Source: Arcticibacter svalbardensis MN12-7 (lineage in GTDB: Bacteria; Bacteroidota; Bacteroidia; Sphingobacteriales; Sphingobacteriaceae). From it: a stretch of DNA of 46,057 nt. The stretch's first letter is position 1. Each line of letters begins with the position of its first letter. This document shows positions 1-46,057 of the stretch, piece after piece. The translations under genes were made by a program, and so were the position numbers. Location: the NCBI RefSeq assembly GCF_000403135.1, contig NZ_AQPN01000070.1, positions 1 to 46,057 on the forward strand, written 5' to 3'. The notes beneath the pieces were generated by a model. That model was given only the letters and a program-made list of their open reading frames with translations, did no database searches and had not been told where the DNA came from.

Positions 1-29
1 ACCAGATAATTACTTATCTGGTTTTTTTA
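1..29 (+). terminator. Rho-independent terminator of a gene upstream of the window
   Basis: A perfect 9-base stem (ACCAGATAA at 1-9, TTATCTGGT at 14-22) with a 4-base loop is followed by a run of seven T on the plus strand. It would end a plus-strand transcript coming from outside the window. On the minus strand it lies just after the small gene that stops at 58, but it lacks an upstream A-rich tract in the window to judge that direction. Confidence 0.8.
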
Positions 30-57
30 TGATCCATCCTTAAAGCTGAATTTATTC

Positions 58-240
58 CTATTTAGCCTGAGCTGCAATTACTTGTGCTAGAACAGCGTTG
101 TTCTTAGCTACCTGACTGTGTGCAGATTCTTTAGAACGGCTACCAATTTCAATATTGCTGCCAATCTTCAAAAACTGAACATCAAGGCGTGCAACCGTTT
201 TATTTTTTCTGTCTTTTCTCTTTAAACGTGTAACTCCCAT
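58..240 (-). CDS. Small basic conserved-type hypothetical protein (60 aa)
   Basis: The 60-residue product starts MGVTRLKRKDRKNK and is rich in Lys/Arg at its N-terminus, then Ala/Val/Gln-rich at the C-terminus (ending VIAAQAK). There is no signal peptide or membrane segment, so it should be cytosolic. Short proteins with this look accompany tRNA genes in Sphingobacteriaceae in my recollection, but I cannot assign a function. It begins 30 bases after the 3' end of tRNA-Cys on the same strand and could share its transcript. The basic N-terminus would allow nucleic-acid or ribosome contact, which is inference only. Confidence 0.65.
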   Translation of the reverse strand: MGVTRLKRKDRKNKTVARLDVQFLKIGSNIEIGSRSKESAHSQVAKNNAVLAQVIAAQAK

Positions 241-270
241 TGTTTTTTTTTAATATTTTTTTATCCTGTG

Positions 271-341
271 AGGTCGGAAGCGGATTCGAACCGCTGTAGG
301 AGGTTTTGCAGACCTCTGCCTAGCCACTCGGCCATCCGACC
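271..341 (-). tRNA. tRNA-Cys (GCA)
   Basis: The minus strand folds as a full cloverleaf: acceptor stem GGTCGGA paired with TCCGACC, discriminator base U73 (the usual identity base of tRNA-Cys), a five-pair anticodon stem GAGGT/ACCTC around the loop CTGCAAA with anticodon GCA (plus-strand 307-309), and a T arm with the loop TTCGAAT. The CCA end is not encoded. Length is 71 bases. Confidence 0.96.
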
Positions 342-405
342 CTTTGTAAGGAGTGCAAAAATAATAATTAATTGTATCCTCGCAACAATTATTTGAAAAA
401 ACAAT

Positions 406-1152
406 TCAAATCCCTCTTCTTTTTATTTCCGAACACACTATTGCTGCTGATATAGCCACGTTCAATGACTCTGCGTTTCCGAACCGTGGAATGGTAATCT
501 GATTGGTAATCAAAGGAATAACAGCATATGAAATCCCCTTACCTTCATTACCTAAAACAATAAACCCAGGTTCAGTAAAAGAAGTCTCATAGATCGATAC
601 ACCTGCCAGCAAAGTGCCATAAACGGGAATTCCACTGTTTGAAACCAATTGTGACAAATCTGTATAATGCACAGCTACCCGGGAAAGAGAGCCCATAGAA
701 GCCTGAACTACCTTTGGATTATACACTTCTACCGTATCCTCTGAACAGATTATTTCCGAAAAACCGAACCAATCCGCTGTCCGGATAATTGTACCCATAT
801 TGCCCGGATCCTGTATCCCATCTAAAATAATAGTAAATCTATCTTTAAAACTTTCAGGACGTAACGGGGTTTTCTCAGGAATCCTTATAATTGCAACTGC
901 ATCCTGAGGAGTGGTAAGTGTGCTGATCTTTTTTAGCTCAGCATCTGTTATCTCATAAAATTTGACAGTAGGAGATAATTTACTAAACTTGATGAGCGTT
1001 GCAGAAGAACAATAAATTGATTCTACTATAAATGCTGAGTTCAGGAATTCGGAAATTGATTTAACCCCTTCAACCAGAAAAAGGCTCAGGTCTTTTCTGT
1101 TTTTTTTTACATGTAATGCATTTACAAAACTGATTTGTGATTTTGAAAGCAT
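406..1152 (-). CDS. TrmH/SpoU-family RNA 2'-O-methyltransferase
   Basis: A cytosolic SAM-dependent methyltransferase of the SPOUT/TrmH class, probably acting on ribose 2'-OH of 23S rRNA or tRNA. The N-terminal part (about residues 1-95) resembles the substrate-binding L30e-like domain (KKNRKDLSLFLVEGVKSI). The catalytic knot domain shows the three SpoU motifs: motif 1 IILDGIQDPGNMGTIIRTAD, motif 2 FIVLGNEGKGIS, and motif 3 IPRFGNAESLNVAISAAI. Length (248 aa) fits the family. An upstream in-frame ATG at 1185 exists, but the start at 1152 (MLSKSQISFV) gives the usual N-terminus and reduces the overlap with the divergent tamL. Which nucleotide it methylates cannot be read from the sequence. Confidence 0.9.
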   Translation of the reverse strand: MLSKSQISFVNALHVKKNRKDLSLFLVEGVKSISEFLNSAFIVESIYCSSATLIKFSKLSPTVKFYEITDAELKKISTLTTPQDAVAIIRIPEKTPLRPESFKDRFTIILDGIQDPGNMGTIIRTADWFGFSEIICSEDTVEVYNPKVVQASMGSLSRVAVHYTDLSQLVSNSGIPVYGTLLAGVSIYETSFTEPGFIVLGNEGKGISYAVIPLITNQITIPRFGNAESLNVAISAAIVCSEIKRRGI

Positions 1153-3521
1153 ATAATAATAGTGTTGGTATTTTTTTGCGTGCAAGTATACTGTTTTTAA
1201 CAGTTATTATGAGCGGATGTTCGGCTACAAAATATTTGAATGAGGATCAGGCGCTTGTCAAAGATGTTAAGCTGAAAGGAATTGACAACGAGTTCGCTGA
1301 AGCTTCTTATCTTTATGTACAGCAGGACATTCGTCCGAATTCAAGGGTGAACCTAGCCTTATATAATCTGTTGAATACCCATAAAAATAAATACCGGTCC
1401 GACCGGATCAAAAATATAGGTGAGGCACCTCATCTGCTGGACAGTTCATTAGTAGATATTTCCAATCGGGAAATCCAGAAATACCTGGTATATAAAGGCT
1501 TTTTTAATGCAAAAGTGACCAGTGATATTCAGGTTAAAAACAAAAAGGCCCGTATTACTTTTACAGCTGTTCAGGGCCCATCATTTCACGTCCGCAACGT
1601 AACTTACAGCATTTTAGATACCGCAGTAAGAAATCTTTATATTCAAAACAGGGAAAGCTTAACGAAGATCAGTGCAGGTAGCCGTTATGATGTAGATTCC
1701 ATTATGAATGGAATTAATAGTGTATATAACCTGATGAAGTCGAATGGATATTACGAATTCTTGAAACCTTATATTCACCTGGATGCAGATAGCACTTTGT
1801 CGTCTAACCAGGTCGATATGAAATTACACATTTACAATCCCCCCGGAAAGTCGGCTCATCCCCGCTACTTTATCAATAATAAAACCGAGATCAATATTAC
1901 AAACAGTAATCTACGACACGGAAGAACATTGCCCGACAGTGCAATGGTTGATTCACAGTATTTCTTCCGCGATTATTCGCACCGCTTTGATTTCAACGCT
2001 CTTTCCCATTATATATTTTTTAAATATGGGAAACCTTACAGTGTACAAGAAGAAAATTTAACCTACGATCGATTATATGAGTTAAACGTATTCCGTAATA
2101 TAAAGATCTCATACGAGAAAGACCCCGATAGCTCCAGTCTGAATGTCAGAATGGAAATTACCCCACTAAAGAGGAACAGTAACCGGATCGAAGGGGAGTA
2201 CACCTTCAATTCTGGTCGAAATGGTTTTAACATAGGAGACACCTACACCAACCGCAATTTATTTGGTGGCGCTGAACGATTAGATATAAAATTCAGATAC
2301 GGGATCTTGTTTGATTCCAGACAAAACCAAAAGTTATTCAGTGATATCTTCAACAGAGATATTCAGATTGGTGCAACTTTAACTATACCACGTATTGTGA
2401 GTCCCCTAAACATTCCTGAAAAAATTGGTGCAGGAGTGCCTCATACTACATTCTCCAGTAGTATGCAGATTTTTGATCAACCCAGTGCCTTTAGAAACCG
2501 CATATTCATTAACTCTATTACCTATGATTGGGTACAAAGCAAAAACAAATTGCATAGTTTAACGCCTTTCAATTTAGAGTACAGAGACGGACGTCTGGCT
2601 AAAGCCTTTAAGGATAGCCTGGATAGCACTGGAAATCGGCTCTATGTGTTGACAAATGACCGCCAGTTTTTAAATCTTGGAACACAATACAACTTTACGC
2701 TCAATGCACCTAAATTAAGCACCTATACCAATTTTACCTACTTCAGAGGATTTATAGACATTGCTGGTAATAGCTTAGGATTGTTAAGCAATGTGTTTAA
2801 ATTTCATCGAGATGAAAATGGATCACGCACTATTTTAGGACTTCCATATCTACAATATGCAAAAACGGAAATCGATTTACGGTTGTATCGGTCCTTTGGA
2901 GGAGAAAGGCAATTTGTAGCGCGCATTAATCCTGGAATAGCCTTGCCCTACGGCAACACCCAATCCCTTGAACTTCCCTTTGAGCGTAATTTCTATGCAG
3001 GGGGATCAAGTGGAGTACGTGCATGGCAAGCCAGAACAATTGGTCCCGGAAATTACAACCGCAGTTCCATATCGAACGAAGAAACACGTAAAAACCTGAC
3101 CTATCTGGATCAGTATGGAGAAATAAAAATTGAAGGCAACCTTGAATATCGTTTCAAGCTCATGAACAACTTCTTCGGCTCCAAACTAAAAGGCGCCACA
3201 TTTACTGACTTTGGTAATGTGTGGCGACTAAACGAAAGTACTTTAGTTCCTGGCGGACAGTTTAAGTTTGACAAATTCCTTAATCAGCTTGCTATCGGAG
3301 CAGGAGCAGGACTAAGGTTTGATCTTCAATACTTTGTATTTCGCTTTGATGTCGGGGCAAAAATAAAAGACCCACAATTTACCGGATCAGATAACTGGGT
3401 AATCAAACATCTTTTCAGCAGTAGTGAAAGGAAGGATTTCAAAGACCAGTATGACCTAACAAATTCTCCGGATACCTACCGCTTTTTACAATATAATTTC
3501 GGAATTGGGATGCCTTTTTAA
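1137..3521 (+). CDS. tamL: TamL: BamA-like outer-membrane translocation/assembly lipoprotein
   Basis: An Omp85-family outer-membrane barrel protein of Bacteroidota, the lipidated counterpart of TamA that is thought to work with TamB in envelope assembly. The N-terminus has a lipoprotein signal ending in LFLTVIMSGC; lipidation would be at that Cys. POTRA-like segments follow to about residue 370, then a C-terminal Omp85 barrel with the typical loop-6 region GSSGVRAWQAR and a terminal aromatic strand ending FGIGMPF. The start is uncertain: GTG at 1137 is given, but TTG at 1143 (then AAA) or TTG at 1176 also leaves a workable signal peptide. TamB is not next to it. The 5' end overlaps the divergent methyltransferase gene. 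Confidence 0.88.
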   Translation: MILKAYNNSVGIFLRASILFLTVIMSGCSATKYLNEDQALVKDVKLKGIDNEFAEASYLYVQQDIRPNSRVNLALYNLLNTHKNKYRSDRIKNIGEAPHLLDSSLVDISNREIQKYLVYKGFFNAKVTSDIQVKNKKARITFTAVQGPSFHVRNVTYSILDTAVRNLYIQNRESLTKISAGSRYDVDSIMNGINSVYNLMKSNGYYEFLKPYIHLDADSTLSSNQVDMKLHIYNPPGKSAHPRYFINNKTEINITNSNLRHGRTLPDSAMVDSQYFFRDYSHRFDFNALSHYIFFKYGKPYSVQEENLTYDRLYELNVFRNIKISYEKDPDSSSLNVRMEITPLKRNSNRIEGEYTFNSGRNGFNIGDTYTNRNLFGGAERLDIKFRYGILFDSRQNQKLFSDIFNRDIQIGATLTIPRIVSPLNIPEKIGAGVPHTTFSSSMQIFDQPSAFRNRIFINSITYDWVQSKNKLHSLTPFNLEYRDGRLAKAFKDSLDSTGNRLYVLTNDRQFLNLGTQYNFTLNAPKLSTYTNFTYFRGFIDIAGNSLGLLSNVFKFHRDENGSRTILGLPYLQYAKTEIDLRLYRSFGGERQFVARINPGIALPYGNTQSLELPFERNFYAGGSSGVRAWQARTIGPGNYNRSSISNEETRKNLTYLDQYGEIKIEGNLEYRFKLMNNFFGSKLKGATFTDFGNVWRLNESTLVPGGQFKFDKFLNQLAIGAGAGLRFDLQYFVFRFDVGAKIKDPQFTGSDNWVIKHLFSSSERKDFKDQYDLTNSPDTYRFLQYNFGIGMPF

Positions 3522-3539
3522 ATCAAAACTGATTTAAAA
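3516..3539. terminator. Weak bidirectional hairpin between convergent genes
   Basis: A perfect 10-base inverted repeat (TTTTAAATCA / TGATTTAAAA, loop AAAC) spans the stop codons of tamL and of the convergent gene at 3534. It is very A+T-rich, so it is a weak candidate. Confidence 0.35.
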
Positions 3540-4085
3540 CAAACTATTCTTAATACCATCAAAGATGGTCTCAAAAACGGTAGGGATTCCCAAACCTTTA
3601 TTGGAATTAAACACCATTAAAACCACCAGGATAATAACTGCAAATACTATGAACTTCCTGAAGATACTAGCCAAAACAACCAGGGCCAATGGTATAATAA
3701 GCAGCATTATCCAATTAATCTTGATCGGATTAATGCCCCCATCCTTTTTTAATACATAATAAAGCTTTGCAGGAGTGGAGGATTCATTGGTATGTTTCAG
3801 GTACACGAATGTTGATTTATCAATTTGCTGCGGAGCAACCGCCACACCATCATGGAACAACAGCGACTGCTTAAATCCATTGATGCTGAACATAAATGTT
3901 CCGTTAACAGTTTCTACAGGCCTTTCCTGATCATCAGTAGCAATAATAGCCAGCTTATCATTCTTTAACAGATTCTCTTTTACAATAAAGTTGCTGATGG
4001 AGTCTGTTTTGGACAGTGCCATACTAGTAAAGCCCAAAAGGAGCAAAGAAGCGAAAAGTAAAATTCTTGTTTTTATCATGATCAT
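3534..4085 (-). CDS. Envelope protein of unknown function with signal peptide and C-terminal membrane helices
   Basis: The family is not recognised. The 183-residue product has a cleavable-looking signal peptide (MIKTRILLFASLLLLGFTSMALS), an extracytoplasmic domain of about 90 residues (roughly 25-115), then two close hydrophobic helices (WIMLLIIPLALVVLASIF and FIVFAVIILVVLMVF), ending with a short amphipathic tail. This implies an inner-membrane protein with its globular part in the periplasm. A second in-frame ATG at 4079 is an equally good start. It is convergent with tamL and lies downstream of an independently terminated barrel gene, so it is probably monocistronic. Confidence 0.7.
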   Translation of the reverse strand: MIMIKTRILLFASLLLLGFTSMALSKTDSISNFIVKENLLKNDKLAIIATDDQERPVETVNGTFMFSINGFKQSLLFHDGVAVAPQQIDKSTFVYLKHTNESSTPAKLYYVLKKDGGINPIKINWIMLLIIPLALVVLASIFRKFIVFAVIILVVLMVFNSNKGLGIPTVFETIFDGIKNSLF

Positions 4086-4135
4086 GATGCTATAAAAGCA
4101 CCGACAAATATAAACAGCATCAGCTATAAAAAGAA

Positions 4136-4164
4136 AAAGCCCTCAAATATTATTTGAGGGCTTT
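4136..4164 (-). terminator. Terminator of the outer-membrane barrel gene
   Basis: An 11-base perfect stem (AGCCCTCAAAT / ATTTGAGGGCT) has a 3-base loop. On the minus strand the stem is followed by TTTTTCTT, 25 bases after the stop of the barrel gene. Confidence 0.85.
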
Positions 4165-4188
4165 AAATTGTTTAAATTATACGATTAC

Positions 4189-4854
4189 CTAAAAGGCGTA
4201 ACCTACGTTGAAAGATAAAACCCGGTTGGTTATTTTACCATTGTCATTGTTATCACCAGGACGTATATCGGATAAACCTATTCCATAGTTAGCTCCAAAA
4301 TTAAAACCACTATCTAATTGGATTCCTCCTAAAATATTAACACCGAAGTCACCGCTTTTAAAGTCATCATTATCGTCATTACCAAATTTAAGGTCACTTG
4401 TTGACTCTGAACTAGAACCACCAGATTCTACTGTAAACTTTCTTTCTCCAGAAACAGCAAAGGCTGCATAAGGACCTGCGCCTAAGTACAAACTAGCTCC
4501 TGTTACTCCTAGAGGAACCTTTCCAACAAGATTCACAGGAATCTCAACATATAGAGAATTATCCTTCGACTCACCATTTACACCAAAAGCAGATCCAGTA
4601 GTTTTACTACCCTTTCCTTGTAATGAAATTCCTGGTTGAATAGAAAAGCCTGATGCAATAGGAAGATCAGCGTAACCGGTTACATTAAAATTAGTGTTAG
4701 CTTCTGTTTCATAATCATCACCATCTGTATTTGTAAAATGGTATTTCGGTAAAGATACACCTACCTTTAAACCAAATTTAGTAGTTGATGTAGACTGTGC
4801 AATCGCAGCACCTCCTATAAGGGTTACAGCTGCTAGTAGAATTATTTTTTTCAT
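4189..4854 (-). CDS. Small outer-membrane beta-barrel protein (porin-like, OMP_b-brl type)
   Basis: The 221-residue product starts with a clear Sec signal peptide (MKKIILLAAVTLIGGAAIAQ) and continues as alternating short beta strands with acidic, Gly/Asn/Ser-rich loops (for example DNDDFKSGDFGVNILGG), ending in the aromatic strand VLSFNVGYAF expected of a BamA-inserted barrel. This resembles the PF13568/PF13505-type barrels common in Bacteroidota. The reading frame is open upstream of 4854, but the ATG at 4854 is chosen because it begins the signal peptide. Likely an eight-stranded barrel; ligand or role unknown. Confidence 0.85.
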   Translation of the reverse strand: MKKIILLAAVTLIGGAAIAQSTSTTKFGLKVGVSLPKYHFTNTDGDDYETEANTNFNVTGYADLPIASGFSIQPGISLQGKGSKTTGSAFGVNGESKDNSLYVEIPVNLVGKVPLGVTGASLYLGAGPYAAFAVSGERKFTVESGGSSSESTSDLKFGNDDNDDFKSGDFGVNILGGIQLDSGFNFGANYGIGLSDIRPGDNNDNGKITNRVLSFNVGYAF

Positions 4855-5030
4855 GTTTTTTACTTTTGTATTTATTAAGTATGTTGACCCTATATGGCAA
4901 ATACATAGCCTAAAATGCGAAATAATAAAGAAAGAGTTAAAAATGAGGGTATTAGTTAATGTATACTTAAATACCAACTTTTATAACATGTTTCGTTTGC
5001 AGGTCATATTGTATCTCATACCATACAATT

Positions 5031-5882
5031 TCACAACGATGAGGTGGAAAAAGTATCACCTGCGCTCATATCACCGGTATCATATCCCTTCTTGAACCAT
5101 TTCATCCGCTGTGCTGAAGTTCCATGAGTAAAAGCGTCAGGTACAACATGCCCCTGAGTCTCCATTTGAAGCCTGTCATCTCCTATAGCATTTGCTGCAT
5201 TCAGTGCTTCTTCAAAATCCCCTTCGTCCAAAATATTTTTCCTTTGAATGTAATGCGCCCATACGCCTGCATAAAAGTCAGCTTGTAACTCTAAACGAAC
5301 CGACTGCTCATTCAATTCCGCTTCACTTAATCTGCCCCGCATATTATCCACTTTGTCCGTTGTGCCTAATAAATGCTGAATATGATGGCCCACTTCATGT
5401 GCCACCACATAAGCCATGGCGAAATCTCCGGGTGCTCCAAACCGATCCTTTAACTCATTATAAAAGCTCAGATCAATATAAACTTTACTATCCGCTGGAC
5501 AATAAAATGGACCCGTTTGTGAACTGGCGGCTCCACAACCCGACCTGATCTGATCAGTAAATAAAGTTAGTACCGGTTTTTCATATCGCATTTGATGGGC
5601 AGTAAAAATACTATCCCATACATCCTCCGTATCACCCAGCACAGTGGCCACAAAATGCGCATTCGCGTCACCTTGAACATCTGTAGACAGATCTTTCTGT
5701 TCCGAAGAAGTATTTGCCCCCCCTTGTTGGGCCATACCAATAAATTCCAGTGGGTTTTGTCCCGTCAGAAGAGCAAAAACAACTGCTACAACAGCGGTTA
5801 ATCCGCCTCCTACAGCAAGCCCCCTTCCGCTACCTCTTTGATCATCAATATTCCCGCTTTCGCGTCTGCCCATCCATTTCAT
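5031..5882 (-). CDS. YpfJ-family neutral zinc metallopeptidase, membrane-anchored
   Basis: A predicted single-pass inner-membrane metallopeptidase of the family PF04228 (YpfJ/zinc_peptidase). The start at 5882 gives the characteristic MKWMGRRESGNIDDQRG N-terminus; an earlier in-frame start at 5915 is unlikely. A hydrophobic helix follows at residues about 23-42 (LAVGGGLTAVVAVVFALLTG). The catalytic motif HEVGHHIQH is at residues about 162-170, with two His as zinc ligands and Glu as the base; the likely third ligand Glu is in ELQADFYAGVWAH downstream. Also typical are SGCGAASSQTGPFYCP and the terminal FTHGTSAQR. Length (283 aa) fits the family. Substrate unknown. Confidence 0.92.
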   Translation of the reverse strand: MKWMGRRESGNIDDQRGSGRGLAVGGGLTAVVAVVFALLTGQNPLEFIGMAQQGGANTSSEQKDLSTDVQGDANAHFVATVLGDTEDVWDSIFTAHQMRYEKPVLTLFTDQIRSGCGAASSQTGPFYCPADSKVYIDLSFYNELKDRFGAPGDFAMAYVVAHEVGHHIQHLLGTTDKVDNMRGRLSEAELNEQSVRLELQADFYAGVWAHYIQRKNILDEGDFEEALNAANAIGDDRLQMETQGHVVPDAFTHGTSAQRMKWFKKGYDTGDMSAGDTFSTSSL

Positions 5883-6032
5883 AAGTGCCTGATTTTTAAA
5901 AACAGCAACAACCACATAAAAGGTATAGTTTTAAGAAAAACTAAAAAGGGGATTTATAATTTCACATTTCCAAATCAAAGCTTTACCTGCATTAAATAAG
6001 AATTCCACATTAGGAAATTTATAATATACAGA

Positions 6033-6050
6033 TGGGAAATTTATTTCCCA
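6033..6050. promoter_or_regulatory. Inverted repeat upstream of the LruC gene (possible operator)
   Basis: A perfect 8-base inverted repeat with a 2-base spacer (TGGGAAAT TT ATTTCCCA) lies 128 bases before the LruC-gene start. It is followed at 6058 by TATCTTTA, a weak match to the -7 element TAnnTTTG, so the repeat would cover the -33 region. A binding protein is inferred, not seen. Confidence 0.3.
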
Positions 6051-6177
6051 GTTTGTGTATCTTTACTTCCTATAAGCCTTGAATTTTACTTATTAAAGGG
6101 CATTACATCAATTAATTATGTGTAATAGCTAGTGGCACATATATTGCACACTTTATATAAAATTGTTAAATTCTATC

Positions 6178-8613
6178 ATGAACAAATATTTACTCTCAGC
6201 CCTAACTTTATTTGTTGTTTTCATCACATCCTGTCAGAAAAGCGACATTACCGACCAGGTAGAAAACACAACCGAACTTGTTGTACCAGCATCATTTAAT
6301 TGGGGAACATCCCGAGATGTCAGCTTCAATATCTCCATTACTGATACACGTTTCGCAAGCAGCATTCATGTGATCTCCATATATGCAGGCGATCCGGCAA
6401 ATGGCGGATCCTTATTATCAAAAGGAAGTGCAACATTAATCGCTGCGTTTAATACCAAGATTTATATACCATCCACTTTAACTGAAGTGTATGTGGTTAA
6501 AACATCCCCTGACGGATCTACCGTTTCGGATAAAATAGCCATCACCAGCACACAGGTATCCATTGCGATAGGAACATCCAGCATTGTTCAATCTATATCA
6601 GCTGCAGCTGCAAAATCAGCTGTAACATTCAGCACCTCAGCAGTTGTTGAAACTAGTCCTGATTGTGGTACAGGAATAGTATGGACTGCACCTGCTGAAT
6701 CCTGGCAAGCGTCTTTTCCAGTTAGTGGAGGTGTTTATGCTGTAAAAGCAAATGACGTCACCATAAACCTAAGTTATGGTCATAATGCAACACTTGTAGT
6801 ATGCGGTAAGAATGTCACCTTAAATGGCGGAGACATGAACGGGTTAAATATTATAGTAACCAGTACTGGTAGTTTAACCATTAATAATAATGTACAATGG
6901 CACGCAACTGCTTCGATCAAAAACTTTGGAACATTGAAGATGAGTGCCGGCCAATGGGATCAAACGGTAATCGGATCTCTTTATAATGCAGGAACATTTA
7001 ATACGAATTATTTAACAATGAAATCCGGTACCATAACGAATTTTGGAACCATTAACTCCAATACCAACATATGGATAGACGGAGGAGTATTCACTAATGA
7101 AGGCACCGTAAATGCATTAGGCACATTTAACATGCAGAACGGTGGTCAATTCATTAATAATAAGACGCTGACATCCAATGGCACCTTTACTGTAGGTGGA
7201 AGCTCAAGCAAATTCAATAACAATGGTACCTTTACCAGTACTTCTGGCAGTAATGTAATCATGGATGCATCCTCTATCATTACCAATACAGGAACTTTCA
7301 CTGCATTAACATCAACCTTAAGTTTCTCCGGATTATTCACTAACGATGGAACAATGCGGTTGAAAACCTTAAATGCATTAAGTGGAACATTTAATAACAA
7401 TTGTAAGTTGATTATCTCCGATCAGTTCGTTCTGAAGGGAACATTAATGAATAATGCTTCTTTCATTAATGTCCTTACAAATTCTACGCTTACTTCTAAT
7501 ATGAACCTATCGGGCAATGCAATCTTCCAGACTAAGGATATTGCAAGAAGCACCAACCCTATAACCGGTCCATCAACTGGATCTGTATGGTCTCTCTTTA
7601 AGGTAACCGGTACATCTGCCGCCGCTCTTAATAGTGAAGGCGGAACTTTCACCGGAAACGTATTATATTGTGATGCCCTGCGCTCATTGGATGCCAGCCA
7701 TTTTTCAAGCAATGCAAAAAATGGCTGCGATATTTATATTGCTTCAAGCGATTGTACCGATGGTTATGGAACCGCTCCTGCTCCAGTATTAGTAGATACA
7801 GATAAAGATGGTGTAATTGACATAGAAGACGATTATCCTACCGATCCAACTAAAGCATACCGGAATCTACAAGCCAATTATGCAAATGGCGGATCAACTG
7901 TTGCTTTCGAAGATACATGGCCTTCTAAGGGAGATTACGACATGAACGACATCGTTCTTAACTATCGCTACGAAATAGCCTCAAATGCTGCCAATATCGT
8001 AGTGGAAATAAAAGCGGACTACAAGTTACTTGCTACAGGTGGTACCTATAAAAACGGTGCTGGTATTCAGTTCAACATCCCAGCAGCGAACCTGGAAAGT
8101 ATCACTGGCGCTACTATAGAGCCTAATCAGGATAGTTTAGTGGTCATTCTATTCAACAATAGCCGCAATGAACAATCAGACTGGAACACTTCAGTAGGAA
8201 CAGAATCAGCTGCAAAAGATTACTCCATTACAATAAAAATCAAAAACGGTCCAACGATCGCTAAATTAGGTGTTGGCAACTATAACGTCTTTATTTGGAA
8301 TGCAGGTAAGGGACGTGAATATGAAACTCACCTTGCTGGTAAAAAACCAACTAAATTAGCTAGTACCGCTCTTTTTGGAACCGCAGATGATAATTCAACT
8401 ACTGCAAGACCTTACTATACCAAAACTGGTTTACCTTGGGCATTGGAAATCCCAGTATCCTCTTTCTCTTATCCATTAGAAAAAATGGATATCACCATGG
8501 CTTACCTGCACTTTGCCCAATGGGCGACTACAGGTGGAACAACTTACACCGATTGGTATTCCAATACCGCAACAGGTTATAAAAACATCAGCGGCATCTT
8601 TGCTATAAAATAA
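6178..8613 (+). CDS. Secreted LruC-domain lipoprotein
   Basis: An 811-residue exported protein. It begins with a lipoprotein signal peptide ending ALTLFVVFITSC (Cys19). Residues about 190-500 are an Asn/Thr/Gly-rich series of short repeats of the type NNGTFT / NFGTIN / NEGTVN, most like a right-handed parallel beta-helix or a similar beta solenoid. A thrombospondin-type-3 calcium motif (DTDKDGVIDIEDDYP) then precedes the C-terminal LruC domain (from about residue 565), which shows the hallmark WPSKGDYDMNDIVLNYRYE. LruC domains are known from surface proteins of Leptospira and Bacteroidota. The start at 6178 is preferred over 6163 because it opens the signal peptide. Monocistronic, ending at its own terminator; function probably surface attachment, by inference. 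Confidence 0.88.
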   Translation: MNKYLLSALTLFVVFITSCQKSDITDQVENTTELVVPASFNWGTSRDVSFNISITDTRFASSIHVISIYAGDPANGGSLLSKGSATLIAAFNTKIYIPSTLTEVYVVKTSPDGSTVSDKIAITSTQVSIAIGTSSIVQSISAAAAKSAVTFSTSAVVETSPDCGTGIVWTAPAESWQASFPVSGGVYAVKANDVTINLSYGHNATLVVCGKNVTLNGGDMNGLNIIVTSTGSLTINNNVQWHATASIKNFGTLKMSAGQWDQTVIGSLYNAGTFNTNYLTMKSGTITNFGTINSNTNIWIDGGVFTNEGTVNALGTFNMQNGGQFINNKTLTSNGTFTVGGSSSKFNNNGTFTSTSGSNVIMDASSIITNTGTFTALTSTLSFSGLFTNDGTMRLKTLNALSGTFNNNCKLIISDQFVLKGTLMNNASFINVLTNSTLTSNMNLSGNAIFQTKDIARSTNPITGPSTGSVWSLFKVTGTSAAALNSEGGTFTGNVLYCDALRSLDASHFSSNAKNGCDIYIASSDCTDGYGTAPAPVLVDTDKDGVIDIEDDYPTDPTKAYRNLQANYANGGSTVAFEDTWPSKGDYDMNDIVLNYRYEIASNAANIVVEIKADYKLLATGGTYKNGAGIQFNIPAANLESITGATIEPNQDSLVVILFNNSRNEQSDWNTSVGTESAAKDYSITIKIKNGPTIAKLGVGNYNVFIWNAGKGREYETHLAGKKPTKLASTALFGTADDNSTTARPYYTKTGLPWALEIPVSSFSYPLEKMDITMAYLHFAQWATTGGTTYTDWYSNTATGYKNISGIFAIK

Positions 8614-8628
8614 TAAACGAATTCTTTG

Positions 8629-8664
8629 AAAAAGCCCTTTTGGTTCATTCCAAAAGGGCTTTTT
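8629..8664 (+). terminator. Terminator of the LruC gene
   Basis: A perfect 15-base stem (AAAAAGCCCTTTTGG / its complement) with a 6-base loop ends in TTTTT, 15 bases after the stop codon. Confidence 0.9.
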
Positions 8665-8746
8665 GCGTTTTATGATCTACATCAAGGAACCCCTTTATAA
8701 CTTCAATTCATATATGCATAGTATCAAAGCCATATAAGTGTATAAT

Positions 8747-8929
8747 TTACAACAAAACCAAGGAAGAATTACTCTTTACACCAGCATAAAAGCGATTAAG
8801 TTCCATACTTGTAAATCGTTCTTTAAAGCCTAAATTGTGATGTAACAAGTTTGTTTCCACCCATTCTGTTCGTAGATTTGAATAAAGGGAGGCCATCATG
8901 ATTGAGTTCTTTATATTCTCTATATGCAT
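8747..8929 (-). CDS. Doubtful small ORF (60 aa)
   Basis: A 60-codon frame (MHIENIKNSIMMASLYSN...) in the otherwise empty stretch 8665-9014. It has no recognised domain, no signal peptide and no clear ribosome-binding site. Composition is protein-like (LGFKERFTSMELNRFYAG), so it might be a real small protein or the surviving end of a lost gene. I cannot decide between these and chance. Confidence 0.3.
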   Translation of the reverse strand: MHIENIKNSIMMASLYSNLRTEWVETNLLHHNLGFKERFTSMELNRFYAGVKSNSSLVLL

Positions 8930-8995
8930 AATTTATTTTATGTGGGAGTTTGACCATAAATAAGCTTGTGACAAACGCTATGGATAAAAAATCTG

Positions 8996-9003
8996 TAAGT
9001 TTG
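8996..9003 (+). promoter_or_regulatory. -7 promoter element upstream of truC
   Basis: TAAGTTTG matches the Bacteroidota -7 consensus TAnnTTTG and lies 12 bases before the truC ATG. A -33 TTTG at normal distance is not obvious, so the evidence is the -7 box and its position only. Confidence 0.4.
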
Positions 9004-9014
9004 CTACTAAATAC

Positions 9015-9701
9015 ATGCTAGATATACTATTCAGAGATGAGCACCTCATCGCCATTAACAAACCTCATGGGCTATTGGTCCATCGTTCGCCAATCGCTAT
9101 CGATGTGCAAGAATTTGCATTGCAGCTCTTGCGTGATCAGATTGATCATTATGTGAGCCCTGTTCATAGACTGGACCGCAAGACAGGAGGTGTACTGCTT
9201 TTTGCTTTAAATAAAGAAGCCGAAGTAGCCATGCATATCCAATTTCAGGAGAAAAAGGTGATTAAGAAATATCTGGCTATCGTACGCGGATACACCCCTG
9301 ATGAAGAAGATATAGACTATGCTTTGAAAAAAGAGAATGGTGCCATCCAGGAAGCCTTCACGCATTACCATACCCTCAAGCGGGCAGAACTACAGGTTGC
9401 TTTCGGATCACACCCCACATCACGCTATTCACTGGTGGAAGCCAAACCCGAAACAGGAAGGATGCACCAGCTGCGAAAACACTTCGCACATGTATTTCAC
9501 CCTATTATAGGCGACCGGAAACATGGCTGTAATAAACAGAATAAACTCTTTAAAGAAACCTGGGAAATGACTACAATGTTGCTCCATGCTTCATCGCTCT
9601 CCTTTAACCACCCGGTTACTAATGAGCCAATCCTGATAGAAGCTCCCCTTCAGGAAGAGTTTCGTAGGGTCATGCTCCTGATGGGCTGGGAATTAGTTTA
9701 A
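9015..9701 (+). CDS. truC: tRNA pseudouridine(65) synthase TruC
   Basis: A cytosolic RluA-family pseudouridine synthase. Motif II HRLDRKTGGVLLFA carries the catalytic Asp at residue 54. The conserved start (LDILFRDEHLIAINKPHGLLVHRS) and the C-terminal ETGRMHQLRKHFAHVFHPIIGD and KHGCNKQNK are typical of TruC, which modifies U65 of tRNA-Ile and tRNA-Asp in E. coli. There is no S4 domain, and the length (228 aa) is close to the family norm. The assignment to TruC rather than another RluA paralogue is based on these motifs. Confidence 0.9.
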   Translation: MLDILFRDEHLIAINKPHGLLVHRSPIAIDVQEFALQLLRDQIDHYVSPVHRLDRKTGGVLLFALNKEAEVAMHIQFQEKKVIKKYLAIVRGYTPDEEDIDYALKKENGAIQEAFTHYHTLKRAELQVAFGSHPTSRYSLVEAKPETGRMHQLRKHFAHVFHPIIGDRKHGCNKQNKLFKETWEMTTMLLHASSLSFNHPVTNEPILIEAPLQEEFRRVMLLMGWELV

Positions 9702-9732
9702 CAGCAAGAGGTTTTTTCAATGTATAAAATCG

Positions 9733-9740
9733 TAAATTTG
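9733..9740 (+). promoter_or_regulatory. -7 promoter element upstream of the helicase-like gene
   Basis: TAAATTTG fits TAnnTTTG and lies 28 bases before the GTG start. A T-rich patch (GGTTTTTTC, about 9710-9718) stands where the -33 box would be. Confidence 0.4.
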
Positions 9741-9768
9741 CATTTCTCTATTTTTAATATTTAGTATT

Positions 9769-11061
9769 GTGTGGTTAGAAAAAATAAAGCTTAGTAAACA
9801 ACTTGTAAGATCGGTCACTGAAGCCGGATACCTTGTACCCAAGGAAGTTCAGCTTAGAACAATGTCGCGTATTATAGGTGGACAGGATATCATTGTTACC
9901 GGTCCCGAAGGCTGTGGTAAAACAACCACATATATACTAGGCGTATTAATGCGCTTAAAACAAATGCCTGAAGATGCTCCACGAGTATTAATTCTTGTTC
10001 CTGATAAAGAACGCGTTGAAGCTGTGGTTGCTCAAATCAACCTGCTGAACAAAAACCTTTCCCTGCGCACGGTATCTCTGGTTCCGGGAGCTGCATTGGA
10101 AAACCAGCTGAATGACCTTGCCGATGGTGCCGACATTATTGTAGCAACACCAGATCGTGCACGTTTCATTTATCTTAAATTGGCACTCGATTTAAACAAA
10201 ATTCAACTCTTCATCGTAGATGATGCAGAATTGATCGTGAAACAGGGACTCCAATTACCGGTAAACGAATTAGCTAACAGTATCATCAAATGCCAGCGTC
10301 TTGTTTTCGCCGAGCTGATGCATGCCAGGATCAGCCAGATGATCGATCCCTTTATGCGGAACCCGGTACACATTGAGATCGAAGAGGAAACGGAAGCCGT
10401 AGCTGCAGTCTTTGGACAACAGCTTTACCAGGTTCCCAACTTCAGAACCAAGCTCAATCTGCTAAATGATTTGTTGACAATCAATGATCTACCGAAAACA
10501 GTTGTATTTGTCAACACACGCCTTACTGCAGAAAAGGTCTATAATAGCTTAACCTCCCGCAATAAACACGTAGCCGCCATACTAAACCCGGTATTTTTTG
10601 AATCAAAGGGTGTGAGCTCAGTATCTGAATTCCTCGACTCCGAAGAGTTAAATATCCTCGTAATCGCAAATGAACTAAGTCACTCACTTGATCTTCAGGG
10701 AGTGGATAAATTGATTCATTTGGAACCACCGGTAGAAAAAGAAACGTATATTTCCAGAGTGATTAAGGCAAGTGATGATGAGGAAAGAGAATGTATAGTA
10801 TTTTCAACCGATATTGAACTGGCAAGCATCAAAAAAATTGAACAAGCATTAGGTTTAAAGTTTTTGGTTCTTTCGTTACCTGACGACCTCTTTGTTGATG
10901 TGGAAAGCAAAACGAAAACTAAAATAAAGACTACCGTAAAAAGAGTTGATGAACCTGAAAGGGGAGAAGCTTTCCATGAAAAATCAGAGAAAAACAGTAA
11001 AGACTTTAATATCGGTGCCGGTAAAAAGGCAAAATTAAACATGAAACGTAAACATAATTAA
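9769..11061 (+). CDS. DEAD-box-like RNA helicase with eroded catalytic motifs
   Basis: A 430-residue cytosolic two-lobed SF2 protein. The order of helicase elements is kept: a Q-motif-like Gln at 28, Walker A GPEGCGKTT (45-53), motif Ia VPDKERVEA, Ib TPDRAR, and the second lobe with VVFVNTRLTAEKV. Several signatures are altered: motif II is DDAE (151-154) instead of DEAD, motif III SAT is replaced (VFAELMHA), and motif VI HRxGRxxR is ETYISRVIKA. ATP binding looks possible; normal unwinding is doubtful. A basic tail (KKAKLNMKRKHN) would bind RNA. The GTG at 9769 is the only suitable start. It is followed after 6 bases by a small acidic protein gene, so the two form an operon. Confidence 0.8.
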   Translation: MWLEKIKLSKQLVRSVTEAGYLVPKEVQLRTMSRIIGGQDIIVTGPEGCGKTTTYILGVLMRLKQMPEDAPRVLILVPDKERVEAVVAQINLLNKNLSLRTVSLVPGAALENQLNDLADGADIIVATPDRARFIYLKLALDLNKIQLFIVDDAELIVKQGLQLPVNELANSIIKCQRLVFAELMHARISQMIDPFMRNPVHIEIEEETEAVAAVFGQQLYQVPNFRTKLNLLNDLLTINDLPKTVVFVNTRLTAEKVYNSLTSRNKHVAAILNPVFFESKGVSSVSEFLDSEELNILVIANELSHSLDLQGVDKLIHLEPPVEKETYISRVIKASDDEERECIVFSTDIELASIKKIEQALGLKFLVLSLPDDLFVDVESKTKTKIKTTVKRVDEPERGEAFHEKSEKNSKDFNIGAGKKAKLNMKRKHN

Positions 11062-11067
11062 ATAAAC

Positions 11068-11292
11068 ATGGATGAACCATTTGATATCGTCATAGGAGGA
11101 ATAGAATATTCTATATTTCCAGAAGAAGAAGATGTATATACTGTTTTTAAAGACGGTCAGGAATACGTTAAGATACAGAAAGACACAGAATTGCAATGGC
11201 TAAAATTAGATCCAGATACAGATTTACCCTTATTCGCAGAAAATGAAGAAGTAAATCAGATTGGTCGCGAGATCATAGCCTATAAAGCATAA
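11068..11292 (+). CDS. Small acidic protein of unknown function (74 aa)
   Basis: No family is recognised. The protein is strongly acidic (MDEPFDIVIGGIEYSIFPEEEDVY) and shows a predicted all-beta pattern with alternating hydrophobic residues (YTVFKDGQEYVKIQKD) and a short C-terminal helix. No signal peptide or membrane segment. It starts 6 bases after the helicase-like gene and shares its terminator, so the two proteins may act together; the opposite charges (basic helicase tail, acidic small protein) would fit a complex, but this is inference. Confidence 0.7.
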   Translation: MDEPFDIVIGGIEYSIFPEEEDVYTVFKDGQEYVKIQKDTELQWLKLDPDTDLPLFAENEEVNQIGREIIAYKA

Positions 11293-11299
11293 TAATTTA

Positions 11300-11338
11300 A
11301 AGCGTAGTACACCTATTCAACATCGGTGTACTACGCTT
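11300..11338. terminator. Hairpin between convergent genes
   Basis: A perfect 14-base stem (AAGCGTAGTACACC / its complement, 11-base loop) lies between the stop of the small acidic gene and the convergent SMR gene, covering the latter's stop. There is no long U tract, so it may act as a bidirectional stop or only protect 3' ends. Confidence 0.6.
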
Positions 11339-11669
11339 ATCCCGCTGACGACATAAATTTCAACCCAATTATCGAGCCGATAAGTGTAGTAATAAAGAAT
11401 AACCTCCCCAATGTTGCCGGTTCTTTAAAAACAAGTATCCCTACCAACACCGTTCCCACTGCACCAACACCTGTCCATACTGCATAAGCCGTTCCAATGG
11501 GCAAAGTTTGCGTTGCTTTAATAAGTAAAAGCATGCTCACTGCTAAACAAAACACAAAGCCAGTTCCCCACAGTAAAGCAGTATTACCATTGGTTTCTTT
11601 CATCTTTCCTAAACAGGAAGCAAAGCCTACTTCAAATAAGCCTGCAATAACTAATATGATCCAATTCAT
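11337..11669 (-). CDS. sugE: SMR-family exporter, Gdx/SugE (guanidinium) subtype
   Basis: A 110-residue inner-membrane protein with four transmembrane helices that would work as an antiparallel dimer, exchanging substrate for protons. The central Glu13 (IAGLFEVGFA) and the segment LPIGTAYAVWTGVGAVG identify the Gdx/SugE branch (guanidinium exporters) rather than EmrE/QacE. The start at 11669 (MNWIILVIAG) matches the family; the longer frame from 11690 does not. The Trp that often follows the Glu in Gdx proteins (position 16) is Phe here. No guanidine riboswitch is recognisable in the short 5' region, so the guanidine link rests on subfamily resemblance only. Confidence 0.85.
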   Translation of the reverse strand: MNWIILVIAGLFEVGFASCLGKMKETNGNTALLWGTGFVFCLAVSMLLLIKATQTLPIGTAYAVWTGVGAVGTVLVGILVFKEPATLGRLFFITTLIGSIIGLKFMSSAG

Positions 11670-11733
11670 CTTAAACCCTTTATCAAACAAAGATGAACAG
11701 AAATAACGTTATTCTATGATCATAAAGGATCAT

Positions 11734-12212
11734 TTAGTTCTTATAAATATGTTTCAGGTCTTTTTCAAACAGTGTAAATGGATCTTTTTAAAACTTAATA
11801 AAATCCGGAACACTTTGCTGACCAGGGTATGGCGCATAAAAATGTGTTGCACTTTTGGAATCATTTCTCCAAACCAACACATAACAAAGCTCCAAATTAG
11901 CGCTCTTTAATGTTTTCAGTAGCACATCCGTCCACCATACCGGATTCGGAATTGTCTCCAGTCCGGTTTCTGTAAAGGCCGAAAGCTTACCTGTTTTCTT
12001 CGCGTAATCGGATACAATTGTCAGTCTTTTTATAGCCACATCCGAACGTCCCCGTAAACCCGAAAGTCAACTCCTAGAACCGCAGGATTTGATCGGTAAC
12101 AGATTTGACATCTGAGCGATTTTTATCACCATACCAGCCGTGTCCATATAACATGAGATTAAAATCTGAATTATAATACTTTTTTAGCCAAGGTTGCTAA
12201 AATCTTGTAAAG
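11734..12212 (-). pseudogene. Remnant of a GH26 beta-mannanase
   Basis: On the minus strand, pieces of a glycoside hydrolase family 26 enzyme follow in order but in different frames: LYKILATLAKK (about 12204), then YGHGWYGDKNRSDVKSVTDQ (ending about 12090), then NPAVLGVDF (12063-12089), then GLRGRSDVAIKRL (ending about 12023), and finally a 3' part with FTETGLETIPNPVWW and YVLVWRND...HFYAPYPGQQS. A TAA at 11788-11790 replaces what should be Tyr; the frame then continues KDPFTLFEKDLK to an old stop at 11734. The N-terminal block is joined almost directly to the C-terminal block, so the central catalytic half is deleted. No product with mannanase activity can be made. Confidence 0.88.
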
Positions 12213-12281
12213 TATAAAGATTGCATTTTAATATAAGCGGTTATCCCCTTCATGTCATTCATAGCAGAATGATCCTAGGTT

Positions 12282-12335
12282 GAGTCCATGTTAAGTCCGT
12301 GTTTTTACGTAAAAACACGGACTTAACATGGACTC
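12282..12335. repeat. Perfect 54-base palindrome
   Basis: Two 27-base arms are exact complements with no spacer. The arms begin GAGTCCATGTTAAGTCC and meet at TTTTTAC|GTAAAAA (centre between 12308 and 12309). The symmetry stops sharply at both ends. No T run follows on either strand, so it is not an ordinary Rho-independent terminator. It stands between the dead mannanase gene and the sugar-transporter promoter. Confidence 0.95.
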
Positions 12336-12494
12336 TTGTCAGATTTATTATCGAGGCATTAATAATAAATTACTATCGCAACACGTATTCATAGTATAGG
12401 TCCCAAATTCGTAATAGAAAGCTGGCACAGGTTTTAATCGTTCAATAAACAATTAAAACGCCAATAAAAGCACATTTAAAGCTGATTAAATTAA

Positions 12495-12524
12495 TTTAGC
12501 ATGAAACAAATAATATTAACTTTG
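12495..12524 (+). promoter_or_regulatory. Promoter of the sugar MFS transporter gene
   Basis: TAACTTTG (12517-12524) is an exact TAnnTTTG -7 box. A TTTA at 12495-12498 is an imperfect -33 box at 18 bases spacing. The ATG is 63 bases further on. Confidence 0.55.
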
Positions 12525-12587
12525 CAGGGTCTTGAGGAAGGCAAAACCAATAAACTTATTTAAATATATAAATCTTATAAACCTAAT

Positions 12588-14006
12588 ATGGTAGGAAACA
12601 CAATTGAGACTGGTCATCAACCCAGCGCTGAAACATCAAAGAATTACACTGTACCTTTTGCTACATTGACTTCTTTGTTTTTTATGTGGGGATTCATAAC
12701 CTCCATGAATGATATTTTAATTCCCCATTTGAAGGAACTGTTTTCGCTCAGTTATCTGCAATCGATGCTGGTACAATTTTGTTTCTTTGGTGCCTATTTC
12801 ATTGGCTCAGTTTGCTACTTCATAATATCATATTATAAAGGTGACCCAATTAATAAAATTGGCTATAAAAATGGAATGCTGTTGGGTCTAGTGGTATCCG
12901 CACTCGGATGTTTCCTATTTTATCCGGCATCTGTTTTATCTATTTATGGTTTATTTTTAGGTGCATTATTCATACTAGGTCTAGGTTTTACGCTGTTACA
13001 AATTGCAGCAAATCCATATGTCTCTCTATTAGGAGATGAAAAAAGTGCTTCAAGCAGATTAAATCTCGCACAGGCATTCAATTCCCTGGGAACTACGATT
13101 GCTCCAATATTAGGTGGATTTTTAATCTTTGAATTATTCTCAAATAACGGTGTATTGTCTGCTGATGCAACTAAAACACCTTATATTGCTTTTACAATTA
13201 TTTTCCTTGTTGTTGCATTCATCGTCTATAAGATCAATCTTCCTTCGTTTAAATCAGATGAAACAGAACATGGAGGTTTAGGTGCATTCAAATTTCCACA
13301 GCTGAGATTAGGTATTCTGGGGATCTTCTTTTATGTAGGAGGCGAGGTTTCCATTGGTAGTTTTATGATTAACTACCTGGCGCATGAAGATATCATGAAT
13401 ATCCCTGAATCAGTAAGTAAAAACTACCTGGCTTTATATTGGGGAGGTGCTATGATCGGCAGGTTCCTTGGTTCTATATCATTGAACCAAACACTATCGG
13501 CTTCCAAAAAACTTATTTATATGATCGGTGTCGCTATTGCGATCTTTGCTTTACTATTTAGTATTGTCGATCTTAGTTTTATACAAATCAGTGCTTTCCT
13601 AGGCTTTATTGTACTTAACCTGGCTGGTTTCTTTATTGGTAAATCAGCACCGGCACGTACATTGGCAATTTTTGCTATCGTGAACATGGTCTTGGTGCTT
13701 ACCAGTATCTTCACATTCGGCCCTGTGGCCATGTGGACACTATTGAGCGTAGGTTTGTTTAACTCGATTATGTTTTCAAACATCTTTACACTTTCAATTG
13801 CAGGTTTAGGACGATATACCAGTCAGGGATCCTCTCTTCTGGTAATGGCGATTTTAGGTGGTGCCGTAGTTCCATTAATACAGGGAGCGCTTGCCGATTC
13901 AATCGGTATCCATCATTCATTTATTGTTCCTGTGATTTGTTATGGGTATATCTTGTTTTATGGTATCTTCTGCGCAAAAAACGTAAAACTATCTGAGCTG
14001 CCCTAA
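12588..14006 (+). CDS. Sugar:H+ symporter, FucP/GluP-type MFS transporter
   Basis: A 472-residue inner-membrane permease with about twelve hydrophobic helices. The start of helix 1 (FATLTSLFFMWGFITSMNDILIPHLKELF) is the signature of the fucose/glucose/galactose permease branch of the major facilitator superfamily, as is LLQIAANPYVSLLG in the middle and GLGRYTSQGSSLLVMAILGGAVVPLIQG near the C-terminus. The polar 20-residue N-terminus precedes helix 1. In the beta-mannan cluster of Bacteroides fragilis a sugar symporter follows a GH26 mannanase; here it follows a GH26 remnant, so uptake of a manno-oligosaccharide, mannose or glucose is a reasonable inference. It has its own promoter and terminator. 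Confidence 0.88.
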   Translation: MVGNTIETGHQPSAETSKNYTVPFATLTSLFFMWGFITSMNDILIPHLKELFSLSYLQSMLVQFCFFGAYFIGSVCYFIISYYKGDPINKIGYKNGMLLGLVVSALGCFLFYPASVLSIYGLFLGALFILGLGFTLLQIAANPYVSLLGDEKSASSRLNLAQAFNSLGTTIAPILGGFLIFELFSNNGVLSADATKTPYIAFTIIFLVVAFIVYKINLPSFKSDETEHGGLGAFKFPQLRLGILGIFFYVGGEVSIGSFMINYLAHEDIMNIPESVSKNYLALYWGGAMIGRFLGSISLNQTLSASKKLIYMIGVAIAIFALLFSIVDLSFIQISAFLGFIVLNLAGFFIGKSAPARTLAIFAIVNMVLVLTSIFTFGPVAMWTLLSVGLFNSIMFSNIFTLSIAGLGRYTSQGSSLLVMAILGGAVVPLIQGALADSIGIHHSFIVPVICYGYILFYGIFCAKNVKLSELP

Positions 14007-14044
14007 GTGCCTCTGATATAAAATTAAATTCAATACTATAACCA

Positions 14045-14098
14045 GCATAAAAAAAGGAGTATAAAGATCGTATGATCTCTATACTCCTTTTTTTATGC
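14045..14098. terminator. Strong terminator after the MFS gene
   Basis: A perfect 19-base stem (GCATAAAAAAAGGAGTATA / its complement) encloses a 16-base loop that contains a further small GATC/GATC pairing. The A7/T7 tracts make it active in either direction. Confidence 0.9.
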
Positions 14099-14202
14099 CT
14101 ATCAGATAAGATTTAAACAGGTGAATGTTATGACCCAAATCTTATCTATATCAAAAAAGATCAAAACAAATTTTAATTATTATTATAAAATCAATCTAAT
14201 TA

Positions 14203-14234
14203 TTTGCTAAAACGTTTTACTGTTTATATTTTTG
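14203..14234 (+). promoter_or_regulatory. Promoter of the ROK kinase gene
   Basis: TTTG at 14203-14206, a 20-base spacer and TATTTTTG at 14227-14234 match the Bacteroidota -33/-7 pattern. The start codon is 32 bases downstream. Confidence 0.65.
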
Positions 14235-14265
14235 TTTGACATTCTAAATCAGTATAGAAATTAAT

Positions 14266-15144
14266 ATGAATAGTTCAATAGTGATGGGAGTAGACATTGG
14301 TGGCTCTCATATAACAGCAGCTTTAGTTGATCTTGAAACCAAGCAAATACTTCCAAAAACATGGTTACGAAAACATGTAGATGCTCATGCCGAGGCTAAT
14401 GCGATTATTGAATCCTGGGCTGAATTGATAATTAATGTTTTTAGCCATTTGAAATCCGGAGATAAGAAGATAGGAATTGGAATTCCAGGTCCACTTAATT
14501 ATGATACCGGAGTCAGTTTTATAAAAAATCAGGATAAATACGATAACCTTTATGGTTTGAATTTAAAGGACCTGTTATCGAATAAAATAGAAATTCCGGC
14601 AGATCATATCCGCCTGATGAATGATGCGGCAAGTTTCTTGCAGGGCGAAACATTTGGAGGAGCAGGGGCTCATTATGATTCTGCGATAGGATTAACATTG
14701 GGAACCGGATTGGGATCTTCCTGGTATAAAAAAGGTGTGGCACATGATGCAGATCGCTGGAACCATTCTTTTAAGGATAGTATTGCCGAAGATTATTTAT
14801 CCACACGCTGGTTTGTTCAGCGTTATTTCCAACTCAGCGGGAAAAAAGTAACCGATGTAAAAACACTGGTGAGCACAGCGCAAAGTAATCCTTACATTGA
14901 ACAGTTGTTTGAAGAGTTCGGTACAAATCTGGCTGCTTTCCTAAATATGTTTATTGCGATCGAAAATCCTGAGGCAGTGATATTAGGAGGAAACATAGCA
15001 CAGTCCTTTTTCTTATTTGAAGATGCGCTCCGTGTTGGACTTCAACCTCAATATAGAACTATCCCCATTTTAAAAGCAAAACTAGGAGAGGAAGCCGTTT
15101 TAGTAGGAGCGTCTTCGCTGTGGAGAGAGAATATACTAACCTGA
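14266..15144 (+). CDS. ROK-family sugar kinase lacking the zinc-binding Cys cluster
   Basis: A 292-residue cytosolic ATP-dependent hexokinase/glucokinase-like protein of the ROK family. Visible motifs are the phosphate-1 loop VMGVDIGGSHITAALVD (residues 6-22), the base/sugar site MNDAASFLQGE, the phosphate-2 loop GLTLGTGLGSSW and the adenosine motif NPEAVILGGNIA. The usual ExGH plus CxCGxxGCxE zinc block that follows the phosphate-2 loop is absent; the region reads AHDADRWNHSFKDSIAEDYLS instead, with only a His left. It is likely to phosphorylate a sugar imported by the neighbouring transporter, but the specificity cannot be read. Own promoter; a decayed sigma-factor gene follows. Confidence 0.85.
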   Translation: MNSSIVMGVDIGGSHITAALVDLETKQILPKTWLRKHVDAHAEANAIIESWAELIINVFSHLKSGDKKIGIGIPGPLNYDTGVSFIKNQDKYDNLYGLNLKDLLSNKIEIPADHIRLMNDAASFLQGETFGGAGAHYDSAIGLTLGTGLGSSWYKKGVAHDADRWNHSFKDSIAEDYLSTRWFVQRYFQLSGKKVTDVKTLVSTAQSNPYIEQLFEEFGTNLAAFLNMFIAIENPEAVILGGNIAQSFFLFEDALRVGLQPQYRTIPILKAKLGEEAVLVGASSLWRENILT

Positions 15145-15230
15145 AACTTATTTGATTAAAGATCCGATCGATACTAATTCAGAAATTTAATAAAAAGGAT
15201 TTAAATTAGCTTTGCTTAACTACCAGCTCC

Positions 15231-15522
15231 ATGCAAGCTTATAACCAACTAACCTATTTTGACCGGGCAGCACTTCTTAAAATGGTAAAAGGACTATTTT
15301 TAGAGAATATATGATCGTTACTGGGATAAATTATACATTATTGCCCGGAAGCGTTTGAACGATGATCTGGAAGCAGAGGAAGTAGTACAGGAATATTGCT
15401 CCTATGCTTGCTGGACCAGATTGGAGTGTACGGCCATCCGCTAGGATAATCTCTCCACCCAATTGAGCGACCTTATGCTTATGGAAGCTGCAGCAATATT
15501 GGACACCTCAAAAGATGAATAA
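15231..15522 (+). pseudogene. Remnant of an ECF sigma factor gene
   Basis: The sequence starts like a Bacteroidota ECF sigma gene: ATG at 15231 opens MQAYNQLTYFDRAALLKMVKG, then the frame is lost. In another frame follows YDRYWDKLYIIARKRLNDDLEAEEVVQE (about 15317-15400), the classic sigma region 2 of the RpoE-like SusC/D-linked group. After that only a short mixed-frame tail remains and region 4 is missing. Such sigma factors normally act with a FecR-type anti-sigma and a SusC/SusD pair, none of which is in the window. Confidence 0.8.
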
Positions 15523-15638
15523 TTATGCTAAATCGTTTAATACATGTATATTTAGTAGAACTAGTTTATAGATTCTAATTCAGTTAACAAATTACCAACT
15601 AATGAATTAAATTTATTGATTATTATTTTTAAATATAA

Positions 15639-18785
<3,147 letters not shown>

Positions 18786-18808
18786 TAAGATACAAAACCA
18801 GTTAAAGC

Positions 18809-20227
18809 ATGAAAAGAAGGACATTTATTAAAAGTGCAGGAGCATTGAGTGCCGGATATATGTTAAGTAATAACTTAAGTTTCGCAGCATCTCCAGCATT
18901 TCCTGTGGTTAGAACAGCACCCGGATCCAGGAAGTTTACCAGTAAAGCAGTAGAAAAGGCTATTACCGAATTCAAGAAGAAAGTAAAAAATCCGGAATTA
19001 GGTTGGTTATTTGAAAACTGCTTTCCAAATACCCTGGATACAACCGTATTTCATGAAGTTAAAAGTGGAGTTTCCGATACCTATGTAATCACTGGAGATA
19101 TTGATGCGATGTGGATGCGTGACAGCAGTGCTCAGGTTTGGCCATACATGCAATTCATTAAAGAGGATAAACCTTTGCAACAGCTTATTGCCGGCGTTAT
19201 AAACCGACAGGTAACTTATATTTTGAAAGATCCGTATGCGAATGCATTTTATCACGAGGCAAACAAAGTAGGAGAGTGGAGCACGGATAAAACAGATATG
19301 AAACCAGGAGTGCATGAGCGAAAGTGGGAAATTGATTCACTTTGTTATCCTATCCGGCTTGGGTATCATTACTGGAAAACTAGTGGGGATTCGTCTCCAT
19401 TTGGTGAGCAATGGCAACAAGCAATCAAAACCATACTACATGTGTTCCGTGAGCAACAGCGGAAAGATAGTCTTGGAACTTATCACTTTCAACGAGAAAC
19501 AGCAAAAGCAACAGATACACTGACCATGGATGGGTTTGGCTATCCGGTTAAAGGGGTAGGATTGATTTGTTCGGCGTTCAGGCCTAGTGATGATGCTACC
19601 GTATTCTCTTTTCTGATTCCTTCCAATTTCTTTGCAGTGGTGAGTTTAAAGGAGGCTGCTGAAATGATGCAGGTAATCGTTAAGGATCAGGAAACTGCTG
19701 ATCAGCTTACCGCGCTTTGTAAAGAAGTAGAAGCTGCGCTTGCAAAATTTGCTACAGTCAATAATGAAAAGTATGGAAAGATATTTGCTTTTGAAACCGA
19801 TGGTTTTGGGAGCTATCTGACCATGGACGATGCCAATGTACCTAGCCTTTTATCTTTACCTTACCTGGGAGCAGTAAAAACTACTGATCCGCTTTATGTA
19901 AGTACCCGCAAATTTATCCTGTCTGAAGACAACCCTTTTTACTTTAAAGGAACTGCGGCAGAGGGAATTGGTGGTCCACATGTAGGACAGGATATGATTT
20001 GGCCAATGGCTATCATTATGAGAGGTTTAACCAGTACGGACGACGGAGAGATTAAAAATTGCATTGAAACTCTTCGTAAAACGCATGGTGATACTGGTTT
20101 TATGCATGAAACATTTTATAAAAATGATCCTAAGAAGTTTTCCCGTTCCTGGTTCGCATGGGCAAATACTTTGTTTGGTGAGTTGTTATGGAAAACCTAC
20201 CAGGAAAAACCACATTTATTGGTTTAA
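18809..20227 (+). CDS. GH125 metal-independent exo-alpha-mannosidase
   Basis: A 472-residue exported glycoside hydrolase of family 125 (formerly DUF1237), which removes alpha-1,6-linked (sometimes alpha-1,2/1,3) mannose by inversion without a metal. The N-terminus KRRTFIKSAGALSAGYML looks like a Tat signal with an extra basic pair. Family blocks seen are GDIDAMWMRDSSAQVWPYM, GVHERKWEIDSLCYPIRLGYHYW, FRPSDDATVFSFLIPSNFF, GTAAEGIGGPHVGQDMIWPM and the C-terminal SRSWFAWANTLFGELLW. Length is normal. Its stop overlaps by about 12 bases the last codons of the convergent, decayed sensor gene. With GH2 it would trim a galactose- and mannose-bearing glycan. Confidence 0.92.
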   Translation: MKRRTFIKSAGALSAGYMLSNNLSFAASPAFPVVRTAPGSRKFTSKAVEKAITEFKKKVKNPELGWLFENCFPNTLDTTVFHEVKSGVSDTYVITGDIDAMWMRDSSAQVWPYMQFIKEDKPLQQLIAGVINRQVTYILKDPYANAFYHEANKVGEWSTDKTDMKPGVHERKWEIDSLCYPIRLGYHYWKTSGDSSPFGEQWQQAIKTILHVFREQQRKDSLGTYHFQRETAKATDTLTMDGFGYPVKGVGLICSAFRPSDDATVFSFLIPSNFFAVVSLKEAAEMMQVIVKDQETADQLTALCKEVEAALAKFATVNNEKYGKIFAFETDGFGSYLTMDDANVPSLLSLPYLGAVKTTDPLYVSTRKFILSEDNPFYFKGTAAEGIGGPHVGQDMIWPMAIIMRGLTSTDDGEIKNCIETLRKTHGDTGFMHETFYKNDPKKFSRSWFAWANTLFGELLWKTYQEKPHLLV

Positions 20228-22605
20228 ACCATTTCCAGGAAGCATCGGACGGATAGTCAAAATGATGGAGAACACATTCATATTGTTTTCAGGGACATCC
20301 AGGATTAAAGACCCTTGCAGTAATTCAGCGAGTGACCGCGAAAGGCCTAATCAAAGGCCTGTTCCCAGTTTTGATCGTGTCTCTTTGATACGGAAAAATG
20401 TATCAAAAATCCGCTCTTTCAATTCCACTGGAATAAGGTTGCCATTACTTTTAACTTCTATGGAAAATTTATTGGCTTCCATATTGATGTCAGACAATGA
20501 AATGATGACATGAGATTCGCAGTATTTTATGGCATTTGATATCACATTACTGATGATCTTATTTAAGGCTTCGGTATCTGTACTGGCCTTAAATGTAGAG
20601 AGTGAAAAATCGGTCTGCAGCATAATATCCTTCTGATCAGCGGCAGGTTGAAACCGTTGTACGATATCTTTTAGTAGGGCAACAATATCAGTATCCACAA
20701 AATTGAGACTACAACTATTGGTTTCGAACTTCTAAAGTCAAGTAATTGCTCTGTAAGTTTCAGCAATCGTCTGGTTTTTCTTTCCATGACAAGGATATTT
20801 TTTTTGATCGCAGGAACTTCATCCACCTTACTGATGATCCTTTCAAGAGGTGCCTGAATTAAGTTAAGAGGTGTGCGGATTTTATGCGCTACATTAGTAA
20901 AGAAATCAATTTTTGCCGGATAAACTTCTTTTTCTTTTTTATAGGAAAGCTACTCCAATTTTCGATAGTTCTTTTCTTTAATTTTATCATCAAAGTAGGT
21001 GATAAGAAAAAATAGTGAGGACACACTAATAATATTATAGAAGAAATAGGCAAATGGGCTTTTCCAAAAAGGAAGACGAATAAATACGGTCAACTTAGTA
21101 GGTATTTTCTTCCAAAGGCCACTACTGTTCGCTGCTTTTACATAAAAAATATCCTGTGGCGAGATCTGTAAAATAGGCTCTTCGGTTTGATTTCAAATAG
21201 GTCCATCCATGATCCAATCCCTCTGATTTAAAGGGATATTCCGTCATCTCCGGAGAGGTATAACTCAAAGCGGCAAATTCAATATTAAAGGAGGATTGGT
21301 CATAGGAAAGGGTAATGCTATTGGTTAATAGCATAGACTTTTTTAGGGGGGAGTAGTGTTTGTTTATAACCAGTTCCTTATTAGAGACCTCAAAACTAGT
21401 GATATAAACAGGAGGAAGGTATAAGGGATGAACTTATCCAAATTAAAACGGATCATTCCCTTGACACTTCCAAAATACATATCTCCGTTCAGGGTATCTT
21501 TATAGGCAGAATTATAATTAAACTGATCATTCAGCAGTCCGTTAGACCTGGTAAAGACTTGCAACTTTTCAGTAGGTCACTGGACTCAAAAACCCCATTT
21601 ACACGGTTACTATTCAGACTGTGGATATCTTTGGGGTCATACACAAACTGCTTGATCTTTCCACTTTCCGGATTAAGGAGGTAAGTCCCGTCTTTGATTG
21701 TACCCACCCAGATATTTCCCTTATAATCTTCCAGAGTGGAATAAATAAATGGACGGTAGTTATCAGGAAAATAGATTTTTCTAAACTCTAGTTTAAAGGA
21801 TTATAAGCATACATTCCGTTTGTAATCCCCTCGTAGAGTTTGCCCGATCTTGGTTTAATGGAATTAACAATGAAATTACTTTTCAAAGAACCAGAGTCTG
21901 TCCCGTAGTCAAAATGGCGATATCCATAATATCCAGACCATGCTGGAAAGTTCCAATCCATAACTGGATGCCGAATGCTAGCAGTCCATGAATATTGGTA
22001 TAGGCGATATCCGTTTTAGCTCCTGTGGATTTTAAAGAAATTGAAATACCTGTTTTAGGGTTAAATTTATTTAGTCCGGCATCTTCTGTACCAACCCAGA
22101 TATAACCATATTGATCTTTGCAGATCTCCCGAATAGCATGACCACTATGAGATCCTCCACCATTTGCAGGAAAGAACTTTTCGAACAAATTATAGTGCTT
22201 AGGATAATAATTAAGTCCTCCGAAAAAACTACCAACCCAGATACCACCTTCTTTATCCCTGCTAAGTGTATTTACGGCATTATCAAAGATTGAATAGGGA
22301 TTATTGTTGTTTTTGACCAGGTTAACATCGCGATTCGGTCGGAACAGTTTAAACGTAAATCCATCAAACCTGTTCAAACCATCTACCGTACCAAACCACA
22401 TGAAACCCTTATGATCCTGAAGAAAACAGAACACGGTATTGCTGGATAGCCCATTTTCTACTTCATATCGTTTGAAATAATAGGGTTGCGCAACAACAGA
22501 ACTGATACAGATAGAAAGTAGCAAAAAAAAGAGTAAAGATGAACATATCAATATGTTTATAGGTTTGGTTAAAGATACAAAAGGATAAGAATTGACACAA
22601 ATCAA
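20216..22605 (-). pseudogene. Broken propeller-type sensor histidine kinase (HTCS-like)
   Basis: Read on the minus strand, the parts of one sensor protein follow in order across several frames. A signal peptide and beta-propeller (Reg_prop) repeats come first (KRYEVENGLSSNTVFCFLQD, HKGFMWFGTVDGLNRFDG, 22605-21883), then FGSVKGMIRFN (about 21450), a Y_Y_Y domain (21334-21122), a membrane helix (about 21060), the H-box FFTNVAHKIRTPLN (about 20890, with Lys where Glu is usual), and the ATPase domain (20698-20351, N-box NKIISNVISNAIKYC). A stop interrupts LGTGL*LGLSRSLAELLQG, after which the frame runs on to 20216. Total length is about 800 codons, shorter than usual, so propeller blades are missing. 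No receiver or AraC output domain follows. It would have sensed a glycan fragment. Confidence 0.88.
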
Positions 22606-22810
22606 CGAAACTATTTAAAGCTTAATCGTTTTCCTTAAATTGATTATTCAGCCAATTCAGCTTTTATGAGTGACATCTAGCCTTATCATGCAGCAATAAT
22701 AAATAGAAGAAACACTACCATAGCATTAAGTGAAAGTTAAGAGGGTAGGTTGGTTGGTATTAAGATATATAAAGTGGAGGATCTGTCAATTCAAAAATAA
22801 GATCTCACAT

Positions 22811-23776
22811 TTAATGATTAAGCCAGCTTTCTTTTTGCCTATTTTTTAGCCTATGTCTTTTTATTTTTCCAATCATGAAGAGGATATGAACGAATACTTT
22901 CATTTCCAAATAAGATTCCTTAATTTTTAATTTAAAAAAGGCGGAGAAGAAAAACTCCATACGTGATCGAAGGAACACCATGAAACAATGGTAAAAGCTT
23001 CTGTTAATGTTCATTAGTGTAATTAAACATCCTACAATTTGTCTTTTATACCGCTTTTCATAAGGCATTTTTTTTACATTGGCAAGTTCTTGAATTCGAT
23101 CATGGCATCCATAAGAATTAGGACATACTCCCGTTTTACCTCCATGATATATGACACGGTGCATGTAATCATCATCTTCTCCATAGTGTGGAAATATCGG
23201 ATCAAATACGCCTGCTTGTTCAATTCCGTGACGGCTTATAAGCCAGAAAGCTGCATTTACAAAAGTTATAGTATAAATATCCTCAGATGGTTCTTTTCGT
23301 AATATTAAATCAGAAATCATACTTTCACAGTTGTAGGGTGAAATATAGGTGGAAAAACCTAGATCTAGTTTCTCGCCTGTACCATCGAGATGGACGGGGC
23401 TTAAAACAAAGTATTCCTGTTGTTTTTTGTGAGCGGCAACTAATATAGCTACTGTATCCGGCAAAATCCATGCATCTTGATTCAACAAAAACACATAGTC
23501 TGCTCCCTGAATAAGGGCTTCCCTTATACCGATATTATTTGCTTTTCCAAATCCTAGATTCACCTGGCTTTGTATGACTTTTACATCAGGATAATCTGAG
23601 CAGATCAAAGCTACGGTATTATCCGTTGATTGATTGTCCACTACTATTATTTGAAGCGGTAAGAGGGAGTTCTTCAAACTATCAAAGCATTTTTCAACCC
23701 ATTTAGTACCATTGTAAGTCACAATAATCACAAATACATTTGTAGTACTTTTGCTTTCCATATGGTCTATTTTCAT
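22811..23776 (-). CDS. GT2-family glycosyltransferase (rhamnosyltransferase-like)
   Basis: A 321-residue GT-A fold enzyme, soluble or peripherally membrane-bound, that would add one sugar to a lipid-linked glycan in the cytosol. The N-terminal nucleotide-sugar domain shows VFVIIVTYNGTKWVEKCFDSL, VVDNQSTDNT, and the metal-binding region LLNQDAWILPD in place of DxD. HYGEDDDYMHRV is the acceptor-side ED motif seen in rhamnosyl-/galactofuranosyl-type GT2s. The basic C-terminus (KIKRHRLKNRQKES) suggests membrane contact. The start overlaps the stop of the upstream flippase gene as ATGA, so the two are translationally coupled. Donor and acceptor are unknown. Confidence 0.87.
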   Translation of the reverse strand: MKIDHMESKSTTNVFVIIVTYNGTKWVEKCFDSLKNSLLPLQIIVVDNQSTDNTVALICSDYPDVKVIQSQVNLGFGKANNIGIREALIQGADYVFLLNQDAWILPDTVAILVAAHKKQQEYFVLSPVHLDGTGEKLDLGFSTYISPYNCESMISDLILRKEPSEDIYTITFVNAAFWLISRHGIEQAGVFDPIFPHYGEDDDYMHRVIYHGGKTGVCPNSYGCHDRIQELANVKKMPYEKRYKRQIVGCLITLMNINRSFYHCFMVFLRSRMEFFFSAFFKLKIKESYLEMKVFVHILFMIGKIKRHRLKNRQKESWLNH

Positions 23777-25203
23777 GCGGTTTTAGTAGGAGAAATTTTA
23801 TTTGAAACAATTAACAAAATGCTTTTAATTTCTTTCCCAGAACTAATCCCAAGATTTATGAGCATTAGGAAAAGAAAAAACAGCTTAATTTCAAATTGAT
23901 TATAGAAACAAGCAAACCATATACCAAGAGAAAGGAGGATTACCGGAAGCCAAAATAGCAGTAATTGTCTTAAATTAAAAGCCAGTGCTTTATAAAAAAT
24001 AAAGATCATGTTGAATGGAAGAACGAACAATATGAAAGAAAGAGAATAAAATTGAGCTATACCTACTAAAGAATAATAAGCTCCTATTGATATACCTGCG
24101 ATTGTAAAAAAGGCACTGACCCACCCGCTAATCATCAATTTCTTTTCCTGATTAAGCAAAACCAGGATATTTCCGGTTGTTGACAATAAAGACTGTCCAA
24201 ATATGAGCAATCCAAAATAGGGTAGGAGTTTCCCTACAGCCAGCCAATTTTGTCCCCATAGAAACGACACGAGTTGCTCTGGAAACAAGATAAATATTGA
24301 AGCAATTGGGTAGACGAGGACAGATATTATTTTTAAAACAAAGATATATTCCTTGTTGATATCACCACCTTCCGATTTTAGTTTTTTAAGACTAGGATAT
24401 AAAACTGTACCCATTAATCCGGTTACTAATGATAAGGGTAAAGTTAATAAGCTATATGCCCGATTGTAAATTCCTAAGTCATTCACACCATATAACTTGC
24501 CTACAATAAGGTTATCTGAATTTCTTGCCCAATAATTAACGAGATTAAAGCCAAGTAAATTTTTGATACTATTCTTAGTATGCTTATAGGCAATTTTCGC
24601 ATATTTAAGCGGATATAATTTATAACCTAAGCCTGTTTTTTGTTCATAGTAAACAACAGCAATGATGGAGGTTACAATTTGAGGAATGATAATCGACCAA
24701 TGCTCAGCTCCCAGGTAAGCTAAAATTATCGTTAGAATGATACTTACAATGGTATTAATCAAAGTGATCTTCCCAATATCATTAAAATTTAATGCTTTTG
24801 ATAGTAAAGCAGCTCTTACGATAGACATACTTCTGGTAATAAATGTCAAAGAAAGCACGATTGCAGGAAGTATTAGGTTATGATTACCATAAAAAGAAGC
24901 AATAGGCCAAGCTAATAAGGAAGTTAGAAAAAAAAGTGCCACTCCAATAACTATAGAAAGAGTATCTAGTCCTTTGTAATAAGATCGCCCATAATCACTT
25001 TTTATAACGGCCAAAGAAATACCACTATCCGAAAATACAGATATAAAATTTGTAAACACGGTGATTAATCCCACAAGACCATAATTTTCAGGAAGGAGTA
25101 ATCGTGCTGTTATAAAGGAAGATAAGAAAACGATAAGCTGAGATATATAGTTATATCCACCCGTTACCAATATATTTTTAAAAAACGTTTTCTTAAAGCT
25201 CAT
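23773..25203 (-). CDS. Wzx-type polysaccharide flippase
   Basis: A 476-residue integral inner-membrane protein of the MOP/polysaccharide-transport superfamily (WzxC-like), with about twelve to fourteen hydrophobic helices. The amino-terminal pattern YNYISQLIVFLSSFITARLLLPENYGLVGLI and the inter-lobe motif NLVNYWARNSDNLIVGKLYGVNDLGIYNRAYSL are characteristic; the latter is shared by many WzxC/TuaB proteins. It would flip the undecaprenyl-linked repeat unit to the periplasm for the Wzy protein encoded at 30533. First gene of a two-gene minus-strand operon with the GT2 gene (4-base overlap). Confidence 0.9.
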   Translation of the reverse strand: MSFKKTFFKNILVTGGYNYISQLIVFLSSFITARLLLPENYGLVGLITVFTNFISVFSDSGISLAVIKSDYGRSYYKGLDTLSIVIGVALFFLTSLLAWPIASFYGNHNLILPAIVLSLTFITRSMSIVRAALLSKALNFNDIGKITLINTIVSIILTIILAYLGAEHWSIIIPQIVTSIIAVVYYEQKTGLGYKLYPLKYAKIAYKHTKNSIKNLLGFNLVNYWARNSDNLIVGKLYGVNDLGIYNRAYSLLTLPLSLVTGLMGTVLYPSLKKLKSEGGDINKEYIFVLKIISVLVYPIASIFILFPEQLVSFLWGQNWLAVGKLLPYFGLLIFGQSLLSTTGNILVLLNQEKKLMISGWVSAFFTIAGISIGAYYSLVGIAQFYSLSFILFVLPFNMIFIFYKALAFNLRQLLLFWLPVILLSLGIWFACFYNQFEIKLFFLFLMLINLGISSGKEIKSILLIVSNKISPTKTA

Positions 25204-25352
25204 TACTTATTTATATACCCTTTTATGGTTTTTTTGAAAAAATGTTTCATAAAAATCAATTGGATCCTTTTTAAAAGGAGGTTGTGCATGTAGTATGGAA
25301 AAGTAAAAAAAATAATTCATGTAAGACGAGCTTATTTTATGATATTTAACCT

Positions 25353-26252
25353 ATGGAAGAATCGGCAGGAAAAATTACTGTAGTAACTGTCTGCGACAAT
25401 CATTATGCAGTATTATTAGCTGCACTTTTGAAGTCAATAGAAGTTAATCATAAAGCTGATTCAGCGATCATTCTTTATATAGTAGAAGATGGATTGATCA
25501 AACAAAATAAAGATAAAATTATTGGATCGGTTAGTAAGGACGTTTTTCATATTAACTGGTTGAAATTAAGTGAAATCATACCAGACAAGTCAAATTTACC
25601 CCTGGATGCCTCTTCTTTCCCCCTAAATGTGTATGCACGGTTATTTATTCCCCATTTTATTTCTCCTTTATTAGAAAAGGTCATTTATCTGGATGTAGAC
25701 ATGATTATGGAGGAAGATATTCAAGAATTGTGGAAGATAGATTTGCAAGATAAGGTCATTGGAGGGGTAGTTGATCGTTCCGGTGTAGTAAGTAGCACCT
25801 GGGGAGGAATAAGCAACTTCAAAGAACTAGGCTTATCTCCAGACACAAAATATTTCAATAGTGGCTTATTAATAATAAATCCGAAAAAATGGCGTGAACT
25901 GAACTGCACAGAACGCATATTAAAATGTGTTAATGAAAATAAAAAGTATACTAATTTCCCTGATCAATATGGATTGAATGTTGTATTTGCAGATCACTGG
26001 CTAGAGCTGGATTCCAAATGGAATTGTTATGCTCTATCAGCAGAGCCGAACCCTTATTTGATTCATTTCATCGGAGTAAAACCTATTTATTCCTCTTACG
26101 CCTATAATGAGGATTATAAAAACAGATTTTATCATTATTTGCAACTTACACAATGGAATGATTTCAAGCCACATAACAGTTATATACGATTGCTTAAGAA
26201 ACTTTATAACAAGTTAATTAAAAAAGGATACGAATTCTTTTCTAAGAAATAA
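25353..26252 (+). CDS. GT8-family glycosyltransferase
   Basis: A 299-residue retaining glycosyltransferase of family 8, the group of lipopolysaccharide galactosyl-/glucosyltransferases. Motifs: the N-terminal VVTVCDNHYAVLLAALLKSIEVNH, the metal-binding DxD in VIYLDVDMIMEEDI, FNSGLLIINPKKWRE, DQYGLNVVF and the C-terminal HFIGVKPIY histidine region. The basic C-terminal helix (LLKKLYNKLIKKGYEFFSKK) is probably membrane-associating. It is a clear paralogue of the next gene, which is in opposite orientation and overlaps its end by 11 bases. Confidence 0.9.
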   Translation: MEESAGKITVVTVCDNHYAVLLAALLKSIEVNHKADSAIILYIVEDGLIKQNKDKIIGSVSKDVFHINWLKLSEIIPDKSNLPLDASSFPLNVYARLFIPHFISPLLEKVIYLDVDMIMEEDIQELWKIDLQDKVIGGVVDRSGVVSSTWGGISNFKELGLSPDTKYFNSGLLIINPKKWRELNCTERILKCVNENKKYTNFPDQYGLNVVFADHWLELDSKWNCYALSAEPNPYLIHFIGVKPIYSSYAYNEDYKNRFYHYLQLTQWNDFKPHNSYIRLLKKLYNKLIKKGYEFFSKK

Positions 26253-27135
26253 GGCTCTTAACATACAAAGGCAATTTTTCCAGGATATTACTTGTTTTGA
26301 TAAAATACCGTTTAGCTTCACCTACAGGTTTAGTATTTATCCATTTTGTTTTATTCAGGTAATTATAGAAAACATCTTTATATACCGGGCTATTGAAATA
26401 GGATTTATAAAAGGGCTTTCTATGGAAGAAATGAATATTAAAAGGATTTGGATGTTTTCCATCAGCATAATAGTTCCATAAAGGATCTAATTCAAGCCAT
26501 TGATTTACCAGATTAACATTAAGGCCGTACTGATCACTAAATTGAGTATACTGTCGGTTTTGATTCACCGTTTCTATAACCTTACGGGTGATGTCATGCT
26601 CTTTCCACTTGTCAATATTCATAAGCAGTAGTCCGGAGTTAAAATACTTTGCATCACCTGGCAAATTTAATTCCTTATAGTTTTTTACACTATTTTTGAT
26701 ATAAACCCAAGTAGAATCAGTAACAGCTGCAATTATATAATTATCAATATTTGTATTCCAAAGTTCGGAGATGTCTCTGGTAATGATCATATCAACATCC
26801 AGATAAAGCACTTTTTTCAATTCATCCGGAATGAAATATGGAATGAATAGCCGCATGAAAATATTAAGTGGATAAGTATTTTTATCAAGTGGCAATTGCA
26901 TATCCTTTGGAATTACCTGCTTCTGATTAATCCAGTTCAAGGTAAACATAGCTGGGTCTAAGGAGGACCCCAATTTTTTCTTGTTAGGTTCTGGGATATC
27001 ATCTTCAATAATCCAAACGTCGATATGCTCAGCCGATTTATGATTGACTTCTATAGATTTGAGTAATGCTGCAAGCATTATCAAGTAATGATTATCGCAA
27101 GCAACAGCTATAGTAATTTTAAGGGGAGTTGACAT
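26242..27135 (-). CDS. GT8-family glycosyltransferase, paralogue of the convergent gene
   Basis: A 297-residue family 8 enzyme with the same motif order as its neighbour: IAVACDNHYLIMLAALLKSIEVNH, VLYLDVDMIITRDI (DxD), FNSGLLLMNIDKWKE, DQYGLNVNL and HFFHRKPFY. The two proteins share long exact blocks, yet differ in the segment after the DxD (VTDSTWVYIKNS against VVDRSGVVSSTW), which shapes acceptor choice in this family. It probably adds the same or a related sugar at another position. The two stops overlap tail to tail, with no room for a separate terminator. Confidence 0.9.
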   Translation of the reverse strand: MSTPLKITIAVACDNHYLIMLAALLKSIEVNHKSAEHIDVWIIEDDIPEPNKKKLGSSLDPAMFTLNWINQKQVIPKDMQLPLDKNTYPLNIFMRLFIPYFIPDELKKVLYLDVDMIITRDISELWNTNIDNYIIAAVTDSTWVYIKNSVKNYKELNLPGDAKYFNSGLLLMNIDKWKEHDITRKVIETVNQNRQYTQFSDQYGLNVNLVNQWLELDPLWNYYADGKHPNPFNIHFFHRKPFYKSYFNSPVYKDVFYNYLNKTKWINTKPVGEAKRYFIKTSNILEKLPLYVKSLIS

Positions 27136-27678
27136 GATTTAAGAAAGCGATGTTAAACTGTTGTTAAATTTAAGGTTTATCAAGTTTGAAATATTTCAAA
27201 AACTGTTTTTTTACATGGTTAAATAAAAATACTTACAGTGATATTCCATTAGTACATCTATTTTAGCTCTAAAGCTATGCCAATTTGAGTAAAAAAAATA
27301 CATTAAATTAATGAATACACTTAAGTGCCCGGTCCTTGAGAATAAAAAAAATTGTTCGTTAATCTAAACTTAAAAAAGCATCATAGAAGCAAGAAATGGG
27401 TCAATTTGGGTAAATTTGTAAATGCTGTTTGCATGCGAATTTTCCCTTATATACCCATTCTCTGAATCAATAGAAATCAATAAGTTATTATCAACACTCA
27501 TATGTATCTTATAAAGCAAATGAATTTTAATCTGATGATTATCGACTTGATATAAGCATTAACCTGATTTGAGTCTCTTTTGACTCTGAAATTTGTTGGA
27601 GAAGGTCTTTTCAAAGCAATAAAAGAGTTAACTTAGTTGTCTGGTAACATACCCTGAATTATTGTTTAATTTGTTTTA
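27136..27678. other. Long A+T-rich intergenic region, no gene seen
   Basis: This 543-base stretch separates the divergent GT8 gene and the GT2/GT4 pair. I find no ORF of protein-like composition, no stable hairpin and no RNA gene. A TAAATTTG at 27411-27418 matches the -7 consensus but has no clear -33 partner. The region may hold divergent promoters and 5' leaders. Confidence 0.5.
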
Positions 27679-28449
27679 ATGACATATATATTTTCAGAAG
27701 TAACTTTATTAATTACCCATTATAATAGGAGTAGCTCTTTAGAACGTCTTTTGAAGAGTTTCCAAACTTTGAATTGTATTTTCAAAGACGTTGTAATATC
27801 CGATGACTGTAGTTCTGCTGATCATCAAAAATATTTGAAAAAAATTCAAAAGGAACTACCTTTTAGGCTTATAACAACTCCTATGAACAAGGGTCTTGGA
27901 AATAATTTAAATAAAGGCCAGGATGCTGTATTAACACCTTTTACCCTATATGTGCAGGAAGATTTTGTTCCGACAGAAATTTTTCCGATACATTTTAAAG
28001 ATGCTTTAGATATCATGAAGGAAAGAAGTGACTTTGATATCATCCGGTTTTATGCATATTCTCCCTATCCTTACCTTAAGGACTTTGGAAAAGGATATTC
28101 GGAAATGATAATCAAACCTTGGTACACAAATTCTAATAAAATCTATTATTACAGCGATCATCCTCATTTAAGAAGAAGTGATTTCTTTAAAAAGGTCGGC
28201 AGGTATACAGAAGGTATAAAAGGAGATCGTACTGAATATAGAATGTGTATTTCTTTTATTCAAAATAAGGGAAAAGGGTTATTTTATAATGAGTTTAAAA
28301 CATTATTTACTCAAGAAAATTCGGAAGCAGAACCGAGTTCAATGAGTAGAAAAAGCTGGACCACAAGCAAGAATCCCTTAATTTTCGCTATCCGATATGC
28401 TTATAGACAGGTCAGATATAATTTTGATCTTTTATTTGCCAAGTATTAA
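27679..28449 (+). CDS. GT2-family glycosyltransferase
   Basis: A 256-residue GT-A enzyme with the family 2 start VTLLITHYNRSSSLERLLKSF and VVISDDCSSADHQ, then MNKGLGNNLNKGQ and YVQEDFVPTEIF, where the usual DxD is replaced by QED. The second half (RFYAYSPYPYLKDFG, SDHPHLRRSDFFKKVG) carries the acceptor-binding part and resembles no specific subfamily I can name. No membrane segments. It precedes the GT4 gene by 17 bases in a plus-strand operon. Confidence 0.85.
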   Translation: MTYIFSEVTLLITHYNRSSSLERLLKSFQTLNCIFKDVVISDDCSSADHQKYLKKIQKELPFRLITTPMNKGLGNNLNKGQDAVLTPFTLYVQEDFVPTEIFPIHFKDALDIMKERSDFDIIRFYAYSPYPYLKDFGKGYSEMIIKPWYTNSNKIYYYSDHPHLRRSDFFKKVGRYTEGIKGDRTEYRMCISFIQNKGKGLFYNEFKTLFTQENSEAEPSSMSRKSWTTSKNPLIFAIRYAYRQVRYNFDLLFAKY

Positions 28450-28466
28450 TTTTTTATCCCAATAAA

Positions 28467-29669
28467 ATGAATTTTGTCTTCGTTAGTCTTCAGCGTATCA
28501 ATACAGATCGGGAATCGACATCAACCAGTCTTGCAAAGGAACTCTCTAAAAAGCATCGTGTTTTATATGTTAACCCGCCAATTGACCGCCGTACATGGTA
28601 TTCAAAAACTAACGACATCTATACTCAAGCCCATATTCAAAATATAAAGAATAAAAAAGCGGGTTTAGTTCAAGTATCTGAACAGCTTTCAGTATTAAGT
28701 CCCCAAAAAGTAATTGAATCTATTAACTGGATTCCTTTTACCGCTGTGTTTTCTTTATTTAACCGGATAAATAATAAAAGATTTTCTTCCTGTATAAAAG
28801 AAGCCATACAAGAATTAGGTTTCGATACCTTTATTCTTGTAAACGATAAGGATATGTTTCGAAGCTTTTATTTGAAAGAGTTTTTAAAACCTGCTCTTTA
28901 TGTATACCTCGACAGAGATTATACCATTGGTTTTGGTTATTGGAAAAGACATGGTCCTACACTGGAGCCTTTACTTATGAAAAAAAGTGATGCAGTGGTA
29001 TGCAACTCATTGGACTTCACCAAGAGGGCTTTGACTTATAATAAAAATAGTTTTTATATTGGAAACGGTGCCGATCTGGAGGTCTTTGATCATACCAAGT
29101 CATGGGAAAAGCCAGAGGAACTTAAAACATTCAAAAGGCCAATAGTAGGGTATGTGGGTGCACTGAATTCAATGCGTATTAATATCAATTTAATTGCAAG
29201 CATTGCGAGAAAACGCGCTGATTGGGATTTTGTATTTATAGGGGAGGAGGACGAAAATTTTATAAAAAGCGATTTACATACTATAAGTAACATCACATTT
29301 TACAAAAAAAAGCATACCAATTTAATTCCCGCTTATGTTAAATATTTTGATGTATGCATCAATCCTCAATTAGTTAATGAAATTACTATCGGAAATTTCC
29401 CATTAAAAATAATTGAATATTTAGCAATGGGTAGACCTGTTGTGGCTACAGCAACAAATACCATGAAAGAGGTTTTCAGCGAATACACCTATCTGGCTAT
29501 TACAACTGATGAATACATTGAAGCTATTGAAAAGGCAATGAAACTTGATACTTTAAATTTACAACAGGAAAGAATTCAGTTTGCACATACTTATAGCTGG
29601 CCTTCAGTAGCAAAGATCTTTCTTAAATATATTAATGAAGTGGCTAAAGACAAAAACATACCAGTTTAA
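28467..29669 (+). CDS. GT4-like glycosyltransferase (GT-B fold)
   Basis: A 400-residue retaining GT-B glycosyltransferase. The N-terminal half has the acceptor-side start FVFVSLQRINTDRESTSTSLAKELSKKHRVLYVNPP and LYVYLDRDYTIGFGYW; the middle AVVCNSLDFTKRA and FYIGNGADLEVFD, with the conserved NG(A/V)D, begins the donor domain. The C-terminal domain has VGYVGALNSMRI, FVFIGEEDENF and the motif CINPQLVNEITIGNFPLKIIEYLAMGRPVVAT, in place of the EX7E element. It resembles TuaH-like proteins. The gene is second in the pair with the GT2 gene and overlaps a convergent GT2 gene by 4 bases. Confidence 0.87.
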   Translation: MNFVFVSLQRINTDRESTSTSLAKELSKKHRVLYVNPPIDRRTWYSKTNDIYTQAHIQNIKNKKAGLVQVSEQLSVLSPQKVIESINWIPFTAVFSLFNRINNKRFSSCIKEAIQELGFDTFILVNDKDMFRSFYLKEFLKPALYVYLDRDYTIGFGYWKRHGPTLEPLLMKKSDAVVCNSLDFTKRALTYNKNSFYIGNGADLEVFDHTKSWEKPEELKTFKRPIVGYVGALNSMRININLIASIARKRADWDFVFIGEEDENFIKSDLHTISNITFYKKKHTNLIPAYVKYFDVCINPQLVNEITIGNFPLKIIEYLAMGRPVVATATNTMKEVFSEYTYLAITTDEYIEAIEKAMKLDTLNLQQERIQFAHTYSWPSVAKIFLKYINEVAKDKNIPV

Positions 29670-30520
29670 TCCTCGTTAGAGGATGTTTTAGTATCATGAG
29701 CCTTTTCTCCTTTGAGCATACTGAAGGATCTTTTAATTTCACGGAGCACTCTATTTTTTAATGCGTTAGTAAAACTACCGTCTCTTTCTAGTGTGCGTGG
29801 ACCTGTCCATGGTCTGGCTTTAGCTGATTTTACTTGTTCAATTTTACCATACTGCATCATATCAAATGCTAAACGGCCATCATCGCCTCTAACATTAACC
29901 ATGATAAATCCTGCTTTTAAACCAAACTCTTTTACATATCCCATACTTATTCCATAAGCATTCAAGTAGGGGCGTTTAATATGACGATATCCGGCTATCA
30001 CGTCTTTCATTTTCTCTAATAAAAAGAGTTTCCACCTTGGATACCCGGGTTCAGGAATAAAGGAATATCGGCCATAAACACATGCAGTACCTGGTTTTTG
30101 CAATACCTTCATCATTTCATTTACCCAGGTATCTGGATATAGACAATCTGCATCTGCAAGAAGAATATACTTTCCTTTTGCTTGCTCCTGTCCCAATTGA
30201 CGTGATGGCCCACAGCCCTGTATTTCCTGAAATAACTTCTTAACATGTAACTTGTCTAGCGTTATCTGAGTATGGTCCGATGAATTATTATTAATCACAA
30301 TTATTTCTAAAGGAATGTTGGTTTGCATCCGCGAAAGCGAGTACAAACAACGCAAAATATTAACCTCTTCATTATAGGCAGCAATAAGAATGGTAATGAG
30401 AGGATCAGCTCCCTGAATATGATCCAATTTTTGATTTACCTGATCAAATATATCCTGAGGAATCTGCGCATAATCAGTATAGGGTAAATTAACTTTTTCT
30501 ATCCAGTGGGGTATATTCAT
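29666..30520 (-). CDS. GT2-family glycosyltransferase
   Basis: A 284-residue soluble GT-A enzyme, last gene of the minus-strand polysaccharide operon (12 bases after the polymerase gene). Motifs: ITILIAAYNEEVNILRCLYSL, IIVINNNSSDHT, the metal-binding LLADADCLYPDTWVNEM (DAD) and VNVRGDDGRLAFDMMQYG, which is the ED-type acceptor motif. The residue patch GCGPSRQLGQEQAKGKY is typical of GT2 donor sites. A highly charged tail (KGEKAHDTKTSSNED) ends the protein. The sugar transferred is unknown. Confidence 0.87.
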   Translation of the reverse strand: MNIPHWIEKVNLPYTDYAQIPQDIFDQVNQKLDHIQGADPLITILIAAYNEEVNILRCLYSLSRMQTNIPLEIIVINNNSSDHTQITLDKLHVKKLFQEIQGCGPSRQLGQEQAKGKYILLADADCLYPDTWVNEMMKVLQKPGTACVYGRYSFIPEPGYPRWKLFLLEKMKDVIAGYRHIKRPYLNAYGISMGYVKEFGLKAGFIMVNVRGDDGRLAFDMMQYGKIEQVKSAKARPWTGPRTLERDGSFTNALKNRVLREIKRSFSMLKGEKAHDTKTSSNED

Positions 30521-30532
30521 AATTGTAATTTT

Positions 30533-32047
30533 TTACGAAAAATTTGAGGAAAGGTTCTTTTTTTGTTTTTCTATATCCAACCGTTTAGTTACCGTAATGA
30601 TCGCTGTAAATAAGTAGAAATAGATATTGGAAGGAAACTGTACAATAGCCTCCTGTGGGTAATTCCCAACAGCAAATGCGAAAATAATAATGGTCATGGC
30701 CAGGCAGTAAGACCTGAGCTCCGGATCTTTGATAGAAAAAAAATTATTTATACCCGTTTTAATAATAATTACCATCAGTGTACATATCAGGAGTAATCCT
30801 ATTGAACCTGTTTCTACTGCTACTCGAACATATCCACTATCGGGAGGAAATTTAGCTAGTAAAGAATGCGGCGAAAATCGTGTACCCCATACACCCGTTG
30901 CCCCCAATCCTCCACCCAAGGGATGCGTTTGTATAAATGGTTGAATTCTTTTTTGATTCTCCTTTCGTACATTAAAGGATGCATCTTCCGATGGTTGGAA
31001 AGCAGATTGAAACCGTCTTATACTCGGGCTTGAGCTTGGAGTAAATATCAGTAAAGCAAAAAGTACCCCTGCGATAATACTGGCTATGATTACATTTCTA
31101 TTCAAATTAACAATCATTAAAAGAACAAGTGCAACCGGGACTAAAACATAAGCACCACGAGTTCCTGAAAATAACATCGCTTGAAGAAATATTCCAGCCA
31201 TTATTCCTAGTACCACCTTTTTCCAGGATTTAAGGGGACTGAAAAGCATACTAATACAAAACAGTGCAGGCGCAACCATATTGTAGGCAAATGCCACCGG
31301 ATCAGAGAAAATGGAGAACTTCCTCCAATGTCCATTTATAAAGTATAATGCTTTTACACGAGGGTCAGATAAGGATCTCATCTCTGATTCTGAGAATCCT
31401 ATAAACTCTTGTTTAAAGGCATAAAAAGCGCCAAAGAGTGCAAGCAATAACCATAATTTTAATATCAGTTTCAAAAAAGGGAGAGTTTTTATATTATAAC
31501 TAAATATAAAATACATGAGCATGACAGCTGCAACTGCACGGATGGTATATAACCAAGCCATTCGCGATTCCGCAGTTGGATTGCCAATTTGCATTATATT
31601 ATAACCTACCCAAATTAAAACGATAACACCAATAGGTTCTTTAAATAAACCCCAATCCGCTTTCTTTTTTTGAATAATAAAGAACCCCAGGATAAGAAGG
31701 ACCTCAATACCATCCATTAAAGTTCCCAGAGGAAAGCTTGATATGAAACCATAGATCCACATGAGAAAATAAGCGCCTATAAGAATGATAATGATACCAA
31801 TTTGAGGAAACCTGACGATACAGAAAACAGCAGGCAGCCCAATTACAACAACTAATATCATGGAAACTCCAGATATTCCGGATTTATCTATTACAAAGGA
31901 AAAAGCGATAGCAAATAAAGACAGCAAAATAAGTCCTGGAATATTAGTTAGCTTCTCAATTATAAAAATCCTCTTGAGATGAACACTAAGTTTTTCATTT
32001 CTCCAACTTTCCCTTGTTTTCTTTAAGTTCAGCTTGATGTCTCCCAT
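30533..32047 (-). CDS. Wzy/O-antigen-ligase family polymerase
   Basis: A 504-residue integral membrane protein with about eleven to twelve helices. The Wzy_C domain lies in the centre-to-C-terminal half, where a long periplasmic loop contains the family pattern PLGGGLGATGVWGTRFSP...FPPDSGYVRVAVETG; the Arg and His-type residues in this loop bind the lipid-linked glycan in characterised members. It would polymerise repeat units flipped by the Wzx protein, under length control of the Wzz-like protein of the same operon; ligase activity cannot be excluded. Its ATG overlaps the stop of a 46-residue membrane protein gene (TAATG), and the gene 12 bases downstream is a GT2. Confidence 0.88.
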   Translation of the reverse strand: MGDIKLNLKKTRESWRNEKLSVHLKRIFIIEKLTNIPGLILLSLFAIAFSFVIDKSGISGVSMILVVVIGLPAVFCIVRFPQIGIIIILIGAYFLMWIYGFISSFPLGTLMDGIEVLLILGFFIIQKKKADWGLFKEPIGVIVLIWVGYNIMQIGNPTAESRMAWLYTIRAVAAVMLMYFIFSYNIKTLPFLKLILKLWLLLALFGAFYAFKQEFIGFSESEMRSLSDPRVKALYFINGHWRKFSIFSDPVAFAYNMVAPALFCISMLFSPLKSWKKVVLGIMAGIFLQAMLFSGTRGAYVLVPVALVLLMIVNLNRNVIIASIIAGVLFALLIFTPSSSPSIRRFQSAFQPSEDASFNVRKENQKRIQPFIQTHPLGGGLGATGVWGTRFSPHSLLAKFPPDSGYVRVAVETGSIGLLLICTLMVIIIKTGINNFFSIKDPELRSYCLAMTIIIFAFAVGNYPQEAIVQFPSNIYFYLFTAIITVTKRLDIEKQKKNLSSNFS

Positions 32048-32187
32048 TATAATATCATGATCTTGACAAATATGAAATAAATGATTGCACAGACAAAAAT
32101 AATGGCTACTATCCTCAGGATATCCTGCCGTTTTAACTTGCTTTCTCTAACTTTACTTTGATCTGTAATTTTTGGGTCAACTCTCAT
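32047..32187 (-). CDS. 46-residue single-helix membrane protein between GT2 and Wzy genes
   Basis: A short gene below usual length cut-offs. The product starts MRVDPKITDQSKVRESKLKR, a basic cytosolic segment, then has one strongly hydrophobic helix (LRIVAIIFVCAIIYFIFVKIMIL) that reaches the C-terminus, so an N-in topology is expected. Its ATG overlaps the stop of the upstream membrane GT2 gene as ATGA (32184-32187), and its stop overlaps the ATG of the polymerase gene as TAATG (32045-32049). This double coupling and the coherent membrane-protein composition argue strongly for a translated gene. Role unknown; a small subunit or assembly helper for the membrane GT2 or the polymerase is the natural guess. 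Confidence 0.75.
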   Translation of the reverse strand: MRVDPKITDQSKVRESKLKRQDILRIVAIIFVCAIIYFIFVKIMIL

Positions 32188-33380
32188 TTTATGTCATTTA
32201 TATCGTCAATAGAATGAGTATGATAGTGTTTTGTTGCTACAGAGGTCTTGTTTGCTTTCCGGCTTTTCAGCAAAGACACAATCTGGTAGAACATAAAATT
32301 GGGTATATTCACAAGTGAATTGTAGATCCGCTTATCAGTTGATGACTTTTGCAATGCAATATAAAAACCTAAGACAAAAAGGATAAAAGCTACCAGCCAT
32401 ATAAAGGATGAAACCGGACTGAACCATAAGTCACAGAAAAAGCAAATTCCCGACCCTAAAATAAACAAAAACAAAGGTGGCCGGAGTAGTATCAAACCGA
32501 AAGTAAACTGATTGAAACTGAAATTCCGAATACCCTTTCCCATTATGGTAAAACCTAAGTTGAAATACTTGAACCAAGTATTAATCCATCTTGAACGTTG
32601 CTGAACGAGCTGATCTGAACGGGATGTTTTTTCATCATATACAATAGCCTTTTCAGTAAAAGCAATTCGAATATCTTTCAATACAATTATAGATTGCAAT
32701 ACTTTATCAAAGCCTGCTCCACTTACCTCTTTATTCTCCAGACAGTCACAGTATAGATCAGTGGTAAAAGCCATCCCTGATCCTGATAATGTAGCAGAAG
32801 ATCCTAAACCGAATAAGACCTTTCCATCATAAAAGTGATAGTAGATGTCACGGGCAGCATCCAGACATGAATAGGTGGTATCCAAATTTTTAGCTTCCCT
32901 AACACCTTGTACAGCTTGAAAGCCCTGATCAAAACAGGTGTTTAGTTGATTTAAATATTCAGGATGAACAAGGTTGTCGCTGTCGATTATAGTTAGGCGG
33001 TCGTGTTTACGAACAAAACGATCAATAGCATAAAAATGCGATTTCACATTACTAGCAAGCGTATCAACCGGTCTCAATAAGATAACTTTAGGATCATCAA
33101 ACTGTAAATTGGAAATATCGCATTTATCAGCTACTATGTAAATGATATAACTTGAATAATTTAGCTTATGAATAGAGGATACAACAGCAGCAAGCGTTTG
33201 AGTTTGTTCATATGCCGTGATGATAATGGCGTAATCAGCTTCTGATAGTTTTGGCAATTGTCTACCAATATAAGATGATGGCTGGCGTGCCGTCCATATA
33301 ATATACAACACAAGCGGCAAGACCAGGTTATACCCAACTAATACTTGAAAAAAGATCCACAATATACTTATCATACTCAT
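32184..33380 (-). CDS. Membrane-bound processive-type GT2 glycosyltransferase
   Basis: A 398-residue inner-membrane GT-A enzyme. One N-terminal helix (ISILWIFFQVLVGYNLVLPLVLYIIW) is followed by a cytosolic catalytic domain with YAIIITAYEQTQTLAAVVSSI, LTIIDSDNLVHPEYL (DSD metal site), GSGMAFTTDLY and the acceptor-channel motif QQRSRWINTWF (QxxRW), and then three helices at the C-terminus. The QxxRW motif and helix layout are those of cellulose/hyaluronan-synthase-like or dolichyl-type transferases. Its start overlaps the stop of the Wzz-like gene as ATGA, and its stop overlaps a 46-residue membrane protein gene. Sugar unknown. Confidence 0.88.
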   Translation of the reverse strand: MSMISILWIFFQVLVGYNLVLPLVLYIIWTARQPSSYIGRQLPKLSEADYAIIITAYEQTQTLAAVVSSIHKLNYSSYIIYIVADKCDISNLQFDDPKVILLRPVDTLASNVKSHFYAIDRFVRKHDRLTIIDSDNLVHPEYLNQLNTCFDQGFQAVQGVREAKNLDTTYSCLDAARDIYYHFYDGKVLFGLGSSATLSGSGMAFTTDLYCDCLENKEVSGAGFDKVLQSIIVLKDIRIAFTEKAIVYDEKTSRSDQLVQQRSRWINTWFKYFNLGFTIMGKGIRNFSFNQFTFGLILLRPPLFLFILGSGICFFCDLWFSPVSSFIWLVAFILFVLGFYIALQKSSTDKRIYNSLVNIPNFMFYQIVSLLKSRKANKTSVATKHYHTHSIDDINDIK

Positions 33381-35557
33381 CCGTTCTTTATACTTTTCTT
33401 CTTCTTGCGTACATATAAGAAAGTCTCTTGTTTATTAAATACCCAACCAGTAAATTTATCACCAAGAGAAGTCAGATAAGCGATATCGTTCAATTTCTCG
33501 TCATTCAGACTTTGTCTTGCTTCAAAAACAGCTATAACATTTCCTGCAAAACTGAGCCATTCTTTACTTTGATTCATTTTAGATAGGGATGCTGTTTCTA
33601 TAATGATCACATCAAACAATTCTTTTAGTTGATTAATTTTTGATGTGATCGTTTCTGCATCTGCTATTTCTAAGGGTGATGTATCAGCGCCCTTGTTTGC
33701 CAAAACGGTAACAGACTGATCGGTATGGAGCTGATTTACTTCGGTTGTCCCATTTAAATAATCCTCTATGTACATAGATGTATCCAATGATCTGCTGATT
33801 TCTGGATTAGTAAAATTCCCATCTATAATCAACACCTTTTTATTCGTCATCTTCCAGGCATGCGCCAAACTAAGGGCTAAAAGGGTCTTCCCTTCAAACT
33901 CCTTCATACTCGTTATAGCAATCACACCGTTTTTGATCTCGTTGTCAATTTCAAAGCGTATTGACCGCAACTGATCTTTGAACTCGTTTAAACTACCAGA
34001 AGAAGAGCTATTCCATATTTCATTGAGATCCACTACTGACCCTTGTATCGTGTTTAATCCCCCTAACACAGGCACACCTGTTTTATTTGCAAGCTCCTTC
34101 GACGAACTAATGGTATCATCAAGAAAGTAAAGAATAAACAATACAACGAGGCAAAATATAAAGGTGACAATTCCACTTATGATGACCAACAGCATTTTCT
34201 TTGAAGGCTGAGGTAATCCGGGCATTGCAATCTGAACCTGATTAATTTTAATAGCGAATCCCGATTCCATACTACTCTGATTGAACTTTTCCAAAGCATC
34301 CAGGTATTCTTTGCTTGAAATTTCAACCTCTCTCTCTAATGATTGCACTTCAGCCTCATGCGGTACCATTTTATCAAATTGCGCATTCAAGTTCAGGAGC
34401 TCATTTTCAATGGAATTCATACTATACCTGGAAAGATCAAGTTGAACTTCCAACTGTAGTTTTTGTTGAATTAACGCCTGTTTAGTAGCTAATGGACTGT
34501 TAATATATTGATCCGATGACTGATTGATCTGAGAGGTCAAAATGCGTTGTAACGAATCAATTGATTCTTTATAACTGGGTTCAAAGTTATTCTGAATATA
34601 TAAATCGTATAATGATCGTAATTCTTCTTTTGTAGATAATAAGCGCTGGTTTAACCTTGTTAAGGTAGATTCCAAATATTTACGATCCTTTGGATCAAAC
34701 CGGCCATCAATTTCATTCACAGCACCTGTATTAGCTGCTATATCCTTTAAAATGCTTTGTTTTTGATCATTATAGGTAATTATTTGAGCGTAAAGCTGGC
34801 TGGACTGCTCTTCCAGATTTAAAACCCTGTTTTTGATCTTATAATCCCGTAACGCATTCACATTAGAATTCATCGCAGCTCTTTTTTCAATGAGCATTTT
34901 ATCCAAAAAAGTATTTGCTTTTCTTTGATTCTGTTTGATCAAAAAAGTATAATATTTAATGAATTCTTCGGTAAGCGAATTAACTATGAAAGCAGATAAC
35001 TCCGGATTCTCTGTATCCACTTCTACCGTAATAAAATCACTATCTCCAACCCGATTAATCTTTATCTTATTTTTTATCGATTCACTGTCATAACCAATGG
35101 CCCGAAGAATATTGTAAAGTTTAATTTGTTTAGCATCCCAAAGATTAAGTCCTTCTGTTTTATTATACTTGTCCTCAAAGGTGTTCAATATTTGTTTCAG
35201 CTCCTGCTGATTATAATTTTGCAGTTCAGGAGGTATGGCCCTGAATGACTTCTTTCCACTAATTTCATGAATGATCAATTTATAGGATACCTGATCCAGG
35301 ATCTTTTTTAAGCGCATCACCTCCATCAGATTTGCAAAAGCCTGACTCACTTCACTCCAGCTTTTAGCAGCAGCGTCACCAGTTAAACTAGATTGTGTAT
35401 CATCCACAATACCAGTTGCTATCTGTGTTTGTGATACGTATGAATTAGGTAAATTTCTAACCAAAAAGAAGGTAATGATCACTGTAATGGCTGGTACGAT
35501 GATTAGAATGAGACGATGTTTCTTGAGCAGTCTTAAAAATCTATTAATTTCTTCCAT
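33377..35557 (-). CDS. Wzz/GumC-type polysaccharide co-polymerase with degenerate BY-kinase domain
   Basis: A 726-residue inner-membrane protein that would set chain length and link synthesis to export. Order: cytosolic start, helix 1 (about 17-35), a Wzz domain and long coiled coil in the periplasm (about 190-430), the Pro-rich stretch AMPGLPQPSKKM with helix 2 (about 455-480), and a C-terminal BY-kinase-like ATPase (500-726). The nucleotide site is altered: Walker A is SMKEFEGKTLLALSLA, Walker A' is VLIIDGNFTNP and Walker B is DVIIIETASL, with Glu where Asp is usual. The tyrosine cluster at the C-terminus is replaced by a Lys-rich tail. ATP binding is possible; autophosphorylation is doubtful. 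It follows the TolC-like gene immediately. Confidence 0.88.
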   Translation of the reverse strand: MEEINRFLRLLKKHRLILIIVPAITVIITFFLVRNLPNSYVSQTQIATGIVDDTQSSLTGDAAAKSWSEVSQAFANLMEVMRLKKILDQVSYKLIIHEISGKKSFRAIPPELQNYNQQELKQILNTFEDKYNKTEGLNLWDAKQIKLYNILRAIGYDSESIKNKIKINRVGDSDFITVEVDTENPELSAFIVNSLTEEFIKYYTFLIKQNQRKANTFLDKMLIEKRAAMNSNVNALRDYKIKNRVLNLEEQSSQLYAQIITYNDQKQSILKDIAANTGAVNEIDGRFDPKDRKYLESTLTRLNQRLLSTKEELRSLYDLYIQNNFEPSYKESIDSLQRILTSQINQSSDQYINSPLATKQALIQQKLQLEVQLDLSRYSMNSIENELLNLNAQFDKMVPHEAEVQSLEREVEISSKEYLDALEKFNQSSMESGFAIKINQVQIAMPGLPQPSKKMLLVIISGIVTFIFCLVVLFILYFLDDTISSSKELANKTGVPVLGGLNTIQGSVVDLNEIWNSSSSGSLNEFKDQLRSIRFEIDNEIKNGVIAITSMKEFEGKTLLALSLAHAWKMTNKKVLIIDGNFTNPEISRSLDTSMYIEDYLNGTTEVNQLHTDQSVTVLANKGADTSPLEIADAETITSKINQLKELFDVIIIETASLSKMNQSKEWLSFAGNVIAVFEARQSLNDEKLNDIAYLTSLGDKFTGWVFNKQETFLYVRKKKKSIKNG

Positions 35558-36241
35558 TTATTTTATTTCTTCCAGCTTCTTTGCCAGTAATGCTTCCAAT
35601 GAGACTTTTGCTGCTATTAAACTTGTTTCTGCTTGTATACGGGTAAGATATGCAGTCGATAGTGACATAGATGCATTATTATAATCTAAAAAGGTTATTT
35701 CACTTCGCTCATATTTGATCTTCATATCCTTGAAAATGCTTTCAGCGTCCAATACAATTTTGTTTTGTAAACGGAGAGCCGAAAGACTTTGTAAATAAAG
35801 GAGATACCGGCTTTTCACATCACTCTCTAACTGAAGATCATAAGCCTCTTTGGCTAAATAAGATATTTTTACTTGCTCTTTCGCCGTCTTAATATTAAAC
35901 GGTATTTTAAACAGGGTACCTGGATTGAGGGATACTCCAAACTGATATCCTGTCAATAATTGCGGATTTACAATATCTACTGAACTACTATTAGAACGTG
36001 CTAAATAGGAGAAAGAGAATGAACTTACCCAAGATGTTCTTTCTCCGTTCAGCATATTTTTAGCGATGTTAACCTGGTGTTCATACACTTTTCCATTTGG
36101 GTTATTCTCCTTGGCTATAGCCACCAGTTTCTCCACATAAACAGCGGAATAATCTGTCATAATGGTTTCCTGTCCCTTCAAAAGGTTACAGATTAGAAGC
36201 ATTTGTAATAATATGATGATCGATGACTTTTTTATAATCAT
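35558..36241 (-). CDS. Half-length TolC-family outer-membrane protein
   Basis: A 227-residue exported protein with signal peptide (IIILLQMLLICNLLKG) and one OEP (outer membrane efflux protein) repeat: VEKLVAIAKENNPNGKVYEHQVNIAKN, a beta-strand part (FSFSYLARSNSS; GYQFGVSLNPGTLFKIPF) and a long helical hairpin to the end. Classical TolC proteins have two such repeats in about 430-480 residues, so this is a single-repeat form. It stops exactly before the Wzz-like gene and is first in the operon, so it is likely the outer-membrane exit of the exopolysaccharide. There is no sign of frameshift or of a lost second half between it and the next gene. Confidence 0.82.
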   Translation of the reverse strand: MIIKKSSIIILLQMLLICNLLKGQETIMTDYSAVYVEKLVAIAKENNPNGKVYEHQVNIAKNMLNGERTSWVSSFSFSYLARSNSSSVDIVNPQLLTGYQFGVSLNPGTLFKIPFNIKTAKEQVKISYLAKEAYDLQLESDVKSRYLLYLQSLSALRLQNKIVLDAESIFKDMKIKYERSEITFLDYNNASMSLSTAYLTRIQAETSLIAAKVSLEALLAKKLEEIK

Positions 36242-36346
36242 TGTAAATTTCGGGTGATTAAAATATTTTATTCATCTGCAATACTGAGGATGTGAATAAT
36301 TGCTAATTTATAAAGATGCAGTGATTTCTTGTTATATTTTTACATA

Positions 36347-36366
36347 TAATTATGTGTAATTATGTA
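36347..36366. repeat. Tandem 10-base repeat in the divergent promoter region
   Basis: TAATTATGTG is followed directly by TAATTATGTA, 106-125 bases upstream of the exopolysaccharide operon start. The core AATTATGT (ACATAATT on the other strand) also occurs at 44563-44570, at a similar distance before the response-regulator gene. It may be a regulator-binding site. The rest of 36242-36593 shows no gene. Confidence 0.35.
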
Positions 36367-36593
36367 GAATATATGACCCGAAACGAGAAATCGATTCTAA
36401 AAAGACGCTTATTGTGAGAACGGTCATTTAATATTGTGATTAAAATTAACTTAAAGTTTGCATGTTTCAACAATTATACACCATTAAATGCTTATTTTGT
36501 AACAATATTACACAATGGCGTTATTATTGAACTATATTATTGCACACAAATTACGCACCTAAACAATATCGAATCGTTTTAAATATTTAATAA

Positions 36594-39500
36594 GTGAAAA
36601 AAAATTACCTGTTATTTATGGCAGTTATTGCACTTGTGGTCCTGTTAACACGACCCGCAAAAGCACAATTTCCATATGTTGAAAGCTTCAGAAATAGCAC
36701 AGCTTCTGGTATTGTTTTTGGTGGAACTCCAGAAGCAATTCTAACAGCAGCTCCAGGAACCGGAACCGGAGGGGCCAGTATTGACCCTGCAGGGAGTGGT
36801 TATCTGCGTTTAACCAATAATACTAAAAATCAGAAAGGATTTATTTATAGTACTGCGAGCTTCCCTTCTTCTAAGGGTCTTTCGGTCGAATTTGAATATT
36901 ATATATATGGTGGAACAGGTGCTGATGGTATCTGCTTATTTCTATATGATGCCAGCGCCAGCCCTTTTGTAATTGGTGGCTTTGGTGGATCCTTAGGATA
37001 TGCTCAGATTACTACAACCACTCCTGTGTCCCCGGGTGTATCTAAAGGATACCTTGGAATTGGATTAGATGAATTTGGTAATTTCTCCAATCCGACAGAA
37101 GGAAGGCAGGGTGGATCAGGAATGCAACCGGGGTCAGTTACTTTACGTGGGAAAGGGGATGGGGCTGCACTTACAACTGGTAATTATCAATTCCTGACAA
37201 GTAAAAAACCGACCGATTTAACCTTTGCTTTAACAGAGGGAGGTACCACACGAAAACCCGACGTAAGTTCTACCGGTTACCGGAAAGTTTTTATCGATCT
37301 GGTTCCGAATGTCAATGGAGGATTTAACATCTCAGTAAGCATTACAAAAGGAGGTTCCACTCTGCAAACCACAACCGTAATTGACAACTATTACTATCCT
37401 GATCTGGCTCCACAAAATTTAAGTTATGGATTGTCCTCCTCAACTGGCGCAAACACCAATTTCCATGAAATAAGGAATGTATTTATTGATGTAACCAGTA
37501 AGAGTGTATTGGTAGAGCCTTTAGCTAATCCTGATAACTTAACTTTGTGTTCCGGCAAAGTGGCAATAGTAGATGTCACCGCTAATGACACGACTACAAA
37601 CAAAGGGGGTAGTATCAATAAGGTTTCCATTGATCTTGATCCTTCAACTGTTGGAATCCAGACCACCAATACTATAGCTAACCAGGGTACTTTTTCTCTC
37701 AATAGCAATGGAACAGTATCTTTTACGCCTATATCTTCATTCATTGGTACAGTAACTGGTTACTATACAGTTAAAGACAATTTTGGAATGAGTTCCAATC
37801 CCGGAATAATTACATTGACTTACGTGGCTACACCTGTGCAGCCTGATGCAGGAAAAGATTCATTGATCAATATTATTACAGGTGCAGGAAATTATATCCT
37901 ACAGGGAAGTGCTCCGGGCACAAATACGGGAACCTGGACCCAGATCTCTGGTCCTGAAGGAGCTATCATACTAAGCCCTAAGGTTTATAATTCTTTGGTT
38001 AATAAATTGACTGGTGGCATTTATGTATTTCGTTGGACCATTCTATCGCCTGGAGGATGTCAACTCTCAGATGATATGACATTAACAGTAAACAGAAGAC
38101 CTGTGGCTGTTGATGATACAACTACTATTGCACTGAATACAGCTATCCGTATCCCTGTATTGGCCAACGATACAGATGAAGACGGTAATAATACGCTTAA
38201 TAAAAGCAGTATCAGCATTAAGACTAATCCTTCACATGGCGCACTTATCGTTGATCCGGTTACAGGATTGGTATTTTATACTCCTAATAATGCATACAGC
38301 GGATATGATATATTTTTTTATACAGTTAAAGATAATTACGGCCTGGAATCAAACATTGCTACCGTAACCATCGCAGTGAACATTAAACCGGAGGGCTCAA
38401 ATGATAATGCATTTACATATTCGAACATTCCTGTCTTAATACGGGTGCTTGATAATGATAGAGGACGTACAGGAGCAACTGTTTTTAAACTATCAAATCC
38501 ACTCCACGGTACTGTTGCACTGGAAACGGATGGAACATTCACCTATACTCCGGTATCTGGCTTTAGTGGAAAAGATTCGTTTACCTATATGATTCGAAAT
38601 CTTCAAAATCTGGAATCTGACCCCATTACCGTGTTCATCAATGTAAATCCATTAGGCAGTGCTGATGCGGTTACTACAGCTAGTGATACTCCAGTAACTA
38701 TTAGGGTTAAAGATAATGATCTGAGTCAAACAGGAACTACTGTACAGCAGGAAACGAATCCCTTGCATGGAAGCATTGCGGTAGGTGAAACAGGAATCAT
38801 TACGTACACCCCTGTTGCAGGATATACAGGAACTGATGTATTTACCTATACGCTGGTTACTTCCGATGGACTGCAATCTTTACCTATTAACGTTACGGTT
38901 TCTATTACAGGCTTGCCGCCGATTGCTCCGGCTATAAATGTGAACGTCCCCTTAAATGGGAGTACTACTATCAATATCCCTTTACCAGCAGGTAGTTTTA
39001 TCAAAATCACTACTCCACCAACTCATGGTACTTATACCATTAATCCCGTTACAGGTGAAATAATTTATACTCCCAACCCTGGTTATAGCGGTCCGGATGA
39101 ATTTGAATATACGGTTACAGATGGTGCAGGTAATGAGTCGACACCTGGAAAAGTGACCATAGCGGTTAATGTCCCTGCCAAAATAGGCTTAGCTAAAGCG
39201 CTGACATCAATTTCTAAAAACACAGATGGAAGCTATAATATCAAGTTTACTTTTACAATTGTCAACTATGGTGATTATCGTATTGAACGTTTAAGTCTGA
39301 CAGATAATTTGCTGACTGCTCTTGCGGGAAATCAGTTTAATGTATCCGGCATAGCTGCTTCAGGAAGTTTACTCATCAATAGTAGTTTTAATGGTAATAC
39401 TGATCAGGAACTGCTTTTAAATACCAGCTCCATTCAACCTCTATACAAAGAAACCGTAGTGGTTGATCTGGTTGTTTTGGTAACAACAGATGAGACGACT

Positions 39501-39920
39501 TTTTTAAACAGGGCATTAGTAAAAGGGCTTTCCGTACTTGATGGTGCAGCAACTACAGATGAGTCAACTAACGGATTGTCTCCTGATTCTCAAATCTCAG
39601 GTGATCCGACTCCTTCAGATCCCACTCCCTTTACGCTTGAAAAAGAAACCGTGTTTATTCCCGGTGGTTTTTCTCCCAATAATGATGGGATCAATGACAA
39701 TTTAATTATTCAGAACGCACTTGGGAAAAAGGTAGATATAGAAATCTTTAACCGCTGGGGAAACAGGGTTTTCAGGTCGAAAGAATATCAGAACACATGG
39801 AATGGAAAGTGTACCGAAGGAATTCATATGGGTGAGGATGTTCCTGTGGGCACTTACTATTACATCGTGGTATTGGATAACAAGGAAAAGAAAGCGGGAT
39901 ATCTCACAATTAACAGATAA
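36594..39920 (+). CDS. Secreted multidomain adhesin-like protein with T9SS type B sorting domain
   Basis: A 1,108-residue cell-surface protein. The GTG start opens a signal peptide (KKNYLLFMAVIALVVLLTRPAKA). Residues about 25-300 form an L-type (legume) lectin-like domain (KGLSVEFEYYIYGGTGADGI; YLGIGLDEFGNFSN). Residues about 310-870 contain repeated Ig/cadherin-like modules of the PVLANDTDEDG / GYDIFFYTVKDNYGLES type, at least four in tandem. A DUF11-like domain follows (870-1000), then the C-terminal gliding-motility-associated (type B) sorting domain FIPGGFSPNNDGINDNLIIQN...NRWGNRVFRS, which directs export by the type IX system and surface retention. The PorP/SprF gene begins immediately downstream, a usual pairing for such substrates. 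Confidence 0.92.
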   Translation: MKKNYLLFMAVIALVVLLTRPAKAQFPYVESFRNSTASGIVFGGTPEAILTAAPGTGTGGASIDPAGSGYLRLTNNTKNQKGFIYSTASFPSSKGLSVEFEYYIYGGTGADGICLFLYDASASPFVIGGFGGSLGYAQITTTTPVSPGVSKGYLGIGLDEFGNFSNPTEGRQGGSGMQPGSVTLRGKGDGAALTTGNYQFLTSKKPTDLTFALTEGGTTRKPDVSSTGYRKVFIDLVPNVNGGFNISVSITKGGSTLQTTTVIDNYYYPDLAPQNLSYGLSSSTGANTNFHEIRNVFIDVTSKSVLVEPLANPDNLTLCSGKVAIVDVTANDTTTNKGGSINKVSIDLDPSTVGIQTTNTIANQGTFSLNSNGTVSFTPISSFIGTVTGYYTVKDNFGMSSNPGIITLTYVATPVQPDAGKDSLINIITGAGNYILQGSAPGTNTGTWTQISGPEGAIILSPKVYNSLVNKLTGGIYVFRWTILSPGGCQLSDDMTLTVNRRPVAVDDTTTIALNTAIRIPVLANDTDEDGNNTLNKSSISIKTNPSHGALIVDPVTGLVFYTPNNAYSGYDIFFYTVKDNYGLESNIATVTIAVNIKPEGSNDNAFTYSNIPVLIRVLDNDRGRTGATVFKLSNPLHGTVALETDGTFTYTPVSGFSGKDSFTYMIRNLQNLESDPITVFINVNPLGSADAVTTASDTPVTIRVKDNDLSQTGTTVQQETNPLHGSIAVGETGIITYTPVAGYTGTDVFTYTLVTSDGLQSLPINVTVSITGLPPIAPAINVNVPLNGSTTINIPLPAGSFIKITTPPTHGTYTINPVTGEIIYTPNPGYSGPDEFEYTVTDGAGNESTPGKVTIAVNVPAKIGLAKALTSISKNTDGSYNIKFTFTIVNYGDYRIERLSLTDNLLTALAGNQFNVSGIAASGSLLINSSFNGNTDQELLLNTSSIQPLYKETVVVDLVVLVTTDETTFLNRALVKGLSVLDGAATTDESTNGLSPDSQISGDPTPSDPTPFTLEKETVFIPGGFSPNNDGINDNLIIQNALGKKVDIEIFNRWGNRVFRSKEYQNTWNGKCTEGIHMGEDVPVGTYYYIVVLDNKEKKAGYLTINR

Positions 39921-40856
39921 ATGAAGAGGTTTAAAAAAATAGTAGGGGCGTTATGCTTGCTTGGATGTGCGATCTCAGTAGATGCGCAGCAAAACGCCAT
40001 GTATACGCAATATATGTTTAATACACTAGCTATAAATCCTGCCTATGCAGGAAGTAGAAATGTAGTTTCGGCTACTGCATTACACCGTAGTCAATGGTCT
40101 GGCTTAGATGGTGCTCCCCAAACGACATCTTTCACTATTGACGCTCCGTTTAATGGTAAAAAGGTGGGTCTGGGTTTGCAGATCTTAAGTGATAAACTGG
40201 GCATTACCTCCACAACGGGTGCTGCACTGAGTTATGCTTACCGGATCAGAATGGCTCAAGGCTCTTTGGCTTTTGGAATTCAGGGAAGCGCGGTTCAATA
40301 CCGGGCTGATTATACAGGTGTCGACCTGGGAAACGCCGGTACGTATGATCCTGCATTTTCAGAGAACATCAATAAATTTCTATTCAATTTCGGAACAGGT
40401 GTATATTATAATTCCGATCGCTTTTATATAGGCTTGTCCGCTCAGGACTTATTGAACTCACGAATTACAGCATATGAGGCAGCGGATGATACTACCGGTG
40501 GGAGTTTAAAAAACATGCATCTTTTCTTCGCTACAGGTTATGTATTTAAAGTGGATGATAATTTAAAGCTGAAGCCTTCAATACTCATCAAGGGTGTTAA
40601 AGGAGCTCCTTTGGAAGCGGACCTGAATGCCATGCTCTGGATAAAAGATGTTGTTGCTGTTGGAGCACAATACCGTACCAGTGCCGATGTGGCAGGTATT
40701 CTCGAGATTCAGGCTAGTCCCCAAATCCGAATAGGCTACAGTTACGATCATAGTGTAACCCGTTTAAGAAGTTTCAATACGGGGAGCCATGAAATTATGA
40801 TCAGGTATGAGTTTGGCTTTGAACGTGGTAAAATTTTATCTCCAAGATATTTTTAA
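39921..40856 (+). CDS. PorP/SprF-family T9SS outer-membrane protein
   Basis: A 311-residue outer-membrane barrel. After the signal peptide (KRFKKIVGALCLLGCAISVDAQ) comes the family hallmark YTQYMFNTLAINPAYAGSR, then repeated barrel strands and the C-terminal HEIMIRYEFGFERGKILSPRYF. Members of this family (SprF, PorP) are needed for secretion or surface attachment of the specific type B substrate encoded next to them, and bind PorK/PorN-type or PorE partners. Here the upstream adhesin is the likely client. The gene starts directly after the adhesin stop and its own stop overlaps the ATG of the OmpA-like gene (TAATG). Confidence 0.93.
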   Translation: MKRFKKIVGALCLLGCAISVDAQQNAMYTQYMFNTLAINPAYAGSRNVVSATALHRSQWSGLDGAPQTTSFTIDAPFNGKKVGLGLQILSDKLGITSTTGAALSYAYRIRMAQGSLAFGIQGSAVQYRADYTGVDLGNAGTYDPAFSENINKFLFNFGTGVYYNSDRFYIGLSAQDLLNSRITAYEAADDTTGGSLKNMHLFFATGYVFKVDDNLKLKPSILIKGVKGAPLEADLNAMLWIKDVVAVGAQYRTSADVAGILEIQASPQIRIGYSYDHSVTRLRSFNTGSHEIMIRYEFGFERGKILSPRYF

Positions 40857-42985
40857 TGATTATGAAGCTATCCATGCGTTATCTGATTTGTTTTTGTATC
40901 CTCACAACTTTCGTGATCAATACTGCTTTTGCTCAATCTTCTCCGGATAAATTGATGCTGAAGGCAACGACTGATTTTCAATCTTTAAAATATCTGAACG
41001 CCATTGCCACTTTAAATAAGGTACTGGCAGTTGATTCAGGCAATGTTCAAGCACTGGAAATGATCGCATTTAGTTACCGGCAAACGAAAAAATACCCCGA
41101 AGCTTTATCCTCGTATGAGAAACTGAGTAAACAAAAACCATTGAAACAGGACTGGGTATTGTACTATGCAGAGGCGCTCGCTAATGCACAGCAATATGAA
41201 AGGTCGGAAAATTGGTATCGGACATACCTGAGTATGGTTCCATCTGATAAAAGAGCTTCTGCTTTTGCACGCTCAAACCCCAGTTCCTTATCGCCAAACA
41301 GTGAGTTTTGGAAAGTAGCACTAACAAACTTAAACACTTCTGCCTCAGAGTATTCGCCTGTATACTACAAACAGGGTCTTCTCTTTAATAGCAACAGAAC
41401 AATGGGGGCAACCATTAAAAGGGTTTTCCCCTGGGATAATACGCCTTACACGAACTTGTTTTATATTGCGAAACTATCCGACATTAAGGATGTAAATTCT
41501 ATTGCAATAGGCAACGCAGGGGGCGATTCTAAGGAATCTATGGTATACAATGATGATGATACCCCAGCTACCAGTAATGACAGCAGGACGCTAGGCCAAT
41601 ACAGTCCTTCCTATTATCTGGATTCTTCAGGAACGATGATGAGTCCAAATCGGAATATCCACCTCTTGAAAGGAAATGTAAATACCCGATTTCATGAGGG
41701 CCCTGCTGCTGTGTTCCCTGATGGATCACTCATTTTTACCCGAAACAATTATTTTAAAGGATCAGCCAAAAAGAGCACGACCGGCATTAATAAGTTGAAA
41801 TTGTATCTGGCCACAGGAAAGAACCTGGACAAGATCACTGAGTTCCCATATAACAGCAATGAATATTCAACCGGACACCCTGCATTAACTGCGGATGGTA
41901 ATATCCTTATTTTTTCATCAGATATGCCCGGAGGCCTTGGTGGAACAGATCTATATTATTCTGTTCGCTCAGGTACACAATGGACAAGACCTGTAAACCT
42001 GGGAAAACAGATAAATACAGAGGGTAATGAACAATTTTCTTCTCTTTCTAAAGATGGCACCTTATTCTTCTCGTCAACCGGACATGCTGGTTTAGGAGGT
42101 TTGGATGTTTTTGAAGTGATGTTGAAGGATATGAAACCTCAGTATAACCCAAGAAATCTGGGTATGCCTATAAACTCCTCTAAAGATGATTTCGGCCTGA
42201 TCAGGTCCGATGATGGCAAAAGTGGTTATTTTAGTTCCAACAGAACTGGTAATGACAACATCTATAATTTCAGTCAGGCTACCTATAGAATTTCCCTTGA
42301 AGGAATAGTTACTGATGCTAGGACACATATTGCACTCGCAGGAAGCCGGTTACTATTGAAAACCCTGGATAGAATTGATACTATTGCGGCCAATTCAAGA
42401 GGGGAATTCAAGTATAACCTGAAGAAAGAAACTGATTATGAGGTTACTGCGCAAAAACTAGGGTACATCAGTCAAATGGTGTTCACAACTTCAGTGGGCA
42501 TTACTACAGATTCTGTGATCCATTTAGATATGAAGTTGAATAAAATGGAAAGCCTTCAACAATATGTAATTAATAACTGTGACTCGCTGAAACGTGTTTT
42601 CGCTGTGGATAACATCTACTATGACCTTGACAGGGATGAAATACGTGCTGATGCGAGACCTCCACTGGATGCTTTAGTGGCCCTGATGAAAAGACATCCT
42701 GAAATGACTGTGATTACTTCAAGCCATTGCGACAGTCGTGCTTCCGAAGGATATAACCGTAATCTATCGCTTAGAAGGGGTGGTTCTGCAAAGAATTACC
42801 TGGTATCAAAAGGGATAAACGGGAGCAGGGTAAAAATAGAATATTATGGCAAAACTCGCCTGGTAAACCGTTGTTACGATGGCGTAGTGTGTTCGGAAGC
42901 TAATCAGCAATTGAACCGTCGTACAGAGTTTGACGTTATTGTAAATGGGGTGAACCTCACTCAACAGAATTGTAATGATAGATAA
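40856..42985 (+). CDS. TPR-PD40-OmpA outer-membrane lipoprotein-like protein (PorE-type)
   Basis: A 709-residue periplasmic, outer-membrane-linked protein. Signal peptide (MRYLICFCILTTFVINTAFAQ), two or three TPR units (about 30-125), a beta-propeller of PD40/WD40-like repeats (about 160-470; ILIFSSDMPGGLGGTDLYYS and GTLFFSSTGHAGLGGLDVFE), a carboxypeptidase-regulatory-like beta domain (475-560) and an OmpA peptidoglycan-binding domain (580-709; IYYDLDRDEIRADARP, GYNRNLSLRRGGSAKNYL, NRRTEFDVI). This order matches PorE of the type IX system. It probably anchors the adjacent SprF protein to the cell wall. Initiation at 40856 or at the ATG at 40862 is possible. A shared bidirectional terminator follows. 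Confidence 0.92.
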   Translation: MIMKLSMRYLICFCILTTFVINTAFAQSSPDKLMLKATTDFQSLKYLNAIATLNKVLAVDSGNVQALEMIAFSYRQTKKYPEALSSYEKLSKQKPLKQDWVLYYAEALANAQQYERSENWYRTYLSMVPSDKRASAFARSNPSSLSPNSEFWKVALTNLNTSASEYSPVYYKQGLLFNSNRTMGATIKRVFPWDNTPYTNLFYIAKLSDIKDVNSIAIGNAGGDSKESMVYNDDDTPATSNDSRTLGQYSPSYYLDSSGTMMSPNRNIHLLKGNVNTRFHEGPAAVFPDGSLIFTRNNYFKGSAKKSTTGINKLKLYLATGKNLDKITEFPYNSNEYSTGHPALTADGNILIFSSDMPGGLGGTDLYYSVRSGTQWTRPVNLGKQINTEGNEQFSSLSKDGTLFFSSTGHAGLGGLDVFEVMLKDMKPQYNPRNLGMPINSSKDDFGLIRSDDGKSGYFSSNRTGNDNIYNFSQATYRISLEGIVTDARTHIALAGSRLLLKTLDRIDTIAANSRGEFKYNLKKETDYEVTAQKLGYISQMVFTTSVGITTDSVIHLDMKLNKMESLQQYVINNCDSLKRVFAVDNIYYDLDRDEIRADARPPLDALVALMKRHPEMTVITSSHCDSRASEGYNRNLSLRRGGSAKNYLVSKGINGSRVKIEYYGKTRLVNRCYDGVVCSEANQQLNRRTEFDVIVNGVNLTQQNCNDR

Positions 42986-43014
42986 AAAGAAAGGGTATTA
43001 AACCTTTTCTTTTT
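42984..43014. terminator. Bidirectional terminator between convergent operons
   Basis: A 12-pair stem (AAAAAGAAAGGG with CCTTTTCTTTTT, one G-U pair, loop TATTAAA) overlaps both stop codons. A-rich and T-rich flanks make it work in either direction. Confidence 0.8.
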
Positions 43015-44083
43015 GTAACAATGCTGGAAATGTTTTTAACAGAATTTTTAGATCTAACCAGAAGGAATAATTAGATGCGTAAAAGTTATCTAATTTCTTT
43101 CTTTCACGTTCGGACATGTCGGCTTTCCCCCGTTTGCTAATTTGCCATAAACCAGTTAATCCAGCAGGACCAAGGAAACGTGTTGTCCATTCATTGGAAG
43201 TAAGCATCTCTGCCTCATATAATGGCAATGGACGATTGCCAACCATTGACATGTCGCCAATCAATACATTAAAAAGTTGAGGAAGCTCATCTATACTAGT
43301 CATCCGGATAAACTTGCCCAATTTGGTAATTCTAGGGTCGTCTTTAAGCTTGATAAAAGCAGATTTGCCTTTTTCTATATCTGTATATTGATTTAAAGCA
43401 GATAGCATAGCAATTTCTTTATCAGCACCGGTACGCATCGATCGGAACTTATAAAAATCAAAAATCTTATACCCTGTACCTACCCGTTTACTTTTATAAA
43501 TGGCAGGCCCCTTTGATTCTAATAGAACACATGCTGCTACAACAGCAAATAAGGGCGATAGTATCAATAATGCAGATCCGGAAGTAATAATGTCAAACGT
43601 TCTTTTATAAGCCGGAAGCGTATACCGAACATCCACCTTACCAGACAACTCGGTTAGTTTTGGTTTAATCAGTCTGAACTTGACCAGAAATTGCAAGCGC
43701 TCGCAAAGATCTTCAACAGGGAAGGGGTAACTGTAAAAATCATGAACCTTCAATGCCATGGCCTTTGCCCTCCAATCCTTGTTTACAAAGGCAGATAATA
43801 GAACGATAATCATACCGCCCAAAAGAGGATTCTTCTTAATGTTCGAAATAACATTAATCCATTCGCCCTTAAAATCTGCTTCAATCAACAGAATATCAGG
43901 TAAGGTGAGTAAGGACTGATCATTTAGGAACTTTTCAAGAGTTTTAATAGTCAAATCATTTGAATCGAGCGCAAACTGATTAGACAACTCTCCTGATAAA
44001 TAATCTCTCAGTTCTGAACCCGCATACACTACTCGTGCATGGATGCCTGATTGTGATAAGTTTAATGTGGATAAAGATACCAT
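42998..44083 (-). CDS. Phosphoglycosyl (sugar) transferase fused to a degenerate receiver domain
   Basis: A 361-residue protein with two parts. Residues about 15-137 follow the beta-alpha pattern of a response-regulator receiver, but the acidic pair is missing (VVYAGSEL), the phospho-acceptor Asp is Glu68 (PDILLIEAD), and the conserved Lys is Tyr119 (DFYSYPF). Residues about 155-361 are a bacterial sugar transferase (PglC/WbaP catalytic domain): KRTFDIITSGSALLILSPLFA is the single re-entrant membrane helix, then KSKRVGTGYKIFDFYKFRSM and TSIDELPQLFNVLIGDMSMVG. It would transfer a sugar-1-phosphate to undecaprenyl phosphate, the first step of repeat-unit synthesis. The four N-terminal helices of WbaP-type enzymes are absent. 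It begins 4 bases after a response-regulator gene. Confidence 0.9.
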   Translation of the reverse strand: MVSLSTLNLSQSGIHARVVYAGSELRDYLSGELSNQFALDSNDLTIKTLEKFLNDQSLLTLPDILLIEADFKGEWINVISNIKKNPLLGGMIIVLLSAFVNKDWRAKAMALKVHDFYSYPFPVEDLCERLQFLVKFRLIKPKLTELSGKVDVRYTLPAYKRTFDIITSGSALLILSPLFAVVAACVLLESKGPAIYKSKRVGTGYKIFDFYKFRSMRTGADKEIAMLSALNQYTDIEKGKSAFIKLKDDPRITKLGKFIRMTSIDELPQLFNVLIGDMSMVGNRPLPLYEAEMLTSNEWTTRFLGPAGLTGLWQISKRGKADMSERERKKLDNFYASNYSFWLDLKILLKTFPALLQKEKV

Positions 44084-44087
44084 CGTG

Positions 44088-44471
44088 CTAATTTATTGAG
44101 GTGGGAATTGAAAGTAGTTTAATGATTTCTGTTTTTAGTGCAGTTGGATTGAATGGTTTCTGAATGTATGATTCTGCCTTATGAGACATCCCTTCTGCTA
44201 CACTGTCCAGGTCTTCGGCACCCGAAAGAAGAATTACAGGAATGTCACGGTAATAACCACTGACTTTAAGATTACGAACGAATGAACTGCCATCAAAATA
44301 GGGCATATGCAAATCCGATATAATTAATGCAGGTGTATTTCCTTCTTCAAGCCAACTAATCGCTTCAATACCACTATTCTTAATGATCAGGTTATAGTCT
44401 TTAGCTAATACAAAATTTAATAGCTTCAAGATACTTATCTCATCATCAACTATAAGTATTTCTTTCTTCAT
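44088..44471 (-). CDS. Single-domain response regulator (CheY/Spo0F-like)
   Basis: A 127-residue receiver domain with no output domain. All functional residues are present: Asp9-Asp10 (ILIVDDE), phospho-acceptor Asp53 (ISDLHMP), Ser in ILLSG and Lys in YIQKPF. The start at 44471 gives MKKEILIVDD; the longer frame to 44564 would add an unlikely basic leader. It is first in a two-gene operon with the receiver-fused sugar transferase, 4 bases apart, so it probably acts by contact with that enzyme or another partner. No cognate kinase is nearby. Confidence 0.93.
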   Translation of the reverse strand: MKKEILIVDDEISILKLLNFVLAKDYNLIIKNSGIEAISWLEEGNTPALIISDLHMPYFDGSSFVRNLKVSGYYRDIPVILLSGAEDLDSVAEGMSHKAESYIQKPFNPTALKTEIIKLLSIPTSIN

Positions 44472-44701
44472 GAGCAGAGTAATTACCCTTTGTAATTTCT
44501 TTTTTAGCATTTTACGCATTAAAAAATAAAAGGTTGTATATGTTTTGTTTATAAATATACACAATTATGTTACATAAAAATTCACAAATATGGTATATTG
44601 GTAAAATATTTAGAATAACCATTTACATACTTTCTCAAAAAATGCAGTTTTAATGTCAATTCTAATTATTAAAAAAATTACATTACATAATCATAATTAA
44701 C

Positions 44702-44731
44702 TTTGAGGATATTCATATTTAATTATTTTTG
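44702..44731 (+). promoter_or_regulatory. Promoter of the citrate synthase gene
   Basis: TTTG (44702-44705), an 18-base spacer and TATTTTTG (44724-44731) match the Bacteroidota sigma-ABfr consensus. The ATG is 21 bases downstream, leaving a short leader. Confidence 0.75.
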
Positions 44732-44752
44732 CGTTGCAACATCCAAAATAAT

Positions 44753-46042
44753 ATGTCAGAAAAAGCTACATTAAACCTAGGTAATAAAACGTACGAGTTA
44801 CCAGTCGTTACTGGTACAGAAAATGAAAAGGCTATTGATATTTCAAAGCTAAGAGATCAAACCAGTTATATTACATTGGACAGTGGTTTCAAAAACACAG
44901 GATGTACTAAAAGCGCGATAACTTTTCTGGACGGCGAACAGGGTTTATTGAACTATAGAGGTTATGCTATTGAAGATCTAGCAGAAAAATCAACTTTTAT
45001 TGAAGTTGCCTATTTGCTCATATACGGTAATTTACCTACACAGGCGGAAACAGATAACTTCAAACTTCAAATCAGCAAACATACGCTCTTGCATGAGGAT
45101 ATGAAGAAGTTCTACGATGCCTTTCCTCCAAAAGCTCACCCAATGGGTCAGTTATGCTCTTTAGTAAGTTCACTGTCCGCTTTTTCACCCGAAAGCTTAA
45201 ATCCAAATCCATCCAAGGAAGATATTGATTTAGGAATCATTAAATTGATTGCTAAAATGCCGACCATCGTTTCCTGGATCTATAAAGGTTCATTAGGTGA
45301 GCCATTCATCTATCCAAAAAGCAAGCTTGACTATGTAGAAAATTTTATGAACATGACTTTCGGTCAGGTCACCGAAGAAATAGGGATCGATCCTGTAGTG
45401 GTTGATGCATTGGATAAATTACTTATTCTACATGCTGATCATGAACAGAATTGTTCTACTTCTACCGTTCGGATCGTCGGATCTTCAGGTTGTAACCTAC
45501 CAGCATCTATTTCCGCAGGTATTTCTGCTCTATGGGGACCATTACATGGTGGAGCAAACCAGGCAGTAATAGAAATGCTTGAGTTGATTAAAAATGACGG
45601 TGGTGACACCGAAAAATGGATTAATAAAGCGAAAGATAAAAATGACCCTTTCTTACTGATGGGCTTTGGTCACAGGGTTTATAAAAACTTCGATCCAAGG
45701 GCTAATATCATTAAAAAAGCATGCGATAAAATCCTGGATAAATTAGGGATCAATGATCCTATCTTAGAGATTGCTAAGAAGCTTGAAGATGCAGCTTTGA
45801 ATGATCCTTATTTTGTTGAACGTAAGCTGTATCCAAATGTGGATTTTTACTCCGGTATCATTTACAGAGCACTTGGTTTTCCCACCGATATGTTCACCGT
45901 GTTATTCGCATTGGGGCGTTTACCCGGATGGATTGCTCAGTGGAAGGAAATGAGAGAGAATAAAGAGCCTATTGGAAGACCCAGACAGGTTTATGTTGGC
46001 GAGGTGAATAAACATTTTGTTGCTATTGCTGATCGGGTTTAA
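44753..46042 (+). CDS. gltA: Citrate synthase
   Basis: A 429-residue cytosolic enzyme that condenses acetyl-CoA and oxaloacetate to citrate, entering the TCA cycle. It is the hexameric Gram-negative type, with the extra N-terminal beta domain (MSEKATLNLGNKTYELPVV). The catalytic triad is at His265 (GPLHGGANQ), His307 (GFGHRVYKNFDPRA) and Asp364 (NVDFYSG), aligned almost residue by residue with the E. coli enzyme (264, 305, 362). The C-terminus IGRPRQVYVG is conserved. The ATG at 44753 is chosen; a longer frame from 44729 overlaps the promoter -7 box. The gene is complete, ending 15 bases before the window's end. Confidence 0.98.
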   Translation: MSEKATLNLGNKTYELPVVTGTENEKAIDISKLRDQTSYITLDSGFKNTGCTKSAITFLDGEQGLLNYRGYAIEDLAEKSTFIEVAYLLIYGNLPTQAETDNFKLQISKHTLLHEDMKKFYDAFPPKAHPMGQLCSLVSSLSAFSPESLNPNPSKEDIDLGIIKLIAKMPTIVSWIYKGSLGEPFIYPKSKLDYVENFMNMTFGQVTEEIGIDPVVVDALDKLLILHADHEQNCSTSTVRIVGSSGCNLPASISAGISALWGPLHGGANQAVIEMLELIKNDGGDTEKWINKAKDKNDPFLLMGFGHRVYKNFDPRANIIKKACDKILDKLGINDPILEIAKKLEDAALNDPYFVERKLYPNVDFYSGIIYRALGFPTDMFTVLFALGRLPGWIAQWKEMRENKEPIGRPRQVYVGEVNKHFVAIADRV

Positions 46043-46057
46043 AATAAAAAAGCACAT

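Follow-up and report, generated by a model that had tools for sequence, protein, structure and literature searches.

In Myxococcus xanthus, the response regulator (RR) EpsW stimulates the phosphoglycosyl transferase (PGT) EpsZ without a transcriptional step, and the phosphorylated RR has been proposed to promote dimerization of the transferase (mBio, 2025; PMC12802240). Small PGTs carrying receiver domains have also been noted (O'Toole et al., 2021, PNAS, as cited in PMC12802240), and WbaP, a large PGT, is a homodimer (PMC10942596). In PleD of Caulobacter, phosphorylation of a receiver alters its contact with a pseudo-receiver, leading to dimerization and enzyme activity, and in Streptomyces two receiver proteins, BldM and WhiI, at least one of them atypical, partner as a heterodimer (PMC12632262).

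The gene pair studied here lies in a window of 46,057 nucleotides (the whole stretch of DNA that was analyzed, i.e., positions 1 to 46,057 of contig NZ_AQPN01000070.1 from Arcticibacter svalbardensis MN12-7; Table 1) and consists of a single-domain RR and a PGT whose N-terminus is a pseudo-receiver (PsR). As in EpsW/EpsZ, a single-domain RR is proposed to control, post-translationally, the PGT that starts a Wzx/Wzy polysaccharide; unlike EpsZ—a large PGT with a transmembrane bundle and a DUF, and with no receiver domain—this transferase carries a fused PsR, and RR and PGT form a two-gene unit in Bacteroidota. The order of parts (receiver, pseudo-receiver, enzyme) is that of PleD, though PleD is one protein and a diguanylate cyclase, whereas here a separate gene encodes the receiver and the enzymatic part is a membrane-associated PGT. 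With the proteins noted by O'Toole et al. (2021) the PGT of the window shares the fusion of a receiver to a small-type PGT, and with BldM/WhiI the pair shares the partnering of two receiver proteins; BldM/WhiI, however, control gene expression, do not require BldM phosphorylation and involve no enzyme (PMC12632262). The statement in the first-pass annotation that no characterized example exists has thus been overtaken by EpsW/EpsZ, an RR that activates a PGT, though one without a receiver domain (PMC12802240). Among the matches listed from the open-licence literature, no title describes an RR plus PsR–PGT pair in Bacteroidota. Within the class of RR-controlled PGTs, the pair is real and widespread as a variant, and as far as the literature searched goes it is uncharacterized.

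Table 1. Features of the window that bear on the RR–PGT pair and on the polysaccharide genes near it.
Feature	Position	Strand	Basis
Single-domain RR, 127 aa	44088..44471	-	Pfam Response_reg 8.8e-19; alignment
RR Asp53 codon, expected phosphorylation site	44313..44315	-	Read from sequence, aligned
PsR/PGT fusion, 361 aa	42998..44083	-	Pfam, NCBIfam, AlphaFold2, Foldseek
PsR domain with extended last helix, residues 15-149	43637..44041	-	AlphaFold2 model; Foldseek receiver matches; helix end from about 141 of low confidence
Glu68 codon, at phospho-Asp site	43880..43882	-	Glu in 126/185 relatives
Asp115 codon, most conserved PsR position among those tabulated	43739..43741	-	Asp 181/185
Tyr119 codon, at conserved Lys site	43727..43729	-	Tyr 69/185, Lys 3/185
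Arg129 codon, PsR helix 5	43697..43699	-	Arg 176/185
Monotopic PGT catalytic domain, residues 158-361, long first helix, Asp265-Glu266 dyad	43001..43612	-	Pfam Bac_transf; PglC 8e37 (Foldseek); dyad 185/185
Three genes: T9SS type B-sorted tandem-repeat protein, PorP/SprF family, OmpA-like	36594..42985	+	
Half-length outer-membrane efflux (OEP/TolC-like) protein	35558..36241	-	Pfam OEP 9.7e-23; such a gene follows the PGT in relatives
Wzc-like protein, 726 aa	33377..35557	-	Pfam Wzz 9.3e-5 and CbiA 7.9e-4, both under cut-offs; like-sized family at 12/20 loci
Glycosyltransferase family 2	32184..33380	-	
Wzy-type polymerase (Pfam Wzy_C)	30533..32047	-	
Glycosyltransferase family 2	29666..30520	-	

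The RR of the window is a canonical single-domain RR with a complete catalytic set (D9, D10, D53, S83, and K105 in the alignment), and four bases (44084–44087) separate it from the PGT start. The first-pass annotation had described exactly this arrangement, a complete lone RR with Asp53 and the Lys followed after 4 bases by the transferase, without giving the strand, which is minus for both genes. The PGT matches Bac_transf over residues 160–356 (Pfam; 2.2e-58), the best structural match of its catalytic domain is PglC (8e37; Foldseek E 8e-12, 32% identity), and Asp265 and Glu266 are invariant in the alignment of 185 relatives. With a PglC-like domain, the Asp-Glu dyad and a predicted N-terminal membrane helix (158–190), it classes as a monotopic PGT. 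Features of the large, WbaP/EpsZ type were absent: no PF13727 match appeared in the PGT up to E 1, and the model places only a receiver-like domain before the catalytic domain. A PF13727 DUF in place of a receiver was accordingly rejected as the identity of the N-terminal domain, which matched receivers structurally.

The receiver nature of this N-terminus is nearly invisible to single-sequence HMMs, the match to Pfam Response_reg (E 0.15) lying under the cut-off and that to NCBIfam LvrA (1.4e-5 over residues 16–135) far under it. In the AlphaFold2 model (built with 19 sequences; mean pLDDT 76.7, pTM 0.52), however, the N-terminus has the five-strand/five-helix order of a receiver, with block means of pLDDT between 80 and 92 over residues 21–140, and Foldseek matched this region to many receivers, among them the RR468 variant 4ja2 (TM 0.84 normalized to the target, rmsd 2.2). 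Helix 5 is drawn to residue 149, just ahead of the long helix 158–190, with a pLDDT of 54 for the block 141–150; the placing of PsR and catalytic domain relative to each other is unsure because of the pTM of 0.52. Glu68 sits near the end of beta-3 (64–69) in the model, and in the alignment Tyr-Ala-Gly (20–22) occupies the expected place of the acidic pair and Tyr119 that of the Lys. The reading of this region as a receiver fold with Glu68 for the phospho-Asp, no acidic pair and Tyr for Lys was therefore borne out by both model and alignment: as modeled, the PsR has the receiver fold, and it is without residues that are key to phosphotransfer.

The pair recurs well beyond this genome. A first search with the window PGT alone as query found 23 among 60 relatives, and a scan of contigs gave at least 80 loci, of which 20 (L030–L049) were analyzed, the others mostly matching the catalytic part alone. 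At 18 of these 20 an RR gene stands upstream of a receiver-fused PGT, the two remaining loci (L045, L048) being bare PGTs, and represented among the 18 named fused loci are Sphingobacteriaceae, Chitinophagaceae, Flavobacteriaceae, Prevotellaceae, Spirosomataceae, Hymenobacteraceae, and Saprospiraceae. In genome surveys whose E-value limits vary, the PGT subfamily, fused or bare, was present in 33/296 genomes sampled from the phylum, in 180/301 from the family of the window (E up to 1e-75), in 13/249 and 68/147 from two further families, and in 95/242 and 3/77 from two orders.

Adjacency was scored in a set of 360 loci (L001–L006 and L050–L109 left out; the window is L112), which represent 343 distinct PGTs. 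Of these, 313 are fused and 28 are bare, and two were set aside (L028, 475 aa; L408, 480 aa). A same-strand RR precedes 302/313 distinct fused PGTs at a distance of −120 to +260 nt, and two more have one outside this range or overlapping (L385 at 637 nt; L407), for 304/313 in all. Two fused PGTs with a dead fused receiver (L015, L383) had no RR upstream within the sequence examined, one (L347) has no upstream sequence, and the remaining six without an RR are fusions to an intact receiver. Gaps at 196 loci comprise 112 negative ones, 67 of 0–20 nt and 17 longer, the lengths being rough because starts were chosen mechanically, and at five loci RR and PGT genes share one reading frame. In a small sample of bare PGTs, partly hand-chosen from the order with 95/242, an RR adjoins 17/28 and is intact beside 16 of those 17, whereas 11/28 have none in range. 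Judged by these comparisons, RR plus PsR–PGT is a conserved Bacteroidota module, beyond chance, and the conservation outside this genome on which the first-pass annotation had staked its proposal was found. A reading in which the two genes are merely co-transcribed, the RR serving another pathway and adjacency reflecting operon inheritance, draws on the exceptions (L015, L383, and the 11 bare PGTs); adjacency of the pair throughout the phylum argues against it, as do the fusions discussed below, and we regard it as distinctly unlikely.

In relatives the receiver character is plainer: an RR HMM recognizes 118/196 fused N-domains at E < 1e-3, the best at 1.2e-24 (L119). Among 185 distinct pairs the phospho-Asp site is occupied by Glu (126 pairs), Gln (19), Asp (13), or other residues (27), and the Lys site has Tyr in 69 and Lys in 3. 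A separate alignment of the larger set gave Glu in 161/302, Asp in 43/302, and Gln in 33/302, with Lys in 11/302; Asp and Lys are never found together in any of the 302. The individual routes differ: L119 and L120 keep the Lys but have Glu at the Asp site, L042, L044, and L116 keep the Asp and have lost the Lys, and L124 has both in one alignment, yet neither acidic pair nor Ser/Thr. As families lose the phosphorylation site by different routes, selection appears to be for an inactive site and not for Glu; the conserved feature of the PsR, on this alignment evidence, is its inactivity and not the Glu/Tyr residues themselves. Conserved instead are Asp115 (181/185), Arg129 (176/185), and Phe132 (172/185). 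Apart from this, PGTs of about 400 aa at seven loci (L033, L036, L037, L040, L041, L042, L049) have a Cys-rich, possibly metal-binding insert (CxxC...C...C) in the catalytic domain that is absent from the PGT of the window.

These counts also bear on the suggestion that Glu68 mimics a permanently phosphorylated state, such that the PsR would be constitutively "on" and would not be acted on directly by the RR. No other residue is as common as Glu at the site, and in many response regulators a Glu in this place goes some way toward mimicking phosphorylation (PMC12632262). Against this, 59/185 PsRs have another residue there, the acidic pair is gone, the Lys required for reading out a state of this kind survives in only 3/185, and a constitutive PsR leaves unexplained why the RR gene stays beside the PGT. 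We rejected phospho-mimicry as a family-wide explanation and consider the constitutive reading very improbable.

Receiver intactness was scored at five aligned positions. The genes occur in three forms: RR plus bare PGT (form A), an intact receiver fused to a PGT (form B), and RR plus PsR–PGT (form C). Intact fused receivers occur in 0/302 PGTs with an adjacent RR and in 6/11 without one (L335, L370, L388, L394, L404, L406; Fisher 3.7e-10, ignoring kinship), or in 6/9 after L385 and L407 are reassigned, one of the nine having no upstream sequence. In this set, intactness of the fused receiver and presence of an RR next to it are thus mutually exclusive, and forms A and B show that an RR can pair with a PGT in the absence of a PsR. 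In the catalytic-domain tree, which has 182 rows, the intact fusions are scattered, requiring 6 changes, at least 2 of them forced by supported branches; counted on supported branches, the association of intactness with RR adjacency comprises only 2 independent comparisons, each in the direction expected. A tree of receivers, with 98 rows, 119 columns, and many unresolved forks, included the 22 most receiver-like PsRs and that of the window; these 23 PsRs form one side of a 100% branch and all six intact fused receivers fall outside it. One of the six, L335, nests within 11 RRs with 95% support, so this protein seems to have arisen by direct fusion of the RR itself to the PGT, which we read as a Rosetta-stone sign that RR and PGT work together; the nearest rows of L370, L388, and L394 are RRs or each other, without support, and the other intact fusions are probably alike in origin. 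Under mere co-transcription neither the six intact receiver–PGT proteins, one apparently made from the neighboring kind of RR, nor the lack of any intact fused receiver beside an RR would be expected.

The partner RRs themselves are mostly live: 259/302 are strictly intact, 281/302 have the phospho-Asp, and 298/302 have the Lys. In 21/302 the phospho-Asp is gone and the pair is nonetheless kept; having lost the Asp on the RR as well, a switch in these pairs must be constitutive or otherwise driven. Ten of the 21, from one genus of the family of the window, share DGSSK (L192, L210, L215, L217, L218, L220, L223, L224, L226, L231), which leaves these pairs with two dead receivers.

We think it probable, if well short of certain, that the RR, once phosphorylated, acts on the PGT and does so via the PsR wherever one is present—in effect PleD split over two genes, and a functional cousin of EpsW/EpsZ. 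In such a scheme a kinase or phosphorelay would phosphorylate the single-domain RR, and the phosphorylated RR would bind the PsR on the PGT, both the binding and its dependence on phosphorylation being steps that we infer. The contact would then alter PGT activity through the long last helix that joins the PsR to the membrane-associated catalytic domain, the PsR serving as a docking and relay module not itself open to phosphorylation. By analogy with EpsW, activation seems the likelier direction of control. Sequence comparison motivates the proposed mechanism well, and the two-component switch through the PsR first proposed from the window alone fits the comparative pattern. Counting against it are the 21/302 partner RRs without the phospho-Asp, the PGTs for which no RR was found in range (L015, L383, and 11/28 bare PGTs), the pairing of RRs with PGTs that have no PsR, and the lack of any kinase gene seen beside the pair of the window. 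A more specific version, which we advance tentatively and would not expect to survive in full, is a rule with exceptions by which, across forms A, B, and C, each polysaccharide-initiating enzyme has no more than one live receiver; in form C the RR would have gained a hydrophobic patch after helix 3 (about Ser71-Gly-[Leu/Phe/Tyr]-[Tyr/Phe]) and would use it to dock on the strand 5–helix 5 face of the dead receiver near Asp115 and Arg129, giving a PleD-like switch in trans on a membrane enzyme.

The surface of the RR is consistent with such docking. In the tree-reduced set, position 73 is hydrophobic in 140/143 RRs with a PsR partner versus 4/23 receivers of forms A and B, Ser71 is present in 125/143 versus 3/23 without a PsR partner, and Asp101 is lost in 76/143 versus 1/23; L335, which the tree places inside the form C RRs, is without the 71–74 motif. 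Because only 3 independent comparisons lie on supported branches, the contrast at position 73 cannot reach 0.05, and none of these pairs is opposed on average. Mean-field DCA of the 302 pairs (effective number 188 at 80%) ranked D10–D53, two active-site residues, first within the RR. Between RR and PsR, the means of the top 10, 25, and 50 couplings were matched by 0/47 within-clade shuffles and the top pair by 4/47. A block chosen post hoc, RR 58–76 with PsR 112–136, holds 6 of the top 25 couplings (shuffles: mean 1.9, sd 1.2, maximum 5); in each half of the data it holds 4 of the top 50 versus 1.55 expected, and in the top 25 it holds 1 and 3 versus 0.78 expected. Couplings of the RR with the catalytic domain, however, also beat shuffles, with z 7.4 over the top 50 against 28 shuffles, as did those of PsR with catalytic domain. 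Since this control exceeded shuffles too, we dropped global coevolution as proof of contact, and shared history accounts for part of the signal, a point in favor of the co-transcription reading. Surface signature and coevolution together are only suggestive of RR:PsR contact.

A different role for the PsR would be that of a module mainly for PGT homodimerization, with the RR acting elsewhere, e.g., on the catalytic domain, or only modulating the dimer. Asp115 and Arg129, both on the PsR and both nearly invariant, are spaced as in a dimer salt bridge of the PhoB type, which we take to be Asp101–Arg115 in that numbering. A basic residue at 105 and an acidic one at 125, presumably the place of another PhoB-type bridge, are kept in 61/185 PsRs, whereas at position 132, presumably the place of a third, the bridge is lost (Phe in 172/185). 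Forms A and B, which pair receivers with PGTs that have no PsR, would also suit a dimer module, as would precedent: WbaP, whose DUF would have the corresponding role, is a homodimer (PMC10942596), and for EpsZ it has been proposed that EpsW favors the dimer (PMC12802240). A homodimer module alone, on the other hand, would not predict that the RR surface differs with and without a PsR partner, nor the cluster, weak as it is, of RR couplings on PsR 112–136. We judge this reading rather unlikely and retain direct action of the RR on the PGT, through the PsR where present, as the working model.

If the proposal is true, the module extends the EpsW/EpsZ mechanism of 2025 to another phylum and a different architecture, and the pair would suggest a fast, protein-level switch for surface polysaccharide in many Bacteroidota. 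It bears on two questions, namely, the timing of the use of the shared lipid carrier for surface polysaccharide and how pseudo-receivers work; as the module is common and compact and has natural variants with and without a PsR, both are directly testable.

The gene neighborhood is that of a polysaccharide locus. By Pfam, size, and order, the window genes from 36241 to 29666 are of the same kinds, order, and strand as in relatives. The plus-strand block at 36594–42985 separates the PGT of the window from these other polysaccharide genes; no such block stands between the PGT and the OEP/Wzc genes in relatives such as L031, where they are contiguous. A family of Wzc size occurs at 12 of the 20 loci L030–L049, mostly after an OEP-like gene that adjoins the PGT (family assignments by Pfam cover two OEP-like representatives and one that is Wzc-like), and at L030, the nearest named relative, the OEP/Wzc genes are absent from beside the pair.

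Candidate inputs are encoded beside some pairs. Among loci with at least 600 nt upstream of the RR, the frame immediately preceding it is that of a hybrid kinase or Hpt protein at 10/131 form C and 5/14 form A loci, counts in which five of the 15 positives supplied the queries; Pfam domains of these frames were checked at L049, L033, L041, L118, L136, and L137. Beside the RR–PGT pair of the window no kinase or Hpt gene was seen, and the genome has three Hpt domains over cut-off, one of them in a 134-aa open frame. At L136, L137, and L138, a hybrid kinase frame (REC + Hpt), an intact RR, and a bare PGT follow one another, which is the module at its simplest. Farther along the minus strand of the window, two short frames resemble, by eye and from their translations, a piece of a histidine kinase ATPase domain (20351–20698) and a propeller-type sensor piece (21883–22605), and may possibly be the remains of a decayed hybrid two-component gene.
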